NCBI RefSeq assembly: GCF_020991365.1 | Contig: NZ_JAJLRA010000037.1 | Span: 1-42,522 of the forward strand | Direction of reading: 5' to 3' | DNA: 42,522 bases | Source of the DNA: Streptacidiphilus sp. ASG 303 | Lineage (GTDB): Bacteria; Actinomycetota; Actinomycetes; Streptomycetales; Streptomycetaceae | In this document: positions 1-42,522 of the stretch, piece by piece | How positions within the stretch are numbered: position 1 is the stretch's first letter | How the letters are laid out: each line of letters starts with the position of its first letter | The notes under the pieces: generated by a model | Database searches by the model: none | What the model was told of the DNA's origin: nothing | Seen by the model: the letters and a program-made list of their open reading frames with translations, nothing else | Program-made: the position numbers and the translations under genes

Positions 1-2
1 GC

Positions 3-281
3 GCCAACGACCTGGGCGGCACCCTCATGGAGGAGACCATCTCCCGGATGGCGGGCTCCGCCTACGGCTCCCACCGGTCCGTCCGCGACCTGGAGGCCAT
101 CGCGCAGGCCGCCGGCCGCCCGGCCCGCCAGCGCACCACCCTCTACGGCGAGGTGCCCGCCGAGCGCCGCGCCGCAGCCCTCGCCTCCGACGGGCACCTG
201 CCGGAACTGCTGCCGCTGCTGGATGCCGGCTCCTCCGACCGGCAGGACCCCCGGGCAGCCGCCCGGTCGGCAACGCAGTGA
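3..281 (+). CDS. fbiC: FO synthase FbiC, C-terminal end (partial)
   Basis: Only the last ~92 residues are inside the window; the gene enters from the left edge. The reading begins [18 protein letters not shown] and continues to [10 protein letters not shown], which matches the conserved end of the CofH half of FbiC, where the NDxGGTxxEE stretch closes the radical-SAM barrel. FbiC makes FO, the deazaflavin chromophore of coenzyme F420, from tyrosine and the riboflavin precursor amino-uracil. The stop codon overlaps the start of the next gene (GTGA), so the two are translationally coupled. The identification rests on a short tail, but the neighbouring F420 gene supports it. Confidence 0.88.
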
Positions 282-973
282 CGGCCCTGCAGGCGGCCTG
301 GACCGTCGTGCTGCCCGTGAAACCGTTCGCGGCGGCCAAGAGCCGGCTGGCCGGTGCGTCCTGCGCCTCCCGCAGGACCCTGGCCCACGCCTTCTTCCGG
401 GACACCCTGGAGGCGGTCCTCGGCACTGCGGCAGTCACCCGCGTCCTGGTGGTGACGGACGATCAGGAGGCGGCGGCAGAGGCCCGGTACGCGGGCGCGG
501 TACCGGTACCCGACCGGCCACCAGCAGGACTCAACGCGGCCGTCCGCACAGCGGCCCGGCATGCGCAGATGCTCGGCCGCAGCGGCGCGATCGCTGTCCT
601 GACCGCCGACCTGCCCGCCCTGCGGAGCACCGAGCTGGCCACCGTGCTGCACACGGCGTCGGGGCACCGGCGGGCCTTCCTCGCCGACCACGCGGGCCGC
701 GGCACCACCGTCCTCACCGCCGCAGGCCCGCAGCGGCTGGAGCCGGCCTTCGAAGGGGACTCCCGCGACCGCCACCGCCGCACAGGGGCGTACGAGATCG
801 TCGGCCTGGACGTGCCCGGCGCCCGGCTCGACATCGACACCCCCGACGACCTCCGGCTCGCCCGGCGACTCGGCCTGGGACCGCACACCCGGGCCGTCAT
901 CGCCGGGTCCGGCCCCATCCCGTCCCCATGCCCGCGGCAACGACTCGGCACAAGCCCCACGGATGCCCCTTGA
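278..973 (+). CDS. fbiD: CofC/FbiD guanylyltransferase of F420 biosynthesis
   Basis: The 231-residue product belongs to the CofC/FbiD nucleotidyltransferases, which activate 2-phospholactate or phosphoenolpyruvate with GTP to build the F420 side chain. Visible family marks are the N-terminal [13 protein letters not shown] loop (residues ~12-24), the LTADLPAL metal-site strand near residue 110 and the DIDTPDDL segment near residue 190. Length is typical. It starts with GTG inside the fbiC stop (4-nt overlap), so fbiC-fbiD form an operon. The last ~30 residues after [16 protein letters not shown] are proline-rich and variable. In actinobacteria this enzyme usually uses phosphoenolpyruvate; the sequence alone does not settle the substrate. 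Confidence 0.88.
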
Positions 974-1440
974 GCCTGCGCCGTCCTGACGGACAGGGTG
1001 GTGCGGTGGTCGGGCGGCGCGGGCGGTTCCGTCGTCGTGGAGGCTGCGGTGGCGGCAGGTCACGCGCAGGGCGTCGGCGACCGGCCCGGTGTGCGGGTGG
1101 CCGGCGTCGGCCTGGGCCCGGCAGACCCGGTCGCGGACCGCGGTCCCGGTCAGGCCGGCACCCCGGCCGGCCTGCCCGACCGGGCGGTCACCGCGCCCGC
1201 ACGGCTCGACGGTCCCGGCCTCGGCCCCCGGCGTGAACGGGCGCCGGGGGCAGGGCCTCTCCTCCCCGGTGCCCTCCAGGAGGGACGTCCTTGCGGGGAC
1301 TCAGCCCCTGCTCGCGGATGCCCGTCGAACCGCACCAGACCCACCCCCTTGCAGTTCCCGCTCCGCAAACAGGCGGCCCTCCTGCACCGGCAGCCCCCCA
1401 CGGCCCGGGGCGGCCGGGGTGGGGGCGTCGGCTTCCGGTG
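974..1440. other. No recognised gene between fbiD and the TetR gene
   Basis: About 470 bases of very GC-rich sequence. Open frames exist on both strands but none has a convincing start or a family I recognise. A minus-strand stretch around 1040-1190 (reading RDRVCRAQADAGHPHTG) looks protein-like and may be a remnant. Confidence 0.3.
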
Positions 1441-2034
1441 TCAGTCCGCCGTCGGCCAGGCCTTCATCGCGAGGTCGATGACCCGGTGCAGTTCCTCGCT
1501 GCTCGCACCGCCCACGGCCTGGACGGCCAGGCCCTGAAACACGGTGGCGAAGAAGCGGGCGAGGTCCGCGGGGGACGCGTCGGCGGGGATCTCCCCCTCG
1601 TCCTGGGCCCTCTCCAGCCGCGCCCGCAGGGCCGTTTCCCCGGCAGCGCGGCGCCTGGCAAGCTCGGCGACGGCCTGCTCCGACCCCGGGGCAGCCGCGA
1701 GTCCGCCCTGCAGCGTCAGGCACCCGGGAGGGCAGTCGGGACGGGTCGTGGCATCCGCACCACCATGCAGCAGGGCCTCGACGACCTGGAGGGCGGTGGG
1801 CTCGGTGAAAGCCTTCTGCATGTAGCCGGCCGGACCGTCCGCGTAGCGGTCGAGGACCTGCCGGAACAGTTCCTGCTTGTTGCCGAAGGTGTTGTACAGG
1901 CTTGGCGGGTTGATACCCATCGCGCTGGTGAGCTGTGAGATCCCGGCGCCCTCGTACCCATGGCGCCAGAACACTTCGAGCGCCCGGTCCAGCACCTCAT
2001 CGACGTCGAAGGCCCGCGGCCGACCTCCAGCCAT
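1441..2034 (-). CDS. TetR/AcrR family transcriptional regulator
   Basis: A 197-residue TetR regulator. The N-terminal helix-turn-helix spans roughly residues 10-56 (DEVLDRALEVFWRHGYEGAGISQLTSAMGIN region, then PSLYNTFGNKQELF). The C-terminal ligand domain has the CPPGCLTL stretch near residue 104 and the ARFFATVFQGLAVQAVGGAS helix near residue 165, as in single-domain regulators of redox or efflux genes. The start ATG is followed by AGGRPRAFD, the usual opening of this subgroup. A TATAAT-like -10 element and a short inverted repeat lie just upstream. No intact partner gene is adjacent: the sequence upstream is transposase debris, so the target is unknown. Confidence 0.88.
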   Translation of the reverse strand: MAGGRPRAFDVDEVLDRALEVFWRHGYEGAGISQLTSAMGINPPSLYNTFGNKQELFRQVLDRYADGPAGYMQKAFTEPTALQVVEALLHGGADATTRPDCPPGCLTLQGGLAAAPGSEQAVAELARRRAAGETALRARLERAQDEGEIPADASPADLARFFATVFQGLAVQAVGGASSEELHRVIDLAMKAWPTAD

Positions 2035-2057
2035 GGCGTCCTCTCACACATCGCAGA

Positions 2058-2080
2058 ATTATAGTAGGCGCTATCATATC
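2058..2080 (-). promoter_or_regulatory. Candidate promoter/operator of the TetR gene
   Basis: Reading toward the TetR gene, TATAAT occupies 2063-2058, about 24 bases before the ATG. It overlaps an ATAG-N6-CTAT inverted repeat at 2061-2074 with further imperfect symmetry outside. This AT-rich patch stands out from its surroundings. The -35 element is not clear. Confidence 0.4.
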
Positions 2081-2089
2081 GGATGCGCC

Positions 2090-2480
2090 CGTCACCGGAC
2101 ACACCGTCTCCGGACGGAGGCGGGGTCGGACAGGCAGCGTTCGGCGCAGACCGGCCGGACGCGGTCGCGCTCGCCCGGGCAGCGGCGGCCGCCGACCGCC
2201 ACCACCGGGGTGGTGCCGTGCCGTCCCCGGGTGCCTCCTCAGGGCGGTCAGCGGGTGAGTCCCGGTTCGTCCTCGAAGCAGATCCATGCCCCGCAGGCCG
2301 CCGGCGCTCTTCCGCCTCCGCCCGGATCGCCTCCTTCCACACCGCGACGGCCTGCTCGTCGCACTCGGCCACCCGCCGCGCCGGCAGCTGCGGGCCGAAG
2401 CTCCGTCGGCGCATGGGCCGAGCGGCCCCGGGGACGCCGGAGAGGGCATGGGACTTCCGGCCGACCGGCGCGGCCACCCG
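2090..2480 (-). pseudogene. IS630-family transposase remnant
   Basis: Three minus-strand frames must be joined to recover the protein. In order they read LPARRVAECDEQAVAVWKE (about 2390-2330), then GAWICFEDEPGL (about 2290-2255), then RTWGRHGTTPVVAVGG (about 2235-2190). These match the IS630 transposase core: an ARR..ERDE..I..W helix, the FEDE block with the first catalytic acidic residue, and RTWGRRGxTPVV. At least two frameshifts and loss of both ends show it is dead. No terminal inverted repeats were found. Confidence 0.6.
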
Positions 2481-2624
2481 TGCGGCGGTCCGCGCCCGGC
2501 CCTCCGCCCGGCCGTGCGCGGCCGGGCCCGGTCGGCCGCCCGGTCAACCGGTCGTCCAGCAGGTCCGCCGCCGGCCCGGCCGGACCCCGTCAACCGCCTC
2601 GGCAGAGGCAGTCGCGTCGCTCAT
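2481..2624 (-). pseudogene. Short 5' gene fragment, possibly IS256-type transposase
   Basis: An ATG at 2624 has a strong ribosome site (GGAAGGAG) 7-8 bases upstream and begins MSDATASAEAVDGVRP. That frame stops after about 26 residues. Shifting frame gives LLDDRLTGR, reminiscent of the N-terminus of mutator (IS256) transposases. The match is short; this is a guess at the identity of a clear gene start followed by decay. Confidence 0.3.
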
Positions 2625-2740
2625 GGGGTGCTCCTTCCATGATCGGGAGCCGCACCGAAAACCGTGCGGACCGCTGGACGCGCCCCGGCCGGCTGCCCGC
2701 CCCGGACCGACCACCCCGCACCACCTGATCGACGGCTGCT

Positions 2741-4183
2741 TCACCGGCGCCGGCCTGATCCCGGACGGCCGACCGGCATCACGGATGCACGTCCAGGGTC
2801 ACCGGCGGAGTGCGACCCGGCGCACCCGGCCGGCCCGGTGCGGCCCCGCCGGTGGGCCCCGATGATGTCGGCGTAACGGCGCCCGCTGTCCTTCACGGTC
2901 CGGCGTTGTGTCGGGTAGTCGACGTGGACGAGGCCGAAGCGCTTGCGGTAGCCGTAGGCCCATTCGAAGTTGTCCAGCAGCGACCAGGCGAAGTAGCCGG
3001 CCAGCGGGGCCCCGCCGCGCACCGCGCGGGCGCAGGCGGCGAGGTGCTCCTCCAGGTAGGCGGTGCGCTCGGGGTCGTGCACCCGTCCGTCGGGGCCGGG
3101 GCGGTCCTCGTACGCCGAACCGTTCTCGGTGACGTAGATGCTGCGCGCGCCGTACTCCTCGGTCAGGCGCAGCAGCAGCTGTTCCAGGCCGTCGGCGTGC
3201 ACCTCCCAGTCCATCGCGGTGCGCCGGACGCCGGGCAGGCGCACGGGGCGTGCGCGGGGCAGCGGTCCCGAGGGGTCGTCGGCGACGACCTCGCGGAAGT
3301 AGTAGTTCAGGCCCAGCCAGTCCAGCGGGGCGGCGATGGCCGCCATGTCGCCCGGGCGCTCCGGCAGCTGCACGCCGTACAGCTCCACCATGTCCTGGGG
3401 GTAGCCGCGGCCGTGGACGGGGTCCAGCCACCAGCGGTTGGTGTGGCCGTCGGCGCGCCGTGCGGCGGCGACGTCCTCCGGCCGGTCCGAGGCGGGTGTG
3501 CAGGGGCTGAGGTTGTTGACGATGCCGATCCTGGCCTGCGGGACGGCGGCGCGCAGCGCCTGGACGGCGAGGCCGTGGCCCAGGTGCAGGTGGTAGGAGG
3601 CGCGGACGGCGGCGGTGATGTCGGTGAGGCCGGGGGCCATGAGTCCCTGCAGGTGGCCGATCCAGGAGGAGCACAGCGGTTCGTTGAGCGTCGCCCAGTG
3701 GGTGACCCGGTCCCCCAGCCTTTCGGCGACCACCGAGGCGTACTCGGCGAAGCGCAGGGCGGTCTCCCGCTGCGGCCAGCCGCCGCGGTCCTGCTGGGCC
3801 TGCGGGAGGTCCCAGTGGTAGAGGGTGGGGAAGGGGGTGATGCCGGCCTCCAGCAGTGCGTCGACCAGGCGGTCGTAGAAGGCCAGGCCGGCGGGGTTGA
3901 CCGGCCCTCCGCCCTGCGGCACCACGCGCGGCCACGCGATGGAGAAGCGGTAGGCGTCCAGGCCGAGGCCGCGCATCAGGGCGACGTCCTGCGGCCACCG
4001 GTGGTAGTGGTCGCAGGCGGTGTCGCCGGTGTCGCCGTCGGCGACCTTGCCCGGTGTGCGGGAGAAGGTGTCCCAGATGGAGGGGGCGCGGCCGTCCTCG
4101 GCCGCTGCCCCCTCGATCTGGTAGGCGGCCGTCGCGGCGCCCCAGACGAAGGTGTCGGGGAGGTCGCTGAGGTCGGGGAACAC
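2741..4183 (-). CDS. Family 1 beta-glucosidase
   Basis: A 480-residue GH1 retaining beta-glucosidase with the normal (beta/alpha)8 length. The N-terminal signature [15 protein letters not shown] is at residues 12-26. The acid/base glutamate is E168 in TLNEP and the nucleophile is E353 in the VTENGSAY stretch; the sugar-binding [15 protein letters not shown] block follows. The GTG start has an AAAGG ribosome site. There is no signal peptide, so it is cytoplasmic and would hydrolyse imported beta-glucosides such as cellobiose or laminaribiose to glucose. It is the last gene of an ABC-transporter operon. A basic, proline-rich tail of about 45 residues follows the domain. Exact substrate cannot be read from sequence. 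Confidence 0.93.
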
Positions 4184-4245
4184 GGGCTGCCTTTCGTTCG
4201 CCGGGTGGTCAGGGGCGGGTTGCGCGGGGCCGGCCACCGGGTGCC

Positions 4246-5106
4246 TCACTTGACCGCGCCGGCGGTCAGTCCGGCGACGAGGTAGCGCTGGAGCAGCAGG
4301 AACCCGCCCACCACCGGCACGCTGACCACGAGCGAGGCGGCCATGACCTGGTTCCAGTAGACGTCGCTCTGCGTGGCGTAGCCCTGCAGGCCGACGGCGA
4401 GGGTGCGGGTGGCGGTGGTGGTCATGACGGAGGCGAACAGCACCTCGCCCCAGGCCGCCATGAAGGCGTACACGCACACGGCGACGATGCCGGGTACGGC
4501 GGCGGGGACGACCACGCGCAGCAGGGCGCCGAGCGGGCCGCAGCCGTCGACGAGGGCTGCCTCGTCCAGGTCCCGGGGGATCGAGTCGAAGTAGCCGACG
4601 AGCATCCAGACGGAGAAGGGGAGCGAGAAGGTCAGGTAGGTCAGGATCAGGCCGCCCCGGCTGCCGTACAGCGCGATGCCGGTGGCGTTGCCGAGGTTGA
4701 CGAGGATCAGGAAGAGCGGCAGCAGGAAGAGGATGCCGGGGAACATCTGGGTGGACAGGATGGTCAGCGAGAACAGGCGGCGCCCGCGGAACCGGTGGCG
4801 GCTGACCGCGTAGGCGGCGAAGACGGCCACGGTGACCGAGCAGACCGTCGCGCCGGCCGCCACGATCAGCGAGTTGAGGAAGTAGTGGGCCAGCGGGACG
4901 GTGTGCCAGATGTCGCGGTAGGGGCGCAGGGTCAGGTGGCTGGGGAGCCAGTGGAAGGGTCCCTGCACGTCCTGGAGCGGCTTCAGCGACGAGACGGCCA
5001 TGACGAAAACCGGTGCGAGCGCGAAGGCGGTGAGCGCGCCCAGGACGACGCGCCGGGTCCACACCAGCGAGCGCGGCGGGGCCATGGGGCTGCGGGCGTC
5101 AGGCAT
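4246..5106 (-). CDS. Sugar ABC transporter permease, MalG type
   Basis: A 286-residue inner-membrane subunit of a CUT1 sugar importer, with about six transmembrane helices (first at residues ~18-40). The EAA loop that contacts the ATPase is visible as [21 protein letters not shown] near residues 185-205, and the C-terminus ends GAVK, as is usual for MalG-like permeases. The start overlaps the end of the MalF-type gene by 8 bases, so the two are co-translated. The gap to the downstream beta-glucosidase is about 60 bases. No ATPase gene lies in the operon; in Streptomyces such importers commonly share the MsiK ATPase encoded elsewhere. Confidence 0.92.
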
Positions 5107-6139
5107 CCTTCCTCCTCGAGGAGGTCACGGCCAGGTACAGCACCGTCACGACGAGCAGGAACAGCAGCAGGAGCACGGACATCGCCGAGCCGGAGCCGAA
5201 GTTCCAGGTCACGAAGGACGACTGGTAGATGTGGACGGACACCAGGTCCGCCGCGCGGGGTGCGGCGCGTCCGAACAGCACGTAGGGCGTGTTGAAGTCG
5301 TTGAACGTCCACAGGAACAGCACCAGCACCAGCACCTGGTTGACCGGGCGCAGCGACGGCAGGGTGATGGACCGGATCTGCCGCAGGACGCCCGCACCGT
5401 CCATCGCGGCCGCCTCGTACAGTTCGCGGGGGATGTTCTGCAGTCCTGCGGTGAGGCACAGGAAGGCGAAGGGCCACTGGCGCCAGACCGAGACGGTCAC
5501 CAGTGCGGCGAAGCTGTTGTCGCCGATGAGCCAGAAGGGGCGCTCCCCGGTGAGGTGCAGCTGGTCGTGCAGGAGGTGGTTGACCATGCCGGTGTCCCGC
5601 TGGAACATGAACGCCCAGGTGATGACCGCCGCGTACACCGGGAGCGCGTAGGGCACCAGGAAGACGGTGCGCAGCAGGCCGCGGCCCCGGAAGGCGTCCT
5701 GCATCAGGAGCGCGGCGCCCGTGCCGAGCAGCCAGGACAGGCCGACGGACAGCAGGGTGAACCGGCAGGTGACGGCGAAGGACGCGAGCAGGTCCGCGCC
5801 GACCGGCGCGTGGACGTCCACCACGAGGCGGTAGTTGTCCAGCCCCGCCCAGGGGGCCGCGGACCAGTTGCCGATGAAGAACTGGGTCAGCTGCCTGAAG
5901 CTCATGGCGATGCCGACGAGCATCGGCACCAGGTGGACAAGCAGTTCCAGGGCAAGGGCCGGCAGGAGCAGCGCGTACGGGAGCCAGGCGCGCCGCAGCC
6001 GGGCCGGTGGGAGGATCCGGGCCAGCGGGGACCGGCCCGGGGCCCTCTTCTGCGGCGGCCGGGGGGCGCCGAGGGGTGGGGCGGTGGGGCCGTGCTGTGC
6101 GGGCAGGGCGGGGCGGGCCACGGGTCGGCGCGTCCTCAC
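5099..6139 (-). CDS. Sugar ABC transporter permease, MalF type
   Basis: A 346-residue permease partner of the MalG-type gene. After a basic, proline-rich N-terminus of about 50 residues, six membrane helices follow, starting with WLPYALLLPALALELLVHLVP. The EAA loop reads ELYEAAAMDGAGVLRQIRSITLP. The chosen GTG start overlaps the stop of the upstream binding-protein gene (GTGA); the open frame extends further upstream but that part is inside the binding-protein gene. The product should form the heterodimeric channel of a beta-glucoside or oligosaccharide importer. Confidence 0.9.
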   Translation of the reverse strand: MRTRRPVARPALPAQHGPTAPPLGAPRPPQKRAPGRSPLARILPPARLRRAWLPYALLLPALALELLVHLVPMLVGIAMSFRQLTQFFIGNWSAAPWAGLDNYRLVVDVHAPVGADLLASFAVTCRFTLLSVGLSWLLGTGAALLMQDAFRGRGLLRTVFLVPYALPVYAAVITWAFMFQRDTGMVNHLLHDQLHLTGERPFWLIGDNSFAALVTVSVWRQWPFAFLCLTAGLQNIPRELYEAAAMDGAGVLRQIRSITLPSLRPVNQVLVLVLFLWTFNDFNTPYVLFGRAAPRAADLVSVHIYQSSFVTWNFGSGSAMSVLLLLFLLVVTVLYLAVTSSRRKDA

Positions 6140-7452
6140 GAGGCCGGCATCTGCTGCTGGGCCTTCTGGAGGGCGGTCCTGACGCTGTCGGTGGTGACCG
6201 GGCGGCCGGCGGCGGCGTCGGCGAAGAGGTCCTTCACGGCCGTGCCGACGGCGGTCTCGAACTGGCTCTCGTCGGCGACCTGCGGGAGCGGTGCGGCGGT
6301 GTGGGCGAGCGCGTCGGCGAGCACCTTCAGGTCGGGGGTGGCGAAGGCCGGGTCGGACTGGGCCGCCTTGGTCGGCGGGAGCGACCCGTAGGCGGCGTTG
6401 AGGATCCGCTGCTCGTCGTCGCCGGTCATGAACTTCACGAACTTCAGCGCGCCGTCGGCGTTGGCCGTCTTGTTGAAGACGGCGAGGTTGATGCCGGCGA
6501 CCATCGAGTTGACCGCGGTGGGGCCGGTGGCGTCCTTGGTCCGCATGGGCACCCGGGCGACGCCGTAGTCGCCGGGCTTCATGCCGTGGGACTTCAGCGA
6601 GGAGCCGGCGGCCTGCCACAGCAGCATGGCCGCCTTGCCGGTGGCGAAGTCGGTCACCGCCTGGTTGGCCGCGTACTCGGCACTGCCCGGGGCGACGATC
6701 CTGTCGGCGGCCATGAAGTCGACGTACTGCTTGACGGCGGCCACGGCCCCGGGGGTGGTGAAGTCCGGCTTGCCGGCGGCGTCGAAGAAGTCGGCGCCGT
6801 GCTGCTTGCCGAGGACGAAGGCGTGGTGGACGTTCTCGGACGGGTTGCCGCCCTCGACCGCGAGGCCGTACCTGCCGTCCTTGGTGAGCATCTTGCCGTC
6901 GGCGACCAGTTCGTCCCAGGTGGCGGGCGGCTCGGCTATGCCGGCGTCGGCGAACATCTTCTTGTTGTAGTACAGGCCGTAGGCGAGGGAGTACAGCGGC
7001 ACTGCGGCCGGGTCCTTGCCCTGGGCGCCCGTCGCGCCGATCGCGGAGGCGACGAAGCGGTCCTTGCCCCCGATGGCCTCGAAGGCCTTCGCGTCGAAGG
7101 GGCGCAGGGCTCCGGTCGCCTGCAGGGAGGAGGACCAGGTGTTGCCGATGTTGAGGACGTCGGGGCCCTGGCCGGAGGCGGCGGCCGCGAGGATGCGGTT
7201 GAGCAGGTCGCTCCACGGGACGACCTCGAGCTTGACCTTGATGCCGGTCTGCTGCTGGAACTTCTTGAGTTCGGGTGTGAGGACCTGCTGGTCGGCCTCG
7301 AGGCTCGAGCCCTGGTTGCTGGCCCAGTAGGTGAGCTCCTCGGGGCCGCCCTGGGCGCTGCCGCCGGTCGATGAGCCTCCGCCGCAGGCGGTGGTGCAGA
7401 CGAGGAGTACGGCCGCGAGTGCCGCGGGAGCCGTGATACGAGTGGTGCGCAT
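6136..7452 (-). CDS. Sugar ABC transporter substrate-binding lipoprotein
   Basis: A 438-residue extracytoplasmic solute-binding protein of the SBP type 1 (MalE/CebE-like) family. The signal peptide has a lipobox ending at C23 (LLVCTTAC) followed by a GGGSSTGG linker, so the mature protein is a lipid-anchored surface receptor. The body reads ELTYWASNQGSSLEADQQ near residues 40-57 and includes the hinge motif AAMLLWQAAGS around residue 280, both usual in carbohydrate binders. It is first in the operon, so it would set substrate specificity for GH1 and the permeases. Ribosome site CCGGAGGCG precedes the ATG. The divergent ROK gene and its operator lie directly upstream. Confidence 0.92.
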   Translation of the reverse strand: MRTTRITAPAALAAVLLVCTTACGGGSSTGGSAQGGPEELTYWASNQGSSLEADQQVLTPELKKFQQQTGIKVKLEVVPWSDLLNRILAAAASGQGPDVLNIGNTWSSSLQATGALRPFDAKAFEAIGGKDRFVASAIGATGAQGKDPAAVPLYSLAYGLYYNKKMFADAGIAEPPATWDELVADGKMLTKDGRYGLAVEGGNPSENVHHAFVLGKQHGADFFDAAGKPDFTTPGAVAAVKQYVDFMAADRIVAPGSAEYAANQAVTDFATGKAAMLLWQAAGSSLKSHGMKPGDYGVARVPMRTKDATGPTAVNSMVAGINLAVFNKTANADGALKFVKFMTGDDEQRILNAAYGSLPPTKAAQSDPAFATPDLKVLADALAHTAAPLPQVADESQFETAVGTAVKDLFADAAAGRPVTTDSVRTALQKAQQQMPAS

Positions 7453-7501
7453 GACCGGGATCGCCTCCGGGGTGAACCGTGGAAGTGAGGTACGTCACGT
7501 C

Positions 7502-7522
7502 TTAATTCAAGGCGTGATTTAA
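7502..7522. promoter_or_regulatory. Operator between the ABC operon and the ROK repressor gene
   Basis: A 21-bp inverted repeat, TTAATTCA-AGGCG-TGATTTAA, with 7 of 8 bases symmetrical, sits in the divergent intergenic region. It is the only AT-rich patch there. On the operon side it carries a TTGAAT that could serve as the -35 element, so a bound repressor would block transcription of the transporter genes. Size and spacing suit a dimeric ROK (NagC/Mlc-like) repressor. Assignment of the binder is inferred from position. Confidence 0.65.
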
Positions 7523-7586
7523 CATGGGGGAAAACCCGGCGTCAAGGTCCGGAACAGCACCGGACCGCCAGGGGGAGAGGGCCGAC

Positions 7587-8825
7587 ATGGCAGAGCGGGA
7601 CAGTCGGACAGTGCGCGACCTGCGGCGCGGCAACCGATCGGCGCTTCTGCGCCATCTGTACTTCGAAGGCCCCCTCAGCCGGCAGGAGTTGGCGAGGGAC
7701 ACCGGGCTGAGCACGGGATCCATCAGCAACGTCGTCTCCGAGCTCCTCGCCGACGGCGTCGTCGAGGAGGCCGGCTCGGTCGGCTCCGACGGCGGCCGCC
7801 CCCGCGTCATGCTCAAGGTCGCCCCCCGGCACGGCCTCCTCGTCGGCGTGGACGTCGGCGAGACCCGCGTCCGGGTCGCCCTGTTCGACCTCGCCCTCAC
7901 CGAGCTGTCCTCCGCCGACCGGCCGTTGGCCGACAGCGGCCACGAGGTCGCCACGGTGGTCCGGCTCGTCCTCGACGGCCTGTCCGCCGTGCTGCGGGAC
8001 GCCCGCGTCGACCCCGCCCTGGTGCTCGGTGTCGGCATCGGCGTCCCCGGCATCGTCGAGCAGGGCACGGACGGCTCCGGGGCGGTCGTGCACGGACAGA
8101 CCATCGGCTGGAACGCCGTGCCCCTGGGCGCGCTGCTCGCCGAGGGCACCCGGCTGCCGCTCCACATCGACAACGGCGCCATCACCCTCGGCCAGGCCGA
8201 GATGTGGTTCGGCGCGGGCCGCGGCGCCCGCAACGCCGTCATCGCCCTGCTGGGGTCCGGCGTCGGCGCCTGCGTGGTCACCGACGGCAAGCCGTACCGC
8301 GGGACCGGCACCAGCGCCGGGGAGTGGGGGCACACCACCCTGCAGGTCGGCGGGCGCCGCTGCCGCTGCGGGGCCCGCGGCTGCCTGGAGGCGTACGTGG
8401 GCGCCGAGGCGCTGGCCGAGCGCTGGGGCGTGCACACCGGCGCCGGCGAGGAGGCGGCCGTCGGGGCGCTGCTCGAGGCCGCCGGAAGCGGCGACCCGGC
8501 CGCCGTCGCCCTGCTGGACGAGACCGCCGAGTACCTGGGCGCCGGCATCGCCGACCTGGTCAACCTCTTCGCCCCCGAACGCATCGTGCTCTGCGGCTGG
8601 GCCGGGCTGATGATCGGGCCCCGGCTGCTCGACGCCGTCCGCACGGCCGCGGCCGCCTATGCGCTGCACCGCCCCTTCGCCCGGACCACCGTCGAACTCG
8701 GCCTGCTGGGCGCCGACGCCGTCACCGTCGGCGCCGCCACCCTGCCGCTCGCCCGCTTCCTCGACGCGGGCGGCCATCCGCTCGTCGGGAGCGCAGCGGA
8801 CAGCGCCCCGACCAGGCAGCGGTGA
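7587..8825 (+). CDS. ROK family transcriptional repressor
   Basis: A 412-residue ROK regulator. The N-terminal winged helix-turn-helix covers residues ~10-70 (RRGNRSALLRHLYFEGPLSRQELARD region, then STGSISNVVSELLADGVVEE). The sugar-kinase-like fold follows, with the ATP-like DVGETRVRVALFD strand near residue 90 and the ROK signature GTSAGEWGH plus zinc motif CRCGARGCLE near residues 250-275. The ATG at 7587 is preferred over an in-frame ATG at 7524 because GGGGGAGAGG lies six bases upstream of it and the earlier start would overlap the operator. Divergent placement suggests it represses the beta-glucoside operon and senses a sugar. Confidence 0.9.
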   Translation: MAERDSRTVRDLRRGNRSALLRHLYFEGPLSRQELARDTGLSTGSISNVVSELLADGVVEEAGSVGSDGGRPRVMLKVAPRHGLLVGVDVGETRVRVALFDLALTELSSADRPLADSGHEVATVVRLVLDGLSAVLRDARVDPALVLGVGIGVPGIVEQGTDGSGAVVHGQTIGWNAVPLGALLAEGTRLPLHIDNGAITLGQAEMWFGAGRGARNAVIALLGSGVGACVVTDGKPYRGTGTSAGEWGHTTLQVGGRRCRCGARGCLEAYVGAEALAERWGVHTGAGEEAAVGALLEAAGSGDPAAVALLDETAEYLGAGIADLVNLFAPERIVLCGWAGLMIGPRLLDAVRTAAAAYALHRPFARTTVELGLLGADAVTVGAATLPLARFLDAGGHPLVGSAADSAPTRQR

Positions 8826-9244
8826 CGGCCGCCCGCCACCTCGCTCCGGTCCGCGCGACGCCGCCTGAGCGGGTGCGGTCCACGGCCCGCTCCGCGTGCG
8901 GGGTCCGCTTCCCCGCGGCGGAAAGCCGAAGAAGGAACGCCTCCTCCCCCGTCCTCCCCGGCTCGGTCGTCACGCCACGGCCGTCTCTCTCCCCCCACGG
9001 TGCCGCTCCGCCGAGCGGGGCCGCGGCCGGTCCGGGGCCGCGGCCGGTCCGGGGGCGGGTGCCGGCGGTGTGGTCGGCGGGCCCGACGACCGCGCCGGCG
9101 CCGTCCGGGACGCGCCTGAGGGCGCAGGCCCCCTGACCGGGGCGGACGGTGGGCGGGCGGGTGGTGCCGGAACCTGGGACGGCGGTGGGAGGGAGGGGCG
9201 GGGGCGGGGCCGAGGAGTGCGGTGAAAGGGGAGGAAGGAACGGG
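8826..9244. other. Intergenic region with no recognised gene
   Basis: About 420 bases of extreme GC content between the convergent ROK and GH55 genes. It holds a 17-bp tandem duplication and leads into a terminator; no coding region was recognised. Confidence 0.4.
9017..9050. repeat. 17-bp tandem duplication
   Basis: GGGGCCGCGGCCGGTCC occurs twice head to tail (9017-9033 and 9034-9050). It is intergenic and very likely a slippage product. Confidence 0.7.
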
Positions 9245-9276
9245 GGCGGGGCCGCCGTGCGGACGGCGGCCCCGCC
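9245..9276 (-). terminator. Strong hairpin after the GH55 gene
   Basis: A perfect 13-bp stem, GGCGGGGCCGCCG paired with its complement, closes a six-base loop (TGCGGA). It begins 21 bases after the stop of the minus-strand GH55 gene. There is no U-tract, as is common for streptomycete terminators. Confidence 0.6.
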
Positions 9277-9296
9277 GGGTGCCCGGCCGGGCGGAG

Positions 9297-11543
9297 TCAG
9301 GGGCCGGAGACCAGGTCGGTCACGTTGTTCGCGGCGTTGGAGGTGCCGCCGGTGTCGTTGATGACGCGGTTGATGGTGCCGGTGCCGCCGAGCGAGACGG
9401 TCACCATGTCGTGGAAGCGGACCCCGGGGACGGCGGGGGCCTCGAAGGCCCGGTCGGCGACGACGGACGGGTTGACGTTGAAGTAGCAGTAGCTGCCCAG
9501 GCCCCAGGCCTCGTGCGTGGTCACCGACGGGCCGACCAGGTAGGCGTCGTAGCCGCGCGTGGCGCCGTTCATCCAGGCGGCCTGGTCGGGCGGGTCGTAG
9601 GGCATCTCGTTCTGGAAGAAGTACGTGCGCCCGCCGTTGCCGTTCCAGACCACCTGGTGCTGCTGGTAGTGCTCGACGAACAGCCCGTACATCGTCACGT
9701 CGGTCCCGTTGACGATCAGGCCGTTGGCGGCGGTGTTGGTGTTCCAGCCGACGCCGCTGCCGTGGTCGGCGCGCCAGAGCCACATGTGGTCGCCGATGAC
9801 GTCCGAGCTGTTGACCACGAGGCTCCGGGCAGCCCTGCCGACGCCCGCGCCGCCGATGCGGAAGAAGACGTCGTGCAGCGAGGTCGGGTTCGCGGTGTGC
9901 CGGGCGGAGGAGCCGGCCGGGCCGATCTGCATCAGCGTCTGCGAACCGGTGGTGCCGGCGTCGACGAGCAGTCCGGCGATCCTCACGCCGTCGACGTCGG
10001 CCACGCTGACCGCGGTGACGCCGTTGTCGGGGACGAGGGTGGCCAGGCCCAGGCCCAGGACCACGGTGTCGGCGCGGTCGATCTGCAGGGTGCGGTCGAG
10101 GTGGTAGACACCCGGGGTGAAGAGCAGGTTTTTGCCCTGCGCGAGTGCGGCGTCGATGTCGCTCGCGGTGGCGCCGGGCTTGACGATGAAGAACTGGTCG
10201 ATCGGCAGCGAGGCGCCCGCCTGGTTGCCGCCCGCCCACGTCGTGCCCTGGGTGCCGGTGCGCAGCGCGGGGACGAAGACCTTGTAGGCGCCGGCCTGGT
10301 CGACGTACAGGAAGGGCTTCTCGCGGGTCACGGGCGACTGCGCGACCGTGGTGTAGGGCGGGTTGGGGAAGGTGCCGGCGGGCGCGTTGACGTCACCGAC
10401 GAAGACCATGTTCCAGTTGGAGCCGCTCCAGCTGCCCCACTGGCTGTTGCGCGACAGCCACTGCTGCTGCGAGCCGGAGCGCACTTGTCCGTCGATCAGG
10501 GAGTCGGCCATGAAGCCGCCGCTGGACCAGCCGCCGTCGTCCAGTTGCAGGTTGCCGCGTACGTGCATCCGGCGGTACGGGGCGGCCTGCGAGACAGCCC
10601 AGCGGTCCGTGCCGCCGGCCGGGTTGACGGAGAGGTTCTCCGCGGAACGCCAGAAGTTCTGGGTGGCGTTGCCCTGGAACCAGTCGGCCTCGGCGTGCAC
10701 CGCGCCGTTGACGGTCACGTCGTCCGGCGACAGGCCCAGGCCGGCGACCTGGGTGTAGAAGCCGACGTTGGCGTCGACGTCGTAGCTGCCCGGCTTGAAG
10801 AGCAGGGCGTAGCGCTGCGGGCCGAACTGGTTCGACTCCTGCTGGGCGAAGACCTGGTCGAGCCGGGCCTGGACGGACGCCGAGGACATCGACGGGTCGA
10901 AGACCGAGACGTTGGGGCCGAGGTCGGGGGTGCCCGGCGGGTTCTGCGGGAGGTCGACGGAGCCGAGGGTGAAGGACTGCGCCGCGGTGCCGTTGCAGGT
11001 GTACTGCTGGAGGCGCGCTCCGTCGGCGGTGGAGGCGCCGGGCACGTCGAGGCACTTGCCGCTGTTGCGGCTGACGAAGTGGTACGTCCCACCGGCCTCC
11101 TCGACGGGCAGCCACTGCTGGTTGGCGCCGCCCGAGTAGGACCAGAGCTGGATCGGGGCGCCGTCGGCCGTGGAGACGTCGGTGACGTCCCAGGCCTTCG
11201 CGGTGTCGTTGCGGGTGTCGACCTGGACGTATCCGTCGCTGGTCGGCTGGAGGCGCCACTGCTGGGCGGCGGTCCCGTTGCAGGTGTACTGCTGGACGGC
11301 GGTGCCGTTGGCGGTGCCGGCGGCCGCGGCGTCGACGCACTTGCCGCTGTTCCCGGCGGTGACGGTCACCCACCCGGTGGGGAGCGGGGCGGCCTGGGCC
11401 TGCGGTGCGCTCAGGAGGACGGTGGACAGGCTCGAGACGAGCAGGCCCGAGGCGAGCAGGGCGCCCAGGGCGGCCGGGGCGGCTCGGCGCCGGGTGCGGC
11501 CGGTGCCGGGGGCACCGGCCGCCGGTGTGGCGGAGGTTGTCAT
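9297..11543 (-). CDS. Secreted exo-beta-1,3-glucanase, ricin lectin plus GH55
   Basis: A 748-residue secreted enzyme. An N-terminal signal peptide with an arginine run (RTRRRAAPAALGAL) ends near AQA at residue ~50. A ricin-type beta-trefoil (CBM13) follows at ~53-185, with QQW repeats (AAQQWRLQ, NQQWLPVE). From ~200 to the end the sequence closely follows the GH55 laminarinase SacteLam55A as I remember it: RYALLFKPGSYDVDANVGFYTQ, NATQNFWRSAENLSVNP, VSQAAPYRRMHVRG and VTTHEAWGLGSYCYFN, the last holding the likely catalytic glutamate. It would release glucose from beta-1,3-glucans outside the cell. The ATG at 11543 has an AGGAG site eight bases upstream; an earlier in-frame ATG at 11696 would lie inside the upstream palindrome. 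Confidence 0.88.
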   Translation of the reverse strand: MTTSATPAAGAPGTGRTRRRAAPAALGALLASGLLVSSLSTVLLSAPQAQAAPLPTGWVTVTAGNSGKCVDAAAAGTANGTAVQQYTCNGTAAQQWRLQPTSDGYVQVDTRNDTAKAWDVTDVSTADGAPIQLWSYSGGANQQWLPVEEAGGTYHFVSRNSGKCLDVPGASTADGARLQQYTCNGTAAQSFTLGSVDLPQNPPGTPDLGPNVSVFDPSMSSASVQARLDQVFAQQESNQFGPQRYALLFKPGSYDVDANVGFYTQVAGLGLSPDDVTVNGAVHAEADWFQGNATQNFWRSAENLSVNPAGGTDRWAVSQAAPYRRMHVRGNLQLDDGGWSSGGFMADSLIDGQVRSGSQQQWLSRNSQWGSWSGSNWNMVFVGDVNAPAGTFPNPPYTTVAQSPVTREKPFLYVDQAGAYKVFVPALRTGTQGTTWAGGNQAGASLPIDQFFIVKPGATASDIDAALAQGKNLLFTPGVYHLDRTLQIDRADTVVLGLGLATLVPDNGVTAVSVADVDGVRIAGLLVDAGTTGSQTLMQIGPAGSSARHTANPTSLHDVFFRIGGAGVGRAARSLVVNSSDVIGDHMWLWRADHGSGVGWNTNTAANGLIVNGTDVTMYGLFVEHYQQHQVVWNGNGGRTYFFQNEMPYDPPDQAAWMNGATRGYDAYLVGPSVTTHEAWGLGSYCYFNVNPSVVADRAFEAPAVPGVRFHDMVTVSLGGTGTINRVINDTGGTSNAANNVTDLVSGP

Positions 11544-11690
11544 GGCTGGCTCCTGTGCTGGGTGGCGATGCGCCAGGGTGGTGGCGTTCGGGCGGGGCCG
11601 GGAACGAGAGCGCCAGCAGGGTGGGGCGAGGTCGGGTGCGCCGAGGGGCCGGGAACGCAGGGACGGCGCCCCGAAGAGCAGCAGCACCCT

Positions 11691-11707
11691 TTTCACACAG
11701 CGTGAAA
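11691..11707. promoter_or_regulatory. Palindrome upstream of the GH55 gene
   Basis: TTTCAC-N5-GTGAAA is a perfect 6-bp inverted repeat about 150 bases upstream of the GH55 start, at the head of the likely promoter region. Its right half, GCGTGAAATTA, resembles GCGTGATTTAA of the ROK operator at 7512-7522, so the same repressor might bind both. That link is an inference from a short match. Confidence 0.5.
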
Positions 11708-11899
11708 TTAGGTTCTTAGAGGGAACACGTCAAGAGGTTGCGCCATGATCTCCGCCCTCCCGCGGCACCGCCCCGGCGCGCAGCCGACTCTTCTCTGCGG
11801 GTCAAGGTCTGACGGTCCACCAGCTCCGGAGCCGGTCCGCACCGGGACCTCGGCCACGGCCCGGGTCCGCCCCCTCCCTCACGCATGGACGGAAGCGGC

Positions 11900-12230
11900 G
11901 CCCGCGCCTTGTGCCGTCGGCGCCCGGATCGGCGCCCAGATCGGCGCCCAGGAGAACCAGGCCACCGGCACCCGCACCGGGTACCGCGGCAAGACACCGC
12001 CCACGTCGGCCGGCGGCCTGGAGCCGGCCGTCCCCCAGGTCCGCAGAGAGGGCTTCCTCCCCCGCCTGATCGAGCGCCGGCGCCGCATCGGCAAGGTCCT
12101 GCACACGGTCGTCATGGGGCCTGCGTCCTCGGCGTGTCCACCCGCCCGGTCGACGACCTGGTCCACACCCTCCGCACGGACACCGGTATCCCCAAGAGCG
12201 GGGTCTCGAGGATTCCCGCTCCTCCGGCGC
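11900..12230 (+). pseudogene. IS256-family (mutator) transposase remnant
   Basis: Two plus-strand frames joined near 12115 give an internal piece of a mutator transposase. The first reads GARIGAQIGAQENQATGTRTGYRGK then PQVRREGFLPRLIERRRRIGK. The second reads CVLGVSTRPVDDLVHTL then TGIPKSGVSRI. Family members carry RNGYR, IPKLR.GSYFP..LERRRR and GVSTR.VDDLV...G.SKSEVSRI in the same order. The catalytic acidic triad region downstream is missing and a frameshift separates the two parts, so it is inactive. No terminal repeats were seen. Confidence 0.7.
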
Positions 12231-12685
12231 CCACGGATCCGGGCGGGAAGTCGGACGCCGGCCGCCGTGCCGGGCGGCAGGCCGGTCACCAGGCGGACGC
12301 GTTCGACGGCGAGCCTGCCGGTGAGGAAGCCGAGAGCCCGGCAGGCCCGGGCGGGCGCGCCGCCGATCCGTTCCGTGGTCGCGGTGGGCGAGAGGGCGCC
12401 GGCCGGGACAACGCCGCGGCAGCCGCGGTCGGGGTGGACGGCGAAGAGCACCGGCCGCGACGAGCACAAGGTCGGTAACCCTGCGGCCCTGCAGTCGGGC
12501 AGCAGACGACTCCAGGCGATTCCCTGCAGGTCGGACGGGTCAGGCAGTTCACCCGGATCCGCGGCGCCTTCCCCCGTCCACCCGCGGAATTACTCACCAC
12601 GGCCGTCGTGTTGACCTGATGACCGCCGACCGCCCCCGCGGGAACCGGCGTTCGGCAGAGACGGCGTCAACGACGGAGAAGCCCC
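12231..12685. other. No confident gene; protein-like minus-strand frame
   Basis: A minus-strand frame open from about 12595 past 12200 reads in part DPSDLQGIAWSRLLPDCRA and ERIGGAPARACRALGFLTGR. It looks protein-like but lacks a start with a ribosome site and I do not recognise the family. It may be another decayed gene. Confidence 0.3.
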
Positions 12686-13705
12686 GTGCCACAGACCTCG
12701 GCCCCCCTGCGGAAGCTCGGCTTCGTGACCATCGGGCTGTTCGACGAGGCCGATCCCCGGCGGGGCCACGAGTCGACGCTGGAGATCATCGAGCTGGGTG
12801 AGCGCCTGGGCTTCGACAGCGCGTGGGTGCGTCACCGCCACCTGCAGTACGGCATCTCCTCCCCGGTCGCCGTCCTTGCCGCGGCCTCCCAGCGGACCAG
12901 CCGGATCGAGCTCGGCACCGCGGTCATCCCGGTCGGCTGGGAGAACCCGCTGCGGCTGGCGGAGGATCTGGCGACCGTCGACCTGCTGTCCGGCGGCCGG
13001 CTCAACCCGGGCGTCAGCGTCGGCCCCCCGATGCACTTCGAGGCGGTGAAGCACGCGCTCTACCCTGACACCGCGGAGTCGGAGGACTTCGGCTACGGCC
13101 GCGTGGAGCGGCTGCTGGACTTCGTGCGCGGCACGCCGGCCACCGACTTCAGCGGCGTGGAGGGCTTCGAGGTGTTCTCCGACCGCGTCCAGCCGCAGGC
13201 ACCCGGCCTGGGCCGCCGCATGTGGTACGGGGGCGGCAGTCTGCGCTCGGCACGCTGGGCCGGAGAGCACGGCATGAACTTCCTGACCAGCAGCGTCGTC
13301 AAGGCGGAGGAGTCGGAGGACTTCGCCGAGGTGCAGCTGTCGCACATCCGGACCTTCCGCGCCCACCACCCCGACGGCGACCGGGCCCGCGTCTCCCAGG
13401 GCCTCGTCGTGATTCCCACGGACAGTGCCACGCCGGGGCAGCGTGCGACGTACGAGGAGTACGCGAAGGCGCGCACCCCGCGCACGGCCGCCCCGCAGGG
13501 CCCGGCCCGGATGATGTTCGCACCCGATCTGGTGGGAGGCTCCGCCGAGATCGCCGAACGGCTCCACGCCCACGCCGCGTTCCAGGAGGTCGACGAGGTC
13601 GCCTTCGCGCTGCCCTTCACCTTCGCCCACGAGGACTACGTCCAGATCCTCACGGACATCGCCCAGGGGCTCGGCCCCGCGCTGGGCTGGCGCCCGGCCG
13701 GATGA
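12686..13705 (+). CDS. Luciferase-like (LLM class) flavin-dependent oxidoreductase
   Basis: A 339-residue member of the bacterial-luciferase-like monooxygenase superfamily, a TIM-barrel enzyme using FMN or F420. Family features are KLGFVTIGLF at the N-terminus, LGERLGFDSAWVRHRHLQYG (residues ~36-55), ISSPVAVLAAASQRTSRIELGTAV, and the DLATVDLLSGGRLNPGVSVG block typical of the group. The GTG start has GGAG nine bases upstream. Full length, single gene, no operon partner. F420 genes occur in the window, but nothing in the sequence distinguishes FMN from F420 use; the substrate is unknown. Confidence 0.85.
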   Translation: MPQTSAPLRKLGFVTIGLFDEADPRRGHESTLEIIELGERLGFDSAWVRHRHLQYGISSPVAVLAAASQRTSRIELGTAVIPVGWENPLRLAEDLATVDLLSGGRLNPGVSVGPPMHFEAVKHALYPDTAESEDFGYGRVERLLDFVRGTPATDFSGVEGFEVFSDRVQPQAPGLGRRMWYGGGSLRSARWAGEHGMNFLTSSVVKAEESEDFAEVQLSHIRTFRAHHPDGDRARVSQGLVVIPTDSATPGQRATYEEYAKARTPRTAAPQGPARMMFAPDLVGGSAEIAERLHAHAAFQEVDEVAFALPFTFAHEDYVQILTDIAQGLGPALGWRPAG

Positions 13706-14229
13706 ACGCGGCAGCCCGGCAGCGTCGAGGAGCCCTGGCCCGGAGCACCACGTGAGACGTCCTCCCCAGCTCAGCCCGGCGGGTCGGGGTGCTCGGGAAT
13801 CATGCCGGGCGGCCCCGGGGTGACGTCCCCCGACTCCTCGGGTACGGCCATGAACAGTCCCGCGTCAGGTCCGGTTTCGGGCGTCGCGATGCGAGGAGGC
13901 GCGGCACCGCGCGACATCGGCTCCGCGGATCCCGCCGGGGAGGTGGTACCCGGCGCTCCGGCCCCCTCGGGGCCGGCTCTGACGGCGTGAGCCACGCGTG
14001 CGGGCATCCCGGGGAGGTCGTCCGAGCCGGGCGTCGGCCTTCCTTGTCCCATGCCGCACCGTCAGTGGCCCTGACGTCGCCCACAGCCGTTCCTCGCAGC
14101 GTGTGCGCAGGTGCGGCGGGGTCGAGGAGTCCGCGGGGGCGGAAGGGTCCGTGAGGTCCTGGGCACCGCCGGTCCCTCCGGCGGCAGCCGGCCCGTCGCC
14201 GGTACTGGCCCCTGCCCTCTTCGGACCGG
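13706..14229. other. No recognised gene
   Basis: About 520 bases. A proline/glycine-rich 93-codon minus-strand frame (13771-14052) is open but has no recognisable family or good ribosome site. I see nothing else supportable. Confidence 0.3.
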
Positions 14230-14850
14230 TCAGGACTTCCAGTACAGCGTCGCGGCGGCGGTCCGGCGCAGGAAGTGCTCGGCGTGCTCCCACGAGCACG
14301 CGTTCTCGACCACGAGGGTGCGCCAGCCCGAGGGGCCGAACCAGAACCACAGCGACTGGGCGGTTTCCTGCTGCGTGCAGGAGGGCGGGGGGAGCAGGGT
14401 GTGCAGGTGCCGCGCGATGGCGTCGAGCGCGTCGCGGTAGTCGGAGGTGGCACGGAGCCAGAGCGCTTCACCGTCCGCGTGGGTCGGCAGCGCCTTGTGG
14501 ATCGCCTCGTGGACGCGGAAGTGCTGCTCGTTGCCCGCCCGCGTGCCGCGGGCGAGAACCTCCAGGACCGCCTCGGGGGTCTCCAGGGCGAGGGCTTGCC
14601 GCACGGCCTCCTGGTAGCCCGAGGCGGCCACTCCGCGCGTGACGATCTCGTCCAGGAGGTCGCTCTTGCTGCCCACGCTCGCGAACACCGTCTTCGCCGA
14701 GACGCCGGCGGCGGCCGCGATGTCGGCGACGGTGACCAGCCCGTAGCCGCGGCTCGCGAACAGCTCGGTGGCCCGTTCGATGATCCTCTGCCGGGTGAGG
14801 GCGGCGGCCTGCTCACGCAGGGGAGACACGTAGACACGCTTCGGGGACAC
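14230..14850 (-). CDS. TetR family transcriptional regulator
   Basis: A 206-residue TetR regulator. The DNA-binding domain occupies residues ~13-65 (RQRIIERATELFASRGYGLVTV, ADIAAAAGVSAKTVFASVGSKSDLL). The C-terminal domain is rich in tryptophan and histidine (SLWFWFGPSGWRTLV near residue 165), a feature of TetR proteins of small aromatic or lipophilic ligands. It is divergent from a SnoaL-like gene with a 116-base AT-enriched spacer, a common arrangement in which the regulator controls its neighbour. The ligand is unknown. Confidence 0.88.
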   Translation of the reverse strand: MSPKRVYVSPLREQAAALTRQRIIERATELFASRGYGLVTVADIAAAAGVSAKTVFASVGSKSDLLDEIVTRGVAASGYQEAVRQALALETPEAVLEVLARGTRAGNEQHFRVHEAIHKALPTHADGEALWLRATSDYRDALDAIARHLHTLLPPPSCTQQETAQSLWFWFGPSGWRTLVVENACSWEHAEHFLRRTAAATLYWKS

Positions 14851-14886
14851 AGGTCCACCCTACATCGAGACACTCAACAAGAAATG

Positions 14887-14910
14887 ATTAGGTAGCATGA
14901 AACCTCAATA
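14887..14910. promoter_or_regulatory. Candidate operator in the TetR/SnoaL-like intergenic region
   Basis: AGGT-N8-ACCT at 14890-14905 is flanked by ATT and AAT, giving an imperfect extended inverted repeat. It lies between the divergent starts in the only AT-rich stretch. The symmetry is weak, so this is tentative. Confidence 0.35.
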
Positions 14911-14966
14911 AGTACGCGTGTCCGAACCACGCGGATTCACCGCTGGACGAAAGGCATCCCCCGATC

Positions 14967-15524
14967 ATGACCATGAACACCGACGACCTCGCCCGTGGCC
15001 TCTTCCGCGTCCTGGAGACGGGCGACGCGGCTCTGGCCGCCGCGGTGGTCTCCGACGACTTCCGCAACCGTGAGGCGGCCGTCGCACCCGCCGCCTGCGC
15101 CGTGCCGGGACCGGCCGGCGTCCTGGCCTCGGGAGCCTGGATGCGCTCGGCGTTCACCGGCCTGCACTTCGAGATCCTCGACGTGGCCGGCAACGACCAC
15201 CAGGTGTGGGTCCGGCTGCGGATGCAGGGACACCACACGGGCCCCTTCGTCCGCTTCAAGGACGGATCGCTCGACCAGGCCGTACCCCCGACCGGCAGGG
15301 ACATCGACTTCGAGCAGATCCACGTGCTCGACGTCCGCGACGGCCGGGTGGCAGGCCACGAGGCCGTACGGGACGACATCACCATGCTCGGCCAGCTCGG
15401 CGTCTTCCCGCCCTCACCCGCCGTCGCCCTGCGCATGGCGGCCTGGAAGGTCACCGGCCGCGCCGGCCGCGCCGCGGCGGACGTCGACCGACAGGCCGAC
15501 GAGGCGGCGCTTCTCGCCCGGTGA
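14967..15524 (+). CDS. SnoaL-like / ester cyclase family protein
   Basis: A 185-residue protein of the NTF2-like SnoaL ester-cyclase type. Family features are the short helical opening DLARGLFRVLETGDAALAA, the GAWMRSAFTGLHFEILDV strand near residue 55, then DHQVWVRLRMQGHHTGPFV, and FEQIHVLDVRDGRVAGH near residue 115, which is the conserved cone-fold core. Such proteins bind or cyclise small lipophilic molecules; many are uncharacterised. The start ATG is chosen as the first after the intergenic AT-rich region; the second ATG two codons later is equally possible. Likely controlled by the divergent TetR gene. Confidence 0.75.
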   Translation: MTMNTDDLARGLFRVLETGDAALAAAVVSDDFRNREAAVAPAACAVPGPAGVLASGAWMRSAFTGLHFEILDVAGNDHQVWVRLRMQGHHTGPFVRFKDGSLDQAVPPTGRDIDFEQIHVLDVRDGRVAGHEAVRDDITMLGQLGVFPPSPAVALRMAAWKVTGRAGRAAADVDRQADEAALLAR

Positions 15525-15879
15525 AGCCGGACCGCGGGTCGACACGCATGCCGCCGGGCAGGCGCCGCGGTCGGCGACGGGATCGTGGCGGGCCGTCGTG
15601 CACGGGCCCGCCTGGAAGGGCGGGCCGGGCGCGGACCGGCCGGAGCCGTCCGGCCACCGACGCCGCGACGGCCCCGTCATGTCTTCCGCGGCCCTGCAAC
15701 GGGGCCGCCGGCCCCAAGGGCCGGCACGGCTGCCGGACCCCTGTCGACCGGATGGCCCGCGAGGGCGCCACCGGGGCCGGGGGGTGCCCTCGGAGACGCT
15801 GACCAAAGGGCCCGACCGCCGCCCGCCGGGCACGGCACCCGGCGGTCCGCGGGCGGCAGGTCTGCACGACGTGGATGCG
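15525..15879. other. No recognised gene
   Basis: GC-rich sequence with open frames on both strands and no recognised family. It may hold further remains of the decayed IS that starts just to the right. Confidence 0.3.
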
Positions 15880-16190
15880 CGAGAACGGCCACGACGCCGA
15901 GGCCGGCACGGCAACGGGACACGGGGATGCCGGCGCGTACCGCACCGGCCGGGCCCGATTCCCGGCAGACGGTGCCGTCGCGGCGGGCTCCGGGGAGAGG
16001 CACTCCGACGGCCGGGAGCCGGCCGCGGAGGTCGGCGGCGCGCCGGGAGGTGCGGCCGGTACTGCGGTGGCACGGCAACGGCCCCTCGCTCGCAGCCACG
16101 GCCGGTGGAGGAACCCCCGGGCGCTACCGGCAGGGACCGTCGCCACCCCTGCCGCGAGCCGCCACGCGAGCGTTCCGAACCACCCTCCTG
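15880..16190 (-). mobile_element. Decayed, internally deleted IS5-type element
   Basis: The outer end at 16190 (minus strand CAGGAGGGTGGTTCGGAACG) and the next ~120 bases follow the left end of the complete IS at 40004-40899, including CCTGCCGGTAGCG and CTGCGAGCGAGGGGCCGT. The sequence then jumps to an internal part of the same transposase: AADLRGRLPAVGVPLPGARRD is aligned with AADLRGRLLAVGRPLPGARHD of the complete copy. So about 350 bases were deleted, and the rest is diverged. The inner limit is approximate. Confidence 0.7.
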
Positions 16191-16304
16191 GGCTGCGGCC
16201 GGCGCAGCTTGCCGGCCACCTGCGGCGCAACGGGCAACGCACCGTCCTGGGCTGATCGGGACAGCCCGCGCCGCGCTCCGCTCGACCGTCTGTGAGCGGG
16301 CCCG

Positions 16305-16729
16305 TCGTATCGAGGACGGTGATGCCGGAGATGGTGGCGCCTGCGATCGCCCGGCTGAGTGGGCCTGTACGCGGGACTGTCTCCTGCGGCTCCCCGGCCG
16401 TGGCGTGCCCGGCACCGGGGAGGCGGACCGTCAGCTGTGCAGCAAGGTCGAGATCCGTCGCCGGGTCGCCGGTCAGGGCAACCGTCGCCGGAACGGTCGA
16501 CCCGGCTTCGTTCACCCGCCGGGCGCGGGCAGCACGTACGGCGGCGGTGTGGAAGGAGGCGGCGTACGCGACGGCGGACAGTCGTTCCGGGTTCGTGCCC
16601 ATGGTCCCGGCGCTGCCATCTGCGGACGGCGGAACACGGAGATGCAGATCCAGTTGCCGGTCGGACGAGCCGACGCGGCCGCGTCGGCCGGGCCGGGCGG
16701 TCGCGGACCCGCCGTACAGGACAGCTCAT
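16305..16729 (-). pseudogene. Decayed organic hydroperoxide resistance (Ohr) gene
   Basis: A minus-strand frame reads VLYGGSATARPGRRGRVGSS, LDLHLRVPPSADGSAG, GTNPERLSAVAYAASFHTAA, GSTVPATVALTG, LDLAAQLTVRLPG and AIAGATISGITVLDT in order. This is the Ohr layout: VLY.A.ATA.GGR.G, GTNPEQLFAAGYAACFHSAL, and a closing strand. Ohr reduces organic peroxides with two cysteines; here the ACFH cysteine is serine (AASFH) and the CPYS cysteine is also gone (GPLS). The only ATG with a ribosome site (AAGGAGGGCG, ATG at 16729) is in another frame, implying an indel right after the start. The frame then runs into the decayed IS. Dead gene, high confidence in family. Confidence 0.75.
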
Positions 16730-16793
16730 CGCCCTCCTTGCCACCGGCCGCCACGGAGGCGGGACGGCTGTGTCCGCCGGGTGCGCGGTGGTG

Positions 16794-17576
16794 TCAGCCG
16801 AACTGCCAGGACCGCTTGGACATCGAGTACCAGAACCCGTCGATCACCGACCGTCCGCTGTCCGACGACTGCGCTGCGGCTCCGAGGCTGACGAACAAGG
16901 GAGCGAAGTGCTCGACCGTGGGGTGTGCGATGCCTGCGGCAGGCGCCTTCCGCCGAAAGTCGAAGAGACCGTCGAGGTCCTTCGAGGCGATCGCCTCGTG
17001 GACCCACTGGTCGAACTCCGCGGACCATGCGGGTACCGCCCCAGGCGACGGGTTCCGCAAGGCCAGCCGGATGTTGTGGGTGGTGAACCCGCTTCCGACG
17101 ATCAGGACACCCTCGTCCCTGAGCGGGGTCAGGGCGGTGCCCACCCTGTACAGCATGTGGGGGTCGAGGGAGGGCATGGACATCTGCAGGGTGGGGATGT
17201 CGGCGTCCGGGTACATCTCCACCAGGGGTACGTACGCTCCGTGGTCGAGACCGCGTCGGGGTTCGTCGTGCACCTGCACCTGGGCCGCGCGCAGAAGGTG
17301 CCGCACCGTCGACGCGAGGGCCGGGGCTCCTGGCGCCGGGTACCGCACGTCGTAGTAGCGCTGAGGGAAGCCGCCGAAGTCGTAGAGCAGGGGGACCGTC
17401 TCGGTGGCCCCGAGTGTCACCGGGGCGGCCTCCCAGTGCGCCGAGACGATGAGGATCGCGGTCGGCCGGGGCAGGTCCGCCGACCAGTTCGCGAGTTCCG
17501 AGGTCCACAACGAGTCATCGGCGAGTGACGGTGCGCCGTGGCTCAGGTAGAGGACAGGGGTGGCGGATGGGGTCAT
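16794..17576 (-). CDS. DODA-type (LigB) extradiol dioxygenase
   Basis: A 260-residue protein of the DODA/YgiD branch of LigB dioxygenases, which open catechol-type rings such as DOPA with a non-haem metal. The metal-binding histidines are seen as H13 in LYLSHGAPSL, H47 in VSAHWEA, and H222/H223-region HPTVEHFAPLF; LDHGAYVPL at ~110-118 is the further conserved block. Length and order fit the family. It starts just upstream of the broken reductase gene on the same strand, so the two may once have been one operon under the divergent MarR gene. Actual substrate is unknown; the best described bacterial relative is E. coli YgiD. Confidence 0.87.
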   Translation of the reverse strand: MTPSATPVLYLSHGAPSLADDSLWTSELANWSADLPRPTAILIVSAHWEAAPVTLGATETVPLLYDFGGFPQRYYDVRYPAPGAPALASTVRHLLRAAQVQVHDEPRRGLDHGAYVPLVEMYPDADIPTLQMSMPSLDPHMLYRVGTALTPLRDEGVLIVGSGFTTHNIRLALRNPSPGAVPAWSAEFDQWVHEAIASKDLDGLFDFRRKAPAAGIAHPTVEHFAPLFVSLGAAAQSSDSGRSVIDGFWYSMSKRSWQFG

Positions 17577-17609
17577 GACGGCTTCCTTCTCTGATGGCGG
17601 GTAATCGGT

Positions 17610-18248
17610 TCAGCGGGCGACGCAGAACCGGGTGCTGCGGTGGGCTGGGGTCCGGATCTCGTCGACCGGCGCCATGGCGGCATCAGGCCCGGGGATCATG
17701 GACTTCCCCTGCGCGCCGACCAGCAGCCCGTCCCTGCCGACGCGGAGGGTGTGCCCTTGGCCCATCAGGCGCACGGCTGCCGAAGTCGGCAGCCACGCCG
17801 GGGAGGAACCGGCCTGCTCCGGAGCCTGCGGGACGCAGGACGTCCGGGACTTCCTTCCGTGCGACCACCAGGTGCAGGCACTCGGGGAACGGTGGGAGTG
17901 TCGGGCAACAGCGGTCCGTCGGGACCCGCGCGCAGGCTGCAGGCACCCCCGCTGCAGCCAGCCGTGGCCCGGTGCGCGGGACCGTCCCCAGCACGGAGGG
18001 GATGGCCGTGGCGAGGGTGCCGGCGTTCGGGCCCGGGGCCGCGACGAAACGATCACGTCGGACGTGGCGGCGGGTTCGGCCAGGGGGGCCGGGTCGCAGA
18101 CCGGTCCGGCGCGGACGGCCGCTCCCGGCCTGGCCCCGTGCGTCCCTCCGCGGTCGACCGCCCCCGCATCGCGGCCCCGGCGCAGCGCTTCTTCGACGAT
18201 GCGCTCGCCGGCATGTCCGGGCGCTCCCCGCACTGCGATGAAGGTCAT
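17610..18248 (-). pseudogene. Frameshifted NAD(P)-binding reductase (YwnB-like)
   Basis: The N-terminus in one frame reads MTFIAVRGAPGHAGERIVEEALRRGRD with VRAGPVCDP, the Rossmann opening of NAD(P)H-binding atypical SDR proteins. From about 17990 to 17780 the match moves to a second frame (FPECLHLVVARKEVPDVLRPAG). It then returns to the first for GHTLRVGRDGLLVGAQGKSMI and VDEIRTPAHRSTRF at the C-terminus. Two compensating indels leave a full-length open frame whose middle third is scrambled. The product, if made, is unlikely to fold. It is divergent from the MarR gene, whose operators lie in its promoter. Confidence 0.7.
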
Positions 18249-18285
18249 GGCTGCGCCTTTCGGGGTGGGGTCCGCGTTCCGTCCG

Positions 18286-18370
18286 TGAACTGAAGGTTCA
18301 GCTCATTGGTCATACGGTGAACTGAAGCTTCAGCTCACCGTACGTCCCAGGTATTTGAAGCGTCAACTGA
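18286..18370. promoter_or_regulatory. Array of MarR-type operators
   Basis: Two near-identical 20-bp palindromes, TGAACTGAA-NN-TTCAGCTCA, lie at 18286-18305 and 18318-18337, 32 bp apart. A third, weaker copy is centred on TGAAGCGTCAACTGA at about 18351-18370, 33 bp further on. The spacing is three helical turns, so all face one side of the DNA. They fill the space between the broken reductase gene and the MarR gene, as expected for a repressor controlling both. Confidence 0.75.
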
Positions 18371-18390
18371 TCGCCGGTACCGTGGTCCCC

Positions 18391-18888
18391 GTGACCGAAC
18401 CGGACTGGTTGGACGAGCAGGAGATGGACACCTGGCTGCAGATCGTCCGCGTCCTGACCAGACTGCCCTACGCGCTCGACGCACAGCTGGTCCGCGACGC
18501 CGGCCTTCGGCACTTCGATTTCCAGGTCCTCACCCAGCTCTCCCAGGCACCGGCACGAACCTTGCGCATGCATGAGCTGGCAGCCCAGGTCAGCGCCTCC
18601 TCCTCCCGGATCGCCCACGTGGTGGACCGCCTGGAAGGACATGGCTGGGTGCACCGCGAACCCTGCGCGGAGGACGGACGCTTCACCAACGCCACACTCA
18701 CCGACGAGGGATGGCGGAAGGTCGTCGAGACGGCGCCCGGCCATGTTGCGACCGTACGGCGCCTGGTGATCGACACGATGAGCCGCGAGGAGCTCGCCCA
18801 GGTGGGCAGCATCGGGCGGCGCATCCTCCAAGCCCTCGACTCTCCCCCGCCCGACGCCCGGCCCACAGGAACCCGCAGATCACGATGA
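18391..18888 (+). CDS. MarR family transcriptional regulator
   Basis: A 165-residue MarR winged-helix regulator. TEPDWLDEQEMDTWLQIVRV opens the protein, as in many actinobacterial MarR proteins. The DNA-binding part covers residues ~45-110, with MHELAAQVSASSSRIAHVVDRLEGHGWVHRE and the wing DGRFTNATLTDEGWRKV. The GTG at 18391 is chosen because it gives this standard opening; there is no clear ribosome site, so it may be leaderless, and ATG at 18424 is an alternative. Three phased operators sit immediately upstream. It probably represses itself and the divergent reductase/dioxygenase genes. Confidence 0.88.
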   Translation: MTEPDWLDEQEMDTWLQIVRVLTRLPYALDAQLVRDAGLRHFDFQVLTQLSQAPARTLRMHELAAQVSASSSRIAHVVDRLEGHGWVHREPCAEDGRFTNATLTDEGWRKVVETAPGHVATVRRLVIDTMSREELAQVGSIGRRILQALDSPPPDARPTGTRRSR

Positions 18889-19615
18889 CACACATGCCCC
18901 TCGGACCGAGTTCGGCGGCCGACCTCCGCTGATCGTCCTCGAGGCATCCGAGCCGGTCGCCCCTATGGAGGTCCTTCGAACACGTCGACGGCCTCCGCTC
19001 CACGCTGCGAGATGCCGCTCCGGTCGTCGGTGCCGAGGGGTGTCCGCCGAGCAGACCGCCGGCATGCACCCGCCGGCCGGGGACGGCGCCGCACCGCTCA
19101 CCCGATGCGGACCGCCGGCCCGGCAGGCCGGCTCGGCGTGCCCGTCCGCGCGCACCCCGCCGCAGGCCGTTTCCACCTGCGCGAAGCGGCGCACCCGCAT
19201 CCGCAGCGCCTCCCCGTTCACCTCCAGCCCCACGCCGGCGACCCGACCGCCCCGTCCCGCCCCGCCCCTCGCGGACCGCAGCATCGCCACCGCACCCCGC
19301 AGGAACTCGTCGCCGCACTTCGACGGACGTCCAACCCGGGGCCCACCCCCTCACGGATCCGCGGACCCGACGGCCAGAGGTGTCCACCCCAAGGGGGCAA
19401 CCTCACGGCGACGTTGCCCCGGATGACGCTGCGCCGCCTGAGGACCGCCACCGGCACCGTACGGGATGCGCAACCCCGCAGCGGCGCCGCCGCCCGGCTC
19501 TCGACGGCGTAGCGGACCACCGGCAGCACGGCGCCGAGTGCGAGCGCGGTCAGGGCCGTCGGGGTCCGTCCAGCCCTGCCGGCCGGCGCGGGTCAGGCCG
19601 TGGACGGCACGTCGG
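18889..19615. other. No recognised gene
   Basis: About 730 bases. A minus-strand stretch (around 19560-19230) reads LALGAVLPVVRYAVESRAAA and similar protein-like text that changes frame, and a second near 19290-19100 reads VAGVGLEVNGEALRMRVRRF. These may be remains of one gene, but I do not recognise it. Confidence 0.3.
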
Positions 19616-20137
19616 CTACGGGCCGAGGTCGACCGAGCCCGGGGACACGGTGCCGACGTCGCCCCAAGGCGAGGTCGAGGTGCCCACGACGACCTCGGCC
19701 CCGTGCGCGGCGGTGCACCCCACCGCACCGACACCCAGGGCGCCGGCGGCGAAGACGGCGAGGAACACCACGGCGAACACGACCGCCCCCGCACCGGTAC
19801 GGCCGTCCTCGGGAACCACGACCGCCCGGCGGGGCCGCCCGGACAGACAGGCGACGATGACCGTGCCGCCCTCGACCACGGTGTCCGGCGCCTGCGCCCT
19901 GAGCCGCCGCACCCGCCCGTCCGGGCCGCACTACTCGACCGCATGCCGGCGCCGGGAGCGCACGTGCCCGCCGTGGCTGTCGACCCCGGTGAGGACCCGG
20001 ACGCAGCGCCCCGCGGTCCGCACGCCGGTCCGCAGCACCGCGCGTGCGCGCAGCCACCCGCACACCAGCACGCCGGCCGTGATGAGCGCACCGGCGGCCA
20101 TCAGCACGGCGACGGCGGCGAGGACAAGAGCGAACAC
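19616..20137 (-). pseudogene. DUF3592-type membrane protein with in-frame stop
   Basis: From a GTG at 20137 with GGAGGGG upstream, the frame reads VFALVLAAVAVLMAAGALIT (membrane helix), then GRCVRVLTGVDSHGGHVRSR and RRHAVE, followed by a TAG at 19931-19933. The same frame continues CGPDGRVRRLRAQAPDTVVEG, TVIVACLSGRPRRAVVVPED and a second helix (AVVFAVVFLAVFAAGALGVG). Both halves fit one DUF3592 protein: helix, soluble beta domain, helix. In relatives an aromatic residue usually follows the VVE strand, so a TAC/TTC-like codon to TAG change is likely. Function of the family is unknown. Either a pseudogene or a sequencing error. Confidence 0.7.
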
Positions 20138-20407
20138 GGACGCAGCCCCTCCCCCGGAAGGACGCGGACCAGTGCCGCGATGACGCCCCCGCGGCCGGAG
20201 CCGGCAACCACGGAGCCACGGGTTCAGAGCCTGCCTTGAGCCTTCCCGGCCCCTGCCGCCCAATGGAGCGCAGACCAGGGAGAATGGTGAACCGTACCGG
20301 GCTGCCTCCGCGGACAACCGGGGCGACCCGCGCCCCCACAGGGACAGCGGAGTGCCAGAGGTGGCTGACGTCATCGGCGGACGGACCAGGAGCAGCGAGG
20401 GAGAGCC

Positions 20408-21214
20408 ATGCCGGTCCCACAGGAAGCGCGGCACACCGTCACGGCCCGCAGGACGTCGGCGTGGCGGCGCGCCCTGCTCGTCCTCGCCGTCGGGCAGGTG
20501 GTCAGCTCGATCGCCGGCCAGGCGGCCGGGATGGAGTTGACCACACCGGACCGGGCAGGGGAGCCCCCCGTCGTGCCCGTCGGATGGGCGTTCTCCATCT
20601 GGGGGCTGATCGAACTGCTGAGCCTGGCCTACGCGGTCTGGGCGCTGCCCGACGGCCGACCGGACAGGCGGCTCAGGAACGAGCTGGCCGTGCCGCTGAC
20701 GGTCGTGTTCGCCGGGTTCAGCTGCTGGCTGGCGGCAGCCGAGGTCGAGCCCGTCTGGACGACGGTCGCCGTCTTCGCCGTCATGGTCGCCGGCCTTCTC
20801 AAGGCCCTGCAGATCGCCCTGCGCAACCGGGACGCGATCGCCAGGTGGCCCCGGGCCGGGCGATGGCTGGCCTGGTGGACCATCGGGATCTACTCCGGCT
20901 GGTCGACCATGGCGATCTGGATCAACCTCACCACCGCCATGGCCGGCTCCGGGGCCCCGGTGGGCGGCGCCCGGGGCATCGGCGCGCAACTCGCCGTCCT
21001 CGCCGGTGCGACCATGACCGCCGTGGCCGTCATCCGGTGGAGCAACGGCCTGCTCCCGTACACGCTTGCGGCCTGCTGGGCCCTGGCCACGGCCGGACTC
21101 GGCGCCGCGGACGCCGGGGAGGCCCTCCTGGCCGCAGCCGCAGCGGCCGGCCTCTGCACCGCCGCAGCAACGACTGTCCACGCCCGCCGACGCGAGGACT
21201 CCGACCGGACCTGA
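20408..21214 (+). CDS. TspO-like tryptophan-rich integral membrane protein
   Basis: A 268-residue protein with about seven hydrophobic helices. The motif VPVGWAFSIWGLIELLSLAYAVWAL (residues ~57-81) and the later WTIGIYSGWSTMAIWINLTTAM resemble the longer TspO-like proteins often annotated as tryptophan-rich sensory proteins, which carry P.G..FSIWG.IY and Y.GW..VA.I.N at these positions. Ten or more tryptophans are scattered through the helices. AGGGAG precedes the ATG by six bases. No neighbour gives a functional clue; TspO proteins bind porphyrins or sterols, but this distant branch has no established role. Confidence 0.6.
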   Translation: MPVPQEARHTVTARRTSAWRRALLVLAVGQVVSSIAGQAAGMELTTPDRAGEPPVVPVGWAFSIWGLIELLSLAYAVWALPDGRPDRRLRNELAVPLTVVFAGFSCWLAAAEVEPVWTTVAVFAVMVAGLLKALQIALRNRDAIARWPRAGRWLAWWTIGIYSGWSTMAIWINLTTAMAGSGAPVGGARGIGAQLAVLAGATMTAVAVIRWSNGLLPYTLAACWALATAGLGAADAGEALLAAAAAAGLCTAAATTVHARRREDSDRT

Positions 21215-21524
21215 CGACGGCCGGAGTCGAAGGTCTTCTCCCCAGCAGGGGTGAGCGCGGCGGCGTGGCGCCCGCCCCTGCCGAGGCCCCGTTCGGGACA
21301 GGCCCGGATTCCCCTGATGCCGCCCCCACGGCCCCCCCCTGCCGCTGCGCTCGCCCTCGGCCTCGCCTCGGCATCAGCGCGCCCGCATCCACGCGACGAG
21401 GAGCCGCCTCACCCGGAACGGGGTCGACGCCCATGGCCCCGGCCAGCCGCCCGCCGATGCCTCCGACCCCCGGGTCCCCGCTCCGGAGCAGTCCCTCGGC
21501 GGCATCGCCGGGCTGCCCCCCGGC
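21215..21524. other. No recognised gene
   Basis: GC-rich spacer between the membrane-protein gene and an IS3 fragment. Nothing supportable was seen. Confidence 0.3.
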
Positions 21525-21708
21525 CACCGTCATCGACCTCGCCTCCCGCCGCCTCGCCTCCAGCGAGCGCGAGGCCCGACTCGAGCTCTTCCGCTGGCTG
21601 CACCGCTACGACACCGTCCGCCGCCGCTCCTGCCTCGGCCAGCGCAGCCCCATCGCCTACGAGACAGCACTCCAGGCGACATCAACTACGCTCACCCAAG
21701 CCGCATAA
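21525..21708 (+). pseudogene. IS3-family transposase C-terminal fragment
   Basis: The reading IDLASRRLASSEREARLELFRWLHRY followed by RRRSCLGQRSPIAYETAL and TLTQAA is the end of an IS3 OrfB integrase domain, where family members have EAR..IF.W...YN..RRHS.LG..SP..YE. The last catalytic glutamate would lie further upstream, where no match is left. A TGTCCAACATCCGGGGTCA stretch just after the stop resembles an IS3 terminal repeat. Remnant only. Confidence 0.65.
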
Positions 21709-21918
21709 CCCCGTGTCCAACATCCGGGGTCAAGGCCCAGATGGGGTGGGAGGGCGTGGACGGACTTCCCGAGCGGATCGGCACAACCATGACGTTCGAC
21801 GCCCACCCGGGCTGGGACCGGCGACGAGTCCGTTCGCCTCTGCACGACGGCGACCTCGAGCCGCCCCCGAACCGCAAGGGGCAGGAGGCCCTCGGTCGGA
21901 TATCGAACTGACGACCGG

Positions 21919-22857
21919 TCAGGGAAGCGGAACGCCACGGGCGGCGACCCAGAGCCGGTACCACTCCTCGTGGGTGAGCGCGGGCTGCTCCTCCGCCGCA
22001 TCTCGGCACGCCCGGATCCGCTCGGGCCGGCTGGTGCCGATGACCGGGACGATCCCGGCGGGGTGGCGCTGCAGCCACCACAGCACGATCGTCTCCGGGG
22101 TGGTGCCGTGGCGGTCCGCGAGCAGCCGCACCAGCGCGGCCGCAGTCCGGTCGGCATCGGTCTCCGGGTTCTCCGTGAACCGGCCCCGGGCCAGCGGACC
22201 CCACGCCTGCAGCCGCACCCCGTTCCCGACGCAGTACTCCACCGTGCCGACGGGGAAGCCGAGACCGGCCCCCGCGGCCGTGTTGACCTGGACCTCGCTC
22301 TCCAGCCAGTCACGCCGGTGCAGGCTCATCTCCAGCTGGTTGGCCACCAGGGGCAGGTCCAGCGGCTTCTGCAGCCGGGCGATCTGGGGAGCGCTCATGT
22401 TGGAGACGCCGAACTCCCGGACCAGGCCCTGCCGGTGCAGCGAGGTCAGCGCCTCGGCGACGTCCTCCGGGTCCGCCAGCGGATCGGGACGGTGCAGCAG
22501 CAGGACGTCCAGGTGGTCGGTGCGCAGCCGGGCCAGGCTCTCCTCCACCCGCTGCACGATGCTGCCGCCGCGCAGGTCGTACCAGCCGATCCCGTCCTCC
22601 TCGGGCAGGCGGATGCCGCACTTGGTCTGGAGCGTGATCCGTTCCCGCAGGCCGGGGTCGCGGGCCAGCAGCTCACCGAAGACGGCCTCCGCCTTGCCGT
22701 GCCGGTAGATGTCGGCGTGGTCGAAGACGGTGATGCCCGACTCGAGCGCCGCCTCGACCGCGGCCCGGGCCCGGTCCACGTCGGCGGCGGTCCAGGGCTC
22801 GCGGTCCCAGCTCCCGCCCAGACCCATGCAGCCGTAGACGACCCGGCTCTCCGCCAT
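21919..22857 (-). CDS. Aldo/keto reductase
   Basis: A 312-residue NADPH-dependent aldo/keto reductase, similar in layout to E. coli YdhF. The catalytic tetrad is visible: D46 and Y51 in VFDHADIYRHG, K79 in LQTKCGI and H122 in LLLHRPDPL. The cofactor-binding end reads VIGTSRPERIRA near residue 285. The start ATG opens MAESRVVYGCMGLGG, as usual for this branch. The gene stands alone, convergent with an IS3 fragment. Substrate not predictable. Confidence 0.92.
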   Translation of the reverse strand: MAESRVVYGCMGLGGSWDREPWTAADVDRARAAVEAALESGITVFDHADIYRHGKAEAVFGELLARDPGLRERITLQTKCGIRLPEEDGIGWYDLRGGSIVQRVEESLARLRTDHLDVLLLHRPDPLADPEDVAEALTSLHRQGLVREFGVSNMSAPQIARLQKPLDLPLVANQLEMSLHRRDWLESEVQVNTAAGAGLGFPVGTVEYCVGNGVRLQAWGPLARGRFTENPETDADRTAAALVRLLADRHGTTPETIVLWWLQRHPAGIVPVIGTSRPERIRACRDAAEEQPALTHEEWYRLWVAARGVPLP

Positions 22858-23062
22858 GTCCGAACCTTCCGTTCCGTGAACCGTCGACGCCGCCCTCGGC
22901 GTCCCCGGGCCACCCTAACGGGCGCTGCGGCCTGCCCACGTCCACGGATTCCCCGGAGGGACCGGGAGGCGACGCACCCCGGTCCGCGGTCGCCGCCCGG
23001 TCCGCTCCGTGCTCCGCCCGGAGGGCGGGCTCACGCGAGGCCCTACCTCCGGGTGTCCGCGC

Positions 23063-23078
23063 CCGCCCCTCGGGGCGG
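23063..23078 (-). terminator. Hairpin after the dehydrogenase/SRPBCC pair
   Basis: CCGCCC and GGGCGG form a 6-bp stem with a four-base loop, about 50 bases after the dehydrogenase stop. It is a modest candidate without a U-tract. Confidence 0.4.
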
Positions 23079-23126
23079 CCCGTCAGTGCGGGCGGCACAC
23101 GGCGCCTCAGCCCGCCGCCGCTTCGC

Positions 23127-24302
23127 TCACGGCGAGAGGACGACCTTCTCGCAGTCGTCCTGCTTGTTCTTGAACAGGTCGTAGCCGGTCGGCGCCTCGG
23201 CCAGGGGCAGCCGGTGGGTGATGACCCGGGTGGGGTCGATCGCGCCCTGCTCGATCAGGCCCAGCAGCGGTTCCATGTACCTCTGCACGTGGCACTGCCC
23301 GGTGCGCAGGGTCAGGGACCTGTTCATCCAGGCGCCGGCCGGGAACTTGTCGATCAGCCCGCCGTAGACGCCGATGACCGACACTACCCCGCCGCTGCGG
23401 CAGGACAGGACGGCCTGGCGCAAGGCGTGCGGCCGGTCGGTCTCGGAGCGGACCGCCTGCTTGGCGCGGTCGTAGAGGTGGATGTGGGAGGCGCCGTGCA
23501 CGGCCTCCATGCCGACGGCGTCGATGCACTTGTCGGGGCCCCGGCCGCCGGTGAGGTCGAGCAGGGCCGACCTCACGTCGGCGGACTCGAAGTTGACGGC
23601 GGTGTAGCCCTGGGCCTCGGCCATGTCGAGCCGGTAGGCCTCCTTGTCGATCGCGATGACCTTCTCCGCACCCAGGACCCGGGCGCTGTCCATGGCGAAC
23701 TGGCCGACCGGCCCGGCGCCCCAGACGGCGACGACGTCACCGCGCTGGATGTCGCACATGTCGGCGCCCATGTACCCGGTCGGCAGGATGTCGGACAGGA
23801 ACAGCACCTGCTCGTCGCTGAGGTCCGACTCGATCTTGAGGACGTTGGCGTCGGCGAGCACGACGCGGGCGTACTCGGCCTGGCCGCCGGCGAAGCCGCC
23901 GGTCAGGTGGGAGTATCCGTAGATGCCGGCGGTGGGGTGGCCGAAGAACTTCTCGGAGACACCGGCGTTGGGGTTGGTGTTCTCGCAGCACGAGTACAGC
24001 TCCGCGCGGCAGGACGCGCAGGCGCCGCAGGCGATGGGGAAGGGCACGACGACCCGGTCGCCGACGCGCAGCCTGTCGTGGCTGATGCCGGGGCCGACCT
24101 CGACGACCTCTCCCATGAACTCGTGGCCCAGGATGTCGCCCTTCTCCATGGTGGGGACGTAGCCGTCGAGCAGGTGGAGGTCGGAGCCGCAGATCGCCGT
24201 CGACGTGATCCTCACGATGGCGTCGCGGTTGTTGAGGATCGACGGTTCGGGGACGTGCTGCACCTCGACCGAGTTGCGTCCCGTCCAGCAGTTCGCCTTC
24301 AT
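23127..24302 (-). CDS. Zinc-dependent alcohol/formaldehyde dehydrogenase
   Basis: A 391-residue medium-chain zinc dehydrogenase. Catalytic zinc ligands appear in TAICGSDLHLL (C38) and ILGHEFMGEVVEVGP; the structural zinc cysteines are in the PIACGACASCRAELYSC stretch (~90-107). The NAD-binding loop is VWGAGPVGQFA near residue 195. The insert GYSHLTGGFAGGQAEYARV and the ending CEKVVLSP are those of the FdhA-like group annotated as glutathione-independent formaldehyde dehydrogenases. It overlaps the upstream SRPBCC gene by four bases (ATGA), so they form a two-gene operon. Physiological substrate is uncertain. Confidence 0.88.
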   Translation of the reverse strand: MKANCWTGRNSVEVQHVPEPSILNNRDAIVRITSTAICGSDLHLLDGYVPTMEKGDILGHEFMGEVVEVGPGISHDRLRVGDRVVVPFPIACGACASCRAELYSCCENTNPNAGVSEKFFGHPTAGIYGYSHLTGGFAGGQAEYARVVLADANVLKIESDLSDEQVLFLSDILPTGYMGADMCDIQRGDVVAVWGAGPVGQFAMDSARVLGAEKVIAIDKEAYRLDMAEAQGYTAVNFESADVRSALLDLTGGRGPDKCIDAVGMEAVHGASHIHLYDRAKQAVRSETDRPHALRQAVLSCRSGGVVSVIGVYGGLIDKFPAGAWMNRSLTLRTGQCHVQRYMEPLLGLIEQGAIDPTRVITHRLPLAEAPTGYDLFKNKQDDCEKVVLSP

Positions 24303-25240
24303 GCCAGGGCCTCCTTCAGCTCGTCCTCGGTCAGCGGTCGCGCCGGGCGCTGCGGGAACTCGCCACGGGCCTGCTTGCCGCCGGGCGCGCCCTCGGAGCG
24401 GACGACCTCGCCGGTCTCCACGATCTGCTTGAAGCGGCGGAGGTCGTCGTCGAGCTGCTGGTGCGGCTCCTCGCCGAAGTAGCGCGCGGCGGCCGCGCCC
24501 AGCGCCCCGCCGGGCAGGTCGTAGCGCAGGGTCACGCGGATCTCCGTGCCCCGGTCGCCGGGGGCGGGCGTGAAGCGGACCTCACCGGAGTTGTCGATGT
24601 CGGCACCGTCCACCGACCGCCAGGCGATCAGTCGGCCGGGGACGTCCTGGGTGGTCTCGGCGTCCCATTCGACCGCCCGGCCGAACGGCGCGACGACCCG
24701 CCAGTGGCTGGTGCGCGGGCCGGTGACGCGCACCTCGTCCAGGTGCGCCATGAAGTCCGGCAGGCGCGTCAGGTCGCTCCAGAAGGCGTGGACCTCGTCC
24801 GGGGGACGGGTGACGGTGGTGGTCGCGGTCAGTTCCATGGGGGTGCTCCTGCGGGTGCGGGTCACGGCCGCGTAGACGTCCGTGGCCGTGATGGCGGTGA
24901 CCGCGGCGGTCGCGGCGACGGTGCGGCCGAGGCCGCGGCCGTCATGGTTCCTCAGGGCCCGGCCCAGCATCGCCAGGTCCATGAGGTCGCCGCCGACACG
25001 GCCCCAGAGCCAGGCGGGATGCGGCCTTGCCAGCAGCCCGGCCGCCGCGGCCAGTTCACGCACGCCGACGGCGGCCGTGGCCGAGCGGTGCCGGATGGAG
25101 GGGCGCTCCACGCCCAGGGCGCGGGCGAAGCCCGCCGGGGCGGCGACCTGGGGCACGCCCAGGAGCGCACTGGCCCAGCCGAGGCCGCGCACGAGCGGGT
25201 CGTGCCGCAGGCCGGAGGCGGAACGGATGTCTGTCTTCAC
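24299..25240 (-). CDS. Membrane-anchored SRPBCC (START-like) protein
   Basis: A 313-residue two-part protein. Residues ~1-130 are alanine-rich and hydrophobic (GLGWASALLGVPQVAAPAGF, VGVRELAAAAGLLA, VAATAAVTAITATDVYAAV), suggesting three or four membrane helices. Residues ~135-285 form an SRPBCC/polyketide-cyclase domain: ELTATTTVTRPPDEVHAFW at its start and GTEIRVTLRYDLPGGALG near its end. Such domains bind lipophilic ligands in a deep pocket. The tail is charged. GTG start with GAGGAG five bases upstream. Coupled to the dehydrogenase gene, so a role in handling a hydrophobic or reactive substrate is plausible but unproven. Confidence 0.8.
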   Translation of the reverse strand: MKTDIRSASGLRHDPLVRGLGWASALLGVPQVAAPAGFARALGVERPSIRHRSATAAVGVRELAAAAGLLARPHPAWLWGRVGGDLMDLAMLGRALRNHDGRGLGRTVAATAAVTAITATDVYAAVTRTRRSTPMELTATTTVTRPPDEVHAFWSDLTRLPDFMAHLDEVRVTGPRTSHWRVVAPFGRAVEWDAETTQDVPGRLIAWRSVDGADIDNSGEVRFTPAPGDRGTEIRVTLRYDLPGGALGAAAARYFGEEPHQQLDDDLRRFKQIVETGEVVRSEGAPGGKQARGEFPQRPARPLTEDELKEALA

Positions 25241-25690
25241 GGATGCTCCTCACATGGGGTGAGGTGGAGGGTGGCGGGCCGCTTCGGGGGGACGATGGTC
25301 GGGGAGACGGTGAAGGGGGCGCCGCGGACGGGTCCTGGGTATCCGCGTGACCCGTGTTCAACCCCCGTTCCCCTCATGGATCCGGTCCCCTTATGGGTCC
25401 GGCGGCGCAGCGGTCCGACGGCGGCACGGACGTGTCACGTGGGACGGGCGTCGTCGTCGGACTCCACGGCCCGGCTGCGTGGACGGGGGCGGCCGCGCGT
25501 GCGCACCCTGCCGGACCGGGCGGCGGGGTTGCCCGTCCGTCCCGCCGGGCGGGACGTGGCCGGTCCCCGCTCGCCGGGTGCGACGCGAGGGCGGGCGGCG
25601 CCGGCCCGTCCGGCCCCGGCGGCGGCCGGGGCCGGACGCCATGCGTCGGCCGGACCTGGTCGGGCGGCCGTCAGGCAGCCCCGGGGCGCC
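25241..25690. other. No recognised gene
   Basis: Spacer of about 450 bases between two minus-strand genes. It should hold the promoter of the SRPBCC-dehydrogenase operon, but I could not pick out a convincing -35/-10 pair, and no coding region is recognised. Confidence 0.3.
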
Positions 25691-26866
25691 TCACCGCCGG
25701 TGTCCGTTCCCGTGTCCGTCGGGGTGCAGGACCACCTTGGTCCAGCCCTCGTCACGGGCGTCGAAGTGCTCGTAGGCGGTGGAGACCTCGTCGAGGCCGA
25801 GCTCGTGCGAGACGACGAAGCTCGGCTTCGCCTTCCCGCCGGCGATCAGATCCCGCAGCGCCCGGTTGTACCGCTTCACCGGCGCCTGCCCGGTCCCCAT
25901 GTGCTGGCCCTTGAACCACATCGTCCCGAAGTCGATCGGGACCTTGCCCTGCGCCTCCAGCTCCCCCTGGTTCTCCGCGCCGCCGGGGTCCTGGGGCAGG
26001 AAGACGCCCACCACGCCGATGTCGCCCGTGAACCTGACCGCGTCGATCAGTCCGTTGAGCGTGAGGCTGGCGTCCTCGTGACCCTGGGGGTCGTGGGCCT
26101 GGTAGCCGACGCACTCGCAGCCGTTGTCGGCGCCCAGACCGAGGGTGGCCTCCTTGACGACCTCCGCCGGGTCCTGCTCGGCGGTGTTGATCGGGATGGC
26201 TCCGATCTCTTCCGCCTTTCGGAGCCGGTCGGGCTGGTGGTCGGCGGTCCAGACCCGGCCGGCGCCCTTGAGGAGGGCGGAGTAGGTGGCCATCAGCCCG
26301 ACGGGGCCGGCACCGAAGACGACGGTCTGGTCGCCCGGCTTGACGTGGGCCATCTCGGTGGCGTGGTAGCCGGTGGGGAAGATGTCCGCGAGCATGACGT
26401 AGTCGGTCTGCCGCTCGGCGGCGTCCTCGCCCAGGCGCAGGGCGTTGAAGTCGCCGTAGGGCACGCGCAGCAGCTCCGCCTGACCGCCCTGGTAGGGGCC
26501 CATGTCGGCGAACCCGTAGGCCGCTCCCGCGAGGGCCGGTTCGGGCTGCATGGTCAGGCAGTAGTTGGTCAGACCCCGCTCGCACTGCTTGCAGAAGCCG
26601 CAGGCGATGTTGAAGGGCAGGACCACGTACTCGCCGACCTGGACCTTGCGGACGGCCGGTCCGACCTCCACGACCTGGCCCATGTTCTCGTGTCCCAGGG
26701 TGCGGCCGGACTCGAACGAGGTGCGGCCCTCGTACATGTGCAGGTCCGAGCCGCAGATGTTGGTGGCGGTAATCCTGACAACGATGTCACAGGGGTGTTC
26801 GATCCTCGCGTCGGGCACGTCCTTCACCGTGACCGTCCGCGGTCCTTCGTATACTGCCGCTTTCAT
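25691..26866 (-). CDS. Glutathione-independent formaldehyde dehydrogenase-like zinc enzyme
   Basis: A 391-residue medium-chain zinc dehydrogenase close to the FdhA group. Key segments are NICGSDLHMYEGR (catalytic cysteine), LGHENMGQVVEVGP, the structural zinc cluster IACGFCKQCERGLTNYC (~89-105), and VVFGAGPVGLMATYSALLKGAG for NAD binding. ADNGCECVGYQAHDPQGHED is a hallmark of this subgroup. The start ATG at 26866 has an AGGAG site; an in-frame extension upstream has no ribosome site. It is related to, but clearly different from, the dehydrogenase at 23127-24302. Substrate is likely formaldehyde or another short aldehyde or alcohol. Confidence 0.9.
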   Translation of the reverse strand: MKAAVYEGPRTVTVKDVPDARIEHPCDIVVRITATNICGSDLHMYEGRTSFESGRTLGHENMGQVVEVGPAVRKVQVGEYVVLPFNIACGFCKQCERGLTNYCLTMQPEPALAGAAYGFADMGPYQGGQAELLRVPYGDFNALRLGEDAAERQTDYVMLADIFPTGYHATEMAHVKPGDQTVVFGAGPVGLMATYSALLKGAGRVWTADHQPDRLRKAEEIGAIPINTAEQDPAEVVKEATLGLGADNGCECVGYQAHDPQGHEDASLTLNGLIDAVRFTGDIGVVGVFLPQDPGGAENQGELEAQGKVPIDFGTMWFKGQHMGTGQAPVKRYNRALRDLIAGGKAKPSFVVSHELGLDEVSTAYEHFDARDEGWTKVVLHPDGHGNGHRR

Positions 26867-27934
26867 GATGGCGTCTCCTGGTGCCGCGGTGCGTCCGCGA
26901 CTCTGAAGTGGTGGAGACTGCGCGAGGAGCCCGTCGGCTCCGGCACGTGCTTCGACGGGGTCCGTGACTCCGGCACGTCTCTGCGGGCCGTTCACCCGGA
27001 TCGGGTGGAACGACGGTTACGCCGCCGGCCCGTCCGGCGGAGCCTCAGCGCTCCGGCGGCGTGCCGCGCGGGTCTGCGTCGGCCTCGACCGCGGAACAAC
27101 CGCTCGGCGGCCGGTCAGCCGAATCCTCGTACCCGGACGGGGGCGGCCGTCGGCCGAAGGGATTGCCGATTCGGATCACCAGCCGGTTCCCGTCTTCTTC
27201 CACCGTACGCCGATATCCCTGCCCGTGCGGGGAGCGGACGGCTGCCCGGACCGCCCCCGCCGCGCCCCGTGCTCGGCACCGCCGCCACGGCCGGTCGATC
27301 GGTGCGACCGTCCCGAGGAGCCTTCCGGGCAGCAGCCCGGCTCGCGGACCACGTACCGGAGGGCATCGGGCTCCGCCGCGCGGAGGGGCACGGGGCACGC
27401 GGACGGGGAGACAGATCCGAGGCCACGGCGACCGCCCGCCGGCTGCTTCACCGGAAACACGGATCGCGGCGAGGGCGGGGACGGCGGAACGGGGCTGTGG
27501 TCACGGGGCAGGGCAGAACGAAGCCGGGAACGCAGGAGGAGTGATGTCGGTTCAGGATTCCCTTGCCGACCCCCTGCGGGCACTCCGGCCGGACGTGGGT
27601 TCTGCGCCGCTTTGCCCGGTGCCCCCGGCGCAGCGGCGCCTGCGGGCTCGCCCGGGCGGGAGCGGTCCCCCTCCGCGCTGCGACTGCTGTGCGGGGGCTC
27701 CGCTGCAGCGGCCCACCACCGATCCGGCCGAGACCGCTCCCCCTTGGTCCCGCCGCCTCTGCGCGGCGGCCGGAAGGGCCGTACCACCCTGCCGTGCGGG
27801 GCCGGACGCGGCCCGTGCCGCCCCGTCCTTCCGGGGTGGAACGCTCCTCCTGAGCGGCGGTACGACGAGCGGCGGGCGCCGCTCGCGCCCGGCCGGGCGG
27901 GGACCGGATCCGCGAGGGCTCCGGGGGCGGACGG
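26867..27934. other. About 1 kb without a recognised gene
   Basis: An ATG at 27544 with a very good ribosome site (AGGAGGAG, four-base spacing) opens MSVQDSLADPLRALRPDVGS. The frame stays open to 28050 but soon becomes low-complexity and runs antisense over the next gene, so it may be a truncated gene start. A minus-strand piece near 27200 (RTVEEDGNRLVIRIGNPFGR) also looks protein-like. Neither is recognised. Confidence 0.3.
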
Positions 27935-29254
27935 TCAGGGCCGGGGTGGCCGGGGGTGGGCGGCGAGGTGGTCCTGGAGCTCCCGGTGGCGGAACTGGTG
28001 GGCGGTCCCGGAGATCCGAAGGATGCCCAGGTCGTAGCAGCACTCCATGAACCGGCCCAGGCGCCAGGGCAGCAGTGTGCGGCTGCCGGCGAGGAAGGCG
28101 AGGTAGCGGACCGTCGCTCCTCCCGCGAAGCGGGACGCCAGGGCGACGGCCAGGGCGTTGCCGCATCCGAAGACCAGACCGAGGACGAGGCCGGCGATGA
28201 GCATCACGGCGACGTCGACCGGCAGGCTGCCGGAGTGCGGGAGGACTCCGGCAAGAGCAGCCACGGCGCACATGGCCCCGTCGGCGACGAGGCCGATCAG
28301 GAGGGCGGTGGAGAGCCGGCTGGTCCAGTCGCCCCGGATCACGCGGCACGCGTCGGCGTGAAGCGTCCCGTCCTGGTGGCCACTCGCCTGTCCGGCTCTG
28401 AACGTGCGGGCGACATCGATCACCATCCCGGCCAGGACACCTTGCACGAGGCCGCCGGCGGGATCGTGCCAGGGCCAGGAGCCGGGGACATGCAGGTACG
28501 TGCCCGCGATGCCCGCGAGGATCCCGATCAGCAGCCCGCCCACGACCGGGCCGCCGGTCACCGTGGTGCGGAGACGACGAAGCATCCTCCGCTGGTCGGC
28601 GTACTGCGGCTTGGGCCACGACGGCCTCCCCCACACGGCGGCCGGAACGACGGCCGTGAGCACCGCTGCCGTCCTCCAGGTGGCCCGCTCCGTCTTCTCG
28701 ACGAGCGCGGCCAGGGCCAGGGCGGGAGCCTCGCACAGCGGGACCACGACGGCCGTCACGGCCCGGTCGATCCGGCGGACACGGCGGGGACCGGCGAGGG
28801 GCCGCAGCTCGTGGAGGACGAGGTCGGTGGTGGGCAGGGTGCGTCCGGCCAGGGGAGGCCTCCCCCTGTTGCTGTCGAGGTAGGCGGCCAGGACTGCGAG
28901 GCGGCGGTGCGCCTGGGCCGCGTTCCCAGCGGCTGCGGGGCGCTGTCCGAGGTCGCCGGGCGTCCTGCCGGTCGCATGGGTTCCGGCTGCGGCCCGGATG
29001 CTCGCGGGGATGAAGCGGTCCAGCAGGTACCGCGACAGCTCCCCCGTTCACGCGAGGGTGATGAGCAGGGCGGGGCTGCGCTTGTAGGTGCCGGAGGCGT
29101 CCCGCTCCTGGAAGACCACCACGGCCAGGGTCAGCCGCCACGGCGTGCTCAAGGACTCGGCCAGGGCACGTGCCGACCACCCGATCCCCGCCACGGACAC
29201 CAGGACGGACGCCCAGGCCGCCACCCCCCACCCGCCACGCCCCCGAAGCTTCAT
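27935..29254 (-). pseudogene. NACHT-type membrane protein lacking its ATPase core
   Basis: One frame runs from ATG 29254 to 27935 with a single TGA at 29048-29050. Before the stop is an N-terminal membrane helix (WGVAAWASVLVSVAGIGWSARA). After it comes ELSRYLLDRFIPAS, AQAHRRLAVLAAYLDSNRGR and several membrane helices, ending YLAFLAGSRTLLPWRLGRF and QFRHRELQDHLAAHP. The end pieces match Streptomyces NACHT NTPase proteins, which have an N-terminal helix, a ~300-residue NACHT domain and a C-terminal membrane block with LFDRFVPA and FRHRELQDWL. Here the P-loop and whole NACHT core are missing at the point of the stop. A separate 274-residue membrane protein could still start at the GTG at 28759. 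Confidence 0.65.
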
Positions 29255-29417
29255 GCTGCAGATCCTCTCCGCCGTCGGGCCGGGTCCGCCACTGATCGGC
29301 AGACGTCACCGGGGACGTCCGGCGTCGCCTCTCGGGGTGGAACGTCCTCGGCCGCTGACGTGAGCCGGGGGCGACGGACTCGGCGGCCCCGGCTCCTGCC
29401 CGGCGGGGACGGACGGA

Positions 29418-31673
29418 TCAGGGCCCCGCGGTGGACGGGGCGGCCCGGTAGACGGCGTAGACGTCGTGGACGTCGTCCCCGGAGTCCTGGCTGTCCGGCC
29501 GGTCGAAGCGGACGGCCACGAAGCCGTTGCCGCTGACGCCCTGGATCCGGAAGGACTGCTCCTTGGCCAGCACCCGCTGCGTCGCCGCGTCGAGCACCAG
29601 GCCGTTGGGCCGGCCGTCCTGCGTGGTGCTCCCGCTGTCGCTGGGCACCCCGACCGATCCGTACAGCCGTCCCGAGATGCAGGTCTCGGGGCGGAAGGTC
29701 AGCTGGCCCTCGCCCTGCTGCCACAGCCGGCGCCCCGTGCGGAGGTCGTAGGCGTAGGCGCGCTCCTGCTCGACCGCGTAGACCCGGTCGTGGTCGGCGT
29801 CCCAGGTCAGGTGCAGGGTCTCGGCATCGCCGATCCTGCCGAGCTCGTGCCCGTTGCGCACGTCGTACGCGTAGAGCGGGCCGTCCTGCCACTGGAGGAC
29901 CACGTGGTCGCCCACGACCCCCCATTCGGCCGGGGAGACGTCGGGGTCGAGCCGGGCTCCTGCCGGCGCCGTCCGGGTCAGGTCCCACAGGCGCTTCCCC
30001 CCGGCCGCCAGGTCGTGGACGGCCAGGGTCCGGTCGCCGGAGGCGGTGCGGGCGTGGACGAAGGCCCAGCGCCCGGCCTGGATGTCGTACACCCCGAGGG
30101 AGTTCGGGACGTCGCGTCCGCTGGCGTCGGTGGGGACGCTGACCACCGCCCGCCCCCTCGGGTCGCGGATCGCGGTCGTGCCGGCGGCCTTGTCGGTGGT
30201 GACGATCCAGCCGTTCAGGAACTGGGCGTCGCCCTTGTCGTCGTCGTAGGTGAACGTGCCGATCCGGGTCCCGTCGAGCCCGTAGGTGTCGACCACGGTG
30301 TGGTGCCGCTCAGGTGTGAGGCCGTCGGAGGGGACGGTCGTGCGGTAGGTGAACCCGATCACCTCGGTGCCGTCGATGTAGCCCTGCTGCCACTGCAGCG
30401 TGTTGCCGTCAGCACCCGAGGGTTCCGGGACGGTGGCGGTGACGTGGCCGGTGGCGGCGTCCACGACGCGGATGCCGGGGCCGTCCGGGTAGGCGAAGCG
30501 GTCGCTGAAGGACATCCACTCGGGGCGGCTGCGGTCGGACGTGCTGTCCGGCCGGGCGCTCCACGCCGGCGCCGGGCCCAGGCCGGTGGCCGCGTCGAGG
30601 GCCGGAGGAGTGTTCGCCGCGCCGGGGGGAGTGCTGCCCGCACCGGGTATCGCGGGATCCGCGCCGCCGGCCGGGGAGACGCTGGTGCGGGAACGCTGGT
30701 GGGTGCCGTCGAGGCGGAAGTCCCACAGGTCGCCGGAGACCGTCCCTCCGGCCACGTCGCTGAAGGCCACCATGAGGTCGTCGTCCTCCGCTGCGCGCTG
30801 GGCGACGGGGACCTCGACCACCCAGGTGACCTGCTGTCCCACCGCGAGCCTCAGGTCCTTCCCCTGCCGCGCCTCGAGCGGCGTGCAGGAGGGCGGTCCG
30901 CTCCCGTCGTCGCCGGCCACCTGGATCCGGTCGGTGAGGACCCGGTGGGAGACGGCGTCCGCCAGGGCCATGGTGAGGCTCGGCTGGGGGTCCGTCCCGG
31001 ACGGGTCGTCCGTCCTCCACGACACGGGACCGGCGTTGCGGACCGTGACCGTGACGGGGAACACCTGGCCGGCGGTCTCCTGCTCGCACCGGGGTTCCGC
31101 CGGACCGCCGATGCGGACCTGTATGTCGGCGTCCAGCCTGCGGTGCCCCTGAACGCCGAGGGCGAAGTGGTGTTCCAGCCCCTCGTGCCCCTCGTGGCCG
31201 CCGTGCGGGCCGAGCGCACCGGTCAGGACGACGACGCAGGCCGCCGCGGTCAGTGCGAGGACGGTGAGGAGGACGGCGAGTGCGGACGGGCGTCCGCGCC
31301 ACCGCCCGCTGGGGGGCGCGGGGGCCGCCGGGGCGGCGCCCGTCCGGGGCGGGCGGGCGGGGGGAAGGGGCGGTGCGACGGCGGACGGGTGCGGCGGCAG
31401 GGCCGGACCGGCCGGACCGGCGGCTGCGGACGGCCGCACGGTGAACGCCTCGGCCCAGGAGCGCAGTTCGGCGTCCCTGCCGAGCGCCTCGTCGAGGGCG
31501 ACGCGCAGGGCCGTCGCCCGCTCGGGCCGCTCAGGGTTCTCCCGCCAGGACAGCCAGGCGTCCCGGAGTGCGGGATGGCGCTCCAGGAGGCGTGCGGGCA
31601 GCGGCTCGCCCTGGACGCCCGGTTCGGCGGACAGCGTGGCCAGGACGTTGCGGGCCAGGTCGGACGTCTGCAC
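29418..31673 (-). CDS. Membrane protein with helical N-terminus and PQQ-like propeller
   Basis: A 751-residue single-pass protein. Residues 1-75 form a helical module (DLARNVLATLSAEPGV, LPARLLERHPALRDAWLSW). A proline-rich linker leads to a membrane helix at ~129-152 (SALAVLLTVLALTAAACVVV). Just outside is a histidine-rich stretch (residues 157-178, seven His). A beta-sandwich-like region (~180-330) follows, then a PQQ/WD-like propeller (~390-745) with repeats such as GIRVVDAATGHVTATVPE, LYAYDVRNGHELGRIG and RAYAYDLRTGRRLWQQG. The GTG start at 31673 has GAGAGGAAC upstream. Adjacent to the NACHT remnant on the same strand. No enzymatic motif seen; a surface sensor or scaffold is a guess. Confidence 0.75.
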   Translation of the reverse strand: MQTSDLARNVLATLSAEPGVQGEPLPARLLERHPALRDAWLSWRENPERPERATALRVALDEALGRDAELRSWAEAFTVRPSAAAGPAGPALPPHPSAVAPPLPPARPPRTGAAPAAPAPPSGRWRGRPSALAVLLTVLALTAAACVVVLTGALGPHGGHEGHEGLEHHFALGVQGHRRLDADIQVRIGGPAEPRCEQETAGQVFPVTVTVRNAGPVSWRTDDPSGTDPQPSLTMALADAVSHRVLTDRIQVAGDDGSGPPSCTPLEARQGKDLRLAVGQQVTWVVEVPVAQRAAEDDDLMVAFSDVAGGTVSGDLWDFRLDGTHQRSRTSVSPAGGADPAIPGAGSTPPGAANTPPALDAATGLGPAPAWSARPDSTSDRSRPEWMSFSDRFAYPDGPGIRVVDAATGHVTATVPEPSGADGNTLQWQQGYIDGTEVIGFTYRTTVPSDGLTPERHHTVVDTYGLDGTRIGTFTYDDDKGDAQFLNGWIVTTDKAAGTTAIRDPRGRAVVSVPTDASGRDVPNSLGVYDIQAGRWAFVHARTASGDRTLAVHDLAAGGKRLWDLTRTAPAGARLDPDVSPAEWGVVGDHVVLQWQDGPLYAYDVRNGHELGRIGDAETLHLTWDADHDRVYAVEQERAYAYDLRTGRRLWQQGEGQLTFRPETCISGRLYGSVGVPSDSGSTTQDGRPNGLVLDAATQRVLAKEQSFRIQGVSGNGFVAVRFDRPDSQDSGDDVHDVYAVYRAAPSTAGP

Positions 31674-32041
31674 GGGCCTGTTCCTCTCGCTCGGTCGGAA
31701 AGCGGCATGGAAGGGGGCACCGGACCGCCCCGGCGGCACCCGGGCGCGGCACCGGGCACACGGACGTCCCCGCGGAAGGCGCCCGGGCGGGATGCAGGGC
31801 GCGACTGCGCCTGTCGACATGTCTACGGCACCGCGAGCACCGGCGGCCAGCGTCCGGCTGTCCCCTATTGCGGGGACGGCCGGCGCGCCGTCCCGGCGGG
31901 CGGCGGCCGCACCCGGGCGAGCCGGCGGGGCCGTGCGCCCCGCCGGGCCGCGTCCGGTAACTGATCTTGCGGCAGGTCGAGGTGGGACGGCGGATGCGGC
32001 GACCGCCGACGACGTGGAGCCCCCGGCGGCCGACCACCCGC
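31674..32041. other. No recognised gene
   Basis: Promoter-side region of the propeller gene, about 370 bases; no coding region or clear promoter was picked out. Confidence 0.3.
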
Positions 32042-32207
32042 CTTCACCAGGGAGATCCAGCGCGACCGCGACGCGGTCGAACGGTGCTTCGCCCGCCTCA
32101 AGCGGTTCCGCATGATCGCCGCTTGCTTCGACGAGCCCGCCGACCGCTGCCGCGCCGCAGTCGTCCTGGCCTCACTCATCCTCTGGCTCCACGAACCAGC
32201 CCGATGA
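32042..32207 (+). pseudogene. IS5-type transposase C-terminal fragment
   Basis: The frame reads FTREIQRDRDAVERCFARLK then RFRMIAACFDEPADRCRAAV and LASLILWLHEPAR before a stop. This is the last part of an IS5 DDE transposase, with the catalytic glutamate in VERCF.RLK.FR. The stop is followed by TGATCCATC, also found right after the IS5 remnant at 35472, which suggests a shared terminal repeat. Confidence 0.7.
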
Positions 32208-32415
32208 TCCATCAGGAAGCCCCGGTCTCCTGCGGCCAACCCGTCATCACCACGCAAGTTCGCCCGACGGCGACCCCTTCAGTCACGAACTGCTGACCGG
32301 GCCCGCCGTCTCGGTGTTCAAGGCAGAACCCCTCCATCCCGACAGGGAGCCGGCGGGCATCGCGGCCGGCGCCGGCATCCCACGATGACGACGTCGCCGG
32401 CTGCGCTCCGCGTGC
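32208..32415. other. Short spacer, nothing recognised
   Basis: Convergent spacer between the IS5 fragment and the exporter gene. No terminator-grade hairpin was identified. Confidence 0.3.
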
Positions 32416-33894
32416 TCATCGGGGTCCGCGATTCCCGTCAGCCTGCGGTGCGAAGGGTCCGGGCGGTCCGGGTGGTCCGGGTGGTCCGGGCAGCAGCAGG
32501 CAGGCCGCGAGCAGGAAGGCCGTGGCGGCGGTGGCCGCGGCGAACGCCTGGGTGAAGCCGTGGTCCAGGAGCACCGGATCGGCGTCGGCACTGCGGGTGG
32601 CGGCGGCGAGCACGACGGCGAAGGCGGCGGTGCCCAGCGGTGAGCCGAGCCGCTGGGCGATGTTCAGCGTGGTGCTGGCACCGGCGGCTTGGCTGCGGCT
32701 GAGCGACCGGTAGGCGGCCGCCACGGGCGGCAGACCGGAAAGGCTCGCGCCCAGTCCCCGGACGAACAGCAGCAGGCACAGCCATGCCAGGGGGCCGGCG
32801 GGGGTGAGCACCAGGAGGCCGGCGGTGCCGAGCAGGCCGAGCACGGCCCCGACGGAGGCGGTGCGGCGCGGCCCGTACGTGTCGGTGAAACGGCCCGCCA
32901 GCGGCAGCGCCAGCACGGCGCCGAAGCCCTGCGGTGCCAGGACGGCGCCGGCGGTCAGCGGACTCATCGCTCGGACTTGCTGGAGGTAGAGCGGCAGCAG
33001 CAGGACGACACCGTCGCCGGTCAGGCGCGACAGGAAGGCGGCGCCGGTTCCTGCGGCGAACGCCTTGTCCTTGAACAGGTGCAGGTCCAGCAGCGCGTCT
33101 TCGCCCCGGTGCAGAGCGTGGACGGCGAACAGGCCGAGCAGGCCCAGGCCCGACGCGACGAGGACCAGGGCCGTCGGGTCGGTGAGGTCGCCGCTCCGGG
33201 CCGTGCGGGAGACCGCGTGGACGAGCAGGCCCAGCCCAGGTCCGATCAGCGCCAGCCCGGTGACGTCCAGCCGCCTCCAAGTCCCGGTAGGCGGGTCGGC
33301 GGGCAGCCGGCGGGCCGCGAACGCGGCGCCCGCGATGCCCAGCGGCAGGTTGACGTAGAAGATCCAGCGCCAGGAGGCGTGCGCCACGATCGCCCCGCCG
33401 ACGGTCGGCCCGAGGATCGGGCCGAGCAGGGTCGGAATGGCGACGATGCCCATCACCCGCCCCAACCGCTCCCGGCCGGCGACCTGCGCCACCAGGGTCT
33501 GGCCGAGCGGCGCGAGCAGACCGCCCACCATGCCCTGGACGATCCGCAGCCCGATGAGCCAGCCGATCGAGGGGGCCGCCCCGCACAGGGCAGACACTGC
33601 CGAGAAGGCCGGCAGGCAGCCCAGGTAGAGGCGGCGGGCACCCAGCCTGTCCGCCAGCCACCCCGACACCGGCAGGGTCAGGGCGAGCGCCAGCAGGTAG
33701 CCGGTGCCGATCCACTGCACGGCGGTGAGCGTGGTGTGGAACTCGCGCCGGATCGTGTCCAGCGCGATGTTCACGACCGTGCCGTCCAGGGTCGACAGCA
33801 CCGAGCCGAAGACCGCCGCCGACGCCACCTTCAGCACTGCGCGCTCCAGCCTCGGCGGGGCGGGCCGACCGGTGGACCGCAGGGGCCAGGGCAT
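32416..33894 (-). CDS. DHA2-type MFS multidrug exporter
   Basis: A 492-residue, 14-helix major facilitator of the EmrB/QacA (DHA2) group. Family motifs are LDGTVVNIALDTIRREF (motif D1, helix 1), TGYLLALALTLPVSGWLADRLGARR (motif A) and the helix-5 antiporter motif around LLGPILGPTVGGAIV, then WRWIFYVNLPLG. It would export a lipophilic drug or metabolite in exchange for protons. ATG 33894 has GGAG seven bases upstream. The C-terminus carries a PGPPGPPGPPGP stretch encoded by a 9-bp tandem repeat. The divergent TetR gene and a perfect operator lie directly upstream. Confidence 0.93.
   Translation of the reverse strand: MPWPLRSTGRPAPPRLERAVLKVASAAVFGSVLSTLDGTVVNIALDTIRREFHTTLTAVQWIGTGYLLALALTLPVSGWLADRLGARRLYLGCLPAFSAVSALCGAAPSIGWLIGLRIVQGMVGGLLAPLGQTLVAQVAGRERLGRVMGIVAIPTLLGPILGPTVGGAIVAHASWRWIFYVNLPLGIAGAAFAARRLPADPPTGTWRRLDVTGLALIGPGLGLLVHAVSRTARSGDLTDPTALVLVASGLGLLGLFAVHALHRGEDALLDLHLFKDKAFAAGTGAAFLSRLTGDGVVLLLPLYLQQVRAMSPLTAGAVLAPQGFGAVLALPLAGRFTDTYGPRRTASVGAVLGLLGTAGLLVLTPAGPLAWLCLLLFVRGLGASLSGLPPVAAAYRSLSRSQAAGASTTLNIAQRLGSPLGTAAFAVVLAAATRSADADPVLLDHGFTQAFAAATAATAFLLAACLLLPGPPGPPGPPGPFAPQADGNRGPR
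32456..32491. repeat. 9-bp tandem repeat in the exporter tail
   Basis: Four copies of GGTCCGGGY in frame encode the collagen-like Pro-Gly-Pro tail. Copy number is likely to vary by slippage without changing the frame. Confidence 0.75.
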
Positions 33895-33909
33895 GGTCAC
33901 ACTCCATAA

Positions 33910-33928
33910 CTGATACAATCCGTATCAG
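33910..33928. promoter_or_regulatory. Operator between exporter and TetR gene
   Basis: CTGATAC-AATCC-GTATCAG is a perfect 7-bp inverted repeat with a five-base centre. It sits 15 bases from each start codon, covering both promoters, so the TetR protein would repress the exporter and itself. Confidence 0.75.
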
Positions 33929-33943
33929 ATATAGGGTAGTCGC

Positions 33944-34603
33944 ATGGACCACGCCGACACCTCCCGGCCCCGCCCGCTGCGGGCCGACGCCGCGGACAAC
34001 CAGCGCGCCATCCTGAACGCGGCGGCCCGGCTGTGGGCGGAGGACCCCGACGCGCCCGTGGCCGCCGTCGCGGACGCCGCCGGCGTCAGCCGGGTCACCG
34101 TCTACCGGCGCTTCCCCACCCGCGAGGGCCTGCTGGACGCGCTGCGCGAGCAGGCCGCCCGGGAATCGGCCGACGCGATCGCGGGAATCGATCCGCTCCA
34201 CGGACCGCCCCTACAGGCACTGGAGCGCATCGTCGGCGCGCTGGCCGAGATCGCCCACCGCTACCAGGTCGTGTACCTGCCGGGGATCACCAGCACCCCG
34301 GCCGCCTCCGACCGCGACATCCGCGCCGGCCTCACCGAACTGGTCACCCGCGCCCAGACCGTCGGCGAAGTCCGCACCGACATCCCGGCCGGCTGGGTCG
34401 TCACCGTCATCTCCGCCCACCTGGCAGCGGCAGCCCGCGCCCAGCACCGAGGGGACACCGAACCCGCCGCCACCGGAGGGCTGCTGACGGCCACACTGCT
34501 GCACGGCATCGCTGCCGGGTCGGACTCCCCGCCCAGGCCCCGTCCGGCGGATCATGCGACTGCCGGCCGGTCGGCTCGTTGCACCTGCCACGGGGCGGGA
34601 TGA
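33944..34603 (+). CDS. TetR family repressor of the adjacent exporter
   Basis: A 219-residue TetR protein. The DNA-binding domain is at residues ~18-65 (NQRAILNAAARLWAEDPDAP, VADAAGVSRVTVYRRFPTREGLLDAL). The ligand domain follows. It is divergent from the DHA2 exporter with a perfect operator between them, the standard drug-sensing layout. The last ~25 residues (after HGIAAGSD) are basic and atypical; the stop codon lies at the left edge of an IS5 remnant, so the native C-terminus may have been altered by that insertion. Confidence 0.88.
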   Translation: MDHADTSRPRPLRADAADNQRAILNAAARLWAEDPDAPVAAVADAAGVSRVTVYRRFPTREGLLDALREQAARESADAIAGIDPLHGPPLQALERIVGALAEIAHRYQVVYLPGITSTPAASDRDIRAGLTELVTRAQTVGEVRTDIPAGWVVTVISAHLAAAARAQHRGDTEPAATGGLLTATLLHGIAAGSDSPPRPRPADHATAGRSARCTCHGAG

Positions 34604-35485
34604 CCGACGGATGACGCTTGGGCCCGCCGGGAACCGCATCCGCCCAGGGGCGGGCGGCGGGGCGGGCAGTGGAGTGATCACCGCAGGGTGACCCACGGGA
34701 TCCCCTTCCGGCAGCGGACCGGTGTCCCGTGGCGGGACCCGCCCGAGCGGCCCGGCAGCGGGAAGACGCTCCACGAGCGGCATCGCCGCCGGCCGGCGGA
34801 CGGCGCGTGGGACCCGCTGCTCCAGGCCGTGCAGGTCCGGGCCGACGCCGAAGACCGGATCGACCGGTCCACGGTGAGCGTGGACTCCACCTCCCGCCGC
34901 GCCCGCCGGCACGCCGCCGGAGCCCTCAGGAAGCCGCCGCGTGTCCCCGGGAAAGAGCGACGCCCCGGCAGCACCGCCGGGACGAAGGACTCGGCCGCTC
35001 CCGGAGCGGACCGGCCACGAGGATCCACCTCGCCGGCGAGGGCGAACGCCGCCCGCCGGCCCTGCTGGCCACGCCGGGCCGGCCGGCGGGGCGACGCCCC
35101 GCAGCCCATCCCGGTGCCGGAGCGCATCCGCGTCGCCCGCCCGGACGGCGGCCGTCCCCGCGCCCGGCCCGGCCGCGTGGGCGGCGACCACGCCTACAGC
35201 TCCCGCCGCAATCGCCGCTGCCTGTGCAGACGCCAACTCGAGCACACGATCCCCGAGCCGGGGAACCGGCGGGCCCACCGCCGGCGCCACGGCAGCAGGG
35301 GCGGCCGGCCCTCGCCTTCGACAAGGACGCCCACCGGCGGCGCAACGAGGTCGAGCGCACCGTCAACCGGCTCACGACCTTCCGGGCCGTCACCACCCTG
35401 TACGACGAGCGGGCCTGCGTCTGCCACGGCACCGTCACCGCCGCAGCCATCCGCCTTCGGCTCCGCCCGTGATCCATCGGACAGC
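34598..35485 (+). mobile_element. Decayed IS5-type element
   Basis: Joining two frames gives most of an IS5-family transposase: VTHGIPFRQRTGVPWRDPPE, KTLHERHRRRPADGAWDPLL, STVSVDSTSRRARRHAAGA (first catalytic Asp), GDHAYSSRRNRRCLCRRQ, then NEVERTVNRLTTFRAVTTLY (catalytic Glu) and AAIRLRLRP before the stop at 35472. Stops near the left end and frameshifts at about 34970 and 35310 inactivate it. A GATCCATCGGACAG stretch after the stop is probably the right terminal repeat. It is wedged between a TetR gene and a histidine kinase gene. Confidence 0.75.
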
Positions 35486-36636
35486 GCCTGGGAGGGCAGG
35501 GGCACCCTCAGTTCCACGACGGTCCCCTCCCCCCACGCACTGCTGACCGAGACGCTTCCTCCGATGTCTGCCAGCCGCCCGCGGACGGAACGTGCCAGCC
35601 CGGTGCGCTCGGGCCGCTCGGAGGGATCGAAGCCCCGGCCCTGGTCGGTGACGCTCACCACCAGATGGCCGTCCTCCACTGCGGCGGCCACTGCGGCCCG
35701 GTCCGTGCCCGCGTGCTTGCGCACGTTGGTCAGGGCCTCGTGGCAGGCCGCGAGCACTGCGTCGGCCGCCTCGCCCGGCACGTCGGCGAAGTGCGCCCCG
35801 CGCCCGGCCGGCAGGTGCACGGCCACCCTGAGTCCCTGCCGGACCCGCTCCTGCGCCAGCGCGTGCAGGGCCGTGCCGAGATCCGTCCCCATGGGCACCC
35901 CGTGCGGGGTGGCGGCGTCCGGGCCGTGGTCGATGAGCCAGCGCAGCCATCCGGCCTCGGCCCGGACCTGGTCGCGCATCCATGCGTCGGCCACCCAGCG
36001 TCCGTGGGCGAGCGTCTCCAGCGTCTGCAGCACCCGGTCGTGCAGCAGGCGCGCCTGCTTGGTGCGCTCCCCCGCCACGCCTGCCTCCCGTGCCAGCCCG
36101 AGCGCCGTCGCCCGGGAGGCGTCGAGCTCCCCGCCCAGGCGCCGCAGTTCCCGCGCCACCAGCCAGGTGACCGGGCCGATGCCGAGGTAGCTGCCCGCGT
36201 TGGGGACCGCGTTCCACCACGGCTGGCCGCTCGCCGCATGGTCCGAGACCACGTAGACCGCGGCCAGACACACCGATGCGGCGCCCACCCGCCGGCCGCC
36301 GTGCAGCAGCAGCCCGCAGGCGCACGAGGCGACCAGCGTGTACGGGTACGCGAAAAAGCCCCAGGTGTGCACGTCGGGCCCGGACACGAGGAGCGCGTTG
36401 ACCGCCAGGGCGGCGCAGCCCACCGCGGTGTCCGCCGCCCCGGCCCAGGCGGGCAGGCGGACCGTGCGCAGCGCGGCCAGCGACAGCACGGACGACTCGA
36501 CCAGCAGGGCGCCCGCCAGGGCGGCGGCCGCGGCCGGCACCCTGCCGCCCTCGATGCCGGTGCCGAGGGCGACGGCGACGTTCAGGAGGGCGGCGACCCG
36601 CGTCGCGACCAGGGCCCGGACCTCCAGCCGCGCCAC
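35194..36636 (-). CDS. Sensor histidine kinase with IS-derived C-terminal tail
   Basis: A 480-codon frame. Residues ~10-165 hold about five membrane helices. The dimerisation helix ERTKQARLLHDRVLQTLETLA carries the likely phosphoacceptor H199. The ATPase part has the N box HEALTNVRKHA (N304) and G1 box VTDQGRGFDP (D331), and ends VVELRVPLP at ~381. After about residue 385 the frame runs antisense through the IS5 remnant to 35194, adding ~95 residues unrelated to kinases. The GTG start at 36636 has GGGGGAGG upstream with long spacing; earlier starts inside the regulator gene cannot be excluded. Downstream partner of the response regulator. Confidence 0.8.
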   Translation of the reverse strand: MARLEVRALVATRVAALLNVAVALGTGIEGGRVPAAAAALAGALLVESSVLSLAALRTVRLPAWAGAADTAVGCAALAVNALLVSGPDVHTWGFFAYPYTLVASCACGLLLHGGRRVGAASVCLAAVYVVSDHAASGQPWWNAVPNAGSYLGIGPVTWLVARELRRLGGELDASRATALGLAREAGVAGERTKQARLLHDRVLQTLETLAHGRWVADAWMRDQVRAEAGWLRWLIDHGPDAATPHGVPMGTDLGTALHALAQERVRQGLRVAVHLPAGRGAHFADVPGEAADAVLAACHEALTNVRKHAGTDRAAVAAAVEDGHLVVSVTDQGRGFDPSERPERTGLARSVRGRLADIGGSVSVSSAWGEGTVVELRVPLPSQALSDGSRAEPKADGCGGDGAVADAGPLVVQGGDGPEGREPVDGALDLVAPPVGVLVEGEGRPPLLPWRRRWARRFPGSGIVCSSWRLHRQRRLRREL

Positions 36637-36694
36637 CCGCAGGGACGCCTCCCCCGGCCGCCCGCGCGCAGGACCGGCGGCTGCGGCCGCCCGC

Positions 36695-37327
36695 TCACCG
36701 CCGGCCAGCGTCGCCCCCCTCGTCGAGGCTGCGGGCGAACCAGACGAGTTCGGCCTTGTTGCCCAGGTGCAGGCGTGCCCGGATGCGCTTGACGTAGGTG
36801 TCCACGGTCGACGGCTGCACACCCATGCGGCGGGCGGTCTGCGCGTGCGTCAGGCCCCGGGCGATCCACCCGAGGGCCTCCTCCTCCCGCGCGGTCAGCA
36901 GCGCGGCGCGGCCTTCGGCCGCCGCGCTCCGGGCGGCCGCACCGACCATCCCGGCCAGCTGCGGGGAGAGGTAGAACTCGCCGCCGGCGACGGAGCGGAC
37001 CGCGGCGAGCAGCACCTCCTCGTCGCTGTCCTTGGTGACGTAGCCTGAGGCACCCGCGGCGACACAGGCGAGGACGTCGGCCGGACGGCTGGCGGCCGAC
37101 ACCATCAGCACCGCCGTGGCCCCGGCCAGTGCGCGGACTTCGGCCACCGCCGGCCGGTCCGCGGCGAGGTAGAGGTCGCACAGCACGACGTCCAGGGCGT
37201 CGTGGTCCCGCAGTTCCGACGGATGCGCCACGGCCTGGGCGACTTCCAGGCCGGGATCCTCACCGAGGATCACCGCGAGCCCCCGGCGCGCCACCGGGTG
37301 GTCGTCCACGATTCCCACCACCACCAT
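36695..37327 (-). CDS. NarL/LuxR-type response regulator
   Basis: A 210-residue two-component regulator. The receiver domain covers residues 1-~120 with acidic residues D8/D9 (GIVDDHP), phosphoacceptor D51 (VVLCDLYL) and the conserved lysine in GYVTKDS. The LuxR-type helix-turn-helix follows at ~143-205 (LTAREEEALGWIARGLTHAQTARRMGVQPSTVDTYVKRIRARL). It lies directly upstream of the histidine kinase on the same strand, and the pair should signal together. No strong ribosome site precedes the ATG. Target genes are not evident. Confidence 0.92.
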   Translation of the reverse strand: MVVVGIVDDHPVARRGLAVILGEDPGLEVAQAVAHPSELRDHDALDVVLCDLYLAADRPAVAEVRALAGATAVLMVSAASRPADVLACVAAGASGYVTKDSDEEVLLAAVRSVAGGEFYLSPQLAGMVGAAARSAAAEGRAALLTAREEEALGWIARGLTHAQTARRMGVQPSTVDTYVKRIRARLHLGNKAELVWFARSLDEGGDAGRR

Positions 37328-37589
37328 GGCGCCATTGTCCCGGTCGGGAGGCGTCCGCGACAGGCGCAGGTCGCACTGCCTCGGGCGGCGGTTCCCTGCG
37401 GCGGTGAGACTCCGGGGAGCCGTCTCGCGGGCGTCTGCGGGGCCGGGCAGGGCGCGGCGGGCCGCACCGTCCGAGGGCCGCCACTTCCTGCCGGAGCAGG
37501 TGCGCGCGGCACGCTGCGCCGGGGCGGGACGGCGGCGCACGGCCGACCGGGTACGGCCGGTCCGGAGGCCGGCGACGTCCACCCCCACG

Positions 37590-38010
37590 GACGTGCGGGT
37601 CCGAGTCCCCGGACCTCGCGGCGGTCGCCGCCTCCAGCAGATGCCGGCCGTCGGTCTCCGGCGCACGCCGCTCCTCCGGCCGCCCCCCCCGGGCCGATGC
37701 CTCGTCGAGCAGGGCCCGGACGGCGCCCGGCTGCTGCAGGTTCAGGAAGCCGTACCGGCCGTGTCCACGTCCCCGGAGCCCAAGGAGAGCCCTCCCTGTA
37801 CGTACGGGCCGGCCCCTCGGTGAGGACGACGCGCAGCCGGCCGTCGCCGTCGGCCTGCGGGTACAGCCCGCGGGTACGGCGTGCAGGTCTCACGGCAGTG
37901 CGCGGATCGGCCACCGGCCGGCACAAGGTGGCTGTGGCGGAGTGCCCACAGGTGCACGTGCCCGTCGGCCACCAGTCGACGGGGCTTCTTCGCGCGGCGG
38001 GACACGGGGC
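37590..38010 (-). pseudogene. Frameshifted small actinobacterial conserved gene
   Basis: Three frames in turn give KKPRRLVADGHVHLWALRHS, then GRLRVVLTEGPART, then YVQGGLSLGSGDVDTAGTAS, then FLNLQQPGAVRALLDEASAR and ETDGRHLLEAATA. I recall a family of ~120-residue Streptomyces proteins with this order: VDG..Y.W..RH.H, CRE, .VF.EGPGR.V..GYP.GSG.V, NLHEPG.VR.LLDEAL.RGW, DGW.LLE. Function is unknown. At least two indels break the frame. Identification is from memory of the pattern. Confidence 0.5.
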
Positions 38011-38397
38011 CGGGACCACGCGGTCCGGTCCACAGGGCACCCCTGGTGCGGTGAATCGGACCTCGACGAGACCTGTCGGGGGTCGGGGCCCGGCGGGACA
38101 GTGCAGCGGCAGCCGGCGGGCCGCCGCCGAGGGAGCGGCAGGGACCGGGACCGGCTGCCCGGCACGTGGCAGGCCCCGGTCCGGAGCCCTTCCTCCGTCC
38201 TTCGCACGGGGCAGTGGCGGAAGCGACGGAATGTGCGGACCCGCGGCCCCGAGGACGCGGGATGAGGCATGCCCGGGGAATGCGGCGGGCGCCGGCGGGC
38301 AGTGTCCTCGGGTGTCCCGGCCGGCCGGAGCCCCGGCCGACCACGGAATCAGCCTGTTCCGGGAGGGGGCAGGGACGGGATCACAGCGGGAGGAGCG

Positions 38398-38622
38398 CAG
38401 GGCCCGGGGCCGGCCGCGTCGGCGGTGGAAGGACGGAACGGTGCGGCCGGCCAGGTCCGCCACCCTCTCCGACTGCCGTCGGTCCAGTCCGGTCCTGCGG
38501 TGGTACGGCGACGGCCCCTCGCTCGGAGCATCCGTTGGTGCAGGAACCCCGAACGCTACCGGCAGGAGCCGTTGTCGCACCCACCGTGAGCCACCACACG
38601 ACCGTTCTGAACAACCTTCCAG
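38398..38622 (-). mobile_element. Truncated IS copy, left end only
   Basis: Read on the minus strand from 38622, the sequence starts CTGGAAGGTTGTTCAGAACGG and follows the first ~225 bases of the IS at 40004-40899 with few differences, then breaks off at 38398. It keeps the better-preserved left terminal repeat of the family. Orientation is opposite to the complete copy, with the terminal repeats of both facing the transaldolase-like gene. Confidence 0.85.
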
Positions 38623-38863
38623 ATGTCCGTCAAAGAGGATCAGGCCCACCATCGCGTCCCCCGAGTACGGAGCTCCTCGACGACGGCCTCGTCCACCAGT
38701 GTCCTCACGTACTACCCTCTTGCCGCGTCACCCGTTCAACCCGTCAACTCAACCACTCACCGGTCAACTGAAGCACTCCGCCACATGACATCACGAGTTC
38801 AGCCTGGGCAGTAAGCGCAGATAGGATTACTCCGGCAGCCGGAGGAGGACCACAGGAGCACGT

Positions 38864-40000
38864 ATGAACAGAGATGCATGGCCGATCCCCACGTCGGCCG
38901 GCAAGATTCCCGGCCTCTGGCTGGATGATATGACCTGGGACCGGGTCTGCTCCGGTGACCTTGCCGCTCTGGCCGCCGAGGGTGAGGTCGCTGGAGTTAC
39001 GATAGGCCCTGCCTTCTTCGAGAGCCCCGAAATTCGTGAAGCACCCGCAGCCGGATGCACTCGTTATGCCCGTTCTATTGCGTTGTCCGGAGAGTCGGCA
39101 CTTGACCCGCAGGCGGTCTTCGCCGCTCTGATCCGGAGCGTCGGAGAGACGTGCCGTGTGCTGCGACCGCTATTCGAAGCGACCACAGGCCGGGACGGTT
39201 GGGTATGCCTCCCTGCCGTTCCGGATGACGAGAGCACACCGGAGGCGCTTCTCCAGGAGGTGCGGCGGCTGCACAGAAGCGTGGGCGAGCCCAACCTTTG
39301 CGTGGGTCTGCCGGCCACCCTGCCAGGGCTCCAGGCAATGGAGTCCGCGACCGCCGAAGGCATCACAACCAAAGTAGGCCCGATTTTCGACGCTGCACGC
39401 TACCGAGGGGCTGTCTACATGTACCTGGCGGGCGTTCGCCAGGCACAGAAGCGGAAGGTCGATCTTTCCACCATGCACCCGGTGGCAACCCTCTCCCTGG
39501 GGGCATTCGGCGCAGCGGTGGACGCTCGGCTGTATGCCATTGGTACTCCTGCGGCCTTGGAGCTAATCGGGCGGGCAGGTCTTGCTGGCGCACGCATGGC
39601 CTGCGCCGTCTTCCGCTCGCAGTTCGGCACTGGAGGTTCTCGGACCTTCCCGGATTCCCGTGCCAACCCTCTGCGCCCGCTCTGGGACTTCTCTGCGCCC
39701 GACCGCTCTTCCCTCGGGAGTGAGACGGGCCGTCCAATGGACTTCACCACGTCCATCACGTTCAGCAGGCGGTCCAGTTGGCAGGCGGGCAGCTCTTCCA
39801 CCTGGGCGAGTACAGATCCGCTTGTCGACCCTGCAGACGATGCCGATAGCCCGCAGGAGGTCTTCCGGAGGATCTCCACCCTCGGCATCAGCCTCAGTGA
39901 GGTCGTGGCCGCGCTGGAGGCTGCCGTCCTGCAGGCCCGCCATGCGTCATGGGAAGCCCTCCTGCACTCGGTCGAGCGAGCATTCGAGGCAGGGCGGTAG
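38864..40000 (+). CDS. Transaldolase homologue lacking catalytic residues
   Basis: A 378-residue protein that follows actinobacterial transaldolase end to end: LWLDDMTWDRVCSGDLAALA at the start, GVTIGPAFF, NLCVGLPATLPGLQAMESA, YMYLAGVRQAQ, FGAAVDARLYAIGTPAAL, and ASWEALLHSVERAF at the end. The Schiff-base lysine of NLMVKIPAT is glycine (G148). The TSNP asparagine is glycine (G48), the conserved EV glutamate is proline (P117), and NVTLIF reads KVGPIF (K170). Asp22 is kept. It therefore cannot run the normal reaction, unless K170 substitutes. The frame is intact. Codon use is less GC-biased than neighbours (for example ATA codons), and it lies between two inverted IS copies, which suggests transfer. 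GGAGGAG-type site precedes the ATG. Confidence 0.8.
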   Translation: MNRDAWPIPTSAGKIPGLWLDDMTWDRVCSGDLAALAAEGEVAGVTIGPAFFESPEIREAPAAGCTRYARSIALSGESALDPQAVFAALIRSVGETCRVLRPLFEATTGRDGWVCLPAVPDDESTPEALLQEVRRLHRSVGEPNLCVGLPATLPGLQAMESATAEGITTKVGPIFDAARYRGAVYMYLAGVRQAQKRKVDLSTMHPVATLSLGAFGAAVDARLYAIGTPAALELIGRAGLAGARMACAVFRSQFGTGGSRTFPDSRANPLRPLWDFSAPDRSSLGSETGRPMDFTTSITFSRRSSWQAGSSSTWASTDPLVDPADDADSPQEVFRRISTLGISLSEVVAALEAAVLQARHASWEALLHSVERAFEAGR

Positions 40001-40003
40001 GCC

Positions 40004-40899
40004 CTGAGGATCGTTCAGAACGGTCGCGTGGTGGCTCACGGTGGGTGCTACAACGGCTCCTGCCGGTAGCGTTCGGGGTTCCTGCACCAACGGACGCTGC
40101 GAGCGAGGGGCCGTCGCCGTACCACCGCAGGACCGGACTGGACCGACGGCAGTTGGAGAGGCTGGTGGACCTGGCCGGCCGCGCCGTTCCGGCCTTCCAC
40201 CGCCGACGCGGCCGGCCCCGGGCCCTGCCGCTGGCCGATGCGGTCACGCCGGTGCTGTTCGTCCTGCGCAACAACGCCACCCAGCAGCTCGCCGGTGAGC
40301 TCTGGGGCGTCTCACAGGCCACGGTCGCCCGCCTGTGCCGCACCCTGAAACCCGTGATCGCCGCCGTTCTGGACCAGGCCACCCCTGCGGCCCGGCGCAT
40401 CTGCCGCGGGACACTCGTCCTGGTCGACGGCACCCTCACCCCGAGCTGGGCCTGGAAGAACACCTCCGGCATGAACTCCGGCAAGCACCTCCGGACCGGC
40501 CACAACATGCAGCTCGCCGCCGACCTGCGCGGCCGGCTCCTGGCCGTCGGCCGGCCCCTGCCCGGAGCCCGCCACGACAGCACCGCCTACCGGGAATCGG
40601 GTCTGGCCGGCGCGATACGCACCGGCATCCCCGTCGCCGACCTGGGCTACCCGGGCACCGACTGCCGCATCCCGCACCGCAAGCCCCGCCACCGCCCGCT
40701 GACCGATGCCGAGCAGAACGCCAACCGCCACCACGCCCGCCTGCGCAGCCCCGTCGAACGCGCCGTGGCCCACCTCAAGACCTGGAAGATTCTCTCCACG
40801 CCCTACCGAGGACCGCTCGACCGCTTCGGCACCGTCCTCGCGGCGGTCGCGGCACTGGAGATCCACCGATCACGAGGGCCGTTCTGAACAACCTTCCAG
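40004..40899 (+). mobile_element. Complete IS5-type insertion sequence
   Basis: About 896 bp. Right end (minus strand) CTGGAAGGTTGTTCAGAACGG and left end CTGAGGATCGTTCAGAACGG form terminal inverted repeats, best over GTTCAGAACGG (40013-40023 and 40879-40889). It encodes one transposase. The left repeat is diverged outside the core, and no target duplication is obvious. Related relics lie at 15880-16190 and 38398-38622. Confidence 0.8.
40045..40887 (+). CDS. IS5-family DDE transposase
   Basis: A 280-residue transposase. A helix-turn-helix region (TQQLAGELWGVSQATVARLC, residues ~79-98) precedes the DDE_4-type catalytic core. The acidic triad is D128 in TLVLVDGTLTPS, D178 in PGARHDSTAYRES and E239 in SPVERAVAHLKTWKIL. 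The GTG at 40045 is the first start inside the element; the frame is open further left, into the upstream gene. The protein is full length without frameshifts, so the element may be active if both ends work. It lies four bases downstream of the transaldolase-like gene, in the same direction. Confidence 0.87.
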   Translation: MLQRLLPVAFGVPAPTDAASEGPSPYHRRTGLDRRQLERLVDLAGRAVPAFHRRRGRPRALPLADAVTPVLFVLRNNATQQLAGELWGVSQATVARLCRTLKPVIAAVLDQATPAARRICRGTLVLVDGTLTPSWAWKNTSGMNSGKHLRTGHNMQLAADLRGRLLAVGRPLPGARHDSTAYRESGLAGAIRTGIPVADLGYPGTDCRIPHRKPRHRPLTDAEQNANRHHARLRSPVERAVAHLKTWKILSTPYRGPLDRFGTVLAAVAALEIHRSRGPF

Positions 40900-41053
40900 A
40901 GCTGCCGAAGTCGTCTGGCGCCTGACAGGCGAACAGCGCAAACGTTACCTGATCAGGTGCAATTTCTGCCGTCACCTGGCAATCGGATGCAGAATCGGCG
41001 CTTTTTGCCGTGCCGGCCCCTGAGTTATCGGTCCTCATTGCAGCTCGCGACTT

Positions 41054-41491
41054 TCACGCGGAGCGGGATGCGCGGCGGTCCTTGCGCCGTTGCAGCTCTT
41101 CGGGTTCCACCAGGGTGAGCATGGGCTGGCCTGGCGCGCAGATCATGGTGACCAGGAAGCGGCACCAGGTGTCTGTCCGGTTGTTACCGTCCTGGTAGTG
41201 GATCACATCGCCGCCGGGTTCCCAGAAGGTGTCTCCGGCGGTGAGCACGCGTTCAGGTTCGCCTTCCAGTTCAAAGCGCATCTCCCCCTCCAGTATGTAG
41301 CCGAATGCCGGCCCTGAGTGGCGGTGCGGGGGGGTGCCTGCGGAGCCGGGCGGATGGTCGATGCGAACAGTCATCACCTCTGCGCCCTTCGGCATACGGG
41401 GCGCACTCACCGTCTGGAGCACGGTCAGAGCCTTCTCCCACGTGTCGGTCCCTGGCTGTTGGGGAAAGTTGCTCGGCGCATCACTCGGCAT
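41054..41491 (-). CDS. Cupin-domain protein
   Basis: A 145-residue single-domain cupin. The two cupin motifs are PGSAGTPPHRHSGPAFGYILEGE (histidines of the metal site, ~48-70) and GDTFWEPGGDVIHY (~87-100). Metal binding by HRH and the later His is likely. It follows the SDR-type gene by 42 bases on the same strand, so the two are probably co-transcribed. Small cupins of this kind act as isomerases, dioxygenases or ligand binders; nothing here selects one. Confidence 0.85.
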   Translation of the reverse strand: MPSDAPSNFPQQPGTDTWEKALTVLQTVSAPRMPKGAEVMTVRIDHPPGSAGTPPHRHSGPAFGYILEGEMRFELEGEPERVLTAGDTFWEPGGDVIHYQDGNNRTDTWCRFLVTMICAPGQPMLTLVEPEELQRRKDRRASRSA

Positions 41492-41533
41492 CGTCAGGGG
41501 TTTCCTCTCCTTCGCGCAGTTCCCAGGGGGCTG

Positions 41534-42289
41534 TCATGCCGGGTGTGGCGTCCTTTCGGTAAGCCAGCGGACATAGTGGACGGAACCGAGGCGGGCTCCC
41601 TTGGGAGCGGTGACGGCACCACCCGAGACGGCTGCGAAAAGACCTGCGCTTTCATCCGTCACGACCCTCAGGTCACCCTCGGGCCGGGCTTTCAGTGTCA
41701 GGCGCCCCAATTCGTCGAGGGGGATGACGTCGGGGCCTGCCACATTGAGGATGCTCTTCAACGGCGTTCCCACGCTCACCTCGGCGAGAAATTGGACGGC
41801 TTCATCAGCCGCCACCGGCTGGAGTGGCGTGCTGGGAAGCCGCACCGTGTTTCCCTCGGTCGTCCACGACATGATCTTGTCGACGAACTCCATGAACTGA
41901 GTCGAGCGCACGATGGACCACGCAACGGCACTGTGCTTGAACCGCTCTTCCTGCAAGAGCTTGGCCCGGTAGTAGTCGACCTGGGGGACGCGGTCGATCC
42001 CCACGATCGACAGAAGGACCGCGTGCCTGACCCTCGCCCGCTCGGCCGCCGCAAGGAGATTGTCCGCGGTCGTACGGAAGAACGAAGCAGCGGCAGCATC
42101 GAAGGACGGGGCATCAATGGCGTTGACAACGACATCGGCTGATGCCACCGCTTGCGGCAGTCCCTCGCCGGTGAGCAGGTCACACCCCGTGGACCGGTCG
42201 TGAGCGATGGCTTCGTGCCCCTCGGCCACCAGCCTCCTGACCAGCCTGGAACCCATGAAACCCGTTCCCCCAATGACAGAGATCCGCAT
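41534..42289 (-). CDS. NAD(P)-binding atypical SDR (NmrA-like) protein
   Basis: A 251-residue protein with an N-terminal Rossmann fold: MRISVIGGTGFMGSRLVRRL holds the GGTGFMG cofactor loop, and STGCDLLTGEGLPQAVASADVVVNAID is the following Asp/strand pattern. HAVLLSIVGIDRVPQVDYYRAK carries the SIVG and YYRAK stretch of atypical SDRs that resemble NmrA and YbjT. ATG 42289 is chosen over an in-frame start at 42331 since the Rossmann strand begins there and a GAGGTGAG site lies upstream. First gene of a pair with the cupin. Codon use is mixed, less GC-biased than the left part of the window. Confidence 0.87.
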   Translation of the reverse strand: MRISVIGGTGFMGSRLVRRLVAEGHEAIAHDRSTGCDLLTGEGLPQAVASADVVVNAIDAPSFDAAAASFFRTTADNLLAAAERARVRHAVLLSIVGIDRVPQVDYYRAKLLQEERFKHSAVAWSIVRSTQFMEFVDKIMSWTTEGNTVRLPSTPLQPVAADEAVQFLAEVSVGTPLKSILNVAGPDVIPLDELGRLTLKARPEGDLRVVTDESAGLFAAVSGGAVTAPKGARLGSVHYVRWLTERTPHPA

Positions 42290-42408
42290 CCTGCTCACCT
42301 CCGAAGCCAAGAAGAGAAGCTGGCAGCCCAACGTCGACCTGTGCGTCAGCCTCCAGTGTCACCCCTGCCGAACTGTCTCGCCACGGCCGGGTTACCTAAC
42401 AAGACGTC

Positions 42409-42522
42409 TCATTTGGAGAGTCGGCGGTAGCCGATGAGTGCTGCGGCGAGGCCGACGAAGCCGAGGAAGTGCTCGGCTTTGCGCTCGTAGCGGCGGTGGA
42501 GACGTCGGCAGCCGCCGAGCCA
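42409..42522 (-). CDS. IS5-type transposase, C-terminal end (partial)
   Basis: The last 37 residues (WLGGCRRLHRRYERKAEHFL then GFVGLAAALIGYRRLSK) are the common end of an IS5-group transposase; the rest lies beyond the right edge. The RRYER motif holds the family's final basic cluster. Just after the stop, GGGTTACCTAACAAGACGTC (42390-42409) is probably the terminal repeat of the element. It differs from the IS at 40004-40899. Confidence 0.8.
   Translation of the reverse strand, partial: WLGGCRRLHRRYERKAEHFLGFVGLAAALIGYRRLSK

Follow-up and report, generated by a model that had tools for sequence, protein, structure and literature searches.

The window, i.e. the whole stretch of 42,522 nucleotides from Streptacidiphilus sp. 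ASG 303 that was analysed, contains an open reading frame for a transaldolase-fold protein (ORF 38864–40000). It runs on the forward strand from ATG to TAG over 378 codons with zero internal stops. The features at the locus are the following.

38397–38619, reverse strand: IS-end fragment of 223 nt, inverted, 95% complementary to 40006–40228.
38854–38858, forward strand: AGGAG, Shine-Dalgarno-like, 5 nt 5′ of the ATG, read by eye.
38864–40000, forward strand: transaldolase-fold ORF of 378 aa without the Schiff-base Lys and six other active-site residues.
39005–39007, forward strand: codon 48, canonical Asn replaced by Gly in the alignment to 3r5e and canonical rows.
39212–39214, forward strand: codon 117, canonical Glu replaced by Pro in the same alignment.
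39305–39307, forward strand: codon 148, Schiff-base Lys replaced by Gly in the same alignment.
39371–39373, forward strand: codon 170, canonical Asn replaced by Lys, a candidate ‘moved’ lysine on predicted strand 5, from the alignments and the model.
39689–39838, forward strand: codons 276–325, unalignable, of low confidence and with unusual codon phase, from the alignment, the phase scan and the model.
40006–40897, forward strand: IS5-family element that starts 5 nt past the stop codon, its extent common to another copy in the genome (95%).

The 1,386 bp between the inverted IS5-family copies contain this ORF alone. Fragments of the same element were seen at 15921–16187 (80–83% identical) and 38397–38612 (96%), and the IS5-family fragments are signs of repeated insertion in the contig. 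A two-component pair of a response regulator and a histidine kinase lies upstream. Past the IS element, a cupin and an NAD(P)-binding protein are encoded on the opposite strand. A role in specialised metabolism, which an earlier note on this DNA had brought up, is not suggested by these nearest neighbours, beyond which the window was covered by gene calling. No conserved neighbourhood, operon, partner or clade was found for the ORF, and a promoter scan for it found none. The 2-kb blocks between 38001 and 42000 have a GC content of 0.675–0.678 compared to 0.70–0.77 in the rest of the window. A gene caller adjusted to the codon-position GC of Streptomyces left the ORF unpicked.

The protein matched PF00923 (TAL_FSA) with 51.3 bits at a gathering cut-off of 27 (E 1.4e-13). 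The matches to TIGR00876 and NF002881 reached 122.7 and 173.3 bits and were below the curated cut-offs of 233.75 and 367, respectively. The structure 3r5e from C. glutamicum could be aligned to residues 17–372 with an E-value of 1.1e-42. An AlphaFold2 model built from a six-sequence input had a mean pLDDT of 71.5 and a pTM of 0.75, with predicted strands at residues 18–21, 42–46, 113–117, 145–149, 169–174, 207–210, 271–276 and 298–300. The best solved structure for this model was also 3r5e (Foldseek E 1e-19; Z 38.5, rmsd 2.6 across 344 residues), and the protein is predicted to adopt the (β/α)8 fold of transaldolases. The strand 8 region was poorly modelled, with a pLDDT below 50 in the segments 277–296, 308–319 and 321–325. 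That the whole fold pattern is kept, as had been claimed, holds for residues ~18–275 and ~327–372 but not for 276–325, which are unalignable and mostly below a pLDDT of 50. The actinobacterial-type transaldolases (TIGR00876/NF002881; 3r5e) are similar to the protein in length and fold, with ~28–36% identity along nearly the entire chain, and have the landmarks WLDD, G-P, PN, PAT, EGI and RPLW in common with it. It differs from them by its scores under the curated cut-offs and by the lack of the Schiff-base Lys, the Glu, Asn and Thr and the phosphate Arg.

Alignment to 3r5e and 45 canonical rows confirmed the four substitutions that had been named before, as the canonical N, E, K and N correspond to G48, P117, G148 and K170. 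The list was incomplete, though; T172G, S209T, R214A and the change of AST to DFS at 275–277 had been omitted. A lysine at the catalytic position of strand 4 after all was excluded, the motif PN..[IV]-x-[IL]PAT that flanks G148 being unambiguous. Of eight active-site positions, seven are changed (N48G, E117P, K148G, N170K, T172G, S209T, R214A) and only D21 is kept, i.e. one out of the seven pocket residues D, N, E, N, T, S and R besides the lysine. The choice of these positions and the roles of their residues are assumptions that partly follow E. coli TalB, whose mutants D17A, N35A, E96A, T156A and S176A occur as PDB titles. We take E117 and T172 to be the residues that handle protons and water, and S209 and R214 to be the phosphate clamp. 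With Lys148, E117, T172, S209 and R214 gone, no transaldolase chemistry is expected and the active site is very likely dead.

Columns with at least 97% identity across the 45 canonical rows were regarded as near-invariant, and 64 of the 153 such columns are kept by the ORF. The active site retained 1/8 of its positions compared to 63/145 of the other near-invariant ones (p 0.14) and 55/109 of those in residues 18–275 (p 0.06). A stronger loss in the active site is therefore suggestive, but not significant. At the end of strand 6 (columns 206–218), two of 12 near-invariant positions are kept, and at the end of strand 7 (275–281) none of seven.

The gene had been described as intact, which the reading frame bears out over its 378 aa: neither a stop nor a supported frame change was found, the marks by which a decayed pseudogene would be recognised. 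A frameshift-aware alignment introduced zero frame changes at a penalty of 10 or more and gained 1.7 points at a penalty of 8. Residues 276–325 have no convincing alignment in any frame. Between ~39660 and ~39840, another frame is weakly preferred; the other phase was favoured in eight of 68 overlapping scan windows, five of which fall in this region, with a maximum of +5.9 log units. A compensated double frameshift at codons ~276–318 was suspected from the codon-position GC and gained no support from the frameshift-aware alignment or from homology in other frames. A compensated frameshift is possible, given the residual phase signal.

Relatives were searched for in genome samples of the family, the class and the phylum, which overlap and in which the best four candidates per genome were scored. 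The best non-self match in 394 family genomes had 152.5 bits and 33% identity (self 834 bits). It had 163.2 bits in 394 class genomes, with 30–36% identity among the matches listed (E ≤1e-42), and in 396 phylum genomes only the ORF itself passed 1e-47. Among the matches listed, the best ones in other genomes (152–163 bits) are ordinary transaldolases. On plasmids, 63 records matched with at most 35.8% identity among the matches listed, and one phage record matched with 33.3%. Viral contigs held no relative by alignment and none by pattern. Exact 8-residue patterns matched 39 stretches across the genome contigs, none of them a relative. The one other match in the same genome is a canonical transaldolase (G000:C178) with 30% identity. 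Support for a new function had been expected from a clade that has these substitutions in common and is under purifying selection, but no such clade was found in these family, class and phylum genomes. In the literature on transaldolase pseudoenzymes, no Lys-less transaldolase was found by title or abstract start. The low GC, the IS copies and the lack of relatives suggest a foreign origin, and the ORF is probably foreign.

Streptomycetaceae contain a divergent second transaldolase clade (L005, L036, L041–L043, L045–L048, L050–L052, L059, L060, L066 and L069). Its active site is eroded as well, with N→H in most members, E→D, and K→R in L036, L041 and L047, and it has some residues in common with the ORF, e.g. 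F210L and S213G. In contrast to the ORF, the Lys is kept in 13 of 16 tree rows of this clade. Its members are 41–62% identical to L036, whereas L036 and L005 are only 28–29% identical to the ORF. L043 shares eight of 19 derived states with the ORF at a nominal p of 0.013 that is uncorrected for the many rows compared.

The tree was calculated after three duplicate rows had been removed. The ORF is a long branch in it, with 4.4 changes per column, or 4.08 when the seven active-site columns that are changed in it are removed. Joined with the second clade, it obtained a p-AU of about 0.47. The first tree set it apart from a Lys-less Streptomyces clade that is described below. A tree that held it together with L035 and L037 of that clade had a lnL 2.55 higher with all columns (p-AU 0.57); when those seven columns were removed, its lnL was 4.35 lower (p-AU 0.40). 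Neither the second clade nor the Lys-less one was rejected as a place for the ORF by these tests. The median pairwise score to the ORF was 157.5 bits for the ordinary transaldolases of other actinobacterial families (11 rows) and 146.35 for the housekeeping ones of Streptomycetaceae (44 rows), and the group profiles scored 201.3 for the class, 187.5 for the second clade, 180.3 for the housekeeping group and 148.7 for the Lys-less three; both kinds of score are biased, as the rows of the class and many of the housekeeping ones were fetched for their high score against the ORF.

In 84,980 species genomes, transaldolases lacking Lys at 148 were sought with a pattern in which this codon does not start with A. 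The pattern depends on the landmarks PN, PAT and GI and is blind to replacements by Met, Ile, Thr, Asn, Ser-AGY and Arg-AGR. The Lys form of the pattern recovered 31 of 34 loci that were chosen for a high score, the ORF, which cannot match, being among the 34. Besides the ORF, six loci were found (L035–L040). S. marokkonensis L035 and S. speibonae L037 show K→G, N→G, E→G and N→D, and S. turgidiscabies L036 shows K→R. The remaining ones belong to the transaldolase family and have the Schiff-base lysine replaced by Glu (K→E); they come from Diaminobutyricibacter (L038) and from two records of Sedimenticola hydrogenitrophicus (L039, L040). Later, L041 and L047 (K→R) and L090 (K→G) were added. None of the Lys-less loci has all four changes of G48, P117, G148 and K170, and the six from the pattern share at most two of them (K→G and N→G in L035 and L037). 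A reading of the Lys motif was obtained for 36 of 41 loci, with 35 K and one G; five were unread.

L035 (6085–7230, reverse strand), L037 and L090 form a Streptomyces clade with an SH-aLRT of 99. All of them show K→G, E→G and N→D, and two of the three N→G. The dN/dS values inside this clade were 0.50, 0.55 and 0.66, with 229 codons compared for the partly masked L037. The median was 0.20 (range 0.10–0.44) for 382 pairs with a dS of 0.1–0.5 among 29 other rows, which are counted as Lys-bearing because they are all but the Lys-less three, L102 and L105 being without a motif read. In this clade, the loss of the lysine goes along with relaxed constraint and the frame is still open. The ORF is similar to it in K→G (all three members), N→G (two) and the open frames. 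In contrast to the ORF, L035 shares up to 84% identity with its Lys-bearing sisters, and residue 170 is D in this clade instead of K.

The GC content of the ORF is 0.675, 0.574 and 0.714 at the three codon positions. This third-position value is lower than in the Streptomycetaceae rows (0.844–0.995), which is not in itself a sign of decay because working transaldolases of other lineages have low values, too (0.65–0.77 in L038–L040 and 0.67 in L072). Neutral decay was simulated with simple substitution models without indels. Starting from the genome's own transaldolase, the same divergence resulted in 0.64, 0.57 and 0.74 at an equilibrium GC of 0.66, and the ORF is close to this expectation. 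These runs accumulated five to eight stops on average and were stop-free in 2/540 and 0/320 cases and in 0/295 matched ones. A two-phase decay from other actinobacterial transaldolases was stop-free in 1/132 runs after about 475 substitutions.

Hydrophobic positions are kept above the neutral level with z values of 3.0–3.9 for a start from the own transaldolase and of 1.9–2.1 for the other actinobacterial starts, where 6/132 runs equalled the ORF. Third positions are more diverged than first and second ones, with an excess of 0.11–0.18 compared to −0.03 to −0.02 in matched runs; this excess was reached by 20/132 runs that started from other actinobacterial transaldolases. As neutral decay alone rarely leaves the frame open, the protein was probably under selection through much of its history, by which the loss of the lysine is not dated. 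The selection signal may predate this loss. As the sampled genomes yielded no orthologue for a dN/dS ratio, selection may or may not have acted on the Lys-less state.

With somewhat better than even confidence, we read the ORF as a catalytically dead and weakly constrained orphan of the transaldolase fold, i.e. a pseudoenzyme. It would go back to a spare or foreign transaldolase gene that has long been diverging while weak selection preserved an intact, foldable barrel. The barrel could still be made, but a canonical Schiff base would be impossible without a Lys at 148, the presumed proton and water residues (E117, T172) and phosphate clamp (S209, R214) are lost and the strand ends around the pocket are rebuilt. 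The protein would at most bind something or be a bystander, its gene now alone between the inverted IS5-family copies, with a normal transaldolase kept elsewhere in the genome. The loss of activity, the weak selection at the level of the fold and the foreign origin are all what we infer from the comparisons above. K170 counts against a dead barrel insofar as it may leave room for another chemistry. The model places it on strand 5 beside the old lysine strand, where it replaces the canonical pocket Asn. It might form the Schiff base there and turn the protein into a repurposed class I aldolase, whose rebuilt pocket would act in the manner of an aldolase on a substrate without phosphate. A precedent between families is given in an excerpt of PMC3962226, according to which the lysines of transaldolase and of DHAP-dependent class I aldolases are located on different strands. 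However, the acid/base and phosphate-binding residues are lost together with the old lysine and none of the 66 other alignment rows has a K at position 170, and we regard such a relocation as highly improbable.

A decaying pseudogene deserves more weight than the relocated lysine, although we still think it unlikely. An acquired or duplicated transaldolase gene would have been disabled and would be drifting, its frame open by chance. This is in line with the near-neutral composition, the loss of seven out of eight active-site residues, the odd codon phase and missing homology of 276–325, the gene caller's omission, the IS copies on both sides, the lack of an orthologue in the sampled genomes and the relaxed dN/dS of the comparable Lys-less Streptomyces clade. 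However, zero stops were seen where four to eight are expected on average over all starts, with very few stop-free runs, and hydrophobic positions are retained above the neutral level. The frame is also kept from end to end despite the ~475 neutral substitutions needed, which would normally bring many frame-breaking indels. Less likely than decay, and in our view doubtful, is a neofunctionalised non-catalytic protein, whose barrel would bind a metabolite or a partner like other dead proteins of aldolase fold. The retained frame and core, the many structural Gly, Pro and Trp invariants that are kept while pocket positions changed, and the largely intact predicted fold would fit to it. A precedent is adducin with its class II aldolase domain, which is described as an actin-binding domain (PMC12599920). 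It is likewise an aldolase fold best known for partner binding, but the aldolase class (II) is a different one and the partner of this animal protein is known. For the ORF, no clade, partner, operon or conserved neighbourhood was found, which speaks against this function.

In principle, it is known that core enzymes can have dead copies. The part of the earlier interpretation that stands is the full-length, stop-free homologue without the Schiff-base Lys; the new function is unproven, and none of the homologues found in the sampled genomes shares all four substitutions. If the barrel has kept a function, the ORF would be a new pseudoenzyme. If not, it suggests together with the three-genome Streptomyces clade that transaldolases in GC-rich genomes can be deprived of the catalytic lysine while their frame remains open, so that such a frame argues only weakly for a new function once the active site is lost. 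A true relocation to Lys170 would be a natural move of a catalytic residue from strand to strand within the transaldolase family. At present, the ORF looks like a mildly unusual oddity and not yet like a new kind of protein.

The Streptomyces clade of L035, L037 and L090 is a cleaner test case for a pseudo-transaldolase than the ORF. While the ORF is neighboured by IS5, cupin and NAD(P)-binding genes, zwf is found beside L035 and L090 and opcA beside L035. Downstream of L035, G6PD, OpcA, a protein similar to 6PGD and a histidine phosphatase are encoded. This run is comparable to tkt2-tal2-zwf2-opcA2-pgl of S. avermitilis, described as a likely transcription unit in an extract of PMC6034001. 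The G6PD motif (zwf) also adjoins the Lys-bearing sisters L088 and L089, and L037 lies near a contig end.
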